Source: Bdellovibrio sp. CG22_combo_CG10-13_8_21_14_all_39_27 (lineage in GTDB: Bacteria; Bdellovibrionota; Bacteriovoracia; Bacteriovoracales; Bacteriovoracaceae). From it: a stretch of 62,425 nucleotides of DNA. Where the stretch lies: contig PCTW01000024.1 in the NCBI GenBank assembly GCA_002786715.1, forward strand, positions 1-62,425, written 5' to 3'. A model generated the notes under the pieces. The model was given only the letters and a program-made list of their open reading frames with translations. It searched no databases and was not told where the DNA came from. Shown one piece after another: positions 1 to 62,425 of this stretch. How positions within the stretch are numbered: the stretch's first letter is position 1; every line of letters starts with the position of its first letter. The position numbers and the translations under genes are program-made.

Positions 1-1556
1 CGTAGATCTAATGGGTAATCTTTTACATTTGAATTGAGTAAGTTCTGATTAATATTTTTTATGAGAGGTTTTAGCTCAGCATAAAGAAAGTCAGCAGCAT
101 CTTGATCTGAGGATTTTGGATTTATAGCGTTTAAATAATTTTCAATTTTTGATAACTCATTTTCCAATGCTGAATTAAACAGTTTTTTATTAGGAAGTTT
201 GTTTAAGTAGAAACTATCTGAAAACAATTTTTTAAGATTTCCATTTCTAATTGCTTCTTCGTTTTTCCTTAGCGTATCAAAATCAGTAATATCTTGAATA
301 TTCCATAGTGGTTCTTTAATTTTTGTTGAAAAATTTCCATTTTGAACACCCTGTGCTTTTTGAAACTCGGCGATGGCCATATTGGCCTTTTCTTTCGCCA
401 ATGCGACTAGATTTTTTTCCGCTGTTTTTGCCACGGCAGTCATAATTGGACTCGACCCTGTCACATTTTTATTAAACGACTCTTGGAGATAAGGAAGAAA
501 TCTTTTTCTCACTACATCTTCTGCTCCCACTTTTAAATTTTGAATAGCTCCATCTGCAACTCTCTTCCCCGCTTTTACCAGTTTTTTCCCTAGATTAGTA
601 ATAGATGAGAAAAAACCACCTTCTGCATTAGACTCATCTTTTTCATTCAAAATATTGTAAGCATCATCCCAAATCTTATTATCAGACTTAAGTGAATTTT
701 GATTCTGCTCAAGATTCAGATCAATTTTGAGATTTCCGACATAATCAACGATTCCTTCTTTGTCTTTCTTTGTCTGAGGAGGAAGTTCTTTCTTGATATT
801 CTTCAAGCTTTCTCTCATCGCATCGATATCAACTAATTTTTTTAAAGTTTCAGGATTTGGATCTCTTATGGCATGGTAAATTGATTTCATATCAACTTTT
901 GTTGGAAGCGCCATATTTTCTTCCATCATATAGAGAGTCATATAGGTGAAGAGAATTTCATCTTCATTTGCCTGATTAAGATCTATATCAAGCATCGCCA
1001 TTTTAGTTTCTTTGGCCACATCAGTTGGAACTTCATTTTTAACTTGAACCAGTGGTCCAACTTGCCCGGATTCATCGACTTCGGCCTTAAAACAGACTTT
1101 AGGTTTATCAGGAGAAGACTCGTTGACATAAGCCCGTGCTCCTTTTTGATTAAGCTGACTTCCCATAATATCCAAAGAGGCGTCGACAGATAAATCCATC
1201 TCGTCGACGGGTATACATACATTCATTTTGCGTTCATTCACATCAACTTTTGATTTACCAAATTTTAATTTATTGAACTTTACATTATCCACACTCGCCG
1301 ACATTTGACCGACACGCGTATTTCCCAGGTCGAACTTGTAGGGAAATTTTGCATCTTTTAGATATTGATTCGCTTCATCTTTGAGATCATTTTGCTGAGT
1401 CATTGCATTGAGGCCTAGTGACATGATCTTTTCAATGCCTTTCTCTGAAAGACTAAATCGAGCTGCTTCACCACACTGAATATTAGCGCATGGTCTCTCA
1501 GCAAATGCCGAAAAAGAAAGAAGGACTGTGAATAAAAGAGTAGAACAAAACCTCAC
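1..1556 (-). CDS. Secreted protein of unknown function, C-terminus cut by window edge
   Basis: An uninterrupted frame of about 518 codons runs from a GTG at 1556 off the left edge. The GTG is chosen because a stop lies in frame just upstream and an AAGG ribosome site sits about 8 bases before it. The first ~19 residues form a signal peptide (hydrophobic core, then SAFA), so the product is exported. Two cysteines follow the signal (CANIQC). The mature part is mixed beta-rich, then charged and helical, with no motif I recognise. It lies downstream of lpdA and the 1611-2582 gene on the same strand and may be read through from them. Function unknown; the exported location is the only firm statement. 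Confidence 0.75.
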   Translation of the reverse strand, partial: MRFCSTLLFTVLLSFSAFAERPCANIQCGEAARFSLSEKGIEKIMSLGLNAMTQQNDLKDEANQYLKDAKFPYKFDLGNTRVGQMSASVDNVKFNKLKFGKSKVDVNERKMNVCIPVDEMDLSVDASLDIMGSQLNQKGARAYVNESSPDKPKVCFKAEVDESGQVGPLVQVKNEVPTDVAKETKMAMLDIDLNQANEDEILFTYMTLYMMEENMALPTKVDMKSIYHAIRDPNPETLKKLVDIDAMRESLKNIKKELPPQTKKDKEGIVDYVGNLKIDLNLEQNQNSLKSDNKIWDDAYNILNEKDESNAEGGFFSSITNLGKKLVKAGKRVADGAIQNLKVGAEDVVRKRFLPYLQESFNKNVTGSSPIMTAVAKTAEKNLVALAKEKANMAIAEFQKAQGVQNGNFSTKIKEPLWNIQDITDFDTLRKNEEAIRNGNLKKLFSDSFYLNKLPNKKLFNSALENELSKIENYLNAINPKSSDQDAADFLYAELKPLIKNINQNLLNSNVKDYPLDL

Positions 1557-1610
1557 GAGACCTTATCGGATAAAAATCATCAACTACTTAACTTTAGAGA
1601 TTACAACTAG

Positions 1611-2582
1611 TTAGATTCCCAATATATAGTCTTGAGGAATTCGCTGCTCTAGAGAAAAAACCCTCTCAAAGCTATCTTTTTGTTGCTCATGAACGAGTCT
1701 AATTTTGGTAACGACTTGGCGCTTTGAAAATTGAGATTTCAAGTGTTTCATTTCAGGCGGAGTCAATTTTTTAAACTTTGCGACAACATTATACCCTAAT
1801 GCATTCTTTGGATTAGTTCTGTCCCCACCTTTTTCCTCAATCATCTCTAGTAACTTCTCTTTGAATTTTTGATCAAAGGGTGGTTTGCCAAAAAATATAT
1901 CAAATTCACCTGTCATTATTTGAAGCGGTTGTATGGATTTGACATCAATTTCTTCGTCATGATCAAGAAAGACTTCTAACCAGGTTTTTCCAGTCTGTGC
2001 GTAGTGAAGAACGACATCTCCAAATTCACTGTTCAATGTAAAATCGTCTAAACAAAACTCTGGTAGTGGCATTCGATGTGCGTCCGGAAAATCAACCATA
2101 ATTGACGATGTTCCCAAATGCCTATGTTCTTCAGGCAATTCTAAAATCCTCTCATTTAATTCAATTTGATGAATATAGTAATTTAAGGCACTCACTGCTT
2201 TCTTTTGATTCTCATTGAGCGACTTATAAAATTCAGGTAGTTTCCAAACTTGCCCTGTCATAATCTCAAATTGATGATGAAAGTAATTCATATCTTTTTG
2301 ATTATAGCTCTCAAAATACCTATCGATTTTATAAGTCGTATTTTGGTTAATATAATCAATCGTTTTATTTAAACAATTCTTTAAATGTTCTCGATCTCGA
2401 TAAGAATCTGGAAAGCCACCTAACCAAGTAAAAATTTTTTGATCTTGATTAGAAAGGGTTGAAATGAGTTTCTTCTGCCATAAAACGGAGCTTATAGTAG
2501 GCAACAAATCCCAACTTAATACGATTTCATCTTGAAGATCAAATTCATTCGAAAAAGTTATTTCGAGTGATTTGAAGGCCAT
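1611..2582 (-). CDS. Conserved-looking hypothetical cytoplasmic protein
   Basis: A 323-residue protein with no signal peptide or membrane segment. It starts inside the stop codon of lpdA (TAATG overlap), so it is almost certainly translated by coupling to the 2-oxoglutarate dehydrogenase genes. The sequence is rich in acidic and aromatic residues and has no nucleotide-binding or metal-binding motif I can identify. The position suggests an accessory or unrelated passenger gene of the odhA-odhB-lpdA transcript. Function not recognised. Confidence 0.75.
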   Translation of the reverse strand: MAFKSLEITFSNEFDLQDEIVLSWDLLPTISSVLWQKKLISTLSNQDQKIFTWLGGFPDSYRDREHLKNCLNKTIDYINQNTTYKIDRYFESYNQKDMNYFHHQFEIMTGQVWKLPEFYKSLNENQKKAVSALNYYIHQIELNERILELPEEHRHLGTSSIMVDFPDAHRMPLPEFCLDDFTLNSEFGDVVLHYAQTGKTWLEVFLDHDEEIDVKSIQPLQIMTGEFDIFFGKPPFDQKFKEKLLEMIEEKGGDRTNPKNALGYNVVAKFKKLTPPEMKHLKSQFSKRQVVTKIRLVHEQQKDSFERVFSLEQRIPQDYILGI

Positions 2583-3982
2583 TAGATGTGCAAAGCTCTA
2601 TTTTCTGTGGCCGCTAAACAAGCTTCCTTAAATGATTCCGTGTATGTTGGATGGGCATGACAAGTTCTGGCCACATCTTCAGCACTTGCTCTGTACTCCA
2701 TCGCAAGAACGGCTTCCGCTATCATATCAGCGCAACGAGGGCCAATCATATGAACACCTAAGATTTCATCGGTATTCTTATCAGCTAAAACTTTGATCAA
2801 ACCATCTGATTCATTTGAAGCTCTGGCGCGGCCAGACGCTTTAAATGGAAATGATCCTATTTTATAAGCAACTCCATTCTTTTTAAGCTCAGCTTCAGTA
2901 TGTCCAACACTGGCGACTTCAGGCCATGTATAAACAACACCTGGTACCAGAAGATAATTGATATGAGGTTTTTGTCCGGCCATAAGTTCTGCTACAAAGA
3001 CTCCCTCCTCTTCAGCTTTATGAGCTAACATGGCCCCTTTAGTGACATCTCCGATTGCAAAGATATGAGGAACGCTCGTTTGCAAATGATCATCGGTTGG
3101 CACTCGACCTCTTTCGTCGAGAGTAAGTCCCGCTTTTTCGAGACCAAGATTATCTGTATAAGGACGACGGCCAACGCAGACGAGACAATAGTCGCCTTCA
3201 ATTTTGACTTCTTTTTGATCTTTATTTTGAGTCGCTAAAACGACAACACCTTTGCCATCGTTTTCCACTTTGGTAACGCCGTGACCGGTATAAAACTTCA
3301 TACCTTCTTTAGTTAAAACCCTTTGAAGATTTTTTCCCATGTCTGCATCCATGGTCGCAATGATTGAATCGGCATATTCAACGACACTGACTTGTGATCC
3401 TAACCGTGCAAAGACAGAGCCTAGTTCTACTCCAATCACTCCCCCACCGATAACGATAAGATGCTTTGGAATTTCCTTCATTTTTAAAGCTTCGGTAGAA
3501 GTAATGACTCGTTTCTTATCAACTTCAACACCTCTCAAACTTGAAGGCTTTGACCCTGTAGCGATGACAATTTTTTTACCTTTAATGGATTCCGTTTTAT
3601 CCCCTTTGATTTCAATCGTATGAGGATCAATAAAGGAACCATGTCCTTGGAAAACATCAATCTTATTCTTCTTCATTAAAAATTGTATTCCTCCACTAGT
3701 GTCAGCGACAACTTTTTGAACTCGCTCTGACATTTTAGGGAAATCAATTTTGACATTATCGGCGAGAATTCCATGATCTTTGAAATTATGCACTAATTGA
3801 TGATAGCGCTCACTTGAATCTAACCATGCCTTTGATGGAATACAGCCAACATTCAAACAAGTTCCACCCAAGGTTGAATATTTTTCAATGATGGCCGTCT
3901 TCATTCCAAGTTGGGCACATCTAATGGCACAAACATAACCGCCTGGACCAGATCCAATTATGACAACATCATATTCTTTCAT
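2582..3982 (-). CDS. lpdA: Dihydrolipoyl dehydrogenase (E3)
   Basis: Flavoprotein that reoxidises the dihydrolipoyl arm of E2 and reduces NAD+. The 466 residues show the FAD-binding GxGxxG at residues 10-15, the redox disulfide GGTCLNVGC (C42/C47), a second Rossmann motif GGGVIGVELGS near residue 180 for NAD, AIGDV near 310, and the C-terminal HAHPT with the catalytic histidine from the partner subunit. Length is usual for the family. It follows odhB by 15 bases, so here it is most likely the E3 of the 2-oxoglutarate dehydrogenase complex; it may also serve pyruvate dehydrogenase or glycine cleavage if the genome has no other E3. Confidence 0.97.
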   Translation of the reverse strand: MKEYDVVIIGSGPGGYVCAIRCAQLGMKTAIIEKYSTLGGTCLNVGCIPSKAWLDSSERYHQLVHNFKDHGILADNVKIDFPKMSERVQKVVADTSGGIQFLMKKNKIDVFQGHGSFIDPHTIEIKGDKTESIKGKKIVIATGSKPSSLRGVEVDKKRVITSTEALKMKEIPKHLIVIGGGVIGVELGSVFARLGSQVSVVEYADSIIATMDADMGKNLQRVLTKEGMKFYTGHGVTKVENDGKGVVVLATQNKDQKEVKIEGDYCLVCVGRRPYTDNLGLEKAGLTLDERGRVPTDDHLQTSVPHIFAIGDVTKGAMLAHKAEEEGVFVAELMAGQKPHINYLLVPGVVYTWPEVASVGHTEAELKKNGVAYKIGSFPFKASGRARASNESDGLIKVLADKNTDEILGVHMIGPRCADMIAEAVLAMEYRASAEDVARTCHAHPTYTESFKEACLAATENRALHI

Positions 3983-3997
3983 TTTAATTCCTTTTCA

Positions 3998-5197
3998 TTA
4001 AACGTCTAAAATCATTCTGGCTGGATCTTCCAATAAGTCTTTCACATTCTTAAGAAAACCTACGGAATCGCGACCATCAATCAATCTATGATCATAAGAT
4101 AAAGCGAGATACATTACGGGGTGAATAACGACTTGTCCTTTGTAAGCAACAGGTCTCTCTACAATATTATGCATACCCAGGATTGCTGATTGCGGGATAT
4201 TGAGGATTGGGGTTGAAAGCATAGACCCAAAAACTCCACCATTGGTAATCGTAAAGTTTCCGCCTTGCATTTCATCAATAGTTAATTTGCCATCACGACC
4301 TTTAAGCGCCAAACGCTTTATTTCACTTTCTATTTGGGCCAAGGACATTGACTCTGCATTTTTAACGACAGGAACAACAAGCCCTTTCGGTGTAGAGACG
4401 GCAATTCCGACATCGCAATAATCATGATAAACAATATCTTCACCATCGATCATGGCCGTTACTACTGGAAAGTTTTTGGCGGCGATAGTACAGGCTTTGG
4501 TAAACAAGCTCATAAAGCCTAAACCGATTCCGTGTTTCTTTTCGAATGGTTCTTTATACTTTTTACGCATTTCCATCAGCTCATACATGTCAACTTCATT
4601 AAAAGTAGTGAGCATGGCCGTAGTGTTTTTAGCGTGAACTAATCTTTCAGCAATAACCTTTCTTAAGCGAGACATCTTTTCACGACGAATGACTCTCTCT
4701 CCAGAAATTTGAATAGCGACAGGAGCCGGTCCAGAAGGTTTAGCAGCTGGAGCACTTGAGGCCTGAGCAGACATTGCATCGCTTTTAGTAATTCGACCAT
4801 CTTTTCCCGTGCCTGATACTGAGCCTGAATCAACACCCTTCTCGCTTAATATTTTAGCTGCTGCGGGAGATGGAAATTTTTTATCTCCACCACTTGCAGT
4901 TGGGGCCGCTATAGCAGTGGCCGCTGGCGCATCTGAAACGGGTTTTGCCGCTGCCTTTCCTTGACCTTCTACTATTGAGCCAATCACCGCACCAATCGGA
5001 AGAGTTTGTCCGCCTTCAACGGTAATTGTGAGAGTTCCCGAAACAGGAGCAGGTAATTCAACTGTGGCCTTATCTGATTCGATTTCGCAAAGAGTTTCCC
5101 CTTCTTCTACAAAATCACCAGTTGCTTTTACCCATGAGGCAAGAGTCACTTCAGTGATTGATTCTCCAATGCTAGGAACTTTAATTTCTACTGACAT
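3998..5197 (-). CDS. odhB: Dihydrolipoamide succinyltransferase, E2 of 2-oxoglutarate dehydrogenase
   Basis: Core subunit that carries the lipoyl arm and transfers succinyl groups to CoA. Domains in order: lipoyl domain (residues 1-78, lipoylated lysine K43 in ESDKATVE), an Ala/Pro-rich linker, the peripheral subunit-binding domain (about 107-143, PSPAAAKIL...[10 protein letters not shown]), a second linker, and the catalytic domain ending in SYDHRLIDG with H370 and D374. One lipoyl domain and the position directly after odhA identify it as the succinyl- rather than acetyltransferase. The gap to odhA is only 9 bases. Confidence 0.97.
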
Positions 5198-5206
5198 AAA
5201 AACCTC

Positions 5207-7951
5207 TTATATTTTAAATGCACTTTCTAAAATTTGTTTAACTTCAACTTCGTGTACTTTCATAAAACCAACTGCCGGCGAAGCGGAGCTTTTACGAGAA
5301 ACAAGTTCCATTTTATGGGTGAAAATCTCTTGAAATCGGAGGAGGAATGTCCAAGCTCCCATGTTTTTTGGTTCTTCTTGAACCCAACAGAAATCAGCCG
5401 TCTCATATTTTTTATAAAGCTCAGCAATCTTCTTCTCAGGTAACGGATACAATTGCTCAAGCCTCACGATCGCAACATCATCTCTCTTATGCTCTGTTTT
5501 ATACTCAAGCAACTGATAATAAATCTTGCCCCAGCACATAAGTACTTTTTTAGTTGTTTTTGGATTAGCACTTGAATCGTCAATAAGTTCCTCAAACTTA
5601 CCTTGCTCAAGTTCACTGACTTGGCTGATGCAAAGAGGATGACGAAGAAGTGACTTCGGAGTGAAAACGATTAATGGCTTTCTAAATTGCCATTTCAACT
5701 GACGACGAACGGCATGAAACATTTGAGCTGGCGTCGTTGGATTAATAATGACCATATTGTATTCTGCGGCCATTTGGAGAAATCTCTCGGGTCGTGCAGA
5801 TGAATGCTCTGGCCCCTGTCCCTCATAACCATGAGGCAGCAGTACCATCAATCCACACATCCTTCTCCACTTCGACTCTGCAGCAGAGATAAATTGATCA
5901 AACATGATTTGGGCACCATTCATGAAATCACCAAATTGAGCTTCCCATACGTTGAGTGCCCAAGGAGTTCCTTGAGAGTAACCAAATTCAAAACCGAGAA
6001 CAGCGTACTCTGACAAAAGTGAATTATAGATATTCATCTTGCCTTGATTCTCTTGAATATGCTCAAGTCCACAATAAGCCTGGTTGGTAAATTCATCGAA
6101 TACTTTGGCATGACGGTGAGAAAAAGTTCCTCGAATAACATCCTGACCAGTAAAGCGAATATTATTGCCTTCTATCAACAATGAACCGTAGGCCAACAAC
6201 TCTGCCAGTGCCCAATCGAGTTTCCCATCTTTAAACATTTGAGCTCGCTGTTCTAAAATTTGATTGGCCTTCTTCAGCGTTTGAAAACCAGCAGGAACAG
6301 TTGTGATCGCTTTTACAATTTTTTCTAAATTGGAGTTAGAAACGGAAGTGTCCGGAGACTCTACGAAATCGTCGGGCTTACTCCAACGAAGATTTAGCCA
6401 TTCTTTATGAGGACCTTTTCTTTTTTGAGGGAGCTCATCTTGCTTAACATGATTGAATCTATCTGAAAGATTCTGCTTAAATTCATCCTGCATTTTCTTG
6501 GCGAGGTCTTTTTCAATAGAGCCCGTTTTCAAAAGCTTCTCTATATAGAGTTCACGTGGATTTTTGTGTTTTGCGACTAATCCATAAAGATGAGGTTGCG
6601 TATACTTAGGTTCATCACCTTCGTTATGACCATGCTTTCTATAGCAAACCATATCGATGAAAACGTCTTTTTTAAATTTGTTTCTAAACTCAACTGCAAG
6701 CTCACAGGCAAACACCACATGTTCAGGTTCATCACCGTTTACGTGAAGAATTAATGTATCAAGCATTTTTGCAACAGAAGTACAGTAAATGGATGAGCGC
6801 GCGTCCTCAAAGTCAGTAGTGAATCCAATTTGATTATTAATAATAAAATGGATCGCCCCGCCTACTGAGTAGCCTGCAAGTTCTGACATTTGAAGAGATT
6901 CATAAACAATCCCCTGCCCAGCAACTGCGGCATCACCATGAATAATGATAGGAACAATTTTGGAAGTGTCCTCTTTATAAGCAATATCAACTTGTGCCCT
7001 CGCATAACCTAAAACGACTGGACCGATCGTTTCCAAATGAGAAGGGTTCGGTAGAATTTTTAAATAAGTTTCATGACCATTAGGAGTCGTTGAAATAGAA
7101 GTATAACCCATGTGATACTTGACGTCTCCATCACCTTGATTCCCACTGTAATCGTCAGTAATACCACCTTCAAATTCTTTAAAAATAAACTCATAAGTTT
7201 TACCAATAATATTGGCAAGAACATTAAGGCGACCTCTGTGGGCCATTCCTATAACAAATTCTTTCGCTCCGAGTTCTGCTCCTCTGGTAATAATTGAATC
7301 CAATGCGGGAATGGTTGTTTCTCCACCTTCAAGCGAAAATCTTTTTTGTCCAATAAACTTTGATTGAAGAAAAGATTCGAAGACTTCAGCCTCATTTAAT
7401 TTTTCTAATATTCTTCTTTTCTTTTGTAATGAGAGATTGACATCCTTGGCCCCATTTTCAAAGCGCTCTCTTACCCATCTTCTTATATCTGTATTGTTCG
7501 AGTGCATGTACTCGATTCCAATTTTACTGCAATAGATGGACTTTAAGTGATCAACGATTTCTCTAAGTTTGCACGGACCGAGGCCCACAAAATTTCCACA
7601 ATAGAAAACTTTATCAAAATCACTTTCTTCAAGTCCGTAGTCTAATATCGAAATTCGAGCATCTCTATTTTTACGAGGTCGAATAGGATTGGTATCAGAA
7701 AGAAGATGTCCGCGAGATCTAAAAGATTGAATCAATCTAAAAACATTAAATTCTTTTTTTAAGGATTCAATGTTGAGGTCTCCACTTCCAGCTTGCGATC
7801 CCGTTGATCCATTTTGAAATTCAAAACCACGAAAAAAAGCTTTCCAACTTTCATCTAACTCATCGGGATTCTTCTTATAGGATTCGTAAAGCGAATCAAT
7901 GTAGGTGTTATCTGACGCAGCAAGCAAGGAGAGATCATCTGGATTCTTCAT
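5207..7951 (-). CDS. odhA: 2-oxoglutarate dehydrogenase E1 component
   Basis: Thiamine-diphosphate enzyme that decarboxylates 2-oxoglutarate and succinylates the E2 lipoyl arm (TCA cycle). Recognisable family segments are the N-terminal E2-interaction helix (YIDSLYESYKKNPDELD), FVIGMAHRGRLNVL, the ThDP/Mg region IIHGDAAVAGQGIVYE with NNQIGFTT, and LLPHGYEGQGPEHSSAR. The frame opens at 7996, which would add 15 residues. I prefer the ATG at 7951 because its N-terminus matches the family layout, although neither start has a clear Shine-Dalgarno site. It heads the odhA-odhB-lpdA block, 160 bases after nqrM on the same strand. Confidence 0.95.
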   Translation of the reverse strand: MKNPDDLSLLAASDNTYIDSLYESYKKNPDELDESWKAFFRGFEFQNGSTGSQAGSGDLNIESLKKEFNVFRLIQSFRSRGHLLSDTNPIRPRKNRDARISILDYGLEESDFDKVFYCGNFVGLGPCKLREIVDHLKSIYCSKIGIEYMHSNNTDIRRWVRERFENGAKDVNLSLQKKRRILEKLNEAEVFESFLQSKFIGQKRFSLEGGETTIPALDSIITRGAELGAKEFVIGMAHRGRLNVLANIIGKTYEFIFKEFEGGITDDYSGNQGDGDVKYHMGYTSISTTPNGHETYLKILPNPSHLETIGPVVLGYARAQVDIAYKEDTSKIVPIIIHGDAAVAGQGIVYESLQMSELAGYSVGGAIHFIINNQIGFTTDFEDARSSIYCTSVAKMLDTLILHVNGDEPEHVVFACELAVEFRNKFKKDVFIDMVCYRKHGHNEGDEPKYTQPHLYGLVAKHKNPRELYIEKLLKTGSIEKDLAKKMQDEFKQNLSDRFNHVKQDELPQKRKGPHKEWLNLRWSKPDDFVESPDTSVSNSNLEKIVKAITTVPAGFQTLKKANQILEQRAQMFKDGKLDWALAELLAYGSLLIEGNNIRFTGQDVIRGTFSHRHAKVFDEFTNQAYCGLEHIQENQGKMNIYNSLLSEYAVLGFEFGYSQGTPWALNVWEAQFGDFMNGAQIMFDQFISAAESKWRRMCGLMVLLPHGYEGQGPEHSSARPERFLQMAAEYNMVIINPTTPAQMFHAVRRQLKWQFRKPLIVFTPKSLLRHPLCISQVSELEQGKFEELIDDSSANPKTTKKVLMCWGKIYYQLLEYKTEHKRDDVAIVRLEQLYPLPEKKIAELYKKYETADFCWVQEEPKNMGAWTFLLRFQEIFTHKMELVSRKSSASPAVGFMKVHEVEVKQILESAFKI

Positions 7952-8111
7952 AAATATTTTAGCGATTAGTCGAGTTCGCCTCTCGGTTAAGAACATTAAG
8001 AGATTAATTTAAAAGATGTTTAGATTTTAACAGAGAGATTTCGATAAGTTGAGCCGGCAAGGATGTCCGTTAAATTTTTTTTAAATTTAATTTAATTAAT
8101 ATTTAATATTG

Positions 8112-8360
8112 TTAAATATTTGAGATGGTCTCGAGGATTGTTGAGTGATTTAGTTCGTGCTCACAATCATCTTCTTCACACTGATTATAACCAAGGGCGT
8201 CACATTCTTCTTTATTTCCACAAAAAAGACAATCCTCACCCATGACTCGATTAAGGCCTCCACATGAACCTTTGAGCTGTTTGTTGCTTAAAATTACACC
8301 TATTGCCATTGCTATTATGGATGAAATTAAAATAATAAAACTAACCGCAAACATTTTCAT
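8112..8360 (-). CDS. nqrM: Na+-NQR maturation protein NqrM
   Basis: Small membrane-anchored protein (82 residues) of the NqrM/DUF539 family, which is needed to install the membrane-embedded Fe centre between NqrD and NqrE. An N-terminal membrane helix is followed by the family signature GVILSNKQLKGSCGG and a cysteine cluster (C33, C44, C47, C53, C61, C66), more cysteines than I would expect for the usual ~70-residue form. It is the last nqr gene, 77 bases after apbE, and has its own plausible promoter in that gap. A GGAGT ribosome site precedes the ATG. Confidence 0.9.
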   Translation of the reverse strand: MKMFAVSFIILISSIIAMAIGVILSNKQLKGSCGGLNRVMGEDCLFCGNKEECDALGYNQCEEDDCEHELNHSTILETISNI

Positions 8361-8379
8361 AGAGACTCCGTGTGGGCTT

Positions 8380-8408
8380 ATTGTAGCACAATTTTAATCA
8401 ACTTTCAC
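8380..8408 (-). promoter_or_regulatory. Predicted sigma70-type promoter for nqrM
   Basis: Read on the minus strand, GTGAAA (8403-8408) and TACAAT (8380-8385) are separated by exactly 17 bases. They lie just upstream of the nqrM ribosome site, in the 77-base gap after apbE. This could give nqrM and the odh genes transcription independent of nqrA-F. Prediction from sequence only. Confidence 0.4.
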
Positions 8409-8437
8409 CTTTTCTAATACGATATGTCAATTAGACT

Positions 8438-9475
8438 TTAGGGAAATAATTTTTTCCATTCAGGAGATTCGAAGGTTAAAAACTTCAAATTCGCTTTATC
8501 CGTATCGAGCTTATAAATAAGATATACCGCCATACCTAAATCAGTAGATGTCCTCATGGCCAATTCCGGTCCCATTACCATCATGGCCGTCGCCCAACTG
8601 TCCGCGACCATACAACTTTCAGGATCCACAACACTGGCACTGGCCAGAGTATGTTCAATTGGTTTACCAGTTCGGAAATCTATTTCATGAGAATATTTTT
8701 TTCCTTTCTCTTCAAAGAAATTTCGATAATCACCTGAAGTCGCCATGCTTAAATTACTTAAAGGAATAACCTTATGAATTCTCTCTCCAATCAATTCAGG
8801 ATGAGGTGATTCTATGGCGATAGACCAATTACCATCTCCTTTACGACCACGAGTTTTTACTTCTCCACCAATCTCCACCATGTAGTTAGCAAAATTCAAA
8901 CTATCTAAATAGTTGGCAAGCTTATCAACACCAAAGCCTTTCGCCGAAGCCGATAGGTCGAGATATAAGCCGGGCGAGAGCTTTCTTATTTTTTTCTCAT
9001 TCGAATTTATTTCAATTTTTTCATATCCTACTTGAGCGCGGGCTTTATCAATGTCTTTTTCCTCGGGTACTTTACGAGAACCATCAGGACCAAAGCCCCA
9101 CAAGTTCACCAATGGTCCAATAGTGGGATCAAAAATGCCATTTGTTGCTTTGGCCACACCGAGAGCATGTTCCACGACATGAAAGAAATCATCACTCACG
9201 ATCATCCAATCGCCCATGGGATGCTTGTGATTAAAGTAAGAGATTTCTGAATCACTTATATACGTAGACATTGATTTATTAACTTGAATTAAAATCTCAT
9301 CAACTTTTCGATTGAGTTCTTTGGTATTTATTTTTTGGTCAGAAAAGATTTTTACATTATAGGTTGTTCCCATAGTCTTTCCGGACAAATGAATCATCTT
9401 TCCAGAATTCATACAAGAACAAAAAAGCCCAAGTACGATGACTTGGGCCCATAAAACTGACTTCTTCATCGTCAT
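8438..9475 (-). CDS. apbE: FAD:protein FMN transferase ApbE (flavin transferase for NqrB/NqrC)
   Basis: Lipoprotein that uses FAD to attach FMN by a phosphoester bond to threonines of NqrB and NqrC. A signal peptide ends in a lipobox (FCSC, residues 18-21). GKTMGTTYNVKI is the usual ApbE start, LDLSASAKGFGVD is the substrate and metal-binding core, and the C-terminal region has EIDFRTGKP and VADSWATAMMVMG with the Mg2+-binding D and T. Its place between nqrF and nqrM fits its job of modifying the products of the genes upstream. Start at the ATG at 9475 (AAAGG 8 bases upstream) or at a second ATG two codons on. Confidence 0.95.
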   Translation of the reverse strand: MTMKKSVLWAQVIVLGLFCSCMNSGKMIHLSGKTMGTTYNVKIFSDQKINTKELNRKVDEILIQVNKSMSTYISDSEISYFNHKHPMGDWMIVSDDFFHVVEHALGVAKATNGIFDPTIGPLVNLWGFGPDGSRKVPEEKDIDKARAQVGYEKIEINSNEKKIRKLSPGLYLDLSASAKGFGVDKLANYLDSLNFANYMVEIGGEVKTRGRKGDGNWSIAIESPHPELIGERIHKVIPLSNLSMATSGDYRNFFEEKGKKYSHEIDFRTGKPIEHTLASASVVDPESCMVADSWATAMMVMGPELAMRTSTDLGMAVYLIYKLDTDKANLKFLTFESPEWKKLFP

Positions 9476-9497
9476 GATAATAACCTTTAAGCGAGGG

Positions 9498-10721
9498 TTA
9501 GCCTCCGAAATCGTCGAGCATGATATCTTCTCTTTCTACTCCGAGAGAAAGAAGCATATCAATAACGGCCTTATTCATCATTGGCGGACCACACAGATAA
9601 TATTCACAATCTTCTGGTGCAGGGTGATTCTTCAAATAGTTCTCGAAAAGAACATTGTGAATAAACCCAGTATATCCAGTCCAGTTATCATTTGGCTGTG
9701 GCTCTGATAAGGCAACATACCATTTAAAGTTTTCATTTTCTTTCTGGAGCATATCGAAATCTTCAACGTAGAACATTTCATTTTTCGAACGAGCACCATA
9801 CCAAAAAGTTGTTTTTCTCTTCGTATGAATTCTTCTCAATTGATCAAAAATATGTGAACGCATTGGCGCCATACCTGCACCACCACCAACGAATACCATC
9901 TCTTTATCCGTTTCACGTGCAAAGAATTCACCGAAAGGACCAGAGATCGTGACTTCATCACCTGGCTTCAAATTAAAGATATAAGACGACATTTTTCCTG
10001 GCTCAACGTTCGGTAAACGCGGAGGAGGAGATGCAATACGAACGTTTAACATAATTATCCCTTTCTCTTCAGGATAATTGGCCATTGAATAGGCACGGAC
10101 AACATCTTCTTCAACATTTGAATTGTATTGCCAGATATTGAACTTGTCCCAGTCTCCACGGAAACGATCTTCAACGATGAAGTTTTTGTATTGGATATTC
10201 AACCCACCTGGACGTTCTATTTGAATAAAGCCACCAGCGCGAAAAGGAACACTCTCTCCTGCAGGAAGTTCAAGTACTAATTCTTTAATAAAAGTAGCAA
10301 CGTTATGATTCGATCTAACTTTACATTTCCATTTCTTAACACCAAAAACAGAATCTTCGACATCTAGGTCCATGTCTTGTTTAACTGTTACTTGACATGA
10401 AAGTCTCAAACCTTCACGAGCTTGGCGCTTGGTAATATGCGAAAGCTCTGTCGCGAGAATATCACCGCCGCCTTTGTGGATATGAACCTTACATTGTCCA
10501 CATGTTCCTCCACCGCCACATGCTGAAGAAACATAAAGCTTTTGATCGGCGAGAACGTTTAGCAGCTTTCCGCCTGCTGCAACTTCAACTGTTTTCTTTC
10601 CGTTGATAACGAGCTTAACATTTCCTGTCGACACTAGCTGTGAACGAGCAATCAAAATAATTGCGACGAGTAATAGGACGACTCCGGTAAACATGGCCAC
10701 GCCTATGGCAACTTCATTCAT
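9498..10721 (-). CDS. nqrF: Na+-NQR subunit F (NADH dehydrogenase module)
   Basis: Entry subunit of the pump: it oxidises NADH with FAD and passes electrons to a 2Fe-2S cluster. One N-terminal membrane helix (about 5-26) is followed by a plant-type ferredoxin domain with cluster ligands C68, C74, C77 and C109, then a ferredoxin-reductase domain with the FAD motif RAYSMAN (209-215), the NAD-binding [16 protein letters not shown], and a C-terminal CGPPMM with a final acidic tail. At 407 residues it is normal length. It lies 44 bases after nqrE and 22 before apbE. Confidence 0.98.
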
Positions 10722-10765
10722 GGCAATCTCTCTTTTATAGTTAAAAAATAATTAGTAATAAAAAT

Positions 10766-11374
10766 CTAAAGCTGGATTCCAGAGAAAGCTAAAAAAGCAA
10801 TCGCCATTAAACCTGCAGTAATAAACGTTATTCCAAGCCCTCTTAAGCCTTCTGGAACATCAGAATATTTCATTTTTTCGCGAACACCTGCGAGAGTCAT
10901 AATCGCGAGGGCCCAACCAGTACCAGAACCAAATCCGTAAACAACACTTTCTGCAAAGTTGTAATCTCTCTCCACCATGAAAAGTGTTCCACCCAAAATC
11001 GCACAATTTACTGTAATCAAGGGAAGAAAAATTCCAAGTGCGTTGTATAAAGAAGGAACATATTTATCGAGGGCCATCTCGAGAATCTGAACAATCGCTG
11101 CAATCACACCGATGTAGAGAATAAGTCCCAAGAAAGTGAGATCAACACCTGGAAGACCTGCCCACGCTAATGCGTTTTCTTTGAGAAGAAATTGGTAAAT
11201 GAGGTTATTGGCAGGAACAGTAATGGTTTGAACCACGATAACTGCAATCCCAAGTCCAATGGCGGTAGAAACTTTCTTAGACACCGCCAAAAAAGTACAC
11301 ATCCCCAAGAAAAAGGCTAAGGCCATATTTTCGATGAAGATAGATTTGATAAGAAGGCTTAAATAATGTTCCAT
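10766..11374 (-). CDS. nqrE: Na+-NQR subunit E
   Basis: Integral membrane subunit (202 residues, six predicted helices), paired with NqrD around an Fe centre in the membrane. The sequence closely follows the family: [20 protein letters not shown] at the start, NCAILGG with the conserved cysteine in the middle, and a hydrophobic end. A cysteine also lies in the first repeat (GMCTF), matching the inverted-repeat fold of NqrD/NqrE. Gene order nqrD-nqrE-nqrF is as in Vibrio. Confidence 0.97.
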
Positions 11375-11402
11375 AATATATTAATCCTAGCTAATAAAAT
11401 TA

Positions 11403-12020
11403 TTATGCTTTTTCAATTTGATCTTTCTTGAAAGTTCTCAAGACCCAAATAATTCCACCAATCAAAAAGAAAGCCGACGGAGAGAGCAACATCAAACCAT
11501 TTGTTTGATACCATCCCCCCTCATTAATCGTAGGCAAAATCACATGCCCCATCAATTTCCCACTTCCAAAGATTTCTCTGAAAAGAGCAACGACGATTAA
11601 GATGAAAGAATAACCTAGACCATTTCCAATTCCATCAATGAACGACATGATCGGACCATTCTTCATGGCATAGCCTTCTGTTCTTCCCATGACGATACAG
11701 TTGGTAATAATCAAGCCAACATAAACCGACATACCTTTGGCGACACTATAAACGTAAGCCTTAAGAACTTGATCAACCACAATCACCATTGAAGCGATGA
11801 CTGTCATCTGAACAATAATTCGAATACTTGAAGGAATATGATTACGAATAAAAGCAACCATCATACTAGAAACGGCAGTAACAATAGTTACCGAAGCAGC
11901 CATGACCAGAGCAGTTTCCATTTTTGTGGTTACAGCAAGGGCCGAACAAATTCCTAGAATTTGCAGAGCAATGGGGTTGTTACTAAAAATCGGATCAAAA
12001 AGAGTTTTCTTGATACTCAT
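11403..12020 (-). CDS. nqrD: Na+-NQR subunit D
   Basis: Integral membrane subunit (205 residues) homologous to Nqr[26 protein letters not shown] near the N-terminus and [14 protein letters not shown] in the middle carry the two conserved cysteines that coordinate the intramembrane Fe centre with NqrE. The ATG overlaps the nqrC stop as TAATG, so the two are translationally coupled. The next gene, nqrE, follows after 28 bases. Confidence 0.97.
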
Positions 12021-12802
12021 TACACACCTCTCGAACGGAAGCGGGCCAAAAATGGTCCATAGCCTTGTTCACTTAACCAATAATTAATCATTGCTTGAAC
12101 ACCTTTACTCGTCATCGTCGCGCCAGAAAGTCCATCGATTTGATGTGAAGCCTCTGGGCTTGAAGTATCGACGTTGCCTTTGATAACTTTCAAGATGGGC
12201 TCGAAATTATCATTAACAGGTTGCTTACCTGCCCATAACGATTTCCAACGCGGATTATCAACTTCACCACCAAGACCAGGAGTTTCTCCATGATCATAAT
12301 AGCCAATTCCCTTCACTGTCTTAGTATCTGTAGCCAGTGAGAGAAAGCCGTACATTGTTGACCATAGTCCCTTGCCGTAAAAAGGCAAAACGATCTGATC
12401 AATCTGACCATCTTTCTTAATCAAGTAGATCTTGGCGAATTTTGATTTATTGCGAATACGAGCAATATCTTTATTGGCAGGAATACTCTCCATGAACTTT
12501 GGATCTTTTGCAGCTTTCTTCACATCAAAAGAATCGATATCAATTCCAGTGACGTCTTCACCAGTTGAAAGATCAACAAGCTTCGTTTCTACAGATTGAA
12601 AAGCTTCATTGACTTCCGCTGCTGTTGCTTTTGGATTAGTAATCACTCCAGCAGAGAGAAGAAGATTTTTCTTAATGTCTAAGGATTTATTTGTGTCTTG
12701 CAAAGGACGTAGCATAACTGCAGCAGCAGAAACCAACACCGAGCAAACTACACACAATAAGAAAGCGACGACGATCGTTTTCTTTGCACTATCATTACCC
12801 AT
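12020..12802 (-). CDS. nqrC: Na+-NQR subunit C (covalent FMN)
   Basis: Periplasmic subunit with one N-terminal membrane helix (about 9-30). It carries FMN bound by ApbE to the threonine of [13 protein letters not shown] (T229 in SGAT, residues 226-229). [22 protein letters not shown] is the usual conserved block upstream of the flavinylation site. At 260 residues it is typical. The ATG lies eight bases inside nqrB, and the stop overlaps nqrD, so translation is coupled on both sides. Confidence 0.97.
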
Positions 12803-13997
12803 TTCTTAAGCTCCTGCGTTTGATGTTCGCGTTGATAACAAAGTAGTCGATGAGAGGGGCACATACGTTACCGAATAAAATGGCAAGCATCACGCCTTCT
12901 GGATAAGCAGGGTTAATCACTCTCACCATCACAATCATGAAACCGATAAGTGCTCCGTAAAACCATTGGCCCTTTTGAGTCATGGCCGCAGAGACCGGAT
13001 CAGTGGCCATAAAGACAGTACCAAAAGCAAAACCGCCAATGACTAAATGCCAAGCTGGGGACAATCCAAACATTGGGTTTGTCGCCGAGCCAATTCCATT
13101 CAACATAAGAATGAAAAGAATAAAAGATACGGTTGTTGAAAGCATAATTCTCCAAGAACCAATGCCTGTCATACAAAGGTAGTAAGCACCGAAGAGACAC
13201 GCGAGAACAGAAGTCTCACCCATTGAACCAGGAATCAATCCGATAAAAGAATGCAACCAACTCATGGAAATAGCGTCGGCTCCACCCTGTGCAGCCATAG
13301 CGAGAGAAGTTGCCCCTGTGTAGCCGTCAACGGCAACCCAAACAGCATCACCTGAAATCTGTGCGGGATAGGCAAAGAACAAGAACGCTCTTGCAGTTAA
13401 AGCGGGGTTCAAAAAGTTCTTCCCTGTTCCGCCGAAAATTTCTTTACCAACAACCACGCCAAAAGAAATACCGACAGCGACCTGCCAAAGAGGAATCGTT
13501 GGAGGAAGTATCAAAGGAAAAAGTAAACCTGTTACTAAAAAGCCCTCATTCACTTCATGCTTTCTGATGGTAGCGAAAACCACTTCCCAAAAACCACCGG
13601 CAATATTGCAGACTAAAAAAACTGGAGCTAAATAAAGAGCACCATGAACAAAATTTGAAATAGGGTTACTTGGATCAAATCCTAAACCCAACAACGCCAT
13701 AATTGCGCCTCTCCATCCTTCAACAGAAGTTTTTCCCATTGAGTGAAGGACGCTATTGGCTTGGTATCCAGTGTTGAACATCGCCATTAAAATACATGGC
13801 ACAAGAGCAATCGCTACCGTTCCCATGAGGCGCTTAAGATCAAGACCATCTCGCACGTGAGTCTTTCCCGTTGTCACATCAGCTGGAGTGAAAACAAAAG
13901 TGTCTAACGCTTCATAGAGTGGATAAAGAACCTCAAGCTTTCCGCCTTTGGCGAATAAGTGATGTTGTGAATCGAGAAATTTTCTTAAAGGTTTCAT
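12795..13997 (-). CDS. nqrB: Na+-NQR subunit B (covalent FMN, quinone/Na+ path)
   Basis: Polytopic membrane subunit that holds a covalent FMN and riboflavin and forms the main Na+ channel. The ApbE modification motif TGATSLA is at residues 227-233 (T230 flavinylated). [17 protein letters not shown] and [17 protein letters not shown] are family-typical blocks. At 400 residues it is slightly short of the Vibrio protein but complete. It starts within the stop codon of nqrA (TAATG). Confidence 0.98.
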
Positions 13998-15349
13998 TAG
14001 CCTTCCTTCTCAATAGTTGTAAGTGTTTGACGGAGTAATGGTCCGAAATCATCCTTGCCTGTACTGGCGAACGTACAAAGAGCTAAATCTTCTTCGTCCA
14101 ATTCAAGAGCACCTAATGCTTGAGCAGCATCATTATCTTTGGTCATAAGTGATTTCAAAAGAGCAGATGGCAATATATCAAGAGGCATAACGGCCTCAAA
14201 CATTCCGGTGGGAACCATGGCGCGCTTTGAACCTTGAGTATTGGTTGTAAAAGGAAAAAGTTTTCCTCTTATGAAGTGTGAAAGATAAGTACGCTTGATA
14301 GAAAATTTATCAAAGCCTGGACCTTGCCATCCAAGAAACTCTCTCTCTCTACCTTCTTTCACGACTGAAACTTGATTAGCATATCTTGTGAGATAATGAA
14401 AAACATCATCACATTTTTGACCGTAGAGAACCGAACCACTGATCACTCTCAATTCACCGTTACTGGTTCTGCCTTGAACGAGTTCATTCACATCACAACC
14501 CAGACGTACGCGGAAGACACTCGGTTTTTTAACCATCGGTCCAGCAAGAGAAACAACTCTTTCTGTCATCAATTGACCAGAGATCAACAGTCTTCCGATC
14601 GCTACCACATCTTGATAACCAACAGTCCAAACTGTTTTCTTTGGGCCAACCGGATCGAGAAAGTGAATATGTGTACCAGCTAATCCAGCTGGGTGTGGTC
14701 CATCAAAATCGACGACTTGAATATTATCTTTTGATTCAACAGGAACTGATCCGCCTCTTCTCTTACAGACATATGTTTTGCCATCAATCAATTGAGAAAG
14801 GGCCTGAACACCTGTTTTAAATTCTGCTTTATTTGGCCCGATCACAAGTTCTGGATCAGGTGAATGTGGATTTGTGTCTATTGCTGTTACAAACAGGGAA
14901 TGAGGTTTGCTATCAATTGCTGGAACTTTGCTAAAAGGACGAGTTCTAAAAGAAGTCCATAACCCTGATTCTATTAAAAGATCTCTTAGTTGTTGCTGAG
15001 AATACTCACTCACTGATTTGCCACTGTAATTCTTAAATGTAACTTGAGATTCTTGAGAAGCAACTTCTACGATAATATTTTGAAAAACTCTTTTTTCGCC
15101 TCTGTTAATAGAACGTACCTTGCCTGCAGCAGGTGAAGTATAAATAACTCCTGGAGTTTTTTTACATTCAAAAAGTGGTTGGCCAATGAGAACATCATCC
15201 CCTTCCTTAACTAACATTGTAGGCTTCATTCCAACGTAATCTGGGCCGTTGATGGCAACAGTGCGAGAGGAAACAGTCTGTGCAATGAATTGTTCTGGAG
15301 CACCAGTAAGAGGGAGATTGAGACCTCGTTTAATTTTGATCGTGGTCAT
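13997..15349 (-). CDS. nqrA: Na+-NQR subunit A
   Basis: Peripheral subunit on the cytoplasmic face, implicated in quinone binding. The sequence begins [16 protein letters not shown], the family start, and continues with [26 protein letters not shown] and FIGWQ-like [13 protein letters not shown] in the second half. The frame stays open for ten more codons upstream, but I choose the ATG at 15349 because AAAGGA lies about 8 bases before it and the protein then matches NqrA homologues. First gene of the nqr cluster; the 180-base gap upstream holds the likely promoter and a leader hairpin. Confidence 0.97.
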
Positions 15350-15379
15350 GATCCGGTCCTTTTTCAATAAGCTAATCAC

Positions 15380-15397
15380 CCCTCCATTTAAGGAGGG
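15380..15397 (-). promoter_or_regulatory. GC-rich hairpin in the nqrA leader
   Basis: CCCTCC (15380-15385) and GGAGGG (15392-15397) can pair with a 6-base loop. The hairpin lies about 31 bases before the nqrA start codon in otherwise AT-rich sequence. No U-tract follows on the minus strand, so it is not a standard terminator. It could be a leader structure that influences nqrA translation or mRNA stability. Confidence 0.35.
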
Positions 15398-15463
15398 CTT
15401 TCACTTCGATTTTTTAAAGATTTACCGAACATTTATATCAAAACCGACAAGCGATGTAAGCTT

Positions 15464-15493
15464 AAAATATTAATTTAATATAAAAATGTTCAA
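15464..15493 (-). promoter_or_regulatory. Possible nqr operon promoter
   Basis: On the minus strand, TTGAAC (15488-15493) and TATTTT (15464-15469) are 18 bases apart, about 115 bases upstream of nqrA and after the stop of the preceding gene. The region is very AT-rich, so chance matches are likely. It is offered as the best candidate in this gap. Confidence 0.3.
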
Positions 15494-15533
15494 GAATTTT
15501 TTATGAAATATTTCTATTTAAACGCAATGCGCA

Positions 15534-18185
15534 CTAGTCACCAATAGTTTTAAAAAACTTTTTGCCTTCAACTTTTTGGAGTTTAGGTAGTTCATAGAAA
15601 TGGTAAGAATAGCGCTGGCTAACGACTGCAAAAAGCGAATCATCCTTTGGGGAAATAGGGTCAATCACTTCTGTTCCATTGGGAGTTCTCAAACGATCAT
15701 AATGATCTCGCCAATATCGACTACGGGCGTAAAACTCTGGAAACTTCTCTTCATAGTCTCCTTGATAAACCCCTGTAGCTTCTTTTTTCTTTTGAGCTTT
15801 CGGAATCTCAGCAGCAGTGCTCTCACTACTTCTTTTAGCGATTCTGAACTCATTGTTGTCTTTTCTTTTTTGGCTCAAGGATTCCACTAACTGTCCCATC
15901 ATTTGAGGGCTAGTGCCAGCTACCGACGTTAAGCTGGTATTATCTTTCACACTTTGAAAAAATCGGTTTCGGTACGTGAACGCAGAAGAAAAGCTAGGAT
16001 CACTTGAATAATCATTATTAGCGACAAGATCATCGAGATTTCTATTAAAACAATTGTCCTCTTCACATTTTTTTAATTCTCTTTTGCGAGCTTCAAGATC
16101 ATCAATCACACCACTTGATTTCAATTTATTAAAGATGTCCCCTACTTCAAGTGAATTATTTGAGAGATCGGCAGCAGCATCACGATATTTTTTCTCGAGG
16201 GCTAAAGACTCATCAATAACTCTGGCGACAAATTCACGAGACTTATTATTTCGAATGAGAATACTAGAATCTTTGGCAATGACTTTATCACAAGCTTGAG
16301 TAATCGGAGTTCGAGAGGGAGAACTCGTGATGAAACCTTCCCATTGGTCTACAATATGTTGATAAGTATCGACTCCTTCATTTTGATAAGGAGTTATTTT
16401 TTTCACACAATCTTCTTTGAGTTTTTCATAAGTTGGAAAACGATTATAGTGGGCCGTCATAACTGAAGCTTTTGCCAGTTGAAAATCGGCCAATTGAGAA
16501 AATGTTGTTGAATATCCTGTCAGCTGACCTTTTTGATAATCTCCAGCAATTGTTTGCTTATCTTTTTCTTGCATATACTTTTCAGCTGCACCCATAAGAT
16601 TAATTTTTGTTTCTTTCTCAAGATCTTTGTGAAGCTTCGCTTCCGCGACAGCAAAATCGTCATATTCTTGCAGGGCCACTCGACAGGCTTCCGAGTCTTG
16701 AGTCTGAAAAGTTCCTGGATCACAGGTTGATCTTTTATCATATGTCGTTTTATTTAACGTATCACCAAGCTTTGCTCCATCCACCACTGTTGTTCCTGCA
16801 CAAACAAACTCATCACTTTTCTGCTCCATACAGTCATAGGCATAACATTCTTGAATATGATTTTGCATTTCACCTGCTGCAATTTCAGCTTCTCCAGTGG
16901 TCCAATCTTTAGCTTCTTGAGCAACCATTTGAGATGAAGCTCCAAAGCGAGAAGGATCAACCTTTCCCTCACGACAATTGTTAACACTCTCACAAAGAGT
17001 TTGCCCTGATAGAGTTTGGCACATTTTGTATTCGTGACTACCTTCAGCCACCTGACTCTGTTTTTCTTTTTTTAAAGACATCGCTGCAGGAACAGCCAGG
17101 GCTCCCATCAGAAGAACCGATCCCGTTCCGCCAATTGATCCACCAGAACCACTAAATGGAGTTCCCGTAGGACTGCCGCCAACAATGACTTCAGGGCCTC
17201 GTCCAATAACATTTCCGTTAGCAGCGATTTCCTCTGGAGTTAAAGTTCTGCCAAAAGATTGAGGAGGTGTATGTGATCCAGGAGTTGGGTTATTAAAGGC
17301 CGTTGGTTGGAAGTCTAAACAATTCACACTTCCGGTATACCATTGATAGAGAGTTGGATAAGCTTTCTGCCAGTCTCCATAATTGGGAAATTTCTGAGCA
17401 AATCCATTCTTATGATTTAAGATGACAACTTTACCTTTATTAACGACATTTTCGCATAAGCTCTTTTGAGTTAACAAAGGAGGTACTGTACACCCAATAG
17501 ATTGACCACAAGCTGCCCCTGAAGCGTTACATTGCAAACCTTCATGGAGCATAATACTCCTTGGCTCAGCGGATTGATTATTTAAACTTCCATCTTGACC
17601 GTAAAGAGCTGTACCTGAAACGATTTTATAATCCATTGTTCCGAAAACTTCGACATAAGCATTGATGCTCGATTGCATCTGAGCGCGAGTAAGATCATTC
17701 TTTCTGAGATACGAGTCTAGACTGGTATTTCCATGCCCACAGGTTCCACCGGTCATCAAAAAACCAATTGGAGTAAAATAACTCCCACTCACATTTGATT
17801 TAGCAATAAAGGTTTCTAAAGAGTGATTCGCCGACTCTCGAGCTGCTCCTTGTACGCTAGCTCCACCAGTTCCATGGGCCGCTTGGGTAGCTCCTAAAAA
17901 ATTTCGATTTTTCATGTTGATGAAAGCGAGTCTTGTATTTGAACTCGGTTGCTCGAGATCAAAAATGCCTAAAGTACAAGTTTTTGAGTAAAGGTTTTTA
18001 TTAATATAACCAGTAAGGGCCGTTTCCCAAGCTTCCCCAGATACATATTGCATCATGGTTTGGCCAAAATCTTTGACCATTTTCTCCCACTCTTGGCGAT
18101 TGGGCTGCCCTGGAGTTTGCGACCAAGCAGAACTAGAGAAAATGAACAAAAAGAAAACGGTTAAGCACTTACAGTTAAACAGCAT
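15534..18185 (-). CDS. Large secreted cysteine-containing protein, function unknown
   Basis: An 883-residue protein with a clear signal peptide (residues ~6-22, ending SAWSQ). The N-terminal half has many cysteines, a Pro/Thr/Gly-rich stretch, then a glycine-serine segment and a hydrophobic patch ([19 protein letters not shown], about residues 357-375) that could be an internal membrane or hydrophobic segment. The C-terminal half is charged, helical and cysteine-poor, with possible coiled-coil. The start overlaps the 3' end of the YchJ-like gene by 25 bases in another frame, so expression may be coupled. No family recognised; predicted periplasmic or outer-surface. Confidence 0.8.
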
Positions 18186-18652
18186 TTTTTATACTTTTTC
18201 CCCGATCCACAAGGACATGGATCATTTCGTCCAACCTTTGGACCTTCACGTTTAATTGTATCTTGGATGAGTTGACCATCATAGAAGTACCATTGGTCAT
18301 CTTTCTTCTTGAATTCAGCAATTTCATGATGCTTATGAATTTTTCCTTGAACTTCGTAAAAAGCATTGAACTCGACAATGCCATCCTTATCTTTGGCCTC
18401 GCCAGCTTGTTTTGAAACAATATTAAGACCGTGCCAAACTGAGCCCTTGGCCCAAGCTTCAACTTCCTCAGCTTTAACTTCATCTCTTTTATCTGGGTGG
18501 TGAGAATTGATAATAAAATCTACGTTATGAGTAGCAAAAGCGGAGTAGCGAGCACGCATAGTCGCTTCAGCAGTTGGTAGCTTTGCTCCATCATGATATT
18601 TTCCACAACATTCTTTGTAATCAACATTTGATCCACATGGACACTCTTGCAT
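18161..18652 (-). CDS. ychJ: YchJ-family SEC-C motif protein (UPF0225)
   Basis: A 163-residue protein with two SEC-C zinc-binding motifs, one at each end: [13 protein letters not shown] near residue 4 and [15 protein letters not shown] near residue 143. The conserved YchJ core ([25 protein letters not shown]) lies between them. SEC-C motifs bind zinc and are shared with SecA, but the role of YchJ proteins is not established. The last 25 bases overlap the start of the 883-residue secreted protein. High confidence in family, none in function. Confidence 0.88.
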
Positions 18653-18695
18653 AGCAAATTCCTCTTCGTTTAATTATATTTTTAAATTCTGCACA

Positions 18696-19991
18696 TCATA
18701 ACAATCTTTTAATTTCTTGAAAACCAGTAAGCGCGCGATAAAAGTTGAGTAAAACCATCCCCCACCACATATAGGCGATATCTTTATAGATATAAGAGAA
18801 GACAGTTAAAGGTAAAAAGCAAATAAGGACACCCAAAATCATATGCTTTCTTAAATAAGAAAAACGATTAAATCCGAAGAGAAGACCATCATATACAAAT
18901 GCTGCGGCATTAATCACTTGAGAAACAATGATAAGAAACCAAAGTTTCAGCACGAGATCTAAAACTTTTATGTCATTTGTAAAGAGAGCTATAAATTGAG
19001 AACGAAACAAAAGGTAGAAAAGAGTGAAGAACAGGCCTACAACACCCGCTAAATGCAGTAGTTTTTCACTCATCATACGACTTTCTCTTTTATCATCACG
19101 ACCGAAGCTTTCGGCACCTATAATAGTTCCAGACAGTGCAATACCATCGACGACATAAGCACAAAAAAGCCATGCTTGAAGCAGAATTTGATGAGCGGCC
19201 AAGGATGTAACTCCAACCATTGAAGCGATTCGTGTAGAGAGGAAAAAACTAAAAGTTAAAAAGAGTGAACGTAAAAAAAGATCACGAGAGTTCAATCCCA
19301 TTCTTAACCACTCTCCTCCCCATAAATCTTTCAAAGGAGCAATCAAGAGGTGCCGATATCGAGACAAAAACCATGTGAGACTCATAAATGTCGTTAATGC
19401 CGTTGAAAGAATTGTTCCCCATGCGGCTCCAGCAATCCCCATGTGAAAATGATAAATAAAAACATAGGACAACAAGGCGTTCAATCCTGTCGTCAGGGCC
19501 ATCATCACAAAAGCAGCTCTGACATGGCCCATTCCTCTGAATAAAGATAACAAAGTGAGGAAAAAGATACTGATCCACTGTCCCCAAGATCTAATACTGA
19601 AATAGGAATCTAATTCTAAAATAAAACTTTCCTGAGCCCCGGCAAGTTCATACCAAAATGAACGCCCAAAATAGAGTAAGCACGTTGCAAAAATCCCGAT
19701 TCCTAGAGAGAGAATGAGGCTCATTCTCATCTGTCTTGAAATGAGTCGCTCGTCTTCTCGTCCACGATAATGGGCCACAGCTTCCAGAGAAGCATTTACT
19801 AAAAAATTGAAGACCCATGTGAGTGAATTAAAAACAGTGCTAGCAACGGCGAGGGCCGCAAGAGCTTTAGTTGAGAGATGACCTACTAAAGCAGTGTCTA
19901 TTCCTGAAGCAAAAACTTCAACCAATGAAGTTAAAATAGAAGGAATAGAAAAGAAGATGAGACTTCTATAACTCAAACTCAGCTTTTTCAT
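18696..19991 (-). CDS. MATE-family efflux transporter (DinF-like)
   Basis: Twelve-helix inner-membrane protein of 431 residues. The N-terminal lobe begins ...SIPSILTSLVEVFASGIDTALVGHLSTKALAALAVAST, the classic MATE/DinF opening with the conserved acidic residue in helix 1. The second lobe repeats the pattern (ASMVGVTSLAAHQILLQAW, DGIALSGTIIGAESFGRDDKRE). Members export drugs or metabolites by cation antiport. The substrate cannot be told from sequence. The 116-residue membrane protein upstream ends 12 bases before it, so the two are probably co-transcribed. Confidence 0.92.
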   Translation of the reverse strand: MKKLSLSYRSLIFFSIPSILTSLVEVFASGIDTALVGHLSTKALAALAVASTVFNSLTWVFNFLVNASLEAVAHYRGREDERLISRQMRMSLILSLGIGIFATCLLYFGRSFWYELAGAQESFILELDSYFSIRSWGQWISIFFLTLLSLFRGMGHVRAAFVMMALTTGLNALLSYVFIYHFHMGIAGAAWGTILSTALTTFMSLTWFLSRYRHLLIAPLKDLWGGEWLRMGLNSRDLFLRSLFLTFSFFLSTRIASMVGVTSLAAHQILLQAWLFCAYVVDGIALSGTIIGAESFGRDDKRESRMMSEKLLHLAGVVGLFFTLFYLLFRSQFIALFTNDIKVLDLVLKLWFLIIVSQVINAAAFVYDGLLFGFNRFSYLRKHMILGVLICFLPLTVFSYIYKDIAYMWWGMVLLNFYRALTGFQEIKRLL

Positions 19992-20003
19992 TGAATACTT
20001 TTA

Positions 20004-20354
20004 TTAGAATGGTTTGTTAACGGCCAGGTAAGCAGCCATTATCATAAGCCCAATAATGCCGACTAAGGCCATACCGCGATTATTAACTAAGCGCTTACCT
20101 AAGATAGGCGTTGCTGCAGCAATGACTAGCCAAATGGCCATCTTTGCCCAAACCCAACCAGGAAAACCAGCTCCGTGGGAAATGCCAATCCGAGCGAGAA
20201 GACCCATGCCGCCAACTAAAATCAAAAAACTTGTCACACCTGTTGCGATCTTAACACTTTTTTGCGCTGTCGTGCTTGCAAATTGAAATGCGGCACTACC
20301 AATGAAAATAAAAATCATAGCGAGATGGAGTACTTTGTAAAATTCATAAGACAT
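20004..20354 (-). CDS. Small four-helix membrane protein
   Basis: A 116-residue hydrophobic protein with about four membrane segments. The opening YEFYKVLHLAMIFIFIG resembles the first helix of SirB/CopD/HemJ-like small membrane proteins, with a histidine (H10) that could be a ligand, but the match is too short to assign a family. It lies 24 bases downstream of the K+ channel gene and 12 upstream of the MATE gene, in an apparent operon. Confidence 0.7.
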   Translation of the reverse strand: MSYEFYKVLHLAMIFIFIGSAAFQFASTTAQKSVKIATGVTSFLILVGGMGLLARIGISHGAGFPGWVWAKMAIWLVIAAATPILGKRLVNNRGMALVGIIGLMIMAAYLAVNKPF

Positions 20355-20378
20355 AAAAGTTCCTCATATTTATTTAAT

Positions 20379-20900
20379 CTAATTTCGTTCTTTATTTTTC
20401 TTAATTCGTTGATCTAATTTATTCAACATCTGTTTAATTTCTTCAATTGAGGTTTCCATCATCTCCTCATCATGTTCGATTTCACTGACTTCCTTGCTCA
20501 TTCTCTTCATCTTATAATCAAGACGATCAATTTCCCTACCTAAAAAGGCGTTTGAAAAAAGAGCTGTATACGTAACGAAGAAACCTGTTCCCATAAACAT
20601 TAAAATGATACCGATGGCGCGCCCTGGAACAGTTATAGGCACAACATCCCCGTAGCCAATTGTGGTAATGGTCGCAAAGGCCCACCAACAAACATCGAAG
20701 AGACTCTCCATTTTAGGATTTAATCCCGATTCAAAATGATAAACGAGAGTCGCCAACAAAAAAGTACAAAGATTGCCAAAAATAGTCAGGAACCAAAAGG
20801 GGGCTGAAGTCAGCAAGTTTTTAACCCTACTGAAATAAATCTTAACTGTTGGCGTCAATTCTCTTTGAATCACCTTTGCCTCTACTTGGGTAGTCTCCAC
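20379..20900 (-). CDS. Two-helix potassium channel with C-terminal coiled coil
   Basis: A KcsA-like K+ channel subunit. Helix 1 (about 34-54), the pore helix, the selectivity filter TTIGYGD (79-85), helix 2 (about 91-113), then a cytoplasmic helical tail (117-173) rich in Lys and Glu with heptad-like spacing. There is no RCK/TrkA-N domain. It starts at GTG 20900, since no better methionine precedes the first helix. It heads a short minus-strand operon with the 116-residue protein and the MATE transporter, and is divergent from the gene starting at 20922. Confidence 0.9.
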   Translation of the reverse strand: METTQVEAKVIQRELTPTVKIYFSRVKNLLTSAPFWFLTIFGNLCTFLLATLVYHFESGLNPKMESLFDVCWWAFATITTIGYGDVVPITVPGRAIGIILMFMGTGFFVTYTALFSNAFLGREIDRLDYKMKRMSKEVSEIEHDEEMMETSIEEIKQMLNKLDQRIKKNKERN

Positions 20901-20921
20901 ATTTCCATTAGAATAGAACTC

Positions 20922-21656
20922 ATGGAACTTAAAAGAAAGCCCAAAGGCGAGAAAGTTTATCGAGGAGCTTACAACTATTTTAAAGGCGACACTTTGTATG
21001 CCGAGGAAGAGTTTGAAGTTTATAAAGATAAAAAAGAACTATCGATGAGTTTTTTCAGCAGCATGTTTTCACGCGTAGCAACTGGAGAACTTCTCAATAT
21101 TTATGTCGATTTCCAGGTAAGCAAAGATTTCATTCCTCAAAAAGTTCTGATTGAAAGAACTATGGGAAATGAAATAGTCCGCGAAATGTATGACTTCGAT
21201 AAGAGAAATAATATTATTGATTATTTTTTTATAACGAAAGATGGCCAAGAACATTGCCAAATTCAATCTGGACCAAAGTTTCACATCACCACACCAACGA
21301 CCGTGACTTCTATGCTTTTTTCGAAATCAAAGAAAGAAGATACTTCGGGTAAGAACTTTTTCTCTTTGATTGCAAGTCATAACAAGTGGAAGTTTGAAGA
21401 AGCCCCAAGTGCCAAGACTATTATCTTTCAAAAGGTTTCTATTAATAACGAAAATATCCTCATTGAAGGGCAACAAGTGCAGGCGCTGCAATATCGAATG
21501 CTCGAAGATAACCAAAACCTCGATGAAGAGAAAATGGAGAAATTACCTAATATAAAAGTCTTTTTATCAAAGCACGTTAGCATTCCTTATATCGTTAAAG
21601 ACGATCATGGAACGAGAATTCAAATCAAATTTTTAAACGACTTAGATAAAGAGTGA
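20922..21656 (+). CDS. Hypothetical protein, 244 residues
   Basis: Soluble-looking protein without signal peptide. The frame is open upstream from 20865, but that would overlap the start of the divergent K+ channel gene. The ATG at 20922 (MELKRKPKGEKVYRG) gives a sensible N-terminus and 21 bases of separation. The pattern of alternating hydrophobic residues suggests a beta-rich fold like that of DUF3108-type proteins, but I cannot establish membership. The 3' end overlaps the convergent exonuclease-helicase gene by 15 bases. Confidence 0.7.
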   Translation: MELKRKPKGEKVYRGAYNYFKGDTLYAEEEFEVYKDKKELSMSFFSSMFSRVATGELLNIYVDFQVSKDFIPQKVLIERTMGNEIVREMYDFDKRNNIIDYFFITKDGQEHCQIQSGPKFHITTPTTVTSMLFSKSKKEDTSGKNFFSLIASHNKWKFEEAPSAKTIIFQKVSINNENILIEGQQVQALQYRMLEDNQNLDEEKMEKLPNIKVFLSKHVSIPYIVKDDHGTRIQIKFLNDLDKE

Positions 21657-24569
21657 AGGCTCAGCTTTCTCTCGACGGCCTTCAATGTAGCAAGCCACAT
21701 CTTCACAAGCAACAGAAAGGTCTGCTCTCAGGAGCTTATAAGGCTCCATCAATTTAACCAGCTTGTTCATGGTTCCGCCTTTCCAATTGCGAACGCGGGA
21801 ATCAGCAACAATAATTCCACCGTAATCAGTTTCTGTTCGAATCAATCGTCCTAGCTTTTGTTGAAGTGCACGCGCTCTATGGGCAAGGTAATAATCAGCA
21901 AACTCATTCCCTAATTCACGATCATAGAAAGCTCGTCGTTGATCGATCACAAGCTCTTGTCTAAGATCAGGAATCTTATCGACAAAAACAAATTGAAGCG
22001 CTTCTCCAGGAATATCAATCCCCTCTCCAAAACTTTCCATACCGACAAGCACGCCTTCGCCACAATTCTTAAACTCATCGACAACTTTATTTCCCATACC
22101 TTGAACGAAAACGGGAATTTGACCTTCAAAAGCCGAAAGCAATAGCTCAACTGCCATTTCAAATCTTTTACGAGAAGAAAAGAGAAGAAGGCTTCTGCCA
22201 TGGAGGCGTTTAATCAAGGGAACCAACTCTTTCAAGACTGACGGAATATAATCGGGAGAATGAAGAGAAGGGGTATTATCACAAAGGTAGACTTTGGTGT
22301 TATTAAGATAATCATAAACGGGAGGCAAGAAGAAGCCACTTTTAAAACGTCGGCTTGGATCAAGATAAGTGTATCCCGTCACCCACTCCATTCCTTTCGC
22401 TCCTTGATCACCATTAGCATTGGCCAGAGTCGCAGAAGTGAAAACAACTGATTGAGTCGTCGCCAATAATTGATCATGGGCCTTTTGTCCCACATCAATC
22501 GGCTGGCTTCTTATCGCATAACCTTGCTGGGAATGATAAAAAAGAGAATTAGTCATTTTGTCTTTTTTCTTAAGCGCTGAATCTAGAGCAGCAATGAGAT
22601 CTTCCAAAATACCGACAAAGCTTTCAAAACGAGTAAAAGCGGTTATTTCCTTTTCATCATTTAACGTTTTATCTTGGTATAAAGTAATAGAGGGCAAAAG
22701 ATCATTATAATAATTCCCAAGAATGAAACGAAGACTCTCGAGATGATTAAAAATGGCACGCCCTAATTCATCAATGGGTCGATCAGGGTCAACCATTGGG
22801 AGCTCATTCCAAAACTCATCGCTAAAGCGGTTTGATTTTTTAAAATAAATTTCAAACAAATCTCCCAGAGGCAAAAGATGATCCATCATCATTTGATGGG
22901 CCTCCAAGGACCGAGAACGAAGATGATTTATTTTTTCAGTTGCTGTATCTGGATCTGATTGAGACATCATATAAAAAAGAGCACCAGGTCCTTGCATGGT
23001 TGAAAGTGAACGTGCAAAACCTTCAATATCGCTTTGACTGGCCTCTAATGTAAAAGCTCTCGTCGTCTCTTCTTCTAAACGATGAGCTTCGTCGACCACA
23101 ATATATTGAGGTCGAGCAAATCCTCTTGGCCAACTATACATGAGAGCATGATTTCCAATAATCAGATTAGCGTCTTTAGCTTCTCTCAACCCTCTAATAT
23201 AAGTACAATCGCTAGCAAAAGGACAACGACTTCCCGTGCAGGCCCTAAAATCGACAGCGACTTCTTTTTCTCGCTCTCTAAAACCTTTTATTTTCATTTT
23301 ATAGATATAGGGCAAATCATCACGTAAAATAGCTTCTTCCGAAGAAGCATGAGAATTGTGGTAAAAAGTCATTTCCCAAAAGACTTCTGCAAATTTTTGA
23401 TCCTCAGTACTTGAAACAAAAAGAAGATCTTGGTCTTTCGCTGTATTTCGAAACATCAATTCACAAAGATGGTTACTCGAACCTACCAATCGTCTAATAA
23501 CGAGCTTTGACTCATCAAGTCCCAAAAGTTTTCTCAACTGTGGAACATCTTTATACATGGCCTGATACTGCAACGTTTTAGTTCCAGTAGAAATAAGGAC
23601 TTGTTTTTGATTCTCTAGAGCAAAAAGAGCGCTTGGAATCATGTAACCCAGGGTTTTACCTGTTCCCGTAGGAGCTTGCACCAATGCATGGACATTGTTT
23701 TTAAATGCTTGTCCGGTTCTTAGGGCCAGTTCCTCTTGAGCAGGACGGTATTTAAATTGAGGAACTACTTTTTGAAGTTTTTCTTCATTAGAAAAAAAGT
23801 TTTTTATATTTTCACCACTAAACTCGACCAGGATATTAGGGTGGAGTTCTTCAACTACTTTTGCTTCTAACTTTTCTCTTCGCTTTTCTTTGTACTTGGC
23901 CAAAGAAGTATCGAGATCAAATTCGATTTGTTCAGCAATTTCTTGAATATCAGCACTATCTAAATTTAAAAAATGATAAAAGAAATGATTATCGAGTTGA
24001 TACTTTCTCAAAAGGACAATCAACTCATGCTTTTTCTCACGATCCTGTTCCAAAATCTCTTTTGCCATGATCATGACTTTCAAGAGATCTAATGAGTCCT
24101 CGAAACCACGGTGGACTTCCCCGCCTTCACGAAGCTCCCATTCGACAATAAAGTTCTCGAGTTTAAAACTTCCTGTTTCGGGAAAGATCAGGGGTAGAAA
24201 AAAGAGAGAGTCGACAAAATTCCAAAAATCTTCTCTCTTAGATATTTTCTCTGCTTTGATATTGAGAAAAGATTTTTCAAAGTCGGCATTATGCGCCAAC
24301 AAAGTGTGTCCTTCCAAATCAAGAACATCAGCTTCAACCTCACTCCACTGAGGAGCTCGGCTCAACATCTTATTATTAATGCCTGTTAACTTTTGAATAA
24401 AATGAGACAGTTCAATATCTGTTCGAACAAGGGACTGAAACTTACGAACGAGCTTTGTCCCTTCAAATTGAAGGAAGCCAACGTCGATAATGGCGTCGCG
24501 ACCAGGGTCAATGCCAGTGGTTTCTAAGTCAATAACGGCCCATCGCCCCAATTTTTCACTTGATAACAT
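21642..24569 (-). CDS. dinG: DnaQ-like exonuclease fused to DinG-type ATP-dependent helicase
   Basis: A 975-residue fusion. Residues ~1-170 form a DEDD 3'-5' exonuclease (AVIDLETTGIDPGRD with D13/E15, LLAHNADFEKSFL, HRGFEDSLDLL). From about residue 280 comes an XPD/DinG helicase: Walker A APTGTGKTLGY, four cysteines of an Fe-S cluster (ACTGSRCPFASDC and a nearby upstream position to be confirmed), DEAHRLEEE (motif II), and C-terminal GVLVGMESFGEGIDIPGE and QKLGRLIRTETDYGG (motifs V/VI). This architecture is known in Firmicutes DinG. Likely acts on damaged or replicating DNA or on R-loops. Confidence 0.93.
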   Translation of the reverse strand: MLSSEKLGRWAVIDLETTGIDPGRDAIIDVGFLQFEGTKLVRKFQSLVRTDIELSHFIQKLTGINNKMLSRAPQWSEVEADVLDLEGHTLLAHNADFEKSFLNIKAEKISKREDFWNFVDSLFFLPLIFPETGSFKLENFIVEWELREGGEVHRGFEDSLDLLKVMIMAKEILEQDREKKHELIVLLRKYQLDNHFFYHFLNLDSADIQEIAEQIEFDLDTSLAKYKEKRREKLEAKVVEELHPNILVEFSGENIKNFFSNEEKLQKVVPQFKYRPAQEELALRTGQAFKNNVHALVQAPTGTGKTLGYMIPSALFALENQKQVLISTGTKTLQYQAMYKDVPQLRKLLGLDESKLVIRRLVGSSNHLCELMFRNTAKDQDLLFVSSTEDQKFAEVFWEMTFYHNSHASSEEAILRDDLPYIYKMKIKGFREREKEVAVDFRACTGSRCPFASDCTYIRGLREAKDANLIIGNHALMYSWPRGFARPQYIVVDEAHRLEEETTRAFTLEASQSDIEGFARSLSTMQGPGALFYMMSQSDPDTATEKINHLRSRSLEAHQMMMDHLLPLGDLFEIYFKKSNRFSDEFWNELPMVDPDRPIDELGRAIFNHLESLRFILGNYYNDLLPSITLYQDKTLNDEKEITAFTRFESFVGILEDLIAALDSALKKKDKMTNSLFYHSQQGYAIRSQPIDVGQKAHDQLLATTQSVVFTSATLANANGDQGAKGMEWVTGYTYLDPSRRFKSGFFLPPVYDYLNNTKVYLCDNTPSLHSPDYIPSVLKELVPLIKRLHGRSLLLFSSRKRFEMAVELLLSAFEGQIPVFVQGMGNKVVDEFKNCGEGVLVGMESFGEGIDIPGEALQFVFVDKIPDLRQELVIDQRRAFYDRELGNEFADYYLAHRARALQQKLGRLIRTETDYGGIIVADSRVRNWKGGTMNKLVKLMEPYKLLRADLSVACEDVACYIEGRREKAEPSLFI

Positions 24570-24653
24570 GTCTAATTACTTTCCTTGATGATTGATAGTA
24601 TCTTTATTTTTCTGTATGTTAATTACTGATTTTCAGACCTTCAAAGGAAAAGC

Positions 24654-25052
24654 ATGTCGACGGCCGTAATTTTTCAGATTCAGTCTACTTTGATCGTGGC
24701 TTTAATGACTTACGGAATTTATCTTCGCCGTAATCGCGCAGCGCACATTAAAGTAATGTTCACCACAATCATATGGGACATCTTGTTAGTTCTTCAAATT
24801 GAGCTTTCTCGCTCAGCAATTTTGAAGGCCAGCCACGCTATGAATAATCCGATGATGCTCAATATCCACGTTAGTATTGCCATCCTCACTGTCCTTTTTT
24901 ACTTTGCCATGCTGAGAACAGGTTACCTCTTCAAGAATGGCCGCAATGATATCCGTCCCCTCCACAAGAAACTCGGTTGGATCACGTATACTTTACGTTG
25001 GCTCACCTACATCACAAGCTTCTTAGCAGTTATCCCAAAGGAAACAATGTAA
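24654..25052 (+). CDS. DUF420-like four-helix membrane protein
   Basis: A 132-residue membrane protein with four predicted helices and histidines at helix ends (H31, H72 and the HKKLGWITYTLRW segment near residue 105), a layout like DUF420/YozB proteins. AAAGGA precedes the ATG by 6-8 bases. The stop overlaps the start of bolA as TAATG, which ties it to the BolA-glutaredoxin pair. The conserved histidines could bind haem or metal, but that is inference. Confidence 0.72.
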   Translation: MSTAVIFQIQSTLIVALMTYGIYLRRNRAAHIKVMFTTIIWDILLVLQIELSRSAILKASHAMNNPMMLNIHVSIAILTVLFYFAMLRTGYLFKNGRNDIRPLHKKLGWITYTLRWLTYITSFLAVIPKETM

Positions 25053-25306
25053 TGCCATTTGAATCAGTGAAATCACTTATCAAAGAAAACTTACCTGATG
25101 CCTTCATCGAGGTCGAAGATATGACTGGAACTCAGGATCACTTGGCGATCACAGTTTACTCAGATCAATTCAAAGGCAAAATGCTGATTGAACAACATCA
25201 AGTCTTGATGGATATTTTAAAAGAAAAATTGAAACAAGAAATTCATGCCGTCAAACTTAAGACATTAACAATTGAGAAGGCCCGAGAAAAAGGCTTAATC
25301 GATTAG
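25052..25306 (+). CDS. bolA: BolA-family protein
   Basis: An 84-residue BolA protein: residues 1-20 (MPFESVKSLIKENLPDAFIE) form helix 1, then EDMTGTQDHLAITVYSDQFKGKMLIEQHQ with the typical class II KH-like fold and the invariant histidine in the LIEQHQ segment that shares Fe-S coordination with glutaredoxin. The frame extends upstream, but the ATG at 25052 inside the preceding stop (TAATG) gives a family-length protein. The next gene is a CGFS monothiol glutaredoxin, its known partner in Fe-S trafficking. Confidence 0.93.
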   Translation: MPFESVKSLIKENLPDAFIEVEDMTGTQDHLAITVYSDQFKGKMLIEQHQVLMDILKEKLKQEIHAVKLKTLTIEKAREKGLID

Positions 25307-25315
25307 GAGATTTTT

Positions 25316-25708
25316 ATGAATAAGAACCCTTTTAATATTATCAACTCAGACGCTCCATCGGTCAAAGGTGAAGCCGTTACAGAGCGAGACGCAGATAAAT
25401 CACTCGAGATTACGTTAAGAATTAAAAATTTGATTAGCTCAAGTGATATTTTTTTGTTCATGAAAGGCGTGCCAGAGGCTCCAATGTGTGGCTTCTCAGC
25501 CAACGTCATTGGCATTCTTCAACAAATGAATGTTCCTTTCAAAACTTTTAATATTCTTGAAGATTATGATCTTCGAGATGCTATTAAAGCCTATTCGAAT
25601 TGGCCAACATACCCACAGCTTTATTTTCGTCAAAAACTTATTGGTGGAAATGATATCGTCACTGAGCTTTATGAGTCTGGTGAGCTTGAAGAACTTTTTA
25701 AATCTTAA
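25316..25708 (+). CDS. grxD: Monothiol glutaredoxin (Grx4/GrxD type)
   Basis: A 130-residue monothiol glutaredoxin that binds a 2Fe-2S cluster with glutathione and, with BolA, a heterodimeric cluster. Key features: active site MCGFS (C58), IFLFMKGVPEAP before it, and YSNWPTYPQLYF and LIGGNDIV after it for glutathione binding. About 28 extra N-terminal residues are polar and probably disordered. It starts 9 bases after bolA with GGAG. The stop codon forms a TTAA shared with the convergent gene. Confidence 0.96.
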   Translation: MNKNPFNIINSDAPSVKGEAVTERDADKSLEITLRIKNLISSSDIFLFMKGVPEAPMCGFSANVIGILQQMNVPFKTFNILEDYDLRDAIKAYSNWPTYPQLYFRQKLIGGNDIVTELYESGELEELFKS

Positions 25709-26958
25709 GCTTTTCGTTTTCTAATGAGATAAAGACCAAAAAGACAGACCATGATTGGAAAGATCATTTGTGAGAAGTAAAATCCAGCAGTCGCGAGGAC
25801 TCGAATCGTATAGGCAACTTTCGGAGAAGCAATAATATAAGAGGTGTATTGTGGGGCCGTCTTGTAATACCAACTAATAAACATTTTTCCTAAAAAGAAA
25901 TGTTTCAAATAATGATCACGAATGTGTTTGTAATATTCAACAACCGGATGCTCTTCTTGAAAACCCGCGGATAAAATATAGCATTGATTTTTGGCAAGCA
26001 AAGCTTCAATCGCCAGAGGTGTCGCCGATAGGGCATTGGACATAAAAGTCGCCATTTGAAACTTATCTTCAATTCCAACTGAAACACTGTAAGTAAGAGA
26101 ATTGGTCAATTCCTTAATCTTTACCTCAGCAGACAAACTCGTAGAATCCACATCTTTCAGTAGTGCATTATCAAAAGTACAGCCGAGAGCTTGAACCGTA
26201 TTGGCTCCGCCATTAATACAAGCGACAATGCGCTTTAAATTAGTGATGGAAGTCCCAGAATAGATGGCCGTAAGCTGCTTATCTCCAGGTCTTAGATCAG
26301 TTAGAGTGAGCGTTGCTGAGCTATTAATTTTTTGAGAAATTTTGAGCTTTAAAAAAACGCCACCAGTGTTATTGCTGGAATCAATTGTGACAGGATCTCC
26401 AATAACTAAGGTCGAAGAGTCCGAAAGGAAATAATAAAGGGTGATTTCTTTTTGAGCTGTTGTCGTATTGAAATCAGTACAATTAAATTGGGTTATTCCG
26501 GAGTCACAAAGGTTATTGAGATTGAGATCGGCCGTTGTGGTTTGATCTGTCACTTGTCCGATGGTCGCCATTGATGTTGTCGCAATCTGGTAAGCTGAGC
26601 CAGAATCTAAAACAGCAAGATACAGATATCGATCAGCTCCATCAGAATTCGTCGTTTTTAAATTAACCCGAAGCGTACCTGTAAGAGTGGTTCCATTGCC
26701 TTGAGGAACCTTATTTGTAGCTCCTGCAAAAGTAAAATAGGGAAGCTGATTATCGCTAGCGTCCCGAATCGGAAGATAAGCGACATGAGGGGCCGTACTA
26801 GAACTACCATCGCCAGAGGTTTCGACATTTAAAGTGAGGTAACTCGCTCCCGCATTCGTGGAATAAAAATCGACATCAGTGTAATAGCGAACAGAAGTGG
26901 CAGCGTGAGCCAATGATAAAATTGAAGAAACCAGAAATATTGCAAATGTTTTCAACAC
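25705..26958 (-). CDS. Secreted, C-terminally membrane-anchored protein of unknown function
   Basis: A 417-residue protein with a signal peptide (residues 1-19, LAHA), a Ser/Thr/Asn-rich beta-type ectodomain with a few cysteines, and one C-terminal helix (about 392-412) followed by RKRKA. This predicts a periplasmic or surface domain anchored by its C-terminus, with the positive tail inside. The layout recalls PEP-CTERM-type or archaeosortase-type sorting tails, but no PEP motif is visible. Stop codon shared with grxD in TTAA. Confidence 0.8.
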   Translation of the reverse strand: MLKTFAIFLVSSILSLAHAATSVRYYTDVDFYSTNAGASYLTLNVETSGDGSSSTAPHVAYLPIRDASDNQLPYFTFAGATNKVPQGNGTTLTGTLRVNLKTTNSDGADRYLYLAVLDSGSAYQIATTSMATIGQVTDQTTTADLNLNNLCDSGITQFNCTDFNTTTAQKEITLYYFLSDSSTLVIGDPVTIDSSNNTGGVFLKLKISQKINSSATLTLTDLRPGDKQLTAIYSGTSITNLKRIVACINGGANTVQALGCTFDNALLKDVDSTSLSAEVKIKELTNSLTYSVSVGIEDKFQMATFMSNALSATPLAIEALLAKNQCYILSAGFQEEHPVVEYYKHIRDHYLKHFFLGKMFISWYYKTAPQYTSYIIASPKVAYTIRVLATAGFYFSQMIFPIMVCLFGLYLIRKRKA

Positions 26959-27071
26959 CTATCTATTATCCCTATCAACAACACAATTCGTCAATCAAAC
27001 TCTCCACTAGACCTGCTCTCTTCCCAGGAGCATAATTTTAAGCATAAATAGACCTCGAATAAGGACTCTTC

Positions 27072-27941
27072 ATGCAAATGATTATCAACATCAATGGACA
27101 GATTTTGCCTCCAGAGAAGGCCAGTATTCCGGTACTCGATCGTGGTTTCTTGTATGGAGATTCTATTTATGAAGTAACCTTGACCTACGACAAGAAACCT
27201 TTTCTGATGAAAGAGCACTTGGACCGCCTTTGGTCCTCAGCTTCAAAAATTGAAATGCATCTTAAGTATTCTCGCGAGGACATTATTCGCGAAGTCCAAA
27301 AAACAATCGATCACTTTGGGATCCCTCGTGCCTATATCAGAATTATCATTACTCGAGGTGAAGGCGAAATTGGGCTTGATCCCAATCTTTCAGACGACAA
27401 CAACTTAGTCATTATCGTCAAAGAACTGCCTGAGAACCCCACTTGGTGGTATGAAAAAGGCGTCCATATGATCATTGCCGATCTGAGACGTTTACCGAAA
27501 AAAGTACTTGATCCCAATCTCAAGTCAGGAAACTATCTATCCAACGTGATGGCCCATCATCAGGCCAAAAAAGTCGGAGCTTTCGACGCCATCCTTCTTA
27601 ATATGAGAGGCTATGTGACCGAGGGAACCACTAATAATATTTGGATGGTGAGAAAGGACAGAGTAATTACTCCGCCTCTCGAAGCTGGGCTGCTTGAAGG
27701 GATTACCCGCTCAACTCTCCTCACTATTGGTAAAAAACATGGCATTGAAATGGTGGAAGATAATTTTACCGCCGATGAGCTCAAATCAGCTCAAGAAGCC
27801 TTCCTCACCAGCTCGACCCGAGAAATTGTTCCCATCACAAAAATTGATGATGAATTAATTGGGCAGGGCGTTCCTGGACCTATGTATCTGAAACTGCATC
27901 AAATCTACCGCGACTTTGTCCGGAATAGTCTCAGAAATTAA
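27072..27941 (+). CDS. Class IV PLP-dependent aminotransferase (IlvE/Dat-like)
   Basis: A fold-type IV aminotransferase or lyase of 289 residues. Family marks: RGFLYGDSIYEV near residue 24, the PLP lysine K151 in LKSGNYLSN, GYVTEGTTNNIW (E184, phosphate and substrate side), and EGITRSTLL near 216. The family includes branched-chain aminotransferase, D-alanine aminotransferase and aminodeoxychorismate lyase. The sequence does not decide between them. It stands alone upstream of rpsD and likely has its own promoter. Confidence 0.88.
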   Translation: MQMIININGQILPPEKASIPVLDRGFLYGDSIYEVTLTYDKKPFLMKEHLDRLWSSASKIEMHLKYSREDIIREVQKTIDHFGIPRAYIRIIITRGEGEIGLDPNLSDDNNLVIIVKELPENPTWWYEKGVHMIIADLRRLPKKVLDPNLKSGNYLSNVMAHHQAKKVGAFDAILLNMRGYVTEGTTNNIWMVRKDRVITPPLEAGLLEGITRSTLLTIGKKHGIEMVEDNFTADELKSAQEAFLTSSTREIVPITKIDDELIGQGVPGPMYLKLHQIYRDFVRNSLRN

Positions 27942-27952
27942 GGGTTTGGACA

Positions 27953-27981
27953 GTTGACGAGACGCTCGAATAAGTGATAAA
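27953..27981 (+). promoter_or_regulatory. Predicted sigma70-type promoter for rpsD
   Basis: TTGACG (27953-27958) and GATAAA (27976-27981) are 17 bases apart, in the short gap between the aminotransferase and rpsD. They would give a leader of roughly 40 bases. The near-consensus -35 supports independent strong transcription of rpsD. Confidence 0.5.
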
Positions 27982-28027
27982 CATTGCTCCTAATTTTTGT
28001 AGTCTATAGTTAGTGAGGTTAGTGACA

Positions 28028-28657
28028 ATGGCACGTAGTACGACAGGTAGAGCACGTTTTAAATTGCAAAGGGCCCTAGGGCTTGAACTTCCAGGTCTTG
28101 GTAAGGCCGGCGCTCTTGAAAGACGCCCATACGGTCCTGGTCAACACGGAAACGTAAGAAAGAAAATTTCTGACTACGCTGTTCGTTTGAAAGAAAAGCA
28201 AAAGTTGGTTTATCACTATTCATTAAGAGAAAAGCAACTTGTAACATACGTACGTCATGCAAAAAGAGACAAGTCTCGTGCATGGATCGATACTCTTGTT
28301 ATCAACCTCGAATGCAGACTTGCAAACGTTGTATTCCGTTTGAACTGGGCACCTTCAATGTTGGCAGCCAATCAAATGGTTTCTCACGGACAAGTTAAGG
28401 TTAACGGTAAAGTTGTTGACCGCGCTAGCTTCTCAGTAAGTGTTGGTGACACGATCGAACTTACTGACAAAGGTTATAACAACCAAAACTATAAAGTAGC
28501 TCAAGAGAGACCACGTCTTCCTTCAGTTCCTGCTTCTTTCAATATTGAAGGTACAGAGAAGAAGAAGGCCGTTATGTCAGCTCTTCCACTTGCTGCTGAC
28601 GTTCCATTCGAATTCCAAGGTCAGTTGGTGATCGAACATTATTGGAAAGTTAAGTAA
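28028..28657 (+). CDS. rpsD: 30S ribosomal protein S4, zinc-free form
   Basis: Primary 16S rRNA-binding protein, 209 residues. RRPYGPGQHG, the basic block KISDYAVRLKEKQKL, and the S4 RNA-binding domain (ECRLANVVFRLNWAPSMLAANQMVSHGQVKVNGKVVDR) identify it. The N-terminal zinc cysteines are absent. I start at ATG 28028 with GAGG 9 bases before, not at the in-frame GTG 28013 that overlaps that site. It stands alone, not in an rpsM-rpsK-rpsD-rpoA cluster, with its own promoter and terminator, so it could be the only copy or a second S4. Confidence 0.96.
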   Translation: MARSTTGRARFKLQRALGLELPGLGKAGALERRPYGPGQHGNVRKKISDYAVRLKEKQKLVYHYSLREKQLVTYVRHAKRDKSRAWIDTLVINLECRLANVVFRLNWAPSMLAANQMVSHGQVKVNGKVVDRASFSVSVGDTIELTDKGYNNQNYKVAQERPRLPSVPASFNIEGTEKKKAVMSALPLAADVPFEFQGQLVIEHYWKVK

Positions 28658-28678
28658 TTTAAAAAGTTTTTTTAGAAG

Positions 28679-28708
28679 AAGGCCGGATTTATTCCGGCCT
28701 TTTTTTTT
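28679..28708 (+). terminator. Rho-independent terminator of rpsD
   Basis: Perfect 9-bp stem AAGGCCGGA/TCCGGCCTT (28679-28687 and 28693-28701), loop of 5, followed by an uninterrupted T-run to 28708. It lies 21 bases after the rpsD stop. The T-run also reaches the stop codon of the convergent NadD-like gene. Confidence 0.93.
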
Positions 28709-29453
28709 ACTTTTTTCTAAGCTCTGTTGAAGAAAGATCCTCATAGTCATGATGATCCAATAACTGAATGAACAAATGAGGATACTGCTTTTTCAATTTT
28801 ACCCTCTGCTCTTCAACCAGCTTAGGATCTTGTCCTCGCGGAGAAACATAGAGTCCTTTTAAATGGTGAAGCAATTGACTCGCCTCTTTCCATTTCTCTA
28901 TTCCTAAAAAAGTATCCTCTCCAATCAAAAGCCATTTTGAATCGAGCTTAATTTGGAGCAACCAATCCACAGTCGGATTGACTCTATCTAAGAGGAGAAA
29001 ACCTGGATAAACCGAAAAATTCGAGTTTTCTACTTTTCGACAAATATCAAGGTAATAGGACCAAATGTTTTGTCTTTCATGAACTTCCTTCCAGGGATTT
29101 TGATCTGGAACGATGATAATGGGTTCAGCAGGGCAAAGGTCTAGTGAAACCCGATGCCCCATATGCCAAGGATTAAAACTTCCGCCAAAAAAAATGGCCT
29201 TATTTTTGATTTCACTCTTTAAAAAAAGCTTTGGGATTGGTTCATTGGTATTTGCAAAGGGAGGGAAGCGATCAGCGACCCACTTGATTAACTCACGCTG
29301 TGACTCTTGATTCCAATTCATTTCTGACAAGGGAGATACCCATTCCCCTTCTTGAGAAGTTAAATTCCATTCATCGTCTATTTTCTTAGCGAGAACCTCA
29401 AATTGACCTTTTTGATAACGATAATCCATAAACAACAATATCATGGAGCCCAT
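28707..29453 (-). CDS. NadD-like nucleotidyltransferase with N-terminal extension
   Basis: The C-terminal ~165 residues look like nicotinate-nucleotide adenylyltransferase: FFGGSFNPWHMGH (residues 88-100, the (H/T)xGH nucleotide-binding motif), IIIVPDQNPWK, WLLIGEDTF, and a final SSTELRKK matching the SSTxIR motif. About 85 residues precede this and have no match I know. It may be the NAD biosynthesis enzyme or a paralogue acting on another nucleotide. The start is uncertain (ATGs at 29453, 29444 and 29429, none with a clear ribosome site). Confidence 0.75.
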   Translation of the reverse strand: MGSMILLFMDYRYQKGQFEVLAKKIDDEWNLTSQEGEWVSPLSEMNWNQESQRELIKWVADRFPPFANTNEPIPKLFLKSEIKNKAIFFGGSFNPWHMGHRVSLDLCPAEPIIIVPDQNPWKEVHERQNIWSYYLDICRKVENSNFSVYPGFLLLDRVNPTVDWLLQIKLDSKWLLIGEDTFLGIEKWKEASQLLHHLKGLYVSPRGQDPKLVEEQRVKLKKQYPHLFIQLLDHHDYEDLSSTELRKK

Positions 29454-29490
29454 TCATTGCAAAAGCTGATGAAAACTGGCACCATGGGCC

Positions 29491-29835
29491 ATGGGATTTG
29501 AACTTGATTACAACGATTTAAAATTTAGAATTTTGGTGGAGGAAGACCATCTTTTTCGCCCCTTAGATCCTCGCTTTCAAAAGCTCAGAGGTTTTAATCT
29601 CAAAGACATTGAAACGGGTAAGCTCTCTTTTTGCTCTCTAACTATTTCTACAAATTTTAATAATGAAGAGCACGTCTTCTTTAGTTGTGGCATCCCACTC
29701 TCCTACCAAAAAGGTGAGGAAGTGGTGATGGATGAACTTTGCGATGTATTAGAGGCCAATTCCCTACTCGACCGTATTTCAGAAAAAGTGCAAGAATACC
29801 ATGGAGACATCATGCCCCCATGGAGAATTGATTAA
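29491..29835 (+). CDS. Hypothetical protein, 114 residues
   Basis: Small acidic soluble protein, divergent from the NadD-like gene with 37 bases between starts, and convergent with the acyltransferase gene, with which it shares TTAA as stop codon. Beta-strand-like N-terminus and a helical C-terminus ending PPWRID. No ribosome site is obvious before ATG 29491. Codon use and length support a real gene; function unknown. Confidence 0.6.
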   Translation: MGFELDYNDLKFRILVEEDHLFRPLDPRFQKLRGFNLKDIETGKLSFCSLTISTNFNNEEHVFFSCGIPLSYQKGEEVVMDELCDVLEANSLLDRISEKVQEYHGDIMPPWRID

Positions 29836-30614
29836 CAAAGAATAGGATTAAAAGAAGCACTTACTCTCTCATGTCCTGTCTCGGCCAAAACAGCATTATC
29901 CCAATCTTTCTGAGTTTCAATTACTGGCAGCAACGATAAATCAGCTTCAATACGAGGGGTTTTTAAAAGCTCCCAAAAATGCTTTCCAAAGGTCATGTCT
30001 CCGTACCAAAAAACCTTATCTTTATTGAAAACATTTATAGGTTCAAAATTTATATAGCGATAGTTCAAACAAAGAGGAAGAACCTCCACGTTTGAATCAA
30101 TGGCCGCTTGAAATAAAGGACGGCGAAATCGAAGAACTTCCCGACCTTCGGTCGACGTAGCTTCAGGAAAAATGGCGACATTAATTCCCGATTCAAGTCC
30201 ATGAGTTAATTCTTTAATCTCTTGTGAAAGATGAGATCGACTTCTTCTTTCGACAAAGAGACATCCTCCTAACTTTGCAATATGCCCCAAGAAGGGAGTG
30301 TCACGCATTTCAACACTTGTAACAAAAGCAGAAGGAAAATGACTGGCGATAATCAAAACATCAATATAGGAAAGATGATTTGAAATAATGAGATAATTTT
30401 TTTCTTTGTTGTACTCACCAAGAACATTGACATAGATTCCTAAAAACTTAAGCACAAATTTTGAGTATATCCCGATAATCTTAATAAGTGTTTTTCTCAT
30501 CTTATTCGGAGAAATAATATAGAAAGGATACAACGGAATCGTCAGCATAAAATATGTGACGACACAGAATCCAAAAATGCCCCCCCTCGTGAGAGCAAGT
30601 AAGAGATTTATCAT
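29832..30614 (-). CDS. PlsC/OlsA-type 1-acyl-glycerol-phosphate or lyso-lipid O-acyltransferase
   Basis: Membrane-bound acyltransferase of 260 residues. N-terminal hydrophobic helices are followed by the catalytic NHLSYID (H80, D85 of the Hx4D motif), FVERRSRSH (motif II), and FPEATSTEG (motif III). PlsC makes phosphatidic acid; OlsA does the second acylation of ornithine lipid. The gene follows an OlsB-type N-acyltransferase with no gap, so an OlsA role is plausible. Substrate cannot be decided from sequence. Confidence 0.88.
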   Translation of the reverse strand: MINLLLALTRGGIFGFCVVTYFMLTIPLYPFYIISPNKMRKTLIKIIGIYSKFVLKFLGIYVNVLGEYNKEKNYLIISNHLSYIDVLIIASHFPSAFVTSVEMRDTPFLGHIAKLGGCLFVERRSRSHLSQEIKELTHGLESGINVAIFPEATSTEGREVLRFRRPLFQAAIDSNVEVLPLCLNYRYINFEPINVFNKDKVFWYGDMTFGKHFWELLKTPRIEADLSLLPVIETQKDWDNAVLAETGHERVSASFNPILC

Positions 30615-31466
30615 TTAAGCCTCCTTAAAATAGCGCTTGCGATAGCTTGAGTTGAGTTTTTCAAGATCGATAATCGTAAAATAGTCTTGGCATTTAAATT
30701 CAATATCCAAAGCAGGTGTCCCATAAACTAAAGCACCTGCACTGATATATGATTTCAAAAGAGGTGGAACTAATTTCTTAGTTTCAGCTTCATCATAATG
30801 AGTGTGTAATATTTCTTCGGAATCTAATTTCATATCAAACTTTCCGATGGGATGAATATTGTAATCATTCCCCACCATATTTTGGTTTTGAAAATAATGA
30901 GTGATAGCGAGGGCATTCTCTCTTGAAATAGTCTTTATAGAACTACATCCAAATAAATAGCGCGCACCACTTCTCACACTATACTCGCCAATACCTCTCC
31001 AAAGAAGGTCAATAACCGCTCCGTTGCGGTGGCCATGATGGATACAAGCTCGACCGAGTTCCAACTTAATTCCTTGCTCTTTGATGAAATGATCAAGTGA
31101 AAATTCTCCTTGAGAGTAATAGTGATCTGCCCAAGTCGAGCACAGTATACGATAAGTCCCAACAATCTTTTTTGAATCCTTATCTAGAATAACGATGTGA
31201 TCACAAACGTGATCAAATTGATCTAAGTCATAATTGTCTTCTTCTTCTTCAGATCCATCCTCAAGAAAGATTTGATACCTAAGCTCAAAGAGTTCGATGA
31301 GTTGATCTCGAGTTGCACTTTGAAGAATATAGCGAGGAGTTTCAATAAATAAATTTAAAGTTGATGTGTATGATAAAAAACGCGGTGAAAACTTTATGTC
31401 CCAAGCTTTAGGTAATCTAAAAAGTCTAAATGGCCAAGACTTCAATTGGGTTAAGGCATTCATCAT
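30615..31466 (-). CDS. olsB: OlsB-type N-acyltransferase (GNAT fold, hemolysin-like)
   Basis: A 283-residue protein of the OlsB/FeeM family, which transfers acyl groups from acyl-ACP to the alpha-amine of ornithine or another amino acid. Family blocks visible: ELRYQIFLEDG, FDHVCDHIVILD, VGTYRIL, LELGRACIHHGHRNGAVIDLLWRGI and FGCSSI. It overlaps the M20 peptidase gene by 4 bases (ATGA) and abuts the PlsC-type gene, making a three-gene unit that could build an N-acyl amino acid and then O-acylate it to a membrane aminolipid such as ornithine lipid. Confidence 0.82.
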   Translation of the reverse strand: MMNALTQLKSWPFRLFRLPKAWDIKFSPRFLSYTSTLNLFIETPRYILQSATRDQLIELFELRYQIFLEDGSEEEEDNYDLDQFDHVCDHIVILDKDSKKIVGTYRILCSTWADHYYSQGEFSLDHFIKEQGIKLELGRACIHHGHRNGAVIDLLWRGIGEYSVRSGARYLFGCSSIKTISRENALAITHYFQNQNMVGNDYNIHPIGKFDMKLDSEEILHTHYDEAETKKLVPPLLKSYISAGALVYGTPALDIEFKCQDYFTIIDLEKLNSSYRKRYFKEA

Positions 31467-32725
31467 AGTGTGTCTCCTGTAATATAGAACTCTTCATGAG
31501 TTTGACTATTGTGGTGAGATAGATCATCTAAAATGCTCTTGATTAAAGAATTGAGGGCCATTCGACGAGTAAGAAGAGAGGAAATTTCGACATACTCGCT
31601 CCTCGTATGTAGCCCAGCTCCAACTGCGCCAAGTCCATCAAGATTAAAGTTTGTTGGAGTTGTAAAATAATTAATGTCAGCGGCACCACCCGAATGAACA
31701 CCTGCTATTTTTCTTTCCTCTATTAATTGAGTTCGATGAAGATATTGATCTACCAAATTCATATTCATGTTTTGAAAGGGCAACGGAGGACAATCATCTT
31801 CCAAAAACCATTCAATTTGCGAAAAGTCTCCCGTTAAATAGCAGGGACATTGCGGATTTTTTAGAATATCGAGAATAGAGAGATGCAATTGATCTCTTGA
31901 GCTGAAGCAGGGGTATCGAACATCAAGCTTTGCTTCAGCCTCGCCACAAGTAATATTGTAATGCCCAGCCCCTCCCGAAAAGGAGCCCACATTCAACTTA
32001 ATTTTTTTATCGTAATTATTGAGCTTATGAAATTCGTAAATCATTCGAGAAAGCTCATGAGACGCGTTGATGGACTTTTCTCCAAATCTTCCTGCATGTG
32101 AAGACTTTCCTTTTACTTTTATTTGATACCATCGATTTCCATTGCGCGAGACGATGATATCTCCATTTCCCATCGAAGGCTCTAGTCCCAGATTCGCAAC
32201 CGCATTTCTTCCGAAATCAGAAAAATAGGAACGCCAACCTATAGAACCGGCTTCTTCACTGGGAGAACTAATCAATCTGACTTTAAAATGAGTAAATGAA
32301 TCATTCTGAATCAACTGCTTCAATGCTTGAATTGCGATAACAACTCCCGCCTTATCATCAGCAACTCCAGAACCTGTTATATGATTCGAAGGATAATTGA
32401 TGTGAAAAGGTTGACTTTTATCGGGAGGAAGAACTGTATCGACATGACAAATTAAATTGATAACTGGTAAGTCATGACCTCCGTAATCTGCTACCAATAG
32501 ATCTCCACTCAACTGGTCCGAATGAGGGATTCGATTGACATTCATCCCTATATTCTTGAGAATTTTTTCTAGGAAATCTTGAGCTCTATTAACTCCTGCT
32601 CTATTTTTTGTTTGAGAATCAATCGATATGAGTTCAGTTAGGAGTTGAAGTGACTCAACTAACTCTTTATTATGTCTTGAAGTTGCATTTCTGAAATTCA
32701 AAAAATCTCCTTCTCTTACTTCCAC
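31463..32725 (-). CDS. M20-family metallopeptidase (CPG2/ArgE-like)
   Basis: Di-zinc aminoacylase or carboxypeptidase of 420 residues. Metal and catalytic residues: H94 and D96 (ICHVDTVLP), bridging D123 (GSGVADDKAG), E157/E158 (SSPSEEAG), and a late GLHTRSEYVE with the last His ligand. A dimerisation domain lies between. No signal peptide, so cytoplasmic. The family removes acyl or amino acid groups (ArgE releases ornithine; others hydrolyse N-acyl amino acids). Coupling to olsB suggests it supplies the amino acid or recycles the acyl amino acid, an inference. Confidence 0.85.
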   Translation of the reverse strand: MEVREGDFLNFRNATSRHNKELVESLQLLTELISIDSQTKNRAGVNRAQDFLEKILKNIGMNVNRIPHSDQLSGDLLVADYGGHDLPVINLICHVDTVLPPDKSQPFHINYPSNHITGSGVADDKAGVVIAIQALKQLIQNDSFTHFKVRLISSPSEEAGSIGWRSYFSDFGRNAVANLGLEPSMGNGDIIVSRNGNRWYQIKVKGKSSHAGRFGEKSINASHELSRMIYEFHKLNNYDKKIKLNVGSFSGGAGHYNITCGEAEAKLDVRYPCFSSRDQLHLSILDILKNPQCPCYLTGDFSQIEWFLEDDCPPLPFQNMNMNLVDQYLHRTQLIEERKIAGVHSGGAADINYFTTPTNFNLDGLGAVGAGLHTRSEYVEISSLLTRRMALNSLIKSILDDLSHHNSQTHEEFYITGDTL

Positions 32726-32886
32726 TTAAAATTGAAGCATACATATCCACTTAAAAGACAGTTTGAATTCTTATAGGATTAAATTAGGGTTTTGTTAGCA
32801 AAAGCCCTGAATCAAGAATGTGTTAAGATTTGTTTTGATTACGAAGTGTCTCTTTTCAATATCCTAAAACAGACTATTTTATATTC

Positions 32887-34026
32887 ATGGGGCATAAAAA
32901 CATATTAAGGCACTACTCTCCCGATGAAGTTCTTTATCATGATGCCGACCATTTTTTTCAATCGTTAAATTCTGAAATTCGTCGCAGTCAAAAGTCTATC
33001 TGGATGGAGTTTTATACATTTGAGTTTGATTCCATCGGAAAATCCATCATTAAGAACCTCTCCACTGCTTCGCAAAGAGGTATTGATGTTCGCCTCATAG
33101 TAGATGGAATTGGATCATCATCACTAACCACTCAGCAAATTAGATTTATTAAAAAACTTGGCATTAAACTCAAAGTTCATCACCCGCTCCCCTGGCAAAC
33201 TTCAAAATTCGCATCATGCTCTATATCCGAGTTTTTTAATTCGATTGTTAACATTAATAAAAGAAATCATCGTAAGCTCTGTCTTTTCGATCAGAAGATT
33301 CTTTATGTAGGCTCCATAAATATGAGTCAATTGCATTCAAGGCGATTTAGCGGAGATTTTTCGTGGAGAGACAATTCTATTCGAGTTAGTGGTAAACCTG
33401 CAGATCTCGTTAAGGAAGTTTTTGAATTAAGCTGGCAAGGAAAGTACAGCGGATGTCGACTTTTCGGAAAAACGCTTTCTCCTCGAAAGTCGTCTTTGAG
33501 AATCAATCACACCAAGCAACTTCGTAAGTATTTTCAGAATGATCTCCTTTATCGATTGAAGACCGCAAGAAAAAGAATTTGGATCACGACGCCATATTTT
33601 GTTCCGGACAATAAGATACTTCAGCAACTCAATGATGCTGCCAATAGAGGTATTGACGTAAGAATCCTCATTCCTCGAAAAAGTGATATGAGATACTTTC
33701 CACTTATTAACTCCCTCTTCTTTAGATTAATAAAAGGATCGGGAGTAAAAATCTACGAATACTTGCCTACTGTCTTACATGCCAAAAACACCATTATTGA
33801 TGATTGGGTGCTTTTGGGATCAAGTAATTTAAACTCTAGAAGTTATCGTCACGATTTAGAAATAGATTATGTTCCGAAGTCGCAAGTAGCTAAAAACTCG
33901 ATTATTCATCAATTTTCATATGATCTGCAGCAATCACGCCCTGTGGAACTTAATGATATAATAGGTAGATATATGGTACCTCAGATTGTTGGCCCATTTT
34001 TTAAGCTCATTCGGTATTGGTTATGA
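32887..34026 (+). CDS. Phospholipase-D-type cardiolipin synthase (ClsB-like)
   Basis: Two HKD domains: H128-x-K130-x4-D135 (NHRKLCLFD) followed by GSINMS, and H298-x-K300-x4-D305 (LHAKNTIIDD) followed by GSSNLNSRS. The protein lacks the two N-terminal helices of ClsA and is 379 residues long, which fits ClsB/YbhO. Such enzymes make cardiolipin from phosphatidylglycerol and another phospholipid. The next gene, coupled through ATGA, is YbhP-like; E. coli ybhP and clsB are also neighbours. Confidence 0.9.
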   Translation: MGHKNILRHYSPDEVLYHDADHFFQSLNSEIRRSQKSIWMEFYTFEFDSIGKSIIKNLSTASQRGIDVRLIVDGIGSSSLTTQQIRFIKKLGIKLKVHHPLPWQTSKFASCSISEFFNSIVNINKRNHRKLCLFDQKILYVGSINMSQLHSRRFSGDFSWRDNSIRVSGKPADLVKEVFELSWQGKYSGCRLFGKTLSPRKSSLRINHTKQLRKYFQNDLLYRLKTARKRIWITTPYFVPDNKILQQLNDAANRGIDVRILIPRKSDMRYFPLINSLFFRLIKGSGVKIYEYLPTVLHAKNTIIDDWVLLGSSNLNSRSYRHDLEIDYVPKSQVAKNSIIHQFSYDLQQSRPVELNDIIGRYMVPQIVGPFFKLIRYWL

Positions 34027-34778
34027 AGAAGCTAAATATAATTTCTTATAATATTCACAAAGGTATGAATCCTCAGGGAACTAAGTTTATATTGAAAGAA
34101 ATGCGGGAGCATTTAAGGGCCATTAATGCAGATATTGTCTTTCTTCAAGAAGTGATTGGGCAAAACACCAAATCAAAGCATGAACTTGATCTCTGGCCTG
34201 ATCACAACCAAGTCGAATATTTGGCCCATGATTATTGGCCTCACATCGCTTACGGGGCTAATAAGCTCCATCAAAAAGGACATCATGGCAATGCTATCCT
34301 TTCAAAGTTTCCGATTGAAAATATTGTAAATTTTGATCTTACGACTAATCGATTTGAACATCGAGGACTCTTATCCGCTGATCTTGATATTGGCCTAAAT
34401 ATTCCTTTCCACTTATTTTCGACCCACTTAAATTTATTAGAAAGTGGTCGAATCGCTCAAACGGAAAAAATTATTTCAATAATCGAAGAAAAGACAAAAG
34501 ATCAAAGCCCACTTCTTCTTTGCGGTGATTTTAATGATTGGAGAAAAACAATAATACAAAAATTAAATCAAGACCTATCATTACTTGAAATTTTTCATCA
34601 CCATGAGGGCGATCTCATTAAATCTTTTCCTTCCTTTCTCCCAGGATTATCTCTCGATCGTATCTTCTATAAAAATCTGGAAGCCATTCAAGCCCAAGGA
34701 TTAAAAGAAGGTCCATGGAAAAAGCTATCCGACCATCTCCCCCTTCTTGCTGAATTTCAAATTAAGTTAAAAGATTAG
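34023..34778 (+). CDS. Endonuclease/exonuclease/phosphatase-fold protein (YbhP-like)
   Basis: A 251-residue EEP-fold hydrolase. Motifs: ISYNIHKG (N ligand), IVFLQEVI (metal-binding E), STHLNLL, LLCGDFNDW (GDFN) and LSDHLPLLAEF (SDH, catalytic His). The family cleaves phosphodiesters of nucleic acids, inositides or sphingomyelin. The ATG at 34023 overlaps the cardiolipin-synthase stop (ATGA), preferred over an upstream TTG. The pairing with a ClsB-like gene mirrors E. coli ybhP-clsB and points to a role in phospholipid metabolism. Confidence 0.85.
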   Translation: MKKLNIISYNIHKGMNPQGTKFILKEMREHLRAINADIVFLQEVIGQNTKSKHELDLWPDHNQVEYLAHDYWPHIAYGANKLHQKGHHGNAILSKFPIENIVNFDLTTNRFEHRGLLSADLDIGLNIPFHLFSTHLNLLESGRIAQTEKIISIIEEKTKDQSPLLLCGDFNDWRKTIIQKLNQDLSLLEIFHHHEGDLIKSFPSFLPGLSLDRIFYKNLEAIQAQGLKEGPWKKLSDHLPLLAEFQIKLKD

Positions 34779-34792
34779 TAGGAATTATTAAA

Positions 34793-35554
34793 ATGAACAA
34801 CGTCATACTTTTAAGAGGGTTGGTCAGAGAAAAACGACATTGGGGTGATTTTCCAAAAAAACTTGAACAGTTTCTTGATGGAGGCAAAGCTATCCCCTTG
34901 GATCTACCAGGCGTAGGGCAAAAAAACGATTTCCCTGCCCCCTTAAATATTTCAGATTATGTAAGAGAGCTTAAACCTGAGCTAGATTCTTTAAAAAGGA
35001 ATTATTCTGGCCCATGGTCCATTATCGGAATTTCAATGGGAGGGATGATTGCCCTTGAATGGCTCGCTCTTTTTCCAGAAGATTTTAAAACTGGAATTAT
35101 AGTTAACTCTTCTTCTTCTGATCAAGTCTCAGTTCTAAAGAGAATGAGCCTAGAAACAATACAGATGATTGCCAAACTTTTCTTAAAAAATGATTTGAAG
35201 GAAAGAGAAAAGGCCATATTGAATATGACGACCAATATGACTGAAATTAATGATCAATTACTTGATAGTTGGACCCAAATTGCTAAAGATGCTCCAATAA
35301 AACGAGAAACATTTATTCGGCAAATTTTGGCAGCATCACGTTTCAAATCACCTTTATCAATATCGAAACCTCTGCTTTTTATAGCTGCCAAAAACGATCG
35401 ATTAGCAGCCTCATTCAACAGTGAAAAATTGGCAAAAAAATACAGTTCTTCCTTTCTGATTCATGCGAATGCCGGACACGATTTATCTTTAGATGATGGA
35501 CCATGGTTGATAGAAAAAACGATTGAATGGTTGAAAAAACATGAGGCGCAATAA
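34793..35554 (+). CDS. Alpha/beta hydrolase
   Basis: A 253-residue serine hydrolase. The nucleophile elbow is GISMGG near residue 80, LLFIAAKNDRLAA holds the acidic residue, and HANAGHDLSLDD the catalytic histidine. The opening ILLRGLVREKRHWGDFP replaces the usual HGxx oxyanion loop with RGL. Third gene of the ClsB-like operon (14-base gap, AGGA before the ATG), so an acyl-ester or phospholipid-derived substrate is likely. The stop codon lies in the loop of a terminator hairpin. Confidence 0.85.
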   Translation: MNNVILLRGLVREKRHWGDFPKKLEQFLDGGKAIPLDLPGVGQKNDFPAPLNISDYVRELKPELDSLKRNYSGPWSIIGISMGGMIALEWLALFPEDFKTGIIVNSSSSDQVSVLKRMSLETIQMIAKLFLKNDLKEREKAILNMTTNMTEINDQLLDSWTQIAKDAPIKRETFIRQILAASRFKSPLSISKPLLFIAAKNDRLAASFNSEKLAKKYSSSFLIHANAGHDLSLDDGPWLIEKTIEWLKKHEAQ

Positions 35555-35569
35555 ATGCGCCTCATGTTT
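35537..35569. terminator. Bidirectional intrinsic terminator overlapping a stop codon
   Basis: Perfect 14-bp stem (35537-35550 with 35556-35569; AAACATGAGGCGCA and its complement) around a 5-base loop that contains the TAA stop of the alpha/beta hydrolase. On the minus strand it is followed by a T-run (35533-35540 read in reverse); on the plus strand by weaker AT sequence. It probably stops transcription of both converging operons. Confidence 0.88.
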
Positions 35570-35587
35570 AATTAAATTAATTTAAAT

Positions 35588-36163
35588 TTAGCGGCAATCT
35601 CCAGCATAGATGTCACGACGATAATGGCTAACGTCATTTCCAATAAACTGAGCTTGAGAAGTTCCACCATCTGTCAAAGAGAATGAAAAGTCTTTAGCAA
35701 CTGTTTCCATATAATAACGAACATACTGTTGACCAAATTCTGTTCGATACTCAGTCCAGCAAGTCCTGTTACCACGAGCATCTGTTCTACAGACGGTATA
35801 GGGTCTTTGATAAGTGCAACTTTGCCAATTTTCAAGAATATTACCTCTTGTCACAGCTGTTGCGACATCACCAACGATATCGTACGGCTGACCAACTTGG
35901 TCACGTGTTAAAGCAACTCTCCCGTTATCAGGGATTGGAGTATCCTTCGGTATTTTAAAAGTAAACTCACTATCATTTCCATTCAAAGACAGTACCATTC
36001 TCTTCTTCGAAGGAAATTCAACCTTGGCCTTATATTGCCCTACTAAAACTTGTTCAATTCCATTTTGAGACTCTAGGGTGATATTATTATGCGCAGTAAA
36101 GTTTCCATCAATAGCATTACAGCCAATCAAAAGGAATAATGACATCAGTCCAAACCACTTCAT
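35588..36163 (-). CDS. Lipoprotein with cysteine-rich segment, function unknown
   Basis: A 191-residue lipoprotein (lipobox LIGC, lipidated C15). A beta-type N-terminal half is followed by a segment with several Cys and aromatic residues (WQSCTYQRPYTVCRTD and TCWTEYR). GGAGG precedes the ATG. It is 21 bases downstream of a 57-residue lipoprotein gene on the same strand, so the two likely share the promoter at 36393-36421. No family recognised. Confidence 0.82.
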   Translation of the reverse strand: MKWFGLMSLFLLIGCNAIDGNFTAHNNITLESQNGIEQVLVGQYKAKVEFPSKKRMVLSLNGNDSEFTFKIPKDTPIPDNGRVALTRDQVGQPYDIVGDVATAVTRGNILENWQSCTYQRPYTVCRTDARGNRTCWTEYRTEFGQQYVRYYMETVAKDFSFSLTDGGTSQAQFIGNDVSHYRRDIYAGDCR

Positions 36164-36184
36164 AAAACCTCCATGTTTTGAGAA

Positions 36185-36358
36185 TTAATCTTTTTTAGCT
36201 TCTTCTTTCTTTTCAACATCACATTGGCAGTTCTTCATTTTGCCATCTTTGCTATATTCACATTGCTTATCGTTACAATCACGCTTGCTATGATGTGAAT
36301 AGTGAGAACAAGAAACTGTTAATGCCAAAACCATAATTGAAGATAGAAAAAACTTCAT
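36185..36358 (-). CDS. Small cysteine-containing lipoprotein (57 residues)
   Basis: Short gene with strong support: a GGAGG ribosome site 5-6 bases before ATG 36358, a near-consensus promoter upstream, and a signal peptide with lipobox TVSC (C17). The mature part is only ~40 residues, with Cys-Asn-Asp, KQC and CQC, His-rich near the start (HYSHHS) and Lys/Glu-rich at the end. The cysteines and histidines could bind metal. Precedes the 191-residue lipoprotein. Function unknown. Confidence 0.8.
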   Translation of the reverse strand: MKFFLSSIMVLALTVSCSHYSHHSKRDCNDKQCEYSKDGKMKNCQCDVEKKEEAKKD

Positions 36359-36392
36359 CGACTTCCTCCGTGAAAATAAATTTACAGTAGAT

Positions 36393-36421
36393 ATTCTATC
36401 CAGATGTTTTCATTTTGACAA
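36393..36421 (-). promoter_or_regulatory. Strong sigma70-type promoter for the small lipoprotein operon
   Basis: On the minus strand, TTGTCA (36416-36421) and TAGAAT (36393-36398) each match consensus at five of six positions, with a 17-base spacer. The start point would be near 36386, about 28 bases before the ATG at 36358. Confidence 0.65.
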
Positions 36422-36429
36422 AAGGCAGC

Positions 36430-36864
36430 CTAAAAGGAGAGCGAAAAAGTTACTGGACCACTATTTTTAATGCAGACTTCCATCATCGCTCCAAACTTTC
36501 CAGTAGCAACTTCTACTTTTGTTCGAATTTCATCACAAAAGAGCTTAAAAAGGATTTGAGCCTCCAAAGGTGGCATAGATTGATCAAAGCTAGGTCGGTG
36601 CCCCTTTTTTCCATCCCACGATAGTGTAAACTGACTGATCGCCAAGATCTGGCCCTGTGCATCGCAAATATTTTTACCCATTTTCCCATTATCATCTTCG
36701 AAAATTCTTAAGGCCAAAATCTTTTCGGCGGCTGCTTTCACTTTTTCAAGATCATCATTCAGCTCTAAGCAAACAAAAAGAACCATTCCAAATTCAATCT
36801 CGCCAACAACTTCATTTTCGACGAGAACTGAAGCTTCTTTTGATCTTTGGATAACGACTTTCAT
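36430..36864 (-). CDS. dtd: D-aminoacyl-tRNA deacylase
   Basis: Proofreading enzyme that hydrolyses D-amino acids (and glycine) from mischarged tRNA. The 144-residue length is standard. SQFTL (77-81) and NSGPVT (134-139, the Gly-cisPro motif of the active site) are both present, as is the N-terminal MKVVIQR. The frame is open ten codons further, but ATG 36864 matches homologues and lies 4 bases after the stop of the 56-residue membrane protein, so the three upstream genes and dtd form one transcript. Confidence 0.96.
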   Translation of the reverse strand: MKVVIQRSKEASVLVENEVVGEIEFGMVLFVCLELNDDLEKVKAAAEKILALRIFEDDNGKMGKNICDAQGQILAISQFTLSWDGKKGHRPSFDQSMPPLEAQILFKLFCDEIRTKVEVATGKFGAMMEVCIKNSGPVTFSLSF

Positions 36865-36868
36865 GGCT

Positions 36869-37039
36869 TTACTTTGTCTCTTGTGACGGCCCACGTCTAC
36901 TACTATCTTCTAAAGGAGCTGTAAGAATGAGCTTGTTAAGTTTGTCATCATTCATAGTCGAAAAAACTTTTATGGAAACTATTGAAACACTAACGGTTAT
37001 TACTATGACTACAAAACTGCTTTTAATAATTTTTTTCAT
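36869..37039 (-). CDS. Single-helix membrane microprotein (56 residues)
   Basis: A short frame whose ATG (37039) overlaps the stop of the 278-residue gene by four bases (ATGA) and whose stop lies 4 bases before dtd. The N-terminal half is KKIIKSSF followed by a ~18-residue hydrophobic helix; the rest is polar and probably periplasmic or cytoplasmic tail. The tight packing on both sides argues for a real gene, possibly an assembly partner of the 278-residue membrane protein. Not similar to anything I recognise. Confidence 0.7.
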   Translation of the reverse strand: MKKIIKSSFVVIVITVSVSIVSIKVFSTMNDDKLNKLILTAPLEDSSRRGPSQETK

Positions 37040-37872
37040 TGCTGACCTTTGAGTTGATTTAACAATTTTTGATCAACTTGAGAGGGATTTCGTGTTCTTG
37101 AACTCTGAAAAGTAGATAAGGTCTCTAATATGACGTAAGAACTATTTTTATCTTCATTTACGATGTCCGAAAACTTTTGTGTTTCATCAAAAGTTACAAA
37201 AGTGGGTGAGCCCTGATTATATCCTATGATTTGCCATTTGTTCATTTTGCTCCAACCTGGTACAGACTTTAATTTTTGTACCAAAGTTAAAAAATTTATC
37301 CATTCGTTCTTTTCAATTGAATGAGAAGAAAGTTGTAATCTAAATTCACTTCTCTTTTGCTTATAAAAGTAGCCTTCAAGCACTGCTAGTGTTTGCTTCA
37401 GCTCGGGCCAAAAACCGCTCAGAACATGATGTCCATCCCTATTAACGTGCTCAAGTAAAGGCCAAGGAAATTTTCCATGAGGATATGACTGAGACATGAG
37501 AACTAACAAATTATAGAGATCGCTTGATACTGAATCTTGATCTACTTGTGCAGGTCTTCTAACTTCTCTTGCGTTTTCATCAAATAATCGAGTTGACCAA
37601 TTCTGAAGTGGAGTTAAAGAAACTAATTTTTCTGCACAAATTTTATGATCACAATTGTCAATTTCAATGACAAAGAGGCTCTTCATTTCATTTAAGTGAT
37701 CTTCCTCAAGTGATAGCATTGGCTTTCCCAAAATATTTTGAGGATTAACAAAAACGATGGCCAGGCTTAAGCCAAAAAGAAAAAGACCTCCAAATAGCCA
37801 AGCCCAGATATTCTTCAAAAAAATTCTCCAATGATAATAATAACTTCTTAACTTTTCGGCTAAACCCGACAA
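37036..37872 (-). CDS. Single-pass membrane protein of unknown function
   Basis: A 278-residue protein with one N-terminal membrane helix (about 21-43, after HWRIFLKNIWAW) and a soluble periplasmic-type domain. The domain has a possible disulfide pair (CDHKICAEKL) and is otherwise basic and aromatic. Coupled by ATGA to the 56-residue membrane protein and then to dtd. Function not recognised. Confidence 0.78.
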   Translation of the reverse strand: MSGLAEKLRSYYYHWRIFLKNIWAWLFGGLFLFGLSLAIVFVNPQNILGKPMLSLEEDHLNEMKSLFVIEIDNCDHKICAEKLVSLTPLQNWSTRLFDENAREVRRPAQVDQDSVSSDLYNLLVLMSQSYPHGKFPWPLLEHVNRDGHHVLSGFWPELKQTLAVLEGYFYKQKRSEFRLQLSSHSIEKNEWINFLTLVQKLKSVPGWSKMNKWQIIGYNQGSPTFVTFDETQKFSDIVNEDKNSSYVILETLSTFQSSRTRNPSQVDQKLLNQLKGQQ

Positions 37873-37960
37873 GAACTATAGGACTTTATTTTTTTCTCGA
37901 TTTTACGATAACTTAGCTTTTCCTTTTGCAAGCTTGCTTTTGTTTAATAGAATAAATGAC

Positions 37961-38344
37961 ATGAACAAACAGATACTTATTGTCGACGATGATCCTAATA
38001 TTGTAGATGTCCTAGAAGGATATTTAGAAGACATTCCATGTCATATCCACAAAGCGAATAACGGAAAGTCAGCGATCGAAACTTTGGCGCAAAATTCTAT
38101 CGACCTTCTCATTACAGATGTCATCATGCCTGATATGAATGGGATCATGTTGTGCGAATATACTCGAAAACATTTTCCTCAAATCAAAATACTGGCTTGT
38201 TCTGGTGGCGGAAGCTCTGGGAAGCTAGTCGCTTCAATGGCCCTTGATGAAATATTAGATCATGGAGCACACAAGGCTTTAATGAAACCCTTTACCGAGG
38301 AAGAATTTTTGAGAAAAGTTCACATCTTACTAGGTGTAAAGTGA
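37961..38344 (+). CDS. Single-domain response regulator (CheY-like)
   Basis: A 127-residue receiver domain: acidic pocket in ILIVDDDPN, phospho-accepting D in LLITDVIMPDMNG, a Ser switch residue in ILACSGGG, and K in LMKPF. No output domain follows. I start at ATG 37961 (MNKQILIVDD); earlier in-frame starts would add a hydrophobic stub. The glycosyltransferase gene starts in its stop codon (GTGA), so they are made together. The cognate kinase is not in the window. Confidence 0.9.
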   Translation: MNKQILIVDDDPNIVDVLEGYLEDIPCHIHKANNGKSAIETLAQNSIDLLITDVIMPDMNGIMLCEYTRKHFPQIKILACSGGGSSGKLVASMALDEILDHGAHKALMKPFTEEEFLRKVHILLGVK

Positions 38345-39303
38345 AAATAGTTTTTCAGCATGATCATCCACTTCCAGTTAGAGCTTATGGTGGCATTGAA
38401 AGAATTCTCTATTGGTTGATGCTTGAGCTAGATAAGCAAGGTCATGAAGTCACACTTATCGGTCACAAAGAGAGTAAGTTTCCTGGTACCAGAATAAAAC
38501 TAATAGAAAAACCGGAAACCAATTGGTTCGAGAGCATTCCGAAAGATACAGATATCATTCATCTTTTTTACAACTTCGTCGTTCCAGGTAAAATTCCAAC
38601 TTTAACCGCTATACAAGGCAATGGAAAACCGGGAGAACTCTTTCCTATTAATACAGTCTTTTGTTCTTCCAAACATGCTCAAAATCATGGTGCAAGTGCC
38701 TTTGTCCACAATGCGCTTGATTTTAATGAATATAAATTTATTGAAAGACCTATGAATTGGGATCATTTTTTATTTTTGGCCAAGGCCAGCTGGAAAGTAA
38801 AAAATGTTAAAGACGCAATCTCAGTCTGCAAAAAAAGTCACAAACATTTACATATTGCAGGTGGAAATTACTGGTGGCCTTCTAAATATATTCATGGCCA
38901 TGGAATTATCGGTGGAGAGCCAAAGATAAAAATCATGAACCAATGTGATGCTTTAATTTGGCCAGTTCGTTGGCATGAGCCTTTTGGAATTGCAATTATA
39001 GAAGCGATGGCCTTAGGACTTCCAGTTATCGCCTCACCCTTTGGATCTCATTCAGAAATTATAACTGAAGAAACAGGAATCATCGTTAACAATAAAAATG
39101 AGTTAATTGAAATTGTGCAAACTTGTCCTCGTCAATTTAATCGCAATTTAATTAGAAAGTATGTTGAAAATAAATTCTCTATTTCTAAACTCTGTCACAA
39201 ATACATTCAATACTATGAAAAAATATTGTCTGGTGAAAATCTCAACCATGCCCAACCACAATGGTCTTTAAAAACAGAAGCTCAAGAATTGTTGAGTTTC
39301 TAG
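38341..39303 (+). CDS. GT4-type glycosyltransferase
   Basis: A 320-residue GT-B glycosyltransferase. The N-terminal acceptor domain holds YGGIERILYWLMLELDKQGHEV, the C-terminal donor domain EPFGIAIIEAMALGLPVIAS (the E-x7-E nucleotide-sugar motif). GTG start overlaps the receiver gene by 4 bases. Likely adds a sugar to a cell-surface or other glycan; the sugar and acceptor are unknown. The coupling with a receiver domain hints at a shared regulatory unit. Confidence 0.88.
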   Translation: MKIVFQHDHPLPVRAYGGIERILYWLMLELDKQGHEVTLIGHKESKFPGTRIKLIEKPETNWFESIPKDTDIIHLFYNFVVPGKIPTLTAIQGNGKPGELFPINTVFCSSKHAQNHGASAFVHNALDFNEYKFIERPMNWDHFLFLAKASWKVKNVKDAISVCKKSHKHLHIAGGNYWWPSKYIHGHGIIGGEPKIKIMNQCDALIWPVRWHEPFGIAIIEAMALGLPVIASPFGSHSEIITEETGIIVNNKNELIEIVQTCPRQFNRNLIRKYVENKFSISKLCHKYIQYYEKILSGENLNHAQPQWSLKTEAQELLSF

Positions 39304-39308
39304 CTCTG

Positions 39309-39476
39309 TTATTGTTTGTAGATAATCATTGCCGAAAAATAATGTTCACCATGTTCGTCTAAGACGTGCTGAAATTTAATATCGATTACATTTAAACCAG
39401 GGTTTTTATTCAGATATTCATTTATTTGACTCTGAAGCTTAACAGAGTCGACACTGTGAAAAATCTCCACTTTCAA
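39309..39476 (-). CDS. Small Cse60-like protein (55 residues)
   Basis: A short gene on the minus strand, between convergent and divergent neighbours. An AAAGGAG ribosome site lies 7 bases before a TTG at 39476, giving a product that begins KVEIFHSVDSVKLQSQINEY and ends HYFSAMIIYKQ. The pattern (short beta strand, amphipathic helix, ...YFSAMIIY end) resembles the small sporulation-type protein Cse60 found in many bacteria. The frame extends farther upstream, but that would overlap the CBS gene. Role unknown. Confidence 0.6.
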   Translation of the reverse strand: MKVEIFHSVDSVKLQSQINEYLNKNPGLNVIDIKFQHVLDEHGEHYFSAMIIYKQ

Positions 39477-39540
39477 AAGCCTCTCCTTTCTTGTGATATG
39501 ATTACTAAGTAAAGTTTGGCCAATGATTGGAGAATTGTCC

Positions 39541-40158
39541 ATGGGCTTAGTTATTAGTAAAAATGGAATGATTAGAGATTTTGCTCTTCCCTCAGAACTT
39601 CCACTGAGAAGAGTCGTAAAATCGCATGCCAAAGAAACAGAATTTGATGACGTTCTTGATAGTGAAGATAAGGACAGCAAGGATCGCGAACATCAACGTC
39701 GTAGAATGAAACAAGCAGAATTGAGCTACCATAAAACTGAGCAAAATACCCAAACCTCTCGACATATTTGGCTTGCAAAAGAAGTCATGACAAGACCGGT
39801 TCATACATTAGATGAAAAAAGCTCAGCTATTGAAGCTTTAGAAATGATGAAAAAATTTCTGTTTCATCATGTTCCCGTTACAAGAGAAGGCGTGCTGGTT
39901 GGCATGGTTTCTGACAGAGACTTACTTCCCTATTCTGAAAGAGAATTAAGGAATATGAGTTTAGATCAAATTGGTCCAAAAGAAATCATTGCAGCAAAAG
40001 ACAACACAGATTTGAGAACAATCTCTGCCATTATGCTCTCACAAGGCATTTCGGCCATTCCCATTCTATCGAAAACGTCACTGCTGCTTGGGATTATTAC
40101 AAAAAGCGATATATTGAGATTGGTAATCAAGAATGGTCCTTTCGAAATACATGTCTAA
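39541..40158 (+). CDS. Protein with paired CBS domains
   Basis: A 205-residue protein with a charged N-terminal ~80 residues (highly acidic/basic, probably disordered or coiled), then two CBS motifs (AKEVMTRPVHTLDEKSSAIE and IGPKEIIAAKDNTDLRTISA) forming a Bateman module that usually binds adenine nucleotides. GGAG lies 8 bases before ATG 39541, preferred over ATG 39523. Probably an energy-sensing regulator whose target is unknown. Confidence 0.85.
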   Translation: MGLVISKNGMIRDFALPSELPLRRVVKSHAKETEFDDVLDSEDKDSKDREHQRRRMKQAELSYHKTEQNTQTSRHIWLAKEVMTRPVHTLDEKSSAIEALEMMKKFLFHHVPVTREGVLVGMVSDRDLLPYSERELRNMSLDQIGPKEIIAAKDNTDLRTISAIMLSQGISAIPILSKTSLLLGIITKSDILRLVIKNGPFEIHV

Positions 40159-40181
40159 ATAAAACCTAACACAAACACAAT

Positions 40182-40212
40182 TTGTAAATATCCCTCCTTT
40201 TTAAGTTATAAT
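40182..40212 (+). promoter_or_regulatory. Possible promoter of the phosphoesterase gene
   Basis: TTGTAA (40182-40187) and a consensus TATAAT (40207-40212) lie 19 bases apart, about 30 bases before the ATG at 40242. The perfect -10 is the main support; the spacer is long. Confidence 0.45.
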
Positions 40213-40241
40213 GGACTAAACATTATTGTCTAAGGAAGGAT

Positions 40242-41393
40242 ATGAAATCGTTTATTTTGGGACTTCTTTGTCTATTGCCTCAGTTTTTATTTGCTTCAAG
40301 TTTTTCAATTCCGCCATATACACTTCAAACTCCGGACCAATCAGTCATCTTAAAATTTCAACTGAAAGCATCTCAGGAATTGATTCTGGAGCAAAATATT
40401 GGACGAAAAAGCAGAATTCTTTTCGATGGTCCTATGAGTGCTGAAAAACTCGAAACCTTAACTTCTGAACCGATTCAATGCGATCAAACATTTAAGCTCG
40501 AATTAAAAGAAAAAATTACAGACAAGATTCTATATCAAAAAGTTTTGAATGGATCTCCTTGCTTAGGTAGTAAAGTTAATCGTCCACTTTATTTTGGGTT
40601 TATCAGCGATACTCAACAATACAATGATCGTCATCTTTCAATTGCTCAAGTCATTGAAAAGAAAATTCAAGAAAAAGATGTTCAATTTATTTTAAATACA
40701 GGAGATATTGTTCAAGAGGGTGATCAAGATAATGAGTGGAAGCAATTTTTAAGTACTGGCAATATTTACATGGGAAAAGTTCCTCTCATTGCAGCCATAG
40801 GCAATCATGATTACAGAGGAACTAAGGGTAAAAATGTAATACCTAAACTATTTAAAAAATATCTTCGTTGGAATCAATCAGACGACCAAGGTGACATGGT
40901 TCTCGACTTCGAATCTTTTAGATTAATGGTCTTTAATAGCAATTACTTCAAAATAAAAAGAAAGGAAGAAAAAAAACAGCTTCAGTGGATGATCAATCAA
41001 TTTGAAGAAGCCAGGCGGCTTAAAAAACCAATGATCGTCTCAATGCATTACCCCATTTTTTCATCCTCAATGAATCGTTTTACATCGGGTTCAGTTCGAA
41101 AGATGAGAAGACGTCTAGAACCTTTGCTTCGAGAATATGGAATAAAATTGGTACTTTCTGGACATACACATATGTATGAAAGAAGTTTTAAAGATGGTGT
41201 CCATTATGTTGTCGCAGGGCCAGCTGGGGGCAGAGTAAATGACCCTTCATACAAAAACAAATATAAAGTATATATGAATCCCGACATTCTAACATACACT
41301 GAGTTCAAGGTATTTGATGGCTTGATTGAGATGAAAACTTGGAATGAAAAAAATGAACTCGTAGACAAAGTTCTCATTGATTTAAATTCTTAA
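40242..41393 (+). CDS. Secreted calcineurin-like metallophosphoesterase
   Basis: Signal peptide (residues 1-18, LFASS) and a purple-acid-phosphatase-like layout: an N-terminal beta domain, then the dinuclear metal motifs FISDTQQ (D), NTGDIVQEGD (GD), AIGNHDYRG (GNHD), SMHYPIFSS (H) and LSGHTHMYERS (GHxH). GGAAGGA precedes the ATG. Likely a periplasmic or secreted phosphatase or phosphodiesterase acting on external phosphate esters. Stop codon abuts the convergent beta-CASP gene. Confidence 0.92.
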   Translation: MKSFILGLLCLLPQFLFASSFSIPPYTLQTPDQSVILKFQLKASQELILEQNIGRKSRILFDGPMSAEKLETLTSEPIQCDQTFKLELKEKITDKILYQKVLNGSPCLGSKVNRPLYFGFISDTQQYNDRHLSIAQVIEKKIQEKDVQFILNTGDIVQEGDQDNEWKQFLSTGNIYMGKVPLIAAIGNHDYRGTKGKNVIPKLFKKYLRWNQSDDQGDMVLDFESFRLMVFNSNYFKIKRKEEKKQLQWMINQFEEARRLKKPMIVSMHYPIFSSSMNRFTSGSVRKMRRRLEPLLREYGIKLVLSGHTHMYERSFKDGVHYVVAGPAGGRVNDPSYKNKYKVYMNPDILTYTEFKVFDGLIEMKTWNEKNELVDKVLIDLNS

Positions 41394-42743
41394 TCACCAC
41401 TTGATCACTTGATTAGGAAGTGCGATTTCAACTGGAAATTGACAATCACTTTGAATTTTAGATCTCAAAATATCTAAAGACTCTTTTTCTCCATGAACGA
41501 GCATCACTTTCTTTGGATTCTTAAGTTTTTTAAGCCACTCTAGCAATTCAGCTTGATCGGCATGAGCAGAGAACATTTCCATCTTCTCAATTTTTGTTTC
41601 AATTTCAATTGTCCCACCATGCATTTTTAAGACCCTTTGATCACGGGCAAGGTCATAGCCTCTCGTTCCTTCGGCTTGGTAACCAACCAACAAGATAATA
41701 TTATCAGAATCTTTTCCCCATGCCCAAAGATGATGTAAGATTCTACCTCCCGTAATCATTCCACTGCCTGCGATGACGATCATAGGCCCTTCAGTCTCAT
41801 TAAGCTTAACGGACTGTTTTACATATTCGATGTAATGAGGAAGTGAAAAAATTTCAACTGTTTGGTCTTTGGACAATTTATGTTCTTTTAAAAATTTAAC
41901 ATAAAGCTGGGTGACTTGCGTTGCCATTGGACTGTTCAAATAGACAGGAATTTTCAAGTCCGGATACTTTTCGAACACTTGGTATAGCGTATAGATGATT
42001 AATTGAGCCCGAGCAACTGCGAAACTGGGGATCATCATAACAGCTTGCTTCTTCTTTAATTCACGAATAAGATCCGCTAATTTTTCGACCGGATCTTCAG
42101 CACTGTGCAAATGAGCCCCATAAGTCGATTCCATAACAATGACGTCCGATTCAATTGGAGCTTCTGGCATAAGCATAAGAGGATCATTTGGTCTTCCAAG
42201 ATCTCCAGAGAAAAAGATACTTTTTGAATTTGATGTAATATGTACTTGGGATGCTCCGAGAATATGACCAGCACGATAAAATGTAATCTCAAATTTTCCT
42301 ACTTTAAATTTTTCGTGAAATTTAACCGGAGAAAAAAGCTGAATCGTCTTTTGAACATCTTCAATATCGTACAAAGGTTTAGCGGGATGATGCTTGCTAT
42401 AGTTTCTCTCATTCGCATCTTTAGCATCTTCCATTTGAAGCATCGCCGAGTCTTTTAATAGAATTTCCGCAAGAGAAAACGAAGGAGCTGTTGAATATAT
42501 CTTTCGTGAATATCCCTGCTTAACTAACAAAGGAAGTCGTCCACTATGGTCGACATGGGCATGCGTTAAGATAACACCGTCGATTGAATCGATATCAAGG
42601 TTGAAGGGTTCCCAATTTTTAAGACGAAGTTCTTTTAAGCCTTGAAACATTCCACAATCAATGAGTATCTTTGAATCACCTGACTCTAATAGATACATAG
42701 AGCCAGTTACAGTTTCCGCTGCTCCTAAGAAAGTTAATTTCAT
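41394..42743 (-). CDS. Metallo-beta-lactamase/beta-CASP RNase (CPSF73/Ysh1-like)
   Basis: A 449-residue RNA-processing nuclease. MBL motifs: LTHAHVDHSGRLP (HxHxDH), FFSGDLGRP (D), VESTYG, then the beta-CASP domain (AVMMIPSFAVARAQ, PVYLNSPMA, VIAGSGMITGG) and C-terminal SAHADQAELLEW with the last His. The family includes CPSF73 and bacterial RNA endonucleases. Its start overlaps the stop of the ATP-cone/Mrr nuclease by 4 bases, so the two are made from one transcript. Confidence 0.9.
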   Translation of the reverse strand: MKLTFLGAAETVTGSMYLLESGDSKILIDCGMFQGLKELRLKNWEPFNLDIDSIDGVILTHAHVDHSGRLPLLVKQGYSRKIYSTAPSFSLAEILLKDSAMLQMEDAKDANERNYSKHHPAKPLYDIEDVQKTIQLFSPVKFHEKFKVGKFEITFYRAGHILGASQVHITSNSKSIFFSGDLGRPNDPLMLMPEAPIESDVIVMESTYGAHLHSAEDPVEKLADLIRELKKKQAVMMIPSFAVARAQLIIYTLYQVFEKYPDLKIPVYLNSPMATQVTQLYVKFLKEHKLSKDQTVEIFSLPHYIEYVKQSVKLNETEGPMIVIAGSGMITGGRILHHLWAWGKDSDNIILLVGYQAEGTRGYDLARDQRVLKMHGGTIEIETKIEKMEMFSAHADQAELLEWLKKLKNPKKVMLVHGEKESLDILRSKIQSDCQFPVEIALPNQVIKW

Positions 42744-43579
42744 TTTCGTCCCCTGTAATGATGTTGTAGACTTTCGGCCTCTTCTATTACTCGATACAAA
42801 GTGGACTCTCCGACTCCGACCCTACTTAAAACCCGTGGATCATGAAGTAAGTCTCTTGCAAAGATTTTGCCCTCTTTCAATAAAAGGTTCTTTTGATTTT
42901 TGGTTAATGATGAAAGGCAAGTTAAAGGGTGCATGCCAGTCTCTGAAACGAAGCGTGAAATCGCTTGATGATTAGGCAAATTCTCACCAATCAGAGCAAG
43001 CCCACTACATTTTGCATACTCTATAGCATCACTACTGAACTTTGTATTGGAAACAAGCCAAAATTCATCTACTTTATTTTCAGGATTACTTTTCAAATCC
43101 ATCCAACGGGCCCAAACATACAAAGCCACTTTGATATCATTTGTTCTTTCCATTGCATTATGAAATTTGCACTCAATAAAGATTTTTCGTTTTTCTGTTT
43201 CAACTTGAATATCAATTTCATGGTTGATGCATTTGCCCTTTTTTATAATATTGGTTTGTACAGCATATCCCTTTTCCGCGAGCAGCCCTGCAATAAATTT
43301 TTCAAATAAAAATCCTTCTGGACCTAACTCTAAAAGCGCCCTATTTAATCTGTAATCAGCAGCAAGTCGCTTTGATTCGCGTTTTAATGCTTGATAAGCT
43401 TGCTTACGAATCTGATGAGTGGTCATCCCACTCTTGAGCTTGCCATGAATTTTACTGATAACTGTTTTTGCCAATTTCTCAGAAGCTCCTGATCGAATCA
43501 GTGATTTGTACAACTTTTCTTCGTTAAATAACTCTTCCCTACCCGATGTTTTTTTTACTAGAATTTTTCTTCGAGACAC
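42740..43579 (-). CDS. ATP-cone domain fused to Mrr-type PD-(D/E)xK nuclease
   Basis: A 279-residue fusion. Residues ~3-90 are an ATP-cone (VKKTSGREELFNEEKLYKSL...GMTTHQIRKQAYQAL), a nucleotide-binding regulatory domain best known from ribonucleotide reductase. Residues ~100-200 are an Mrr-like endonuclease with HEIDIQ and FIECKFHN (the D and ExK). The last ~60 residues (ARDLLHDPRVLSRVGVGESTLYR) look like a helix-hairpin-helix DNA-binding unit. Coupled by ATGA to the beta-CASP RNase. Possibly an ATP-responsive defence or repair nuclease; target unknown. Confidence 0.85.
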   Translation of the reverse strand: MSRRKILVKKTSGREELFNEEKLYKSLIRSGASEKLAKTVISKIHGKLKSGMTTHQIRKQAYQALKRESKRLAADYRLNRALLELGPEGFLFEKFIAGLLAEKGYAVQTNIIKKGKCINHEIDIQVETEKRKIFIECKFHNAMERTNDIKVALYVWARWMDLKSNPENKVDEFWLVSNTKFSSDAIEYAKCSGLALIGENLPNHQAISRFVSETGMHPLTCLSSLTKNQKNLLLKEGKIFARDLLHDPRVLSRVGVGESTLYRVIEEAESLQHHYRGRK

Positions 43580-43631
43580 TTCTAAGCCTTGGTTATAGAT
43601 AACGATAGTTTAGATAGGAAGAAGTGATTTG

Positions 43632-44354
43632 TTAAGCAACACTTTTGATTTCATTTTTAATTAAAGTAAGTGCTTGCTTGTGAATTTGAGATATTCTTGA
43701 CTCACTGAGGTTAAGCTTCGTTGCAATTTCCTTCATGGGTTTATGATCAAAATAGTAAAGCATTAGAACTTTCTTTTGTGATTCTCCTAACTCATCAATT
43801 TGCTCCACGATTTCATCAATTGATTCTTTTTCAATTGCCGAATCCAATTCGTCTTGCTGCTCTGGAAGTCGATTAAAACTTTGATAAATATCATCCTTAT
43901 CAAGACGTCTTAAAAGTTCATAAAACTTAAAATCATCTAAGGCCAGCATCGATTGCATTTTGTCATAGTTCAAGTTTCCTTCTTGAATCATTTTGTTTTT
44001 AATCTTTCGAGCTTTCTTAATTTGATCTCGATAGTATCGCGACGCCCAGTCGAAAGAGCGAATTTCGTCCAACATCGCCCCTCTAATTCGATACTCTGCA
44101 AAAGTTTTAAATAGGATATTTTTTTTGGGGTTAAACTTCTTTCTCGCCTGCAAAAGACCGCAAACCCCACAGGACACTAAATCATCATAATCAAGACTTG
44201 ATGGATAGCGACGCAATACTTGCTTGGCCATAATCTGAATAGAGGGCAAAAATTCATTGACCAGCTTTTCAACCCTTTTCTGATTCATTATGTTTTTAGA
44301 AAATACCTTTGCCGTCACACTCATCTCCCGCCTAGGACAAGTTATTATAACCAA
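43632..44354 (-). CDS. fliA: FliA-type sigma-28 factor
   Basis: A 240-residue group 3 sigma factor. Region 2 (LDYDDLVSCGVCGLLQARKKFNP...FKTFAEYRIRGAMLDEIRSFDW) and region 4 (LSESRISQIHKQALTLIK) match FliA/WhiG. The upstream methionines at residues 11 and 23 are alternative starts; the latter would give ~218 residues. No flagellar, chemotaxis or anti-sigma (FlgM) gene is adjacent, so it may direct motility or a development-specific regulon from a distance. Lies upstream, on the opposite strand, of the receiver-repeat-ankyrin gene. Confidence 0.85.
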   Translation of the reverse strand: MVIITCPRREMSVTAKVFSKNIMNQKRVEKLVNEFLPSIQIMAKQVLRRYPSSLDYDDLVSCGVCGLLQARKKFNPKKNILFKTFAEYRIRGAMLDEIRSFDWASRYYRDQIKKARKIKNKMIQEGNLNYDKMQSMLALDDFKFYELLRRLDKDDIYQSFNRLPEQQDELDSAIEKESIDEIVEQIDELGESQKKVLMLYYFDHKPMKEIATKLNLSESRISQIHKQALTLIKNEIKSVA

Positions 44355-44552
44355 TCAATTGTCTCAGAGACCAAGGAACTTTCGATTGACTGATGGTTAA
44401 CAAATTTTTAACTACTTAGCGAGACTCCCCGGTCAAGAAAATCATACATTTGAATCCACTTATGCCAACAATTCAAGGCATTTGCCCTAACAAAACTTCT
44501 TTAGAAAATTGTTCATTTTTCCGAAAAGCCTAGGAAGGAGATCATCTAACAA

Positions 44553-46457
44553 ATGACTGAATCTCAAACCAAAAGAATTCTCATCGTCGATGATGACATC
44601 GACGTCTTAACTTTCGTTCGAAAAGATCTCGAACGCGAAGGTTATGAAGTCGATACTGCAATTGATATCAATAGTGCGCTTGATCTCCTTGCCAAAAGTA
44701 AATACGACTTGGCCATGCTAGATATTATTTTAGAATCAGATCTCACGAGCGAAAAAATCGTTAATCACATTTACGAAAATGGTCATTTAAATTCACATAT
44801 TCCAATAATCGTCATGAGTGCTCATATCTCAGAAAAATACGAAGCGAAGATTAAGCAAAAATGTCCAGATGTTAAATTTGGTATTAAAAAGCCTATTGCA
44901 AGAGGAACGATTAAAAATTATCTCGCAAATATTCCAGGTTTTGAAGTTATAGAAGAGACAGAGGAAATGGCGTCAAAAAGTGACAAAGTGTTCGATATCA
45001 TCGATTCAATGAGTAGACTTTTCGATGAAGCAGATGAATACGGACAAGTTGATAGCTCAAGTGATGTTTTTAACGACGACAAGCATATCGTCTCCGGTTC
45101 TAGTGCTGAAGAAGATTCGCAAAGAGTGTCTGGCTTTAGTGAACTGGAAGGAGAGGAAATTTTATATCAAGGCAATACTGATCATGTTGGTATTGAAGAT
45201 GGGGAACTAATCAAGGGATCAAGACAAGATCTCGCTGAAGAAGCGATCATGGTCAAAGGATCCAAGCAAGATCTGGCCGAAGAGTCCCAGACCATCAAAG
45301 GTTCTAAGCAAGACCTGGCCGAAGAGTCCCAGACCATCAAAGGTTCTAAGCAAGATCTGGTTGAAGAGTCCCAGACCATCAAAGGTTCTAAGCAAGACCT
45401 GGCCGAAGAGTCCCAGACCATCAAAGGTTCTAAGCAAGATCTGGCCGAAGAGTTATTGCGTATCAATGGTTCACTTGAAGACGAAGAGAGTCTCCTCATT
45501 AAAGGGTCGAAAGATGACCTGTCTGAAGATTCAATGCTGGTAAAAGGCAATCGAGAAGACTTAACCGAAGAAAACACGATGATCAAAGGATCACGAGAAG
45601 AAATCAACGAAGAAAACACGATGATCAAAGGATCACGAGAAGAAATCAATGATGACAATTCGCTGGTTAAAGGCGAAAAAACGGTCATTAAGGATGAGAA
45701 TATTGTTATCAAAGGAGAAAAAGCCGCTCCTCATAAAAATGAAAAAATCACTATCAAAGGTGGCAATGAAAAGATTGAGTCTGGAAATTATCATATTAAA
45801 ACAAATGGCGATAATAAAATTGAACAACATGCTTTAAGTTCTAAAAAATCGCCTTTACAAGAAGCTGTCGAACTTTCTCAACATCAGAATCCTAAACAAA
45901 CGAATGAAGTCATTCCGGAAATGGAGAAGCAAGATGTCTTCGATCCGAATCAAAGAAATGACCAGGGTCAAACACTTGTCATGAGGGCTGCTTCTCAAGG
46001 CGATGAATCGGCCATATTACAACTTCTCGAATCTGGCGCTGATCCTAACCTATTATGTAAAAAAGGAAGAAACTCTTTGCATTATGCTGCCATGTCAGGA
46101 CAACCAGAAGCCATTAATAAGTTAGTCGAAGTTGGAGTGAAGCTTCAGCATAAAGATTCAAAAGGATTTGACCCCATGGCCTTCTCGATCCTCTCTGGCT
46201 CTACAGCTGCTGTACAAGCCTTTATTAAGGCCGGTAGTCGATTAGAATCTAAAATCAATGGTAAAACTTATCTCATGATGGCGGTTGAGAAAAATGACCT
46301 CAACACAGTTAAAGTTCTTCTCGCAGCAGGAGTCAATTTGGATTTAAGAGACCCTAAAGGTCTGACGGCCTCAGACCTCGCAAGAAAACTTAAGTATCTA
46401 AAAATACATCAATTTATTGAAGCCTATAAGCAACTTAAGAAGAAAAAGGCTGCCTAA
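44553..46457 (+). CDS. Receiver domain - 14-residue repeat - ankyrin protein
   Basis: A 634-residue protein with three parts. (1) Receiver domain, 1-~128: acidic D13-D15, phospho-acceptor D57, S89 and K113 all present. (2) An acidic linker, then about thirteen tandem ~14-residue repeats, residues 222-402 (consensus GSKQDLAEESQTIK, degenerating towards the C-terminal side), preceded by more divergent units from about 170. (3) At least three ankyrin repeats, ~470-634 (GQTLVMRAASQGDESAILQL, GRNSLHYAAMSGQPEAINKL, GKTYLMMAVEKNDLNTVKVL). The repeats have regular I/V-x-G turns, compatible with a beta-solenoid, or an extended multivalent scaffold. AAGGAG precedes the ATG. No family with this layout is known to me. 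Confidence 0.85.
   Translation: MTESQTKRILIVDDDIDVLTFVRKDLEREGYEVDTAIDINSALDLLAKSKYDLAMLDIILESDLTSEKIVNHIYENGHLNSHIPIIVMSAHISEKYEAKIKQKCPDVKFGIKKPIARGTIKNYLANIPGFEVIEETEEMASKSDKVFDIIDSMSRLFDEADEYGQVDSSSDVFNDDKHIVSGSSAEEDSQRVSGFSELEGEEILYQGNTDHVGIEDGELIKGSRQDLAEEAIMVKGSKQDLAEESQTIKGSKQDLAEESQTIKGSKQDLVEESQTIKGSKQDLAEESQTIKGSKQDLAEELLRINGSLEDEESLLIKGSKDDLSEDSMLVKGNREDLTEENTMIKGSREEINEENTMIKGSREEINDDNSLVKGEKTVIKDENIVIKGEKAAPHKNEKITIKGGNEKIESGNYHIKTNGDNKIEQHALSSKKSPLQEAVELSQHQNPKQTNEVIPEMEKQDVFDPNQRNDQGQTLVMRAASQGDESAILQLLESGADPNLLCKKGRNSLHYAAMSGQPEAINKLVEVGVKLQHKDSKGFDPMAFSILSGSTAAVQAFIKAGSRLESKINGKTYLMMAVEKNDLNTVKVLLAAGVNLDLRDPKGLTASDLARKLKYLKIHQFIEAYKQLKKKKAA
45216..45758 (+). repeat. In-frame 42-bp tandem repeats, ~13 units
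   Basis: Units of 42 bases (one of 36 and one of 45) encode the 14-residue repeat of the preceding protein. Units at 45258-45299, 45300-45341, 45342-45383, 45384-45425 and 45426-45467 are nearly identical at DNA level. Those before 45258 and after 45467 are diverged in sequence but keep phase. Pattern indicates recent expansion of the central units in an older array. Confidence 0.92.
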
Positions 46458-46528
46458 TTCTTAGACACCCTTTCCAAATTACCCAGCAACAACAATAAGC
46501 TCTTATGCCTTGATATTCTTTAGGCAAT

Positions 46529-49123
46529 ATGAAAATGAATCGTCTATTAGTATTAATTTTTTCACTGGTTCTAAGTTTACATTTGTATTCTGCGGACTCG
46601 GCAATTGAAGCTCAAGCAGGAGTAGAAGCTCAGCCTTGGGGTGCCGATGCCATGAGTGTTATTTCAAAAGCAAAGGATAAGAGTTTCGATTTCGTTCATG
46701 AACAAGTAGATGATGTTTCAAAACGAATAGGAATGTCGATTTTCGAAGAATTAACTCGTTTTGAACTCTTCAAAGTTGAGAAGAAGCATTTTGCTGGAAG
46801 TATCAACGTTCAAAGACGACTTTTTCCCAATTTTGATATTTTTGATAGTTATACAGTTGTTGATACATTTGAATTACCAAGCACTATCCCACTCCCAGCT
46901 CTTATTGATCCCAAGGAAATCGTCCCAGGAGTCTTAGGAGGGCTTACTTTTGGAGTCTATGGCAACTTAACAATTACAAATATCAGACAAGTAAGCCCTC
47001 TCAAAATGGAAAGGTTATTAACCTGGGCTTCTCTTAAAGATGAACTTACCCATCTCAATCCTAAAATTGCGAACGCCGACGAAGAAGTTAAAGAGTTAAT
47101 GTCTAAATACGATATCTCCAAAAAAGATCTCATAAAGCAAATAAAAGAAGCCAACAAAGAAGACAATGATTATGAATTGGATTCAAAATTAAGTAAGAAT
47201 ATTGTTGCGAATTATCTTGATGATACTGAAACAAAAGCGAGATTTGGAAAGATTGTAAATATATTCGCTTCTCCTCTTCGTCTACCTCTTGGATGGAAAG
47301 GCATGCAAAGGCTAACTCCTGGAGAGATTGTCTCGTATACTGCGAACGGACTTGTTCAATTAGCCGGAAATATTGGCTGGAATTATATGGCCGATGTTCC
47401 CCTTTTGTCTCCTCGTGGACAAGTGAGTCTCGTGACCTACCTCAATGGAACTTATAGAATTTCCATCATGAAAGAAGATGATCGCTTTTCGCAAGTCAAA
47501 CTGACAAGAATTGGAACCATGGGCGAAGGAGCTCATTTCTACCCCCTTCTATTTGGCTACAAACTCTTTGACGGTGTTGCTGTTATGGGTCTCAATGTTT
47601 CGAAAGAAATGTCTATCACTCCATTTCGTTTTAGTTTGAACAAGTCACGATCTGAAACGTTTGACCTTGTTTATCGTTACGACTTGACGACCGAATCTGG
47701 GAGAGATTGCTTTGACAAGGCCATTACCGGATTTTTTGCTTGTTCTGAGAATAATTTAAATAAAACAGTTGATGAAGATGAAGAACCAGGAGTTCAAAAA
47801 ATTGTTAGTTCAGTAACTAATGCAAAAAATTTTTGGAGAGATACACAATTTGAATTGAAATATCTGTTTAAACGTTATGCCAAGAGAGGAAAAACGTTTA
47901 CTCATGCAAAGATCATACTTCCTGATGGACAAGAAGAAGAAGCTCATTTTGTTAAGAATGGTTTTTCTACGAGAGAAAGAAACTGGAGTACTATTTTCGG
48001 AACGAATGAAGCACGTTCTCAAACATTTCAGGTATCACTGGATGAAAGTAAGTATGAAAAGGGCGATCCTGAAGGATTAACTCTTGAGCTCAAGTACTAC
48101 ATTCAAGATGATAGTACAACAGGAAGAGAGTTTAATCGCTACACAAATGAACTCAATGACCTCATTGGTCTAGATGGAATTGAGCATCGTATTTTTGCGA
48201 TCGCACCAACCTCTGTTCCTCTTATTCGTAAAAATCAAGATGGGATAGAAGAAGAGACGACAACGACCGCCCTATATGGAGATAGTCAATTTTATTTTAG
48301 ATTCCAATTCAACACGAATCATTTAAATAAATTCATTTATCAAACGGATAGTGATTTCAAGCGAACGCTTACTCAAGTTTATAAGCTTAAAAAAGAATAT
48401 CAAGTTCTAGAGGATGCTCTCAACAAAGATCAAAGCATTAAGCAATTTCGTTTCTTAAAAGCAAAGAAACTGTTTAAGAAATGGCTTATACTAAGAGATT
48501 CCAAATCCCTTGATGAACTTCATAAAAAAATCATCGACTTTGTTTACGAAGAAAAGGATGCCATCAAAGTTCTTAATATGATTCGCTGGTCTGTTCCAAA
48601 TGAAGAGTTTGCCTTTCATTACAACGCAAACAATAAATCATTTGGTAATAAATCTGATCAAGGTAATATCTTTTTTACCACTGATACTGTCACGGGCAGA
48701 GCATCTCCAAAAATTAACTTCGATACAATTGGTCCTCGTACAAAAGAAAGTGCAGAGGCAAAAGTGGTCAGTCTTGAATCGAAAAGATTAGAATCAGGTC
48801 TCATTGAACTCAACTTTGACTTGAGCATCGATCCATCATTTATTTTTATTGATCTTAAGAGGCATACTCTTCATATTGGCGCAGATGAGAATAGACTCAT
48901 TCTTCCAAACAAAAATCGCTTCGCTAAGGGCAAGAATACCTTGATCCTTGACCCTAAAAGTGAAGAAAAATGGATGAGAGAACTTTGCACTATTTTAAAA
49001 AATTCACATACCTTCAGATTGGGCTTGGCAATTGCTGACCAGGATCAAAAATGGAGCTCAATCAAGTCAACTGACTTCATTGTTCGTCATTTGACTAAGA
49101 ATCCTGATCTTCAAGGACCTTGA
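46529..49123 (+). CDS. Large secreted protein of unknown function (864 residues)
   Basis: Signal peptide (residues ~1-22, LHLYSADS) and a long mature protein rich in Lys/Asp/Glu with many aromatic and beta-strand segments. Cysteines are few. No enzyme motif recognised. It follows the receiver-repeat-ankyrin gene by 71 bases on the same strand and may be transcribed with it. Probably periplasmic or surface; perhaps specific to this lineage. Confidence 0.8.
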   Translation: MKMNRLLVLIFSLVLSLHLYSADSAIEAQAGVEAQPWGADAMSVISKAKDKSFDFVHEQVDDVSKRIGMSIFEELTRFELFKVEKKHFAGSINVQRRLFPNFDIFDSYTVVDTFELPSTIPLPALIDPKEIVPGVLGGLTFGVYGNLTITNIRQVSPLKMERLLTWASLKDELTHLNPKIANADEEVKELMSKYDISKKDLIKQIKEANKEDNDYELDSKLSKNIVANYLDDTETKARFGKIVNIFASPLRLPLGWKGMQRLTPGEIVSYTANGLVQLAGNIGWNYMADVPLLSPRGQVSLVTYLNGTYRISIMKEDDRFSQVKLTRIGTMGEGAHFYPLLFGYKLFDGVAVMGLNVSKEMSITPFRFSLNKSRSETFDLVYRYDLTTESGRDCFDKAITGFFACSENNLNKTVDEDEEPGVQKIVSSVTNAKNFWRDTQFELKYLFKRYAKRGKTFTHAKIILPDGQEEEAHFVKNGFSTRERNWSTIFGTNEARSQTFQVSLDESKYEKGDPEGLTLELKYYIQDDSTTGREFNRYTNELNDLIGLDGIEHRIFAIAPTSVPLIRKNQDGIEEETTTTALYGDSQFYFRFQFNTNHLNKFIYQTDSDFKRTLTQVYKLKKEYQVLEDALNKDQSIKQFRFLKAKKLFKKWLILRDSKSLDELHKKIIDFVYEEKDAIKVLNMIRWSVPNEEFAFHYNANNKSFGNKSDQGNIFFTTDTVTGRASPKINFDTIGPRTKESAEAKVVSLESKRLESGLIELNFDLSIDPSFIFIDLKRHTLHIGADENRLILPNKNRFAKGKNTLILDPKSEEKWMRELCTILKNSHTFRLGLAIADQDQKWSSIKSTDFIVRHLTKNPDLQGP

Positions 49124-49170
49124 TTCAAAGAGAGAATTCTGACAAGATAAGCGCATAAAAGGAGTTATCT

Positions 49171-49590
49171 ATGCGTTTTCTTCACACAATGATCAGAGTC
49201 AAGGATCTCGATGCTGCTTTAACTTTTTTCTGTCAAGACTTAGGACTCATCGAAATCCGAAGACAAGAATTTCCTGAAGGTAAATTTACACTAGTCTTTT
49301 TAAGTACCCATGAAGGTGCTCCCGAAATTGAATTGACTTATAATTGGGATCAATCAGAGCCATATAGCATCGGACGATTCTTTGGTCATATGGCCTTTGA
49401 GGTTGAAAACATCTATGAGACATGCCAACGACTCATGGATCGAGGGATCACTATTAATAGGCCTCCAAGAGATGGGTATATGGCCTTTATAAAGTCTCCT
49501 GATCAAGTTTCGATTGAATTATTACAAAAAGGACCTGCTCTAGCTAAGCAAGAGCCTTGGCTAAGTATGCCTAATACAGGAACATGGTAA
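49171..49590 (+). CDS. gloA: Glyoxalase I (lactoylglutathione lyase)
   Basis: Converts the hemithioacetal of methylglyoxal and glutathione to lactoylglutathione. The four metal ligands are in place: H5, E54, H73 and E116. The sequence matches family signatures ([57 protein letters not shown]). At 139 residues it is typical. AAAAGGAG lies 6-8 bases upstream of the ATG. It stops 3 bases from the convergent regulator gene. Confidence 0.94.
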
Positions 49591-49592
49591 TA

Positions 49593-50372
49593 CTAATGGA
49601 AAGTCTGATCTTTAGAAGAGCTGATATGGTCGAAATGATCGACAGCGATGAGTTGAAAGAAAGGAATTTCTCCAACATTTTTTGGATCATTGATTAATTG
49701 AGAAATTTTTTTCATCGCCTGTCTTTGAATTTTTAGCACTTCCCTATATGAATCTTCATTTATGGATTCCGACAGATTATAAAAAAGGTTTCTACTGATA
49801 TCTCGATTCTTTTTGGTATTAATGAATTGGGCGCAGGTTTTAAAATTTCGAGCAAAGACTTGATTACTCAAAGTAAATGATTTATAGCGCGCGTGAAGAG
49901 TACCGTTCTCTTCTATAATGAGATCCTTTGAAATTAACTTATCCAGCCGATCTAGGCCTATTATGCCAAGCATCTCACTCACTTTTAATCGACTTGTTCC
50001 GCTCGTATTGGCAGCAAGTTTATAAATGAGATAAGTAATTTCATCATTCAACTCTCGTTCGAGTTCTGGAATATGTTGATATTGACTATTTTGAGCTTGA
50101 ATTCCAAAAGTCTGACTGAGTTTTTCAGAAATGGGCCCAGGAAACATTTTTACTAATTCTGAAATTCTGCGCTCTTTTGTAATGGCCGCTAAAATTTCAA
50201 GAATCGTATCTCCGCATGGTTCCGTTTTGACTTGATCATTAAGAATTCTTCTCATAGTGGCTTCTGAGACTTCACTTCTCTTACTCAAAGCATTGACTGA
50301 TAGCTGTGGATGATCTTTTAAAAAAGAATTCATAACTTGTTTGATGTGGGCCAACACCAGACTATTGCTCAT
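49593..50372 (-). CDS. HTH regulator, TIGR02147-like
   Basis: A 259-residue protein beginning MSNSLVLAHIKQVMNSFLKD, with an N-terminal Cro/CI-type helix-turn-helix (SVNALSKRSEVSEATMRRI) and a helical C-terminal domain with a winged-helix-like segment (LKVSEMLGIIGLDRLDKLISKD). The architecture resembles the TIGR02147 proteins common in Bdellovibrio relatives. The frame extends upstream into the preceding gene, but ATG 50372 overlaps its stop (ATGA), with AAGGA about 10 bases before. Likely regulates the secreted-protein gene it is coupled to. Confidence 0.78.
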   Translation of the reverse strand: MSNSLVLAHIKQVMNSFLKDHPQLSVNALSKRSEVSEATMRRILNDQVKTEPCGDTILEILAAITKERRISELVKMFPGPISEKLSQTFGIQAQNSQYQHIPELERELNDEITYLIYKLAANTSGTSRLKVSEMLGIIGLDRLDKLISKDLIIEENGTLHARYKSFTLSNQVFARNFKTCAQFINTKKNRDISRNLFYNLSESINEDSYREVLKIQRQAMKKISQLINDPKNVGEIPFFQLIAVDHFDHISSSKDQTFH

Positions 50373-51250
50373 CGGCAGCTCGTCCTTGCTATAGATGTAG
50401 GCACTGGTAAGTCGCCATTTACCATTTCTGTATAACGAGATCTCATGCCCAGCCATCTTTCAACACGAGATTGAGCCGGAGATAAACTTCTAAAGACTTC
50501 TGGAGCAACTCTTAAATTAACAATCACTCTTCCGCTATCTATCTCTGAATTCCCCCAAGTAAATCGACCATTCCCACTGCCTTCTCCGCCATGGGCAAAG
50601 AAACCGTTTCCACTTCCTTCTCCACCTTTGTAAAATTCAGTCCAATCACGCTCGATGACTTCGCCAGCATCACAGTTAGGAGAGCGATAATCGATCATTA
50701 GACCATTGATCCCTTTCTCTTCTTTATCCCTTCCACCGCCTCTTTCATTTTCAAGCCGTGTTTCAATATCTTCAATTTGATAGGCTTCCGAATCAATAAT
50801 TTTAATACCGGCTTGCCAGAGGGCTCCGTAAACAAGCTTTTCTTGAGATGTCCCTTTTCTCTCCGTGACTACAGGATTGACCTTATCAATCATTGAATGT
50901 TCACAATCTGGAATTTCAAAGGGAGAACCATCATCTCTTTTAAGCTTATTCATCTTGAATATTTGAGCGCGAGTAAAAATTCTTTTTTTACCAAGATCGA
51001 TTCTTTCAATTTCTAAAATAGGTTTCTTTAAAAAGCGTGTTCTTACATCTGATTCGTTGCACTTTCCGTTTCGCTGCTCCCTTTCACAATAAGTAAAAAC
51101 GGGATTGCGTGGTCGAATATATCCCTTTTCATAGCAGTGTCTCTCAAGAGAAATCCAAGTTCCACCTGGATAACTTAGGGTCTGAGTAGCAAAAGCACTT
51201 CCCAGCATTAAAGTTTGAATCAAACCTAAAACAAATATTTTCATTAACAT
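50369..51250 (-). CDS. Secreted cysteine-rich protein with GGEGSGNG motifs
   Basis: A 293-residue protein with a signal peptide (residues 1-~22, GSAFA). The mature N-terminus has a cysteine module (GGTWISLERHCYEKG...CEREQRNGKC) that it shares with the 51382-51870 protein. In the second half the motif GGEGSGNG occurs twice. Coupled by ATGA to the HTH regulator downstream. ATG 51244 two codons on is an alternative start. Function unknown; periplasmic or secreted. Confidence 0.8.
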   Translation of the reverse strand: MLMKIFVLGLIQTLMLGSAFATQTLSYPGGTWISLERHCYEKGYIRPRNPVFTYCEREQRNGKCNESDVRTRFLKKPILEIERIDLGKKRIFTRAQIFKMNKLKRDDGSPFEIPDCEHSMIDKVNPVVTERKGTSQEKLVYGALWQAGIKIIDSEAYQIEDIETRLENERGGGRDKEEKGINGLMIDYRSPNCDAGEVIERDWTEFYKGGEGSGNGFFAHGGEGSGNGRFTWGNSEIDSGRVIVNLRVAPEVFRSLSPAQSRVERWLGMRSRYTEMVNGDLPVPTSIARTSCR

Positions 51251-51300
51251 AGTGGTACCAATTTGGAGTTGGGGCAGTCAATTTAAGGATAGTCATCGTG

Positions 51301-51334
51301 AAAAAAGTTCGTCATCCCATTCGAGATGACGAAC
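51301..51334 (-). terminator. Rho-independent terminator between tandem secreted-protein genes
   Basis: 10-bp stem GTTCGTCATC/GATGACGAAC (51307-51316 and 51325-51334), 8-base loop, followed on the minus strand by a T-run (51301-51306 read in reverse). It lies 48 bases after the stop of the 162-residue gene and upstream of the 293-residue gene, so that gene probably has its own promoter. Confidence 0.85.
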
Positions 51335-51381
51335 CCGTAAAGTATTGAAATAACGAAAGAGGGGCAGTCGTTATTTAATAA

Positions 51382-51870
51382 TTAGTTACAAGCTGGCACA
51401 GAGAAAGATTTCTTGAAAGCAACAGATGTACGGTTGTCATCTCTTCCAGAAACTCTGTAAACGTTTACCATCATTGAAAGAGGGTATGATCTAGTTACTG
51501 TTCTGTAGCTTGCACATGTATCGTGTTCACGACCAGTCCAACGAGTACACTCTTTCGCAGTATAAGTTGCTGGAGTTTCCAAAATGATCATTTCTGAATC
51601 AACACAACGATCATTGTCTCCACGGTGCTCCCAACGAAGACATCTTTCATAACGACCACCACGGATCATTTTTACGCCGTCATCGTTTGTATATTGGCAC
51701 TTGCCATAGATTGAAGAGAAAACAGATCCACCTTCAAAACGAACTTGTGGAAAATCGGCTTCGTATCCGTGAGCACGAACAATGTCTGACCAATCAGAGT
51801 TTGCGTTAATACGAGCTGCATTTACAGTGAAAGTGAGAGCGAGAGCTACTAAAGCCAAAAGTGTTTTCAT
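51382..51870 (-). CDS. Secreted cysteine-rich protein, paralogue of neighbour
   Basis: A 162-residue exported protein with a signal peptide (residues 1-~18, TVNAA). GGAGG lies 6 bases before ATG 51870, so a start 12 bases further upstream is rejected. The module GGSVFSSIYGKCQY...CLRWEHRGDNDRC aligns with that of the 293-residue protein, with the same Cys spacing pattern, indicating shared ancestry. Further Cys pairs follow. Transcription ends at the hairpin 51301-51334. Function unknown. Confidence 0.85.
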   Translation of the reverse strand: MKTLLALVALALTFTVNAARINANSDWSDIVRAHGYEADFPQVRFEGGSVFSSIYGKCQYTNDDGVKMIRGGRYERCLRWEHRGDNDRCVDSEMIILETPATYTAKECTRWTGREHDTCASYRTVTRSYPLSMMVNVYRVSGRDDNRTSVAFKKSFSVPACN

Positions 51871-52040
51871 ATCATCCTCCATAGATGTTTTTAGTTATGA
51901 GCAAACTCTATGGATCTTTTAATTATTTGTGGAGTTGATTGATCAATTGCTTACGATAATTTCGACGTGACGAATTTCAAAATAAGATTCTAAGCCTTTA
52001 ACCTTCGTCATGAATGTTAATCTAAATATAAATGACGAAT

Positions 52041-54551
52041 TTAAAGGTCGATTGTTCCAGGAATTGCCCCATCCTCTATTGAAGGAGCCTTTTGTTGATC
52101 GGAATATATTCTAGAGTAATAGGCATCAGGACCTTTTAAAGTTTCAACTTTTTGAAGAAAAACAACTTTTGTGTCATCAGCCATAAGGTTATAGAAAGCT
52201 TCAAAATTCTTTTGACCTCTTAAAAGCTTTATCATCATATTCTCTTTGTGTGACCAGCGATCTCTTAGCATAGACATAGTGGGGTCACTCTCGCCCATAT
52301 AATACCAACTCTCTTCATTCATTTCCTTCTTTAAACTGTTCTCACAAATTTGTATTCTTTTTGGTGAACGTTTGATCGTTTTTCCATCTTGATAATACTC
52401 GCCTTGAATATTAAGACAGCTTAAAGTGTTGGCTTCAAAACGAAGCCTTAACATATCAGCGTAGATGTTTCTGGTACGAGACAGACTTCCACGACTAGTT
52501 GAGCCAGTTGAAAGATCTTTCGATGTCATATAGGAAATGTCATACGATGTTTTAGCTCCTGCTGAAACGATTTTCAAAAAAGGAATCTCAAATTTCATAC
52601 CGATATCAGCACCAGTAGACCATCGACGAGAACGAGACTCACGTTCTGACTCTGATTGAAAAAAGAAAAAACCTGAACCAATATTAATCCGATCTGTGGA
52701 CGAGTAAACTCTTTCAGGGATCGAAGTTATTTTTTGAATATGCTTCAAACCTTTGACTTGTAAATATTTTTGAGGTTCTCTCATACACGAAGAGAATTTC
52801 GGATCTTGAACTGTTGAATCCCAGAAATAACCAACTTCAATTCGAGCTGGATAAATAACAGAACAAAATCGATTTAAATCTCGTGCAGAATATTGAGCTC
52901 TAATATAGTTTTGAAGTTCGTTCTCGTTCAAATTAATTTTTAATTCATTCACAGCCTGTTTTTGGGTTTTTATGACAAGAGACTCCATTCCTTCAACATT
53001 CTTATGAAGCTCGCGGTAAAGCTCCAATGGCGAAACTTTCCAATTGCTACTCAAAGTCCCCTCTTTCGTCAGTTTTACAGGAGAGGGATGGTTAAGCTTA
53101 TCTTGAACAGTTAGATTTAAAGATTCTAGTTTTTCTCCACTTTCAAAGCTTTCAAACTCCCTCATTCCTACACTAAACTGATGAGTAGAGGCATGGAATG
53201 GTCCAGTTACTATAGCATTGAGTTCAGGAGTATCCATGGCTTCAAGCTTGACGATGGCCAAAGTGCGAGTCACGGCCTTAGGAAAATCCACAAAAAGGAA
53301 AGGGAGTTCGATCGTTGTATTGATTTTTCCATCTCGAAGCTCGACAACCGAATCATAGCGAGAAAGCACATCAAAATCAGATAAATTAGTTGCATTAATT
53401 TCCATATCTCCTTGCTTGGGAGACAATAGAACAAATTGAATTCTAAATTGGCCATTAAACATTGGTCGAGGTCCAACGTCTCCACGAAACTCATGGCCAA
53501 AACTTAAAGAAGGCTCTAATTCAAGTTGATAAGACTTCACTAAAGAGAGTTCAAGAAATTCGTTTATTCTAAAGCCATCATCTTCGTTTCCTACAAACGT
53601 ATAGCGCATTTTATCTACAACGAGACGAGGCTTCTCTTCTGTTGCGGCCCGCGGAGCAGGACCTCTTCGATAATCCCAGAAAAACTCCCCTTTGATCTCA
53701 AAGGGATTAATTCCATAATCTCTAAGCAGCACTTTGTCTCCATGCTGAAGAGTAAGGGTTCTCTTTTTCCACGAATTTTCAGTCATTAATCGAAATTGAT
53801 CTTTATAGGCAAATTGAATACAACCTTGACCATCAACTTGGGTAGATTTCTTTTCAATTACCTTCTCATCACTTCTAATGACGACTTCAACAGATTGCCC
53901 TATAAGTCTATCCATTTTGATAAGTGATGACTTACTTTTGATACAAACATCGAGCTTTGAGATAAATTCCTGAACTTGAGTCGTCGAAGAATTCTTATTT
54001 GTAAAACCAACGAAACCGACTTTAAGATTTTCCAAACTCATGTTGTCATCTGCATCAGCTTTTCTTTCAGCAAGGACTTGTGAAGGATCGATATGTTCTA
54101 GATTAATGATGTTTCCATCATAAGGGTTGATTTGATACGAAACTACTTTTTTAAATTGGGGTGTGCGAGTAATTGAAATTTCTTTTGAGTATTTAGTAAA
54201 TTGTAAATTCCCATTTTCAGGTACAGAAACTTCTTGTGACCAAAATAAACATCCAGATGCATCTGCATAGCTCTGTTGCCCATCAATCGTCATTTCAATT
54301 CCTGAAAGCTTACTCAAAGTAGCACCATCAACAAAACAGGCCTTAATCAGGAATCTTTTATGAGTAACGACAGAGGAATGAAGAGAATTCAGAGATAAGG
54401 GAGTCACACTTTCTACCGATAATTGATTCAGAACAAGCGAAGACTGCGCTTCTGTAGACAAATGGATTTTGTCTTTTTTATTTCCACAGGCAACCAGCAA
54501 AAAAGCCGATAGCAGAAAAATCATTTTTTTCGGTTGTACCGAAAAGCCCAT
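52041..54551 (-). CDS. Large lipoprotein of unknown function (836 residues)
   Basis: Signal peptide with lipobox LVAC (lipidated C22 when starting at 54551). The ATG at 54551 has GGGG 6 bases upstream; the next methionine at residue 10 has none. Mature protein: beta-rich repeats of immunoglobulin-like flavour (several domains with cysteine and GCLFWSQ/GCIQFAYKD-type motifs near the C-terminal strand of each), then a basic C-terminal half with an Arg-Ser-rich turn. Probably an outer-membrane lipoprotein, perhaps an adhesin or scaffold. No enzymatic motif. Confidence 0.8.
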   Translation of the reverse strand: MGFSVQPKKMIFLLSAFLLVACGNKKDKIHLSTEAQSSLVLNQLSVESVTPLSLNSLHSSVVTHKRFLIKACFVDGATLSKLSGIEMTIDGQQSYADASGCLFWSQEVSVPENGNLQFTKYSKEISITRTPQFKKVVSYQINPYDGNIINLEHIDPSQVLAERKADADDNMSLENLKVGFVGFTNKNSSTTQVQEFISKLDVCIKSKSSLIKMDRLIGQSVEVVIRSDEKVIEKKSTQVDGQGCIQFAYKDQFRLMTENSWKKRTLTLQHGDKVLLRDYGINPFEIKGEFFWDYRRGPAPRAATEEKPRLVVDKMRYTFVGNEDDGFRINEFLELSLVKSYQLELEPSLSFGHEFRGDVGPRPMFNGQFRIQFVLLSPKQGDMEINATNLSDFDVLSRYDSVVELRDGKINTTIELPFLFVDFPKAVTRTLAIVKLEAMDTPELNAIVTGPFHASTHQFSVGMREFESFESGEKLESLNLTVQDKLNHPSPVKLTKEGTLSSNWKVSPLELYRELHKNVEGMESLVIKTQKQAVNELKINLNENELQNYIRAQYSARDLNRFCSVIYPARIEVGYFWDSTVQDPKFSSCMREPQKYLQVKGLKHIQKITSIPERVYSSTDRINIGSGFFFFQSESERESRSRRWSTGADIGMKFEIPFLKIVSAGAKTSYDISYMTSKDLSTGSTSRGSLSRTRNIYADMLRLRFEANTLSCLNIQGEYYQDGKTIKRSPKRIQICENSLKKEMNEESWYYMGESDPTMSMLRDRWSHKENMMIKLLRGQKNFEAFYNLMADDTKVVFLQKVETLKGPDAYYSRIYSDQQKAPSIEDGAIPGTIDL

Positions 54552-54751
54552 AGGATCCCCTTTTTGATCTTGATCTTTTATAGCAAAGAATAAGGTCTAT
54601 AAGTGAGATCCTGTGCTTTTTACACAGTGCAAGATGCCTATTGTATCAATGAGTTACACCTCAAAATCAAACCCTAACCTACTAAAATCTGGTAAGTTAA
54701 GTTTTTGTCAAATAAATTTTGAGGAGTTTCTCTAGGATCAGAAATGGATTC

Positions 54752-54784
54752 TGCTATAATGATCCAGCATTTCATGAGAAATGC
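54752..54784 (+). promoter_or_regulatory. Extended -10 promoter with adjacent hairpin
   Basis: TGCTATAAT (54752-54760) is an extended -10 element. Seven bases downstream lies a perfect 7-bp inverted repeat GCATTTC/GAAATGC (54767-54773, 54778-54784) with a 4-base loop. The start point would fall in or next to the repeat, and the AGGAGG of the next gene follows 15 bases later. The repeat could be an operator or an RNA hairpin affecting translation. Confidence 0.55.
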
Positions 54785-54807
54785 ATAGAAATTCATAGGA
54801 GGTATTC

Positions 54808-55125
54808 GTGCTCTTTGACGAAAATCTAAAGAATGAAGATATCAACATTGATTTTGCGGCCATCGACATTCAAGAAAGAAGTGAAATAGCGAAACTCTTT
54901 GATCGGCTGGAACGACTCTCTCCATCTCGCGGACGAATTTCATTTCAACTTGTAAAAGAAAATGATGTGTTTGTCTGTGCTCTCGAAATAAATGCACAAG
55001 GTTTTCAATTTGCAAAGTCGACTGTTCACGACGGAGCTCTCTCTGCAACCCAAGAAGTTCTTGGAAAGGCTTTCGAGGCCTTGACTGTTTGGAAGCAAAA
55101 TCGTTTTGAACAAAATGAAGTCTAA
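54808..55125 (+). CDS. Small protein of unknown function, HPF-like pattern
   Basis: A 105-residue protein starting at GTG 54808 with a strong AGGAGG 5 bases upstream. The second half (ALEINAQGFQFAKSTVHDGALSATQEVLGKAFEALTVW) has the strand-helix pattern of ribosome hibernation (S30AE) proteins, and the first half a helix, but it is too short and diverged to assign. TAATG overlap with the next gene indicates coupling. First gene of an operon with an acyltransferase and a JmjC protein. Confidence 0.75.
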   Translation: MLFDENLKNEDINIDFAAIDIQERSEIAKLFDRLERLSPSRGRISFQLVKENDVFVCALEINAQGFQFAKSTVHDGALSATQEVLGKAFEALTVWKQNRFEQNEV

Positions 55126-56141
55126 TGGCAAAAAATTATTCCGCAATTAAGTTCAAAGTCGCTGAAGATTTAGGTGATTGGATGGGGATTATTATCCCCA
55201 TTTTTTTTCCCGAAGAAAATCGCTTTGAGTATAAGTTTCTCCATCATCAGGATCATGATGGCATAAGTATGATGACAAAGCTGATGACAGGAAGAGGACT
55301 TGAAGTCCTTTCGCAACCGACTCTAAAAGAAACTCAAGTTCCAGGTCGCAGACATAGAATGCAACTTCTCTCACAATTTATTCAACTGACAAAAAAAGGT
55401 AATTTAAAGTGGAAACATAAGATAGCAAAAACGGGACGTCCCGATTGCTTTGCCCACATCTATCTCGATAGAACAGGTACAAAAGATCTAGAGAAACTGG
55501 CAAAAGATAAAGAAGTCACTTTAACAACTTGGATGCTATATCACTTAGACTTAGTCATTTCCAAAAATTTATTAGATGAAAGCTCAGATCGAAAATGGGT
55601 ACTCCCTCTTAATATGAGAACTCAAGCAACTCCACTTCAATCGGGAAACCATTCTGCTTCCATTATTTTGAATATAAAAAATAAATCGACACCTCAAGAA
55701 ATGCATCAACAGATGCGAAATTTTCTCAAAGCTCAATTGCAATGGGGTTCTTCACTTTACAGCAACATGGCAGGACTAATTGGTTATCGGGGGACGCGAT
55801 GGGTGGCAAAAAAGATAAAAGACGTAGGCACTGGTGTTTTTTCTAATCTTGGTCATTGGCCAGTAGGCCTCAATCAAGAAATTTCAGCAAGTCTCAAAAA
55901 TGAAGCATGGGGTGTCGTTGCTCCTGCCTCACAAGTTCTCCCAGTGGCAGCAGCGATGATCATTTGGGATGGACAGATTTCTCTTACTCTTCAATTTCAT
56001 CCGAGTCTCGAGGTATCCCCGCAACTTACTGAAACTCTCGCCTCTCAATGGATTCAGTCAGCACTTCGAGAAAACTATCAATTTCGACCATTTGAGCTAA
56101 ATCTTATTCATTATGAAAACCTTTCAATTCCAGAGACTTAA
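55125..56141 (+). CDS. HHxxxDG-motif acyltransferase (condensation/WS-DGAT superfamily)
   Basis: A 338-residue protein with the catalytic motif HHQDHDG at residues 40-46, the signature of CoA- or carrier-protein-dependent acyltransferases such as NRPS condensation domains, wax ester synthases and Pap proteins. A later LPLNMRTQ resembles the conserved PVN(L)R segment and VFSNLGHWP the SNxxGP-like segment. Only one half-size domain is evident, shorter than wax ester synthase. Starts in the stop of the small gene (TAATG). Substrate unknown; may acylate a protein or small molecule. Confidence 0.72.
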   Translation: MAKNYSAIKFKVAEDLGDWMGIIIPIFFPEENRFEYKFLHHQDHDGISMMTKLMTGRGLEVLSQPTLKETQVPGRRHRMQLLSQFIQLTKKGNLKWKHKIAKTGRPDCFAHIYLDRTGTKDLEKLAKDKEVTLTTWMLYHLDLVISKNLLDESSDRKWVLPLNMRTQATPLQSGNHSASIILNIKNKSTPQEMHQQMRNFLKAQLQWGSSLYSNMAGLIGYRGTRWVAKKIKDVGTGVFSNLGHWPVGLNQEISASLKNEAWGVVAPASQVLPVAAAMIIWDGQISLTLQFHPSLEVSPQLTETLASQWIQSALRENYQFRPFELNLIHYENLSIPET

Positions 56142-56211
56142 TCGCAGATTGGAAAAGCACTTCATTTATGGCAAGCTTTCCCATGTTAGGCCATAAGTCG
56201 GAGAGGATATT

Positions 56212-57060
56212 TTGAGCCATATAAATTATTTATCAGTTCCTAAGGTTAGCGGTATGTCCCGCCAGGAATTTAAAAAACAATTCATGGAAAAAAATCTTCC
56301 ATGCATTTTAACTGATTTTGCAAAAGATTGGACTGCTCTTCAAAAATGGAATCCAGAATACTTCAAAAAAAGCTACGGCAATAATCAAGTCAAAGTTTAT
56401 GATTCAACATTTTCTCAAGCAGGCTCTACTTATATGGGGAGCAAAGCGACTATGGGTTTTGGGGAGTATCTTGATAGAATCGCCCTAGGTGAAGATCTTC
56501 GCATGTTTCTCTACAATATTTTTTCAGATGCTCCTGAATTAAAAAATGACATTACTCTACCCCAAATTGTGAAAGGTCTTTCAAAAAGATTTCTATTCAT
56601 GTTTGTTGGTCCGAAGGGAGCGATCACGCAAATCCACTACGACATCGACATGTCCCATGTCTTTCATACTCCTATTGAAGGTAGAAAACGCTTCGTACTT
56701 TTTTCTCCACAACAATCAAAAAAACTTTATAGACATCCTTTCACAGTCAGAAGCTATGTAGATGTCGATCAACCTAATTTTGAAAAATTTCCAGCTCTAA
56801 AAGAAGCCCAGGGTTATGAGATTTTCTTAAATCCAGGAGAGACGCTCTTTATTCCCGCTGGTTATTGGCATCATGTTGAGTATCTTGATGCTGGCTACGC
56901 AATTTCTCTCAGAGCTCCAAATCATTCACTGGGAGGAAAAATGAAAGGTGTTTACAACCTTTTAGTGATGCAGATTATCGATCGTTTTTTTAATAAGCTT
57001 TTTCCATCTCAATGGTTTAACTGGAAAAGTGCAAAAGCGCACAAGCTCGCTCAGGTCTAA
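56212..57060 (+). CDS. JmjC/cupin-8 Fe(II)/2-oxoglutarate oxygenase
   Basis: A 282-residue JmjC-like hydroxylase. Fe ligands: H142 and D144 (IHYDIDMSH) and H220 (IPAGYWHHVEYL). K159/R160 (GRKRFVLFSP) or nearby bind 2-oxoglutarate. The layout resembles cupin-8 proteins such as FIH and bacterial protein hydroxylases. It starts at TTG 56212, with GAGAGGA 5 bases before. Third gene after the small protein and the acyltransferase (70-base gap), so both enzymes may modify the same protein or lipid. Confidence 0.88.
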   Translation: MSHINYLSVPKVSGMSRQEFKKQFMEKNLPCILTDFAKDWTALQKWNPEYFKKSYGNNQVKVYDSTFSQAGSTYMGSKATMGFGEYLDRIALGEDLRMFLYNIFSDAPELKNDITLPQIVKGLSKRFLFMFVGPKGAITQIHYDIDMSHVFHTPIEGRKRFVLFSPQQSKKLYRHPFTVRSYVDVDQPNFEKFPALKEAQGYEIFLNPGETLFIPAGYWHHVEYLDAGYAISLRAPNHSLGGKMKGVYNLLVMQIIDRFFNKLFPSQWFNWKSAKAHKLAQV

Positions 57061-57240
57061 GCCAAGAATAGAACAACCAACCATTTATTCTTCGAACTCT
57101 TTCTTGATCCCATAAATGTCACATATAGTAAAAAAGATCGTCGACCTTTGGCCTATGAAAGTTTGTCCAATATTGTCGACGATCAAGGTGAAAATTATCA
57201 ACTCAGAATCAAGTTCAATGACCCCGAGATACAACACTAG
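57061..57240 (+). pseudogene. In-frame coding-like remnant after the JmjC gene
   Basis: Directly after the JmjC stop, the same frame stays open for 59 codons to TAG at 57238-57240 and reads like protein (NHLFFELFLDPINVTYSKKD, NIVDDQGENYQLRIKFNDPE). It has no start codon of its own at the 5' side. It may be the decayed 3' end of a gene whose front was lost, or a readthrough extension. The TAG forms a CTAG shared with the convergent gene's stop. Confidence 0.4.
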
Positions 57241-58706
57241 AACTGAAATTGTTCTATACTAAAACTCCACTGCTCCTTTTGAGAATGTTGGCTTTGGTCA
57301 TGGCTGAATATTGGTATTGCGGGACTTGAAAGTGGCGGGCATTGAATTCCTACGTAACCATAAGAAATATTCTGACTTTCATGGTGCCAAATCAATTTCA
57401 GAGGTCTCATGTTTATCGCGGAAAGTGAATTTCCCTCCCAGCGGATAAGCTTTCCTTCATTTAAAATTTCCGCTCCACTTATTTTAGTCCATCCTCTCAA
57501 ACTCATTGTTGAATTCTCTAATTGAACATTAATCTTATCTATGGGAATTAATTTTTCTTGAGGCTGACTTGTAAGCATCTGGTAAGATGCTGAACACTTT
57601 CGAACGATAGACTGTCCTTCGCAAAGACCTTTTTGAATACGACCACCACCTACTTCACAAGGTTTTTGCCCAACCCATACAACATCGACCTCACGGCTTA
57701 CCAGATGGGGCTTAAGCTCAGAAGAAAGCAGAGTAAGGTCAATTCTCTCCCAAGAATGCCCCCCCAAGCCCCTTAATCTAAAATCTTTAACGTCCATTTG
57801 ATACTTCAAGAGTGTTTGTTTCTTAAGATTTCTCTTCTCATATGCAAATTCTGTATTTTGCTGATGATAGACAACTCCTTTTTCAATAATGGGAATTCCT
57901 CTTACAAGCTTTTCATTTTCATAGAGCTCTATTCCTGAATGAGGTGAAATAAAAATGTGAGGATTTACTTTCAATGAAAAAAGTTTCGGATTCATTGTGT
58001 TGGATACAATAAAATGAGCATAGTTCTCTTTTGCCTCATGCCAATAAATACTTTTTTGTGGAGTTTTCCATTCCGAGTCACTTAACACAAGCACAAAATC
58101 CCATTTCATCTTTCGATTTTTTACTTTGTCTTTATCCTCCTCACTCAATGTAAAGGTCCAGTGATATTGGCCCTGTGAAATTTGATTAACGACAAGATAA
58201 GAATCAAGCGGATGAACTTGCGCAGTAGACCAGTCGTAAATTCCTAGGTCTATTTTGGCACTCTGAAAAGTCAGAAGATCATTCAAATCCCAAGATAAAA
58301 AACCCTCCATTTCCAATTGAAGGATACTCTCTTTCCAAGCTTGCTGTTCAAGCATCCACCTCTCTTGAGTACTCATTTGAGGAAGAAGCAAGTACTGTTG
58401 TGGTAACGCAGGTGACGGTAGAATATGATAATCTGTAAAGTCTTGCTTACTTGTTTCAAAAAGGGTTGATTGAAAATCGACCTTCAACTCCATTTTGGTT
58501 TGAGATAATTTGAGACGAGGAAAGTTAAATTCCGAGCGGTCAAAATTTCTTTTGAGCTCTAAAGAGTTACTCAATCCGTCACCATCTTCGTCAGCGTCAG
58601 TGTCAATCATTTCAATATTCGAACTAGGACCTAGATACTTTGCGACTCTTTGACCGCATGAAGAAGTGAAAAGCAGAAAAAGAAGCAAGATAATACGTAA
58701 GCTCAT
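57237..58706 (-). CDS. Lipoprotein with thrombospondin-3/calcium-binding motif
   Basis: A 489-residue lipoprotein (lipobox TSSC, C17 when starting at 58706, with GGAGG 6 bases before). The ATG at 58739 has no such site and would lengthen the signal sequence. Just after the lipidated cysteine come DTDADEDGDGLSNSLEL, a thrombospondin type 3/EF-hand-like Ca2+ loop, and then a long beta-rich region with one Cys-rich patch (KPCEVGGGRIQKGLCEG). Probably on the outer membrane. Function unknown. Confidence 0.82.
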   Translation of the reverse strand: MSLRIILLLFLLFTSSCGQRVAKYLGPSSNIEMIDTDADEDGDGLSNSLELKRNFDRSEFNFPRLKLSQTKMELKVDFQSTLFETSKQDFTDYHILPSPALPQQYLLLPQMSTQERWMLEQQAWKESILQLEMEGFLSWDLNDLLTFQSAKIDLGIYDWSTAQVHPLDSYLVVNQISQGQYHWTFTLSEEDKDKVKNRKMKWDFVLVLSDSEWKTPQKSIYWHEAKENYAHFIVSNTMNPKLFSLKVNPHIFISPHSGIELYENEKLVRGIPIIEKGVVYHQQNTEFAYEKRNLKKQTLLKYQMDVKDFRLRGLGGHSWERIDLTLLSSELKPHLVSREVDVVWVGQKPCEVGGGRIQKGLCEGQSIVRKCSASYQMLTSQPQEKLIPIDKINVQLENSTMSLRGWTKISGAEILNEGKLIRWEGNSLSAINMRPLKLIWHHESQNISYGYVGIQCPPLSSPAIPIFSHDQSQHSQKEQWSFSIEQFQF

Positions 58707-58823
58707 TTGACCTCCAAATTGAAAGTTAGGAAAATTCAATGTGAAGGAAAATTGGCAAAGTGTCTTATTGAAAGAGACTTCAAAGTGTCAGTTTTTCATT
58801 TATGAAATGCTACCAAATAAAGT

Positions 58824-59810
58824 CTAGCTCAACAATCGCTGTATCTTTTCAAATTGTTTAGTTGAAACAGTCGTTCCTATATTCTTAACCTCTGCGGCCA
58901 TTTGCCTCATTTGATTAACTCTTTCTTGGGATGGCGGATGAGTGCTCATCGCATCAGTAAATGAAGCAAGCATCTTATTCTGACTCTTCTTATAATCACG
59001 CTCCATCTCTAAAAGCCGATCATAGAAAAGTCCGACATGATCCTTGTCGTAGCCCGCTTTGTAGGCCACTCGAAAACCTATCCGATCCGCTTCCATTTCA
59101 TCTTCTCGAGAGTTCGCCATAAAGCCAAATTTTTGAATGAGTAAACCACCTGCAACACCAGCTCCTGCTCCGTATAGGGCAGCTCTCGCAAGACACTCTC
59201 TGTCCTGCTTGCTACATAACATTTTTCCTAAACCAAATCCTGCTGCTCCACCGAGAAGGGCTCCAGCTGCTCCAAACAGAAGAGATTTGCTCTGCTCTTT
59301 TTTAGCCTGGGCCATGCGTTCCGCTGTATGACGGGCCTTAACATGTCCAATTTCATGTCCCACAACACCCGCCAATTCGGCTTCACTTTTCGCCATTTTA
59401 ATCAAAGGAGCTGTAACAAAAATCGTTCCCGCGGGCAAAGCAAAAGCATTAACCATTTTAGTTTCGACCACTGTAAAATTATAATGATAAGGTTTTCCAT
59501 TGAGATCATTTGCTGCGATCAACTTGTTTCCAAGTGAAGAAATGTAGTGTTGAACCTCTGGGTTATTATAAGCTGGATACTCTTTTCTTAATTCAGGAAG
59601 AGCTTCCTTCGTTAGTTGCCTTTCTTGATCTGGATTTAATGCAGCCTCTTGACCTGAATTATCACCTTCTCTTGTTCGGTGTTGAGTCTTGCTAGCGCAG
59701 GCAGTTAGCAATAAAGGAAGGCTTTGCAGAAAGGCACGACGACCAGACTTCGTCTCAATGAGTTTATTAAGCTCAATTTCTAACTTAGACAATGATTCTT
59801 TTGATTCCAT
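58824..59810 (-). CDS. M48 metallopeptidase with Tat-type lipoprotein signal
   Basis: A 328-residue zinc peptidase of the BepA/LoiP type. HEIGHVKARH (H-E-x-x-H) with EMEADRIGFRVAYKAGYD supplying the third ligand, and STHPPSQERVNQM near the end, are family-typical. The N-terminus has KSGRRAFLQSLPLLLTAC, a twin-arginine motif plus lipobox, so it may fold before export and be lipidated. AAGGAGAG lies before ATG 59810; the frame is open 11 codons upstream. A glycine-rich hydrophobic hairpin (LLFGAAGALLGGAAGFGLGK) is inserted after the active site. Confidence 0.9.
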   Translation of the reverse strand: MESKESLSKLEIELNKLIETKSGRRAFLQSLPLLLTACASKTQHRTREGDNSGQEAALNPDQERQLTKEALPELRKEYPAYNNPEVQHYISSLGNKLIAANDLNGKPYHYNFTVVETKMVNAFALPAGTIFVTAPLIKMAKSEAELAGVVGHEIGHVKARHTAERMAQAKKEQSKSLLFGAAGALLGGAAGFGLGKMLCSKQDRECLARAALYGAGAGVAGGLLIQKFGFMANSREDEMEADRIGFRVAYKAGYDKDHVGLFYDRLLEMERDYKKSQNKMLASFTDAMSTHPPSQERVNQMRQMAAEVKNIGTTVSTKQFEKIQRLLS

Positions 59811-59963
59811 ATCTCTCTCCTTACAAAGTGCTATTTTAAGCACTTTTCAACAGGGATCAAGACCTCTATGCCCGAGTAAACTACTCCTGATAGAAGAATT
59901 GAGTACCTAAAGAGTTTCTTCCCCATCAAAATAAATTATTAACTTTTAGACTTAGGAATCGAT

Positions 59964-60983
59964 ATGAAATTGCTCTGCTCAACAGTCCTTTTTTTTACTT
60001 TAATTCAATCTTCAGTGGCAACTGTTGTTCTCAACGATAAAGATCTATCAACTCTCGATTTAAAAGAAATAAGAAGTGTTGCCCCCCAACTAAGTCCAGA
60101 TCGAATAGAATTGAGCGACCACCCGACTCGAGGAACATCTATTCAGAGTTTCCTCTCTAAAAACGGACAACTACAAAAGATTGTAGAATTGCCATTTGCA
60201 GAGAATATAAATTGTAATGGATCATCAATTACACTTAATGCCGAACTTAGAAAAGATGGCTATTTCCAAATTAAGTCTCGCAAGAATTATTTTGTTCATG
60301 CTCAAGTAACTTGCGGTAAAATTAATAAACTTATTTTTGAATCAGCAAGTGATGCCGGTCAGGCCATCGGCATTTGGAATATTGCCTCGCTTGCACTTCA
60401 AAAATTTCTACAAATCAATCGAGATGCTTTCTGGAAAAAATCAATTACGATCAACTGGCCAGCTAGTGGCGACTACTATTCATTCAATACAGTAAATATT
60501 ACCCGAGGCGATTATTGGGACGTTGTCGGTCATGAGCTTGGTCACGCCATTTACGATCAGGCAAATATTGGTTCCTTTGGGGGAGGCTCTCACAAAATTG
60601 ATGAATGTTATTCACAAGCACTTGCCCTTTCTGAAGGCTGGGCATCTTTTTTCTCAGCATGGATAAGCATTGACCTCAACGATCCAGATGCTAAATTTGA
60701 ATTTATGGTTCCTCGTCGTGCTCCCTTAAGAATTGAAACAATACCAAGTGATGTGTGCCCAGGTGAAAAGAATGAATGGCGAGTCACTGGATTTTTTTGG
60801 GACCTCATTGATCTTCATCAAGACGATGAAGATTTGAATGAGTCCTTCCAATTATTATGGGATAAAACTCTTAATAAGAAGGCTAAGACAACGAATGAAA
60901 TCGCAGCGAATCTCATTAGTTTGGGACTTCCTCAAGCCCACATCAATGAAGCTTGGGAACTGAATTTTCTCATAACTCGTTAA
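59964..60983 (+). CDS. Secreted zincin metalloprotease
   Basis: Exported protein (signal peptide 1-~19, SSVAT) of 339 residues. VVGHELGHAIYD gives H190, E191 and H194 and the downstream ALSEGWASFF the third ligand E224, the gluzincin-type HExxH...E arrangement. Four cysteines could make disulfides. Divergent from the M48 gene. The stop codon overlaps the next start (TAATG), so it is made with the eleven-repeat protein. Likely substrate: extracellular or prey protein (inference). Confidence 0.88.
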   Translation: MKLLCSTVLFFTLIQSSVATVVLNDKDLSTLDLKEIRSVAPQLSPDRIELSDHPTRGTSIQSFLSKNGQLQKIVELPFAENINCNGSSITLNAELRKDGYFQIKSRKNYFVHAQVTCGKINKLIFESASDAGQAIGIWNIASLALQKFLQINRDAFWKKSITINWPASGDYYSFNTVNITRGDYWDVVGHELGHAIYDQANIGSFGGGSHKIDECYSQALALSEGWASFFSAWISIDLNDPDAKFEFMVPRRAPLRIETIPSDVCPGEKNEWRVTGFFWDLIDLHQDDEDLNESFQLLWDKTLNKKAKTTNEIAANLISLGLPQAHINEAWELNFLITR

Positions 60984-62350
60984 TGATAATCTACTTCTCC
61001 TTATTTTTCAGTCTTGTCCAAGCTCAAACGACTTTTATTTTTCATGAAGGTCAATGCTTTGAAGTCGATACAGAAACTTATGGCCAAAAGCTCGCAGCAA
61101 AAGTTCTCACTTCGAAATGCCGGCCAAATAAAGTCATCAAGAAGTGGAATCCCGATCAAACAGGAATTGATGGAACTTGCTATGAAGTCGATGAAGAAAC
61201 TCAAGGACAAAAATATTTAAAGAAAGTCAATCAAAGCGAGTGTACTCCTCCTAATCATTACACTGAATGGATTACTCTTTCAGATGGTCAAGGAATCTGT
61301 CTACTTAGAGATAAAGCAACCAATGGCCAAACAGTCACAATGAAAACAGATAAAAAAAAATGCGTTTCGAAGCAATCAAGTTTTGTGTGGAAACCTAATG
61401 AGAGCAATCCCCTCAATGGGAAGTGCTATCAAGTTGACCCCGTAACAAATGCTATCATCAACACCAATGATCAAAATTGTCGCCCAAAAAGCCTATCCTA
61501 TCTTTGGGTTCCCAATAAACGTAGACCCCTCGAGGGCTATTGTTATGAAATCGATGGAGTGAATGGTGTTGCTGGATATTCAAAAAGCACTAATAAAGAA
61601 GCCTGCAAGGCACGTGATTTAGGATTTCAATTTGACCCTACGTCAGGAGAATGCAGGCTCAATGCCGTTTCTTTAGACAATCAACCGATGCAACTGAAAG
61701 CAAACTTGAAAGATTGTGACACTCAAGAAAAAATAAAGATATTTATTAGAGAATCCCCCATCGCTGGGTCTTGCTACGAAATCTCAAAACAGGATCAAGG
61801 GCAGAGTTATAAAAAACTTCTTCCTGATGCTGAATGCAGACCCCCCGAAGGAAAATGGAGCTATCAAGTTTTGACCATTAAAAATGTGGCGAAGTGCTTT
61901 GCTTTACCGACCTCTGGATATGACTCCCAGTATATTGAAAGTGTTGATATCAATTATTGCCAAGAGAAAACTTCAAAGTATCGATGGCAACTAAAAACTG
62001 ATGGTCGCGGCGGACAATGCTTTCAATCAATAGCTGTTGGTGACAAAATTTTTGAACAAACGACTTCAATTGAAAAATGTAAAACCTCTGAAATCTATCA
62101 AACGTGGTATAACTTTGGCGATTTTGACGGTGGATGTTTTGAAGTCGACAAAAAAAGTGGTCCTCAAGGATTTTTTAATCAAATTGACTCGAAGTTTTGT
62201 AAGCCCATTTTTACAAAATTTATTTTTGTTAAAAACTATGGAAAGCTCGGTCAATGTTTTGAAGTTGACGAAGAGACCATGGGAAAGAAATATCACCGAA
62301 AAGCAGGAATTGGGCCTTGCAGAGAAAATCTTAAAACTGGACCACTTTGA
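60983..62350 (+). CDS. Secreted protein of eleven two-cysteine repeats
   Basis: A 455-residue protein beginning MIIYFSLFFSLVQAQ at ATG 60983, inside the zincin stop (TAATG); the frame also opens earlier. After the signal peptide the whole protein consists of about eleven ~40-residue repeats, each with a G-x-C-(Y/F)-E-(V/I)-D head and a second Cys about 18-22 residues later followed by an aromatic strand (e.g. GTCYEVDEETQGQKYLKKV, GQCFEVDEETMGKKYHRKAG). The paired cysteines suggest one disulfide per repeat. Possible adhesin, ligand-binding or protease-inhibitor array. No match recognised. Confidence 0.88.
   Translation: MIIYFSLFFSLVQAQTTFIFHEGQCFEVDTETYGQKLAAKVLTSKCRPNKVIKKWNPDQTGIDGTCYEVDEETQGQKYLKKVNQSECTPPNHYTEWITLSDGQGICLLRDKATNGQTVTMKTDKKKCVSKQSSFVWKPNESNPLNGKCYQVDPVTNAIINTNDQNCRPKSLSYLWVPNKRRPLEGYCYEIDGVNGVAGYSKSTNKEACKARDLGFQFDPTSGECRLNAVSLDNQPMQLKANLKDCDTQEKIKIFIRESPIAGSCYEISKQDQGQSYKKLLPDAECRPPEGKWSYQVLTIKNVAKCFALPTSGYDSQYIESVDINYCQEKTSKYRWQLKTDGRGGQCFQSIAVGDKIFEQTTSIEKCKTSEIYQTWYNFGDFDGGCFEVDKKSGPQGFFNQIDSKFCKPIFTKFIFVKNYGKLGQCFEVDEETMGKKYHRKAGIGPCRENLKTGPL
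61028..62340 (+). repeat. Protein-level ~40-residue cysteine repeat array, 11 units
   Basis: Units start at about protein residues 23, 61, 101, 143, 182, 219, 256, 296, 338, 377 and 417 (each G/V-x-C). The first, second, seventh, tenth and eleventh keep the best C-(Y/F)-E-V-D match; the third, sixth and eighth are most diverged. DNA identity between units is low, so the array is old. Confidence 0.8.
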
Positions 62351-62425
62351 TGGTGTTCAGAAAATATCAATCGCTCTTTCATTTTGTTATTTAGTGCTAA
62401 GTTGAGCCATTCTTTTCAATGACTT

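Follow-up and report, generated by a model that had tools for sequence, protein, structure and literature searches.

The window, i.e., the whole 62,425-nt stretch of Bdellovibrio sp. DNA that was analysed, carries an open reading frame with an ATG start codon behind a ribosome-binding site rated as good (Table 1). By Pfam and by mapping of repeat anchors, the translated 634 aa sequence displays, in order, a receiver domain, an acidic segment, an array of VxG repeats and a C-terminal ankyrin domain. No DNA-binding or enzymatic domain is found by Pfam in the protein, as the initial annotation had proposed for the part following the receiver. Pfam also shows no C-terminal DNA-binding domain of the OmpR, NarL or NtrC type, which places the protein outside the transcription-factor response regulators; NCBIfam matches to families of these types cover the receiver part only and are far under the cut-offs. 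MzaA, AnkY and other NCBIfam identities were rejected, since the likeness is limited to the ankyrin or the receiver part and is again far under the cut-offs. The safest statement is that the gene encodes a phosphorylatable receiver with a protein-binding, non-transcriptional output.

Table 1. Features of the receiver-array-ankyrin gene in the window, followed by the other protein architectures that carry the array
Feature	Location	Strand	Basis or remark
Whole gene, receiver-array-ankyrin protein, 634 aa	44553..46457	+	ORF call, homologues
Ribosome-binding site AGGAAGGAG, 12 nt upstream of ATG	44532..44540	+	Sequence
Receiver domain, residues 9-121, with D13/D14, D57, S89, K113	44577..44915	+	Pfam, invariant residues
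Two stray VxG anchors (residues 180, 192), acidic segment N-terminal to array	45090..45161	+	Anchor mapping
VxG array, residues 216-415, 14 anchors	45198..45797	+	Anchor mapping, spacing statistics, AF2 pLDDT ~30
42-bp tandem DNA repeat, 4.8 copies, 93% matches	45253..45453	+	TRF
Ankyrin domain, residues 464-634, five repeats, lysine-rich tail	45942..46454	+	Pfam, AF2, Foldseek
N-domain of no assigned family + array + ankyrin	L090, L098, L108, L253, L254		
HD-like + array + ankyrin	L086, L105, L111		HD match weak, under Pfam cut-off
CBS-like + array + ankyrin	L255 (L255:726-1919)		Weak CBS match, 22.6 bits vs 24
Ankyrin + array + ankyrin	L257, L258		
N-domain + array + long coiled coil	A2 family (L075, L038, L039, others)		103 of 129 family genomes

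The repeat also casts a shadow open reading frame on the antisense strand, at 45182-45712. A match to phage CL31 was discarded as chance low complexity, antisense to an annotated gene, and a plasmid search gave no match. The divergent neighbour at 43632-44354 is a sigma factor of the FliA/WhiG family that scores 154 bits vs the NCBIfam cut-off of 190. A signalling link between the two genes had been suggested initially but is unsupported, because relatives of the receiver-ankyrin gene have other neighbours. At 46529-49123 the window encodes an 864 aa protein that has a signal-like N-terminal segment and no match in Pfam or NCBIfam.

The receiver is matched by Response_reg at residues 9-121 with an E of 1.3e-12 (Pfam). 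The residues D57, S89 and K113, listed in the initial annotation as signs of an intact domain, are present together with D13 and D14, and all five are invariant in an alignment of 10 homologues. Thus the acidic pair, the phospho-acceptor Asp and the Ser/Thr and Lys switch residues expected of a phosphorylatable PF00072 domain are intact and conserved, and the receiver is presumably phosphorylated. At the other end of the protein, Ank_2/Ank match residues 463-610 with an E of 6.5e-24 (Pfam). In AF2 models from three sequences this domain has a pLDDT of ~90, and Foldseek shows a DARPin-like fold with a TM-score to the target of ~0.88. The ankyrin module recognised earlier is thus borne out by all three methods, as tandem helix-turn-helix repeats, and may bind a ligand.

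Between the two domains, the VxG anchors of the array are found at residues 220, 234, 248, 262, 276, 290, 304, 316, 330, 344, 358, 372, 386 and 401, i.e., 14 residues apart save for one spacing of 12 and one of 15; the earlier count of about thirteen 14-residue units is correct. The segment was also described as acidic, rightly so, as its net charge is -39 over residues 126-463. The evenly repeated motif is [ST][QT]x[VI]xG. Only one position of the unit is always aliphatic, and at several others of the 14 an acidic residue is found in 65-73% of cases. Units of 14 residues often have L or I seven residues past the anchor, while 13-residue units do not and are acidic there. By eye, a W/Y-x-[VI]-K-x-L segment often closes the arrays of ankyrin and coiled-coil proteins alike. 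At the DNA level, the 42-bp tandem repeat is the most recently amplified stretch of the array.

Important is the conservation of the repeat spacing. A distance of 13 or 14 residues separates 72% of neighbouring VxG anchors in the array proteins, vs 5% in shuffled segments, and where the linkers are less than 20% identical the neighbouring anchors are still 13 or 14 apart in 86% of cases (among spacings of 8-20). Thus the period is constrained and is not merely a result of recent duplication. Between units of the window array pN/pS is 0.39-0.45, and the corresponding values for the homologue L076 are 0.26-0.31, which shows that the amino acids of the units are retained while synonymous sites diverge. 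These figures bear on the possibility that the array merely separates the two domains, as a passive acidic spacer that grows or shrinks by slippage of 42-bp units and has no specific binding role. The tandem repeat in the DNA, the variation from 5 to 21 anchors inside one genus (g3), the existence of array-less receiver-ankyrin proteins and the predicted lack of structure are all in keeping with a spacer of this type. However, the spacing conserved at low identity, the purifying selection on the units and the reuse of the motif in unrelated architectures exceed the needs of a passive linker, and we regard such a role as improbable.

Structure modeling of the array by AF2 was based on shallow alignments, of one or three sequences. 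With a single sequence the array appears as a long helix, in five disagreeing models with mean pLDDT from 67 to 36 and a pTM of 0.25. The helix is considered an artefact, since the models disagree, a Gly occurs every 14 residues and the mixture of 13- and 14-residue units breaks the helical register. With three sequences, AF2 yields the receiver and the ankyrin domain, and residues 132-461 are unstructured, with a pLDDT of ~30 over residues 132-437. By composition, too, the protein is classed as disordered in a Uversky plot. Neither run displayed a beta-roll; the regular beta-solenoid suggested at the outset thus did not emerge from structure prediction. AF2 is prone to predict solenoids for perfect repeats (PMC11795689), and its failure to draw one is therefore a modest count against a solenoid.

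A folded array should also be considered, in the form of a beta-roll or solenoid rod with one coil per 13-14-residue unit, which would provide a rigid spacer or an end-to-end assembly unit. The roll would be left-handed, as in grass antifreeze proteins, and might perhaps form only upon binding of a partner or cation or upon stacking of arrays. Over the window array, the Pfam family LbR_Ice_bind is matched with an E of 2.7e-9 and 37.4 bits, vs a gathering cut-off of 30 bits, but the homologues L075 and L076 have ~20 bits and are under that cut-off. Among remote matches in the PDB, the top one is 3ult, the ice-recrystallisation-inhibition beta-roll of Lolium, with an E of 0.16 only. Coils with variable turns would fit the tolerance of 13 or 14 residues and the tight spacing despite divergence, and the segment that closes many arrays is cap-like. 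However, the single aliphatic position per coil and the prevalence of acidic ones make for a poor solenoid core, and AF2, despite its solenoid bias, produced an unstable helix or no structure. The likeness to beta-rolls is one of sequence period only, and a rod of this type seems unlikely.

Searches of 129 genomes from the family to which the window belongs (relatives of Halobacteriovorax within the Bdellovibrionota) revealed one or more receivers with the same ankyrin domain in a single open reading frame in ~16 genomes of nine genera, most with the array. These members include a Halobacteriovoraceae MAG and the Halobacteriovorax marinus isolate 36_234_T64, which puts the window among the Bdellovibrio-like Bdellovibrionota, and some have two receivers (L042, L043, L248, L251). 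The array ranges from none or nearly none in 345 aa forms to 21 anchors in a 643 aa form. It is absent from the receiver-ankyrin proteins of G023 and G087-G090, and is thus dispensable for the core function there. In G081:C202 and G084:C47 (L084, L256) the gene lies in two frames, possibly from a frameshift or an assembly error. The domain order was initially said to match no described family, and no published description was found in a limited literature search that included few of the subscription papers. The family is apparently undescribed and may be specific to the lineage of Bdellovibrio-like bacteria.

In genera g3, g17 and g21 the receiver-ankyrin gene adjoins further receiver genes. 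One or two extra receiver proteins of 224-235 aa are encoded beside it in Halobacteriovorax (g3), G016 and G020, and these end in a C-terminal domain of ~110 residues that has no Pfam match. Paired receiver proteins are located at L006:434-1800 (G000:C92), L040:4377-5767, L042:5360-6744 and L043:531-1235; their apparent counterparts in the genome of the window are on a different contig.

Searches were made with the array alone and with a profile, A5, built from diverse units. In addition to receiver-array-ankyrin, the array repeat is found in at least five further architectures (Table 1). At an E of 0.01 per genome, the profile matches 88 family genomes, together with 13 from other families of the phylum; a few of these could be chance matches at this threshold. 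The protein with the CBS-like domain is possibly a ligand-sensing version of the same array-ankyrin output, and the A2 coiled-coil protein is possibly a core scaffold of the lineage. An A2-type protein with only a few, degenerate units is present in the genome of the window (L200:2209-4455), and the array carriers read from beyond the family are coiled-coil-like proteins. A2 is so common that its co-occurrence with receiver-ankyrin proteins carries little information. At the loci read, the A2 gene is usually directly 3′ of a gene for a 220-390 aa protein that resembles a degenerate HD-GYP and has no Pfam hit. A receiver ancestry of other N-termini is not claimed, given hhalign probabilities of 15 for the domains of no assigned family, 1 for the HD-like and 4 for the coiled-coil proteins.

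The initial annotation had allowed that the repeat segment could be disordered low-complexity sequence shared by unrelated proteins. In part this holds, as the array is predicted to be unstructured and is found in other proteins; however, the carriers come from one lineage, and many have ankyrin domains related to each other. These relationships and the tight spacing show that the array is a real module and not random low complexity.

The linkage of arrays to ankyrin domains in five architectures raises the question of autoinhibition, whereby the array would be a pseudo-ligand for the ankyrin domain in the same protein, and the ankyrin surface would be freed once the receiver is phosphorylated. 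Ankyrin repeats elsewhere bind autoinhibitory segments, as in AnkB with its segment AI-c (5y4f). However, charge complementarity between array and ankyrin domain is no different in proteins with and without the array (Mann-Whitney p 0.81) and was dropped as proof of binding, and the array is also paired with coiled coils in proteins devoid of an ankyrin domain. Autoinhibition is thus judged quite unlikely.

The scaffold or adaptor function proposed from the first reading of the sequence is supported, and the form of it that we favour, with slightly less than even confidence, is a phosphorylation-switched adaptor with an ankyrin head that binds a partner and an array that serves as a flexible, periodic, multivalent docking tether. 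A histidine kinase would phosphorylate D57, and the phosphorylation state of the receiver would alter, probably by way of dimerisation of this domain, the availability or the grouping of the ankyrin domain, which would bind a partner protein. The acidic array would be an expandable tether showing many evenly spaced motifs, and may form a multivalent docking or assembly strip that the protein has in common with other signalling proteins and with coiled-coil scaffolds in the same cell. In favour of the adaptor, receiver and ankyrin domain are kept together while the array copy number varies, and this array likewise connects different N-domains with related ankyrin domains or with coiled coils. 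The invariant receiver residues, the 13/14 spacing, the pN/pS values, the predicted disorder and the nearby receiver genes count on the same side. Against it, a free docking array does not in itself need the 13/14 spacing, and the array-less members have to be accommodated. A wider proposal, which we hold to be rather doubtful, is that the VxG array is an undescribed signalling-assembly module of the Bdellovibrionota, a partner-induced periodic strip for docking or stacking that would gather receiver, HD-like, CBS-like and ankyrin proteins and large coiled-coil scaffolds into a single phosphorylation-controlled complex.

An array with an ankyrin domain is apparently an uncharacterised response-regulator output, and at least six protein architectures in predatory bacteria and related organisms contain the repeat module, with several of them in some genomes. 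Should the array indeed be a shared docking or assembly strip, this would suggest a common signalling scaffold in these organisms, and one short motif would be a handle for finding its members.

Several known systems resemble parts of the protein. DARPins and canonical ankyrin proteins have a similar five-repeat fold, which in the window protein is fused to the array and to a receiver that can be phosphorylated. LbR_Ice_bind (PF21300) and the grass antifreeze beta-roll share the 14-residue VxG periodicity; in contrast, the window array is highly charged, has a single VxG in each unit where the beta-roll has two, forms no solenoid in AF2 and is probably cytoplasmic. The ankyrin self-protection protein of the related predator Bdellovibrio bacteriovorus is also an ankyrin-based protein binder, but by description it is set apart, being reportedly short, bound to endopeptidases and devoid of a receiver or array. 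The closest working analogue in plan is RomR, the polarity response regulator of Myxococcus xanthus and Bdellovibrio, which is further marked by polar localisation and by interaction with MglA, MglB and RomX. Both proteins have a receiver, a long unstructured linker and a C-terminal protein-binding region, and both lack a DNA-binding domain. In M. xanthus the RomR linker alone is targeted to the pole (PMC3441718). The RomR linker is Pro-rich, whereas that of the window protein is the periodic VxG array, and by description RomR ends in the conserved helical Glu-rich RomR-C instead of an ankyrin domain. Because the C-terminal regions differ, the two do not belong to the same family, and the resemblance is one of plan.
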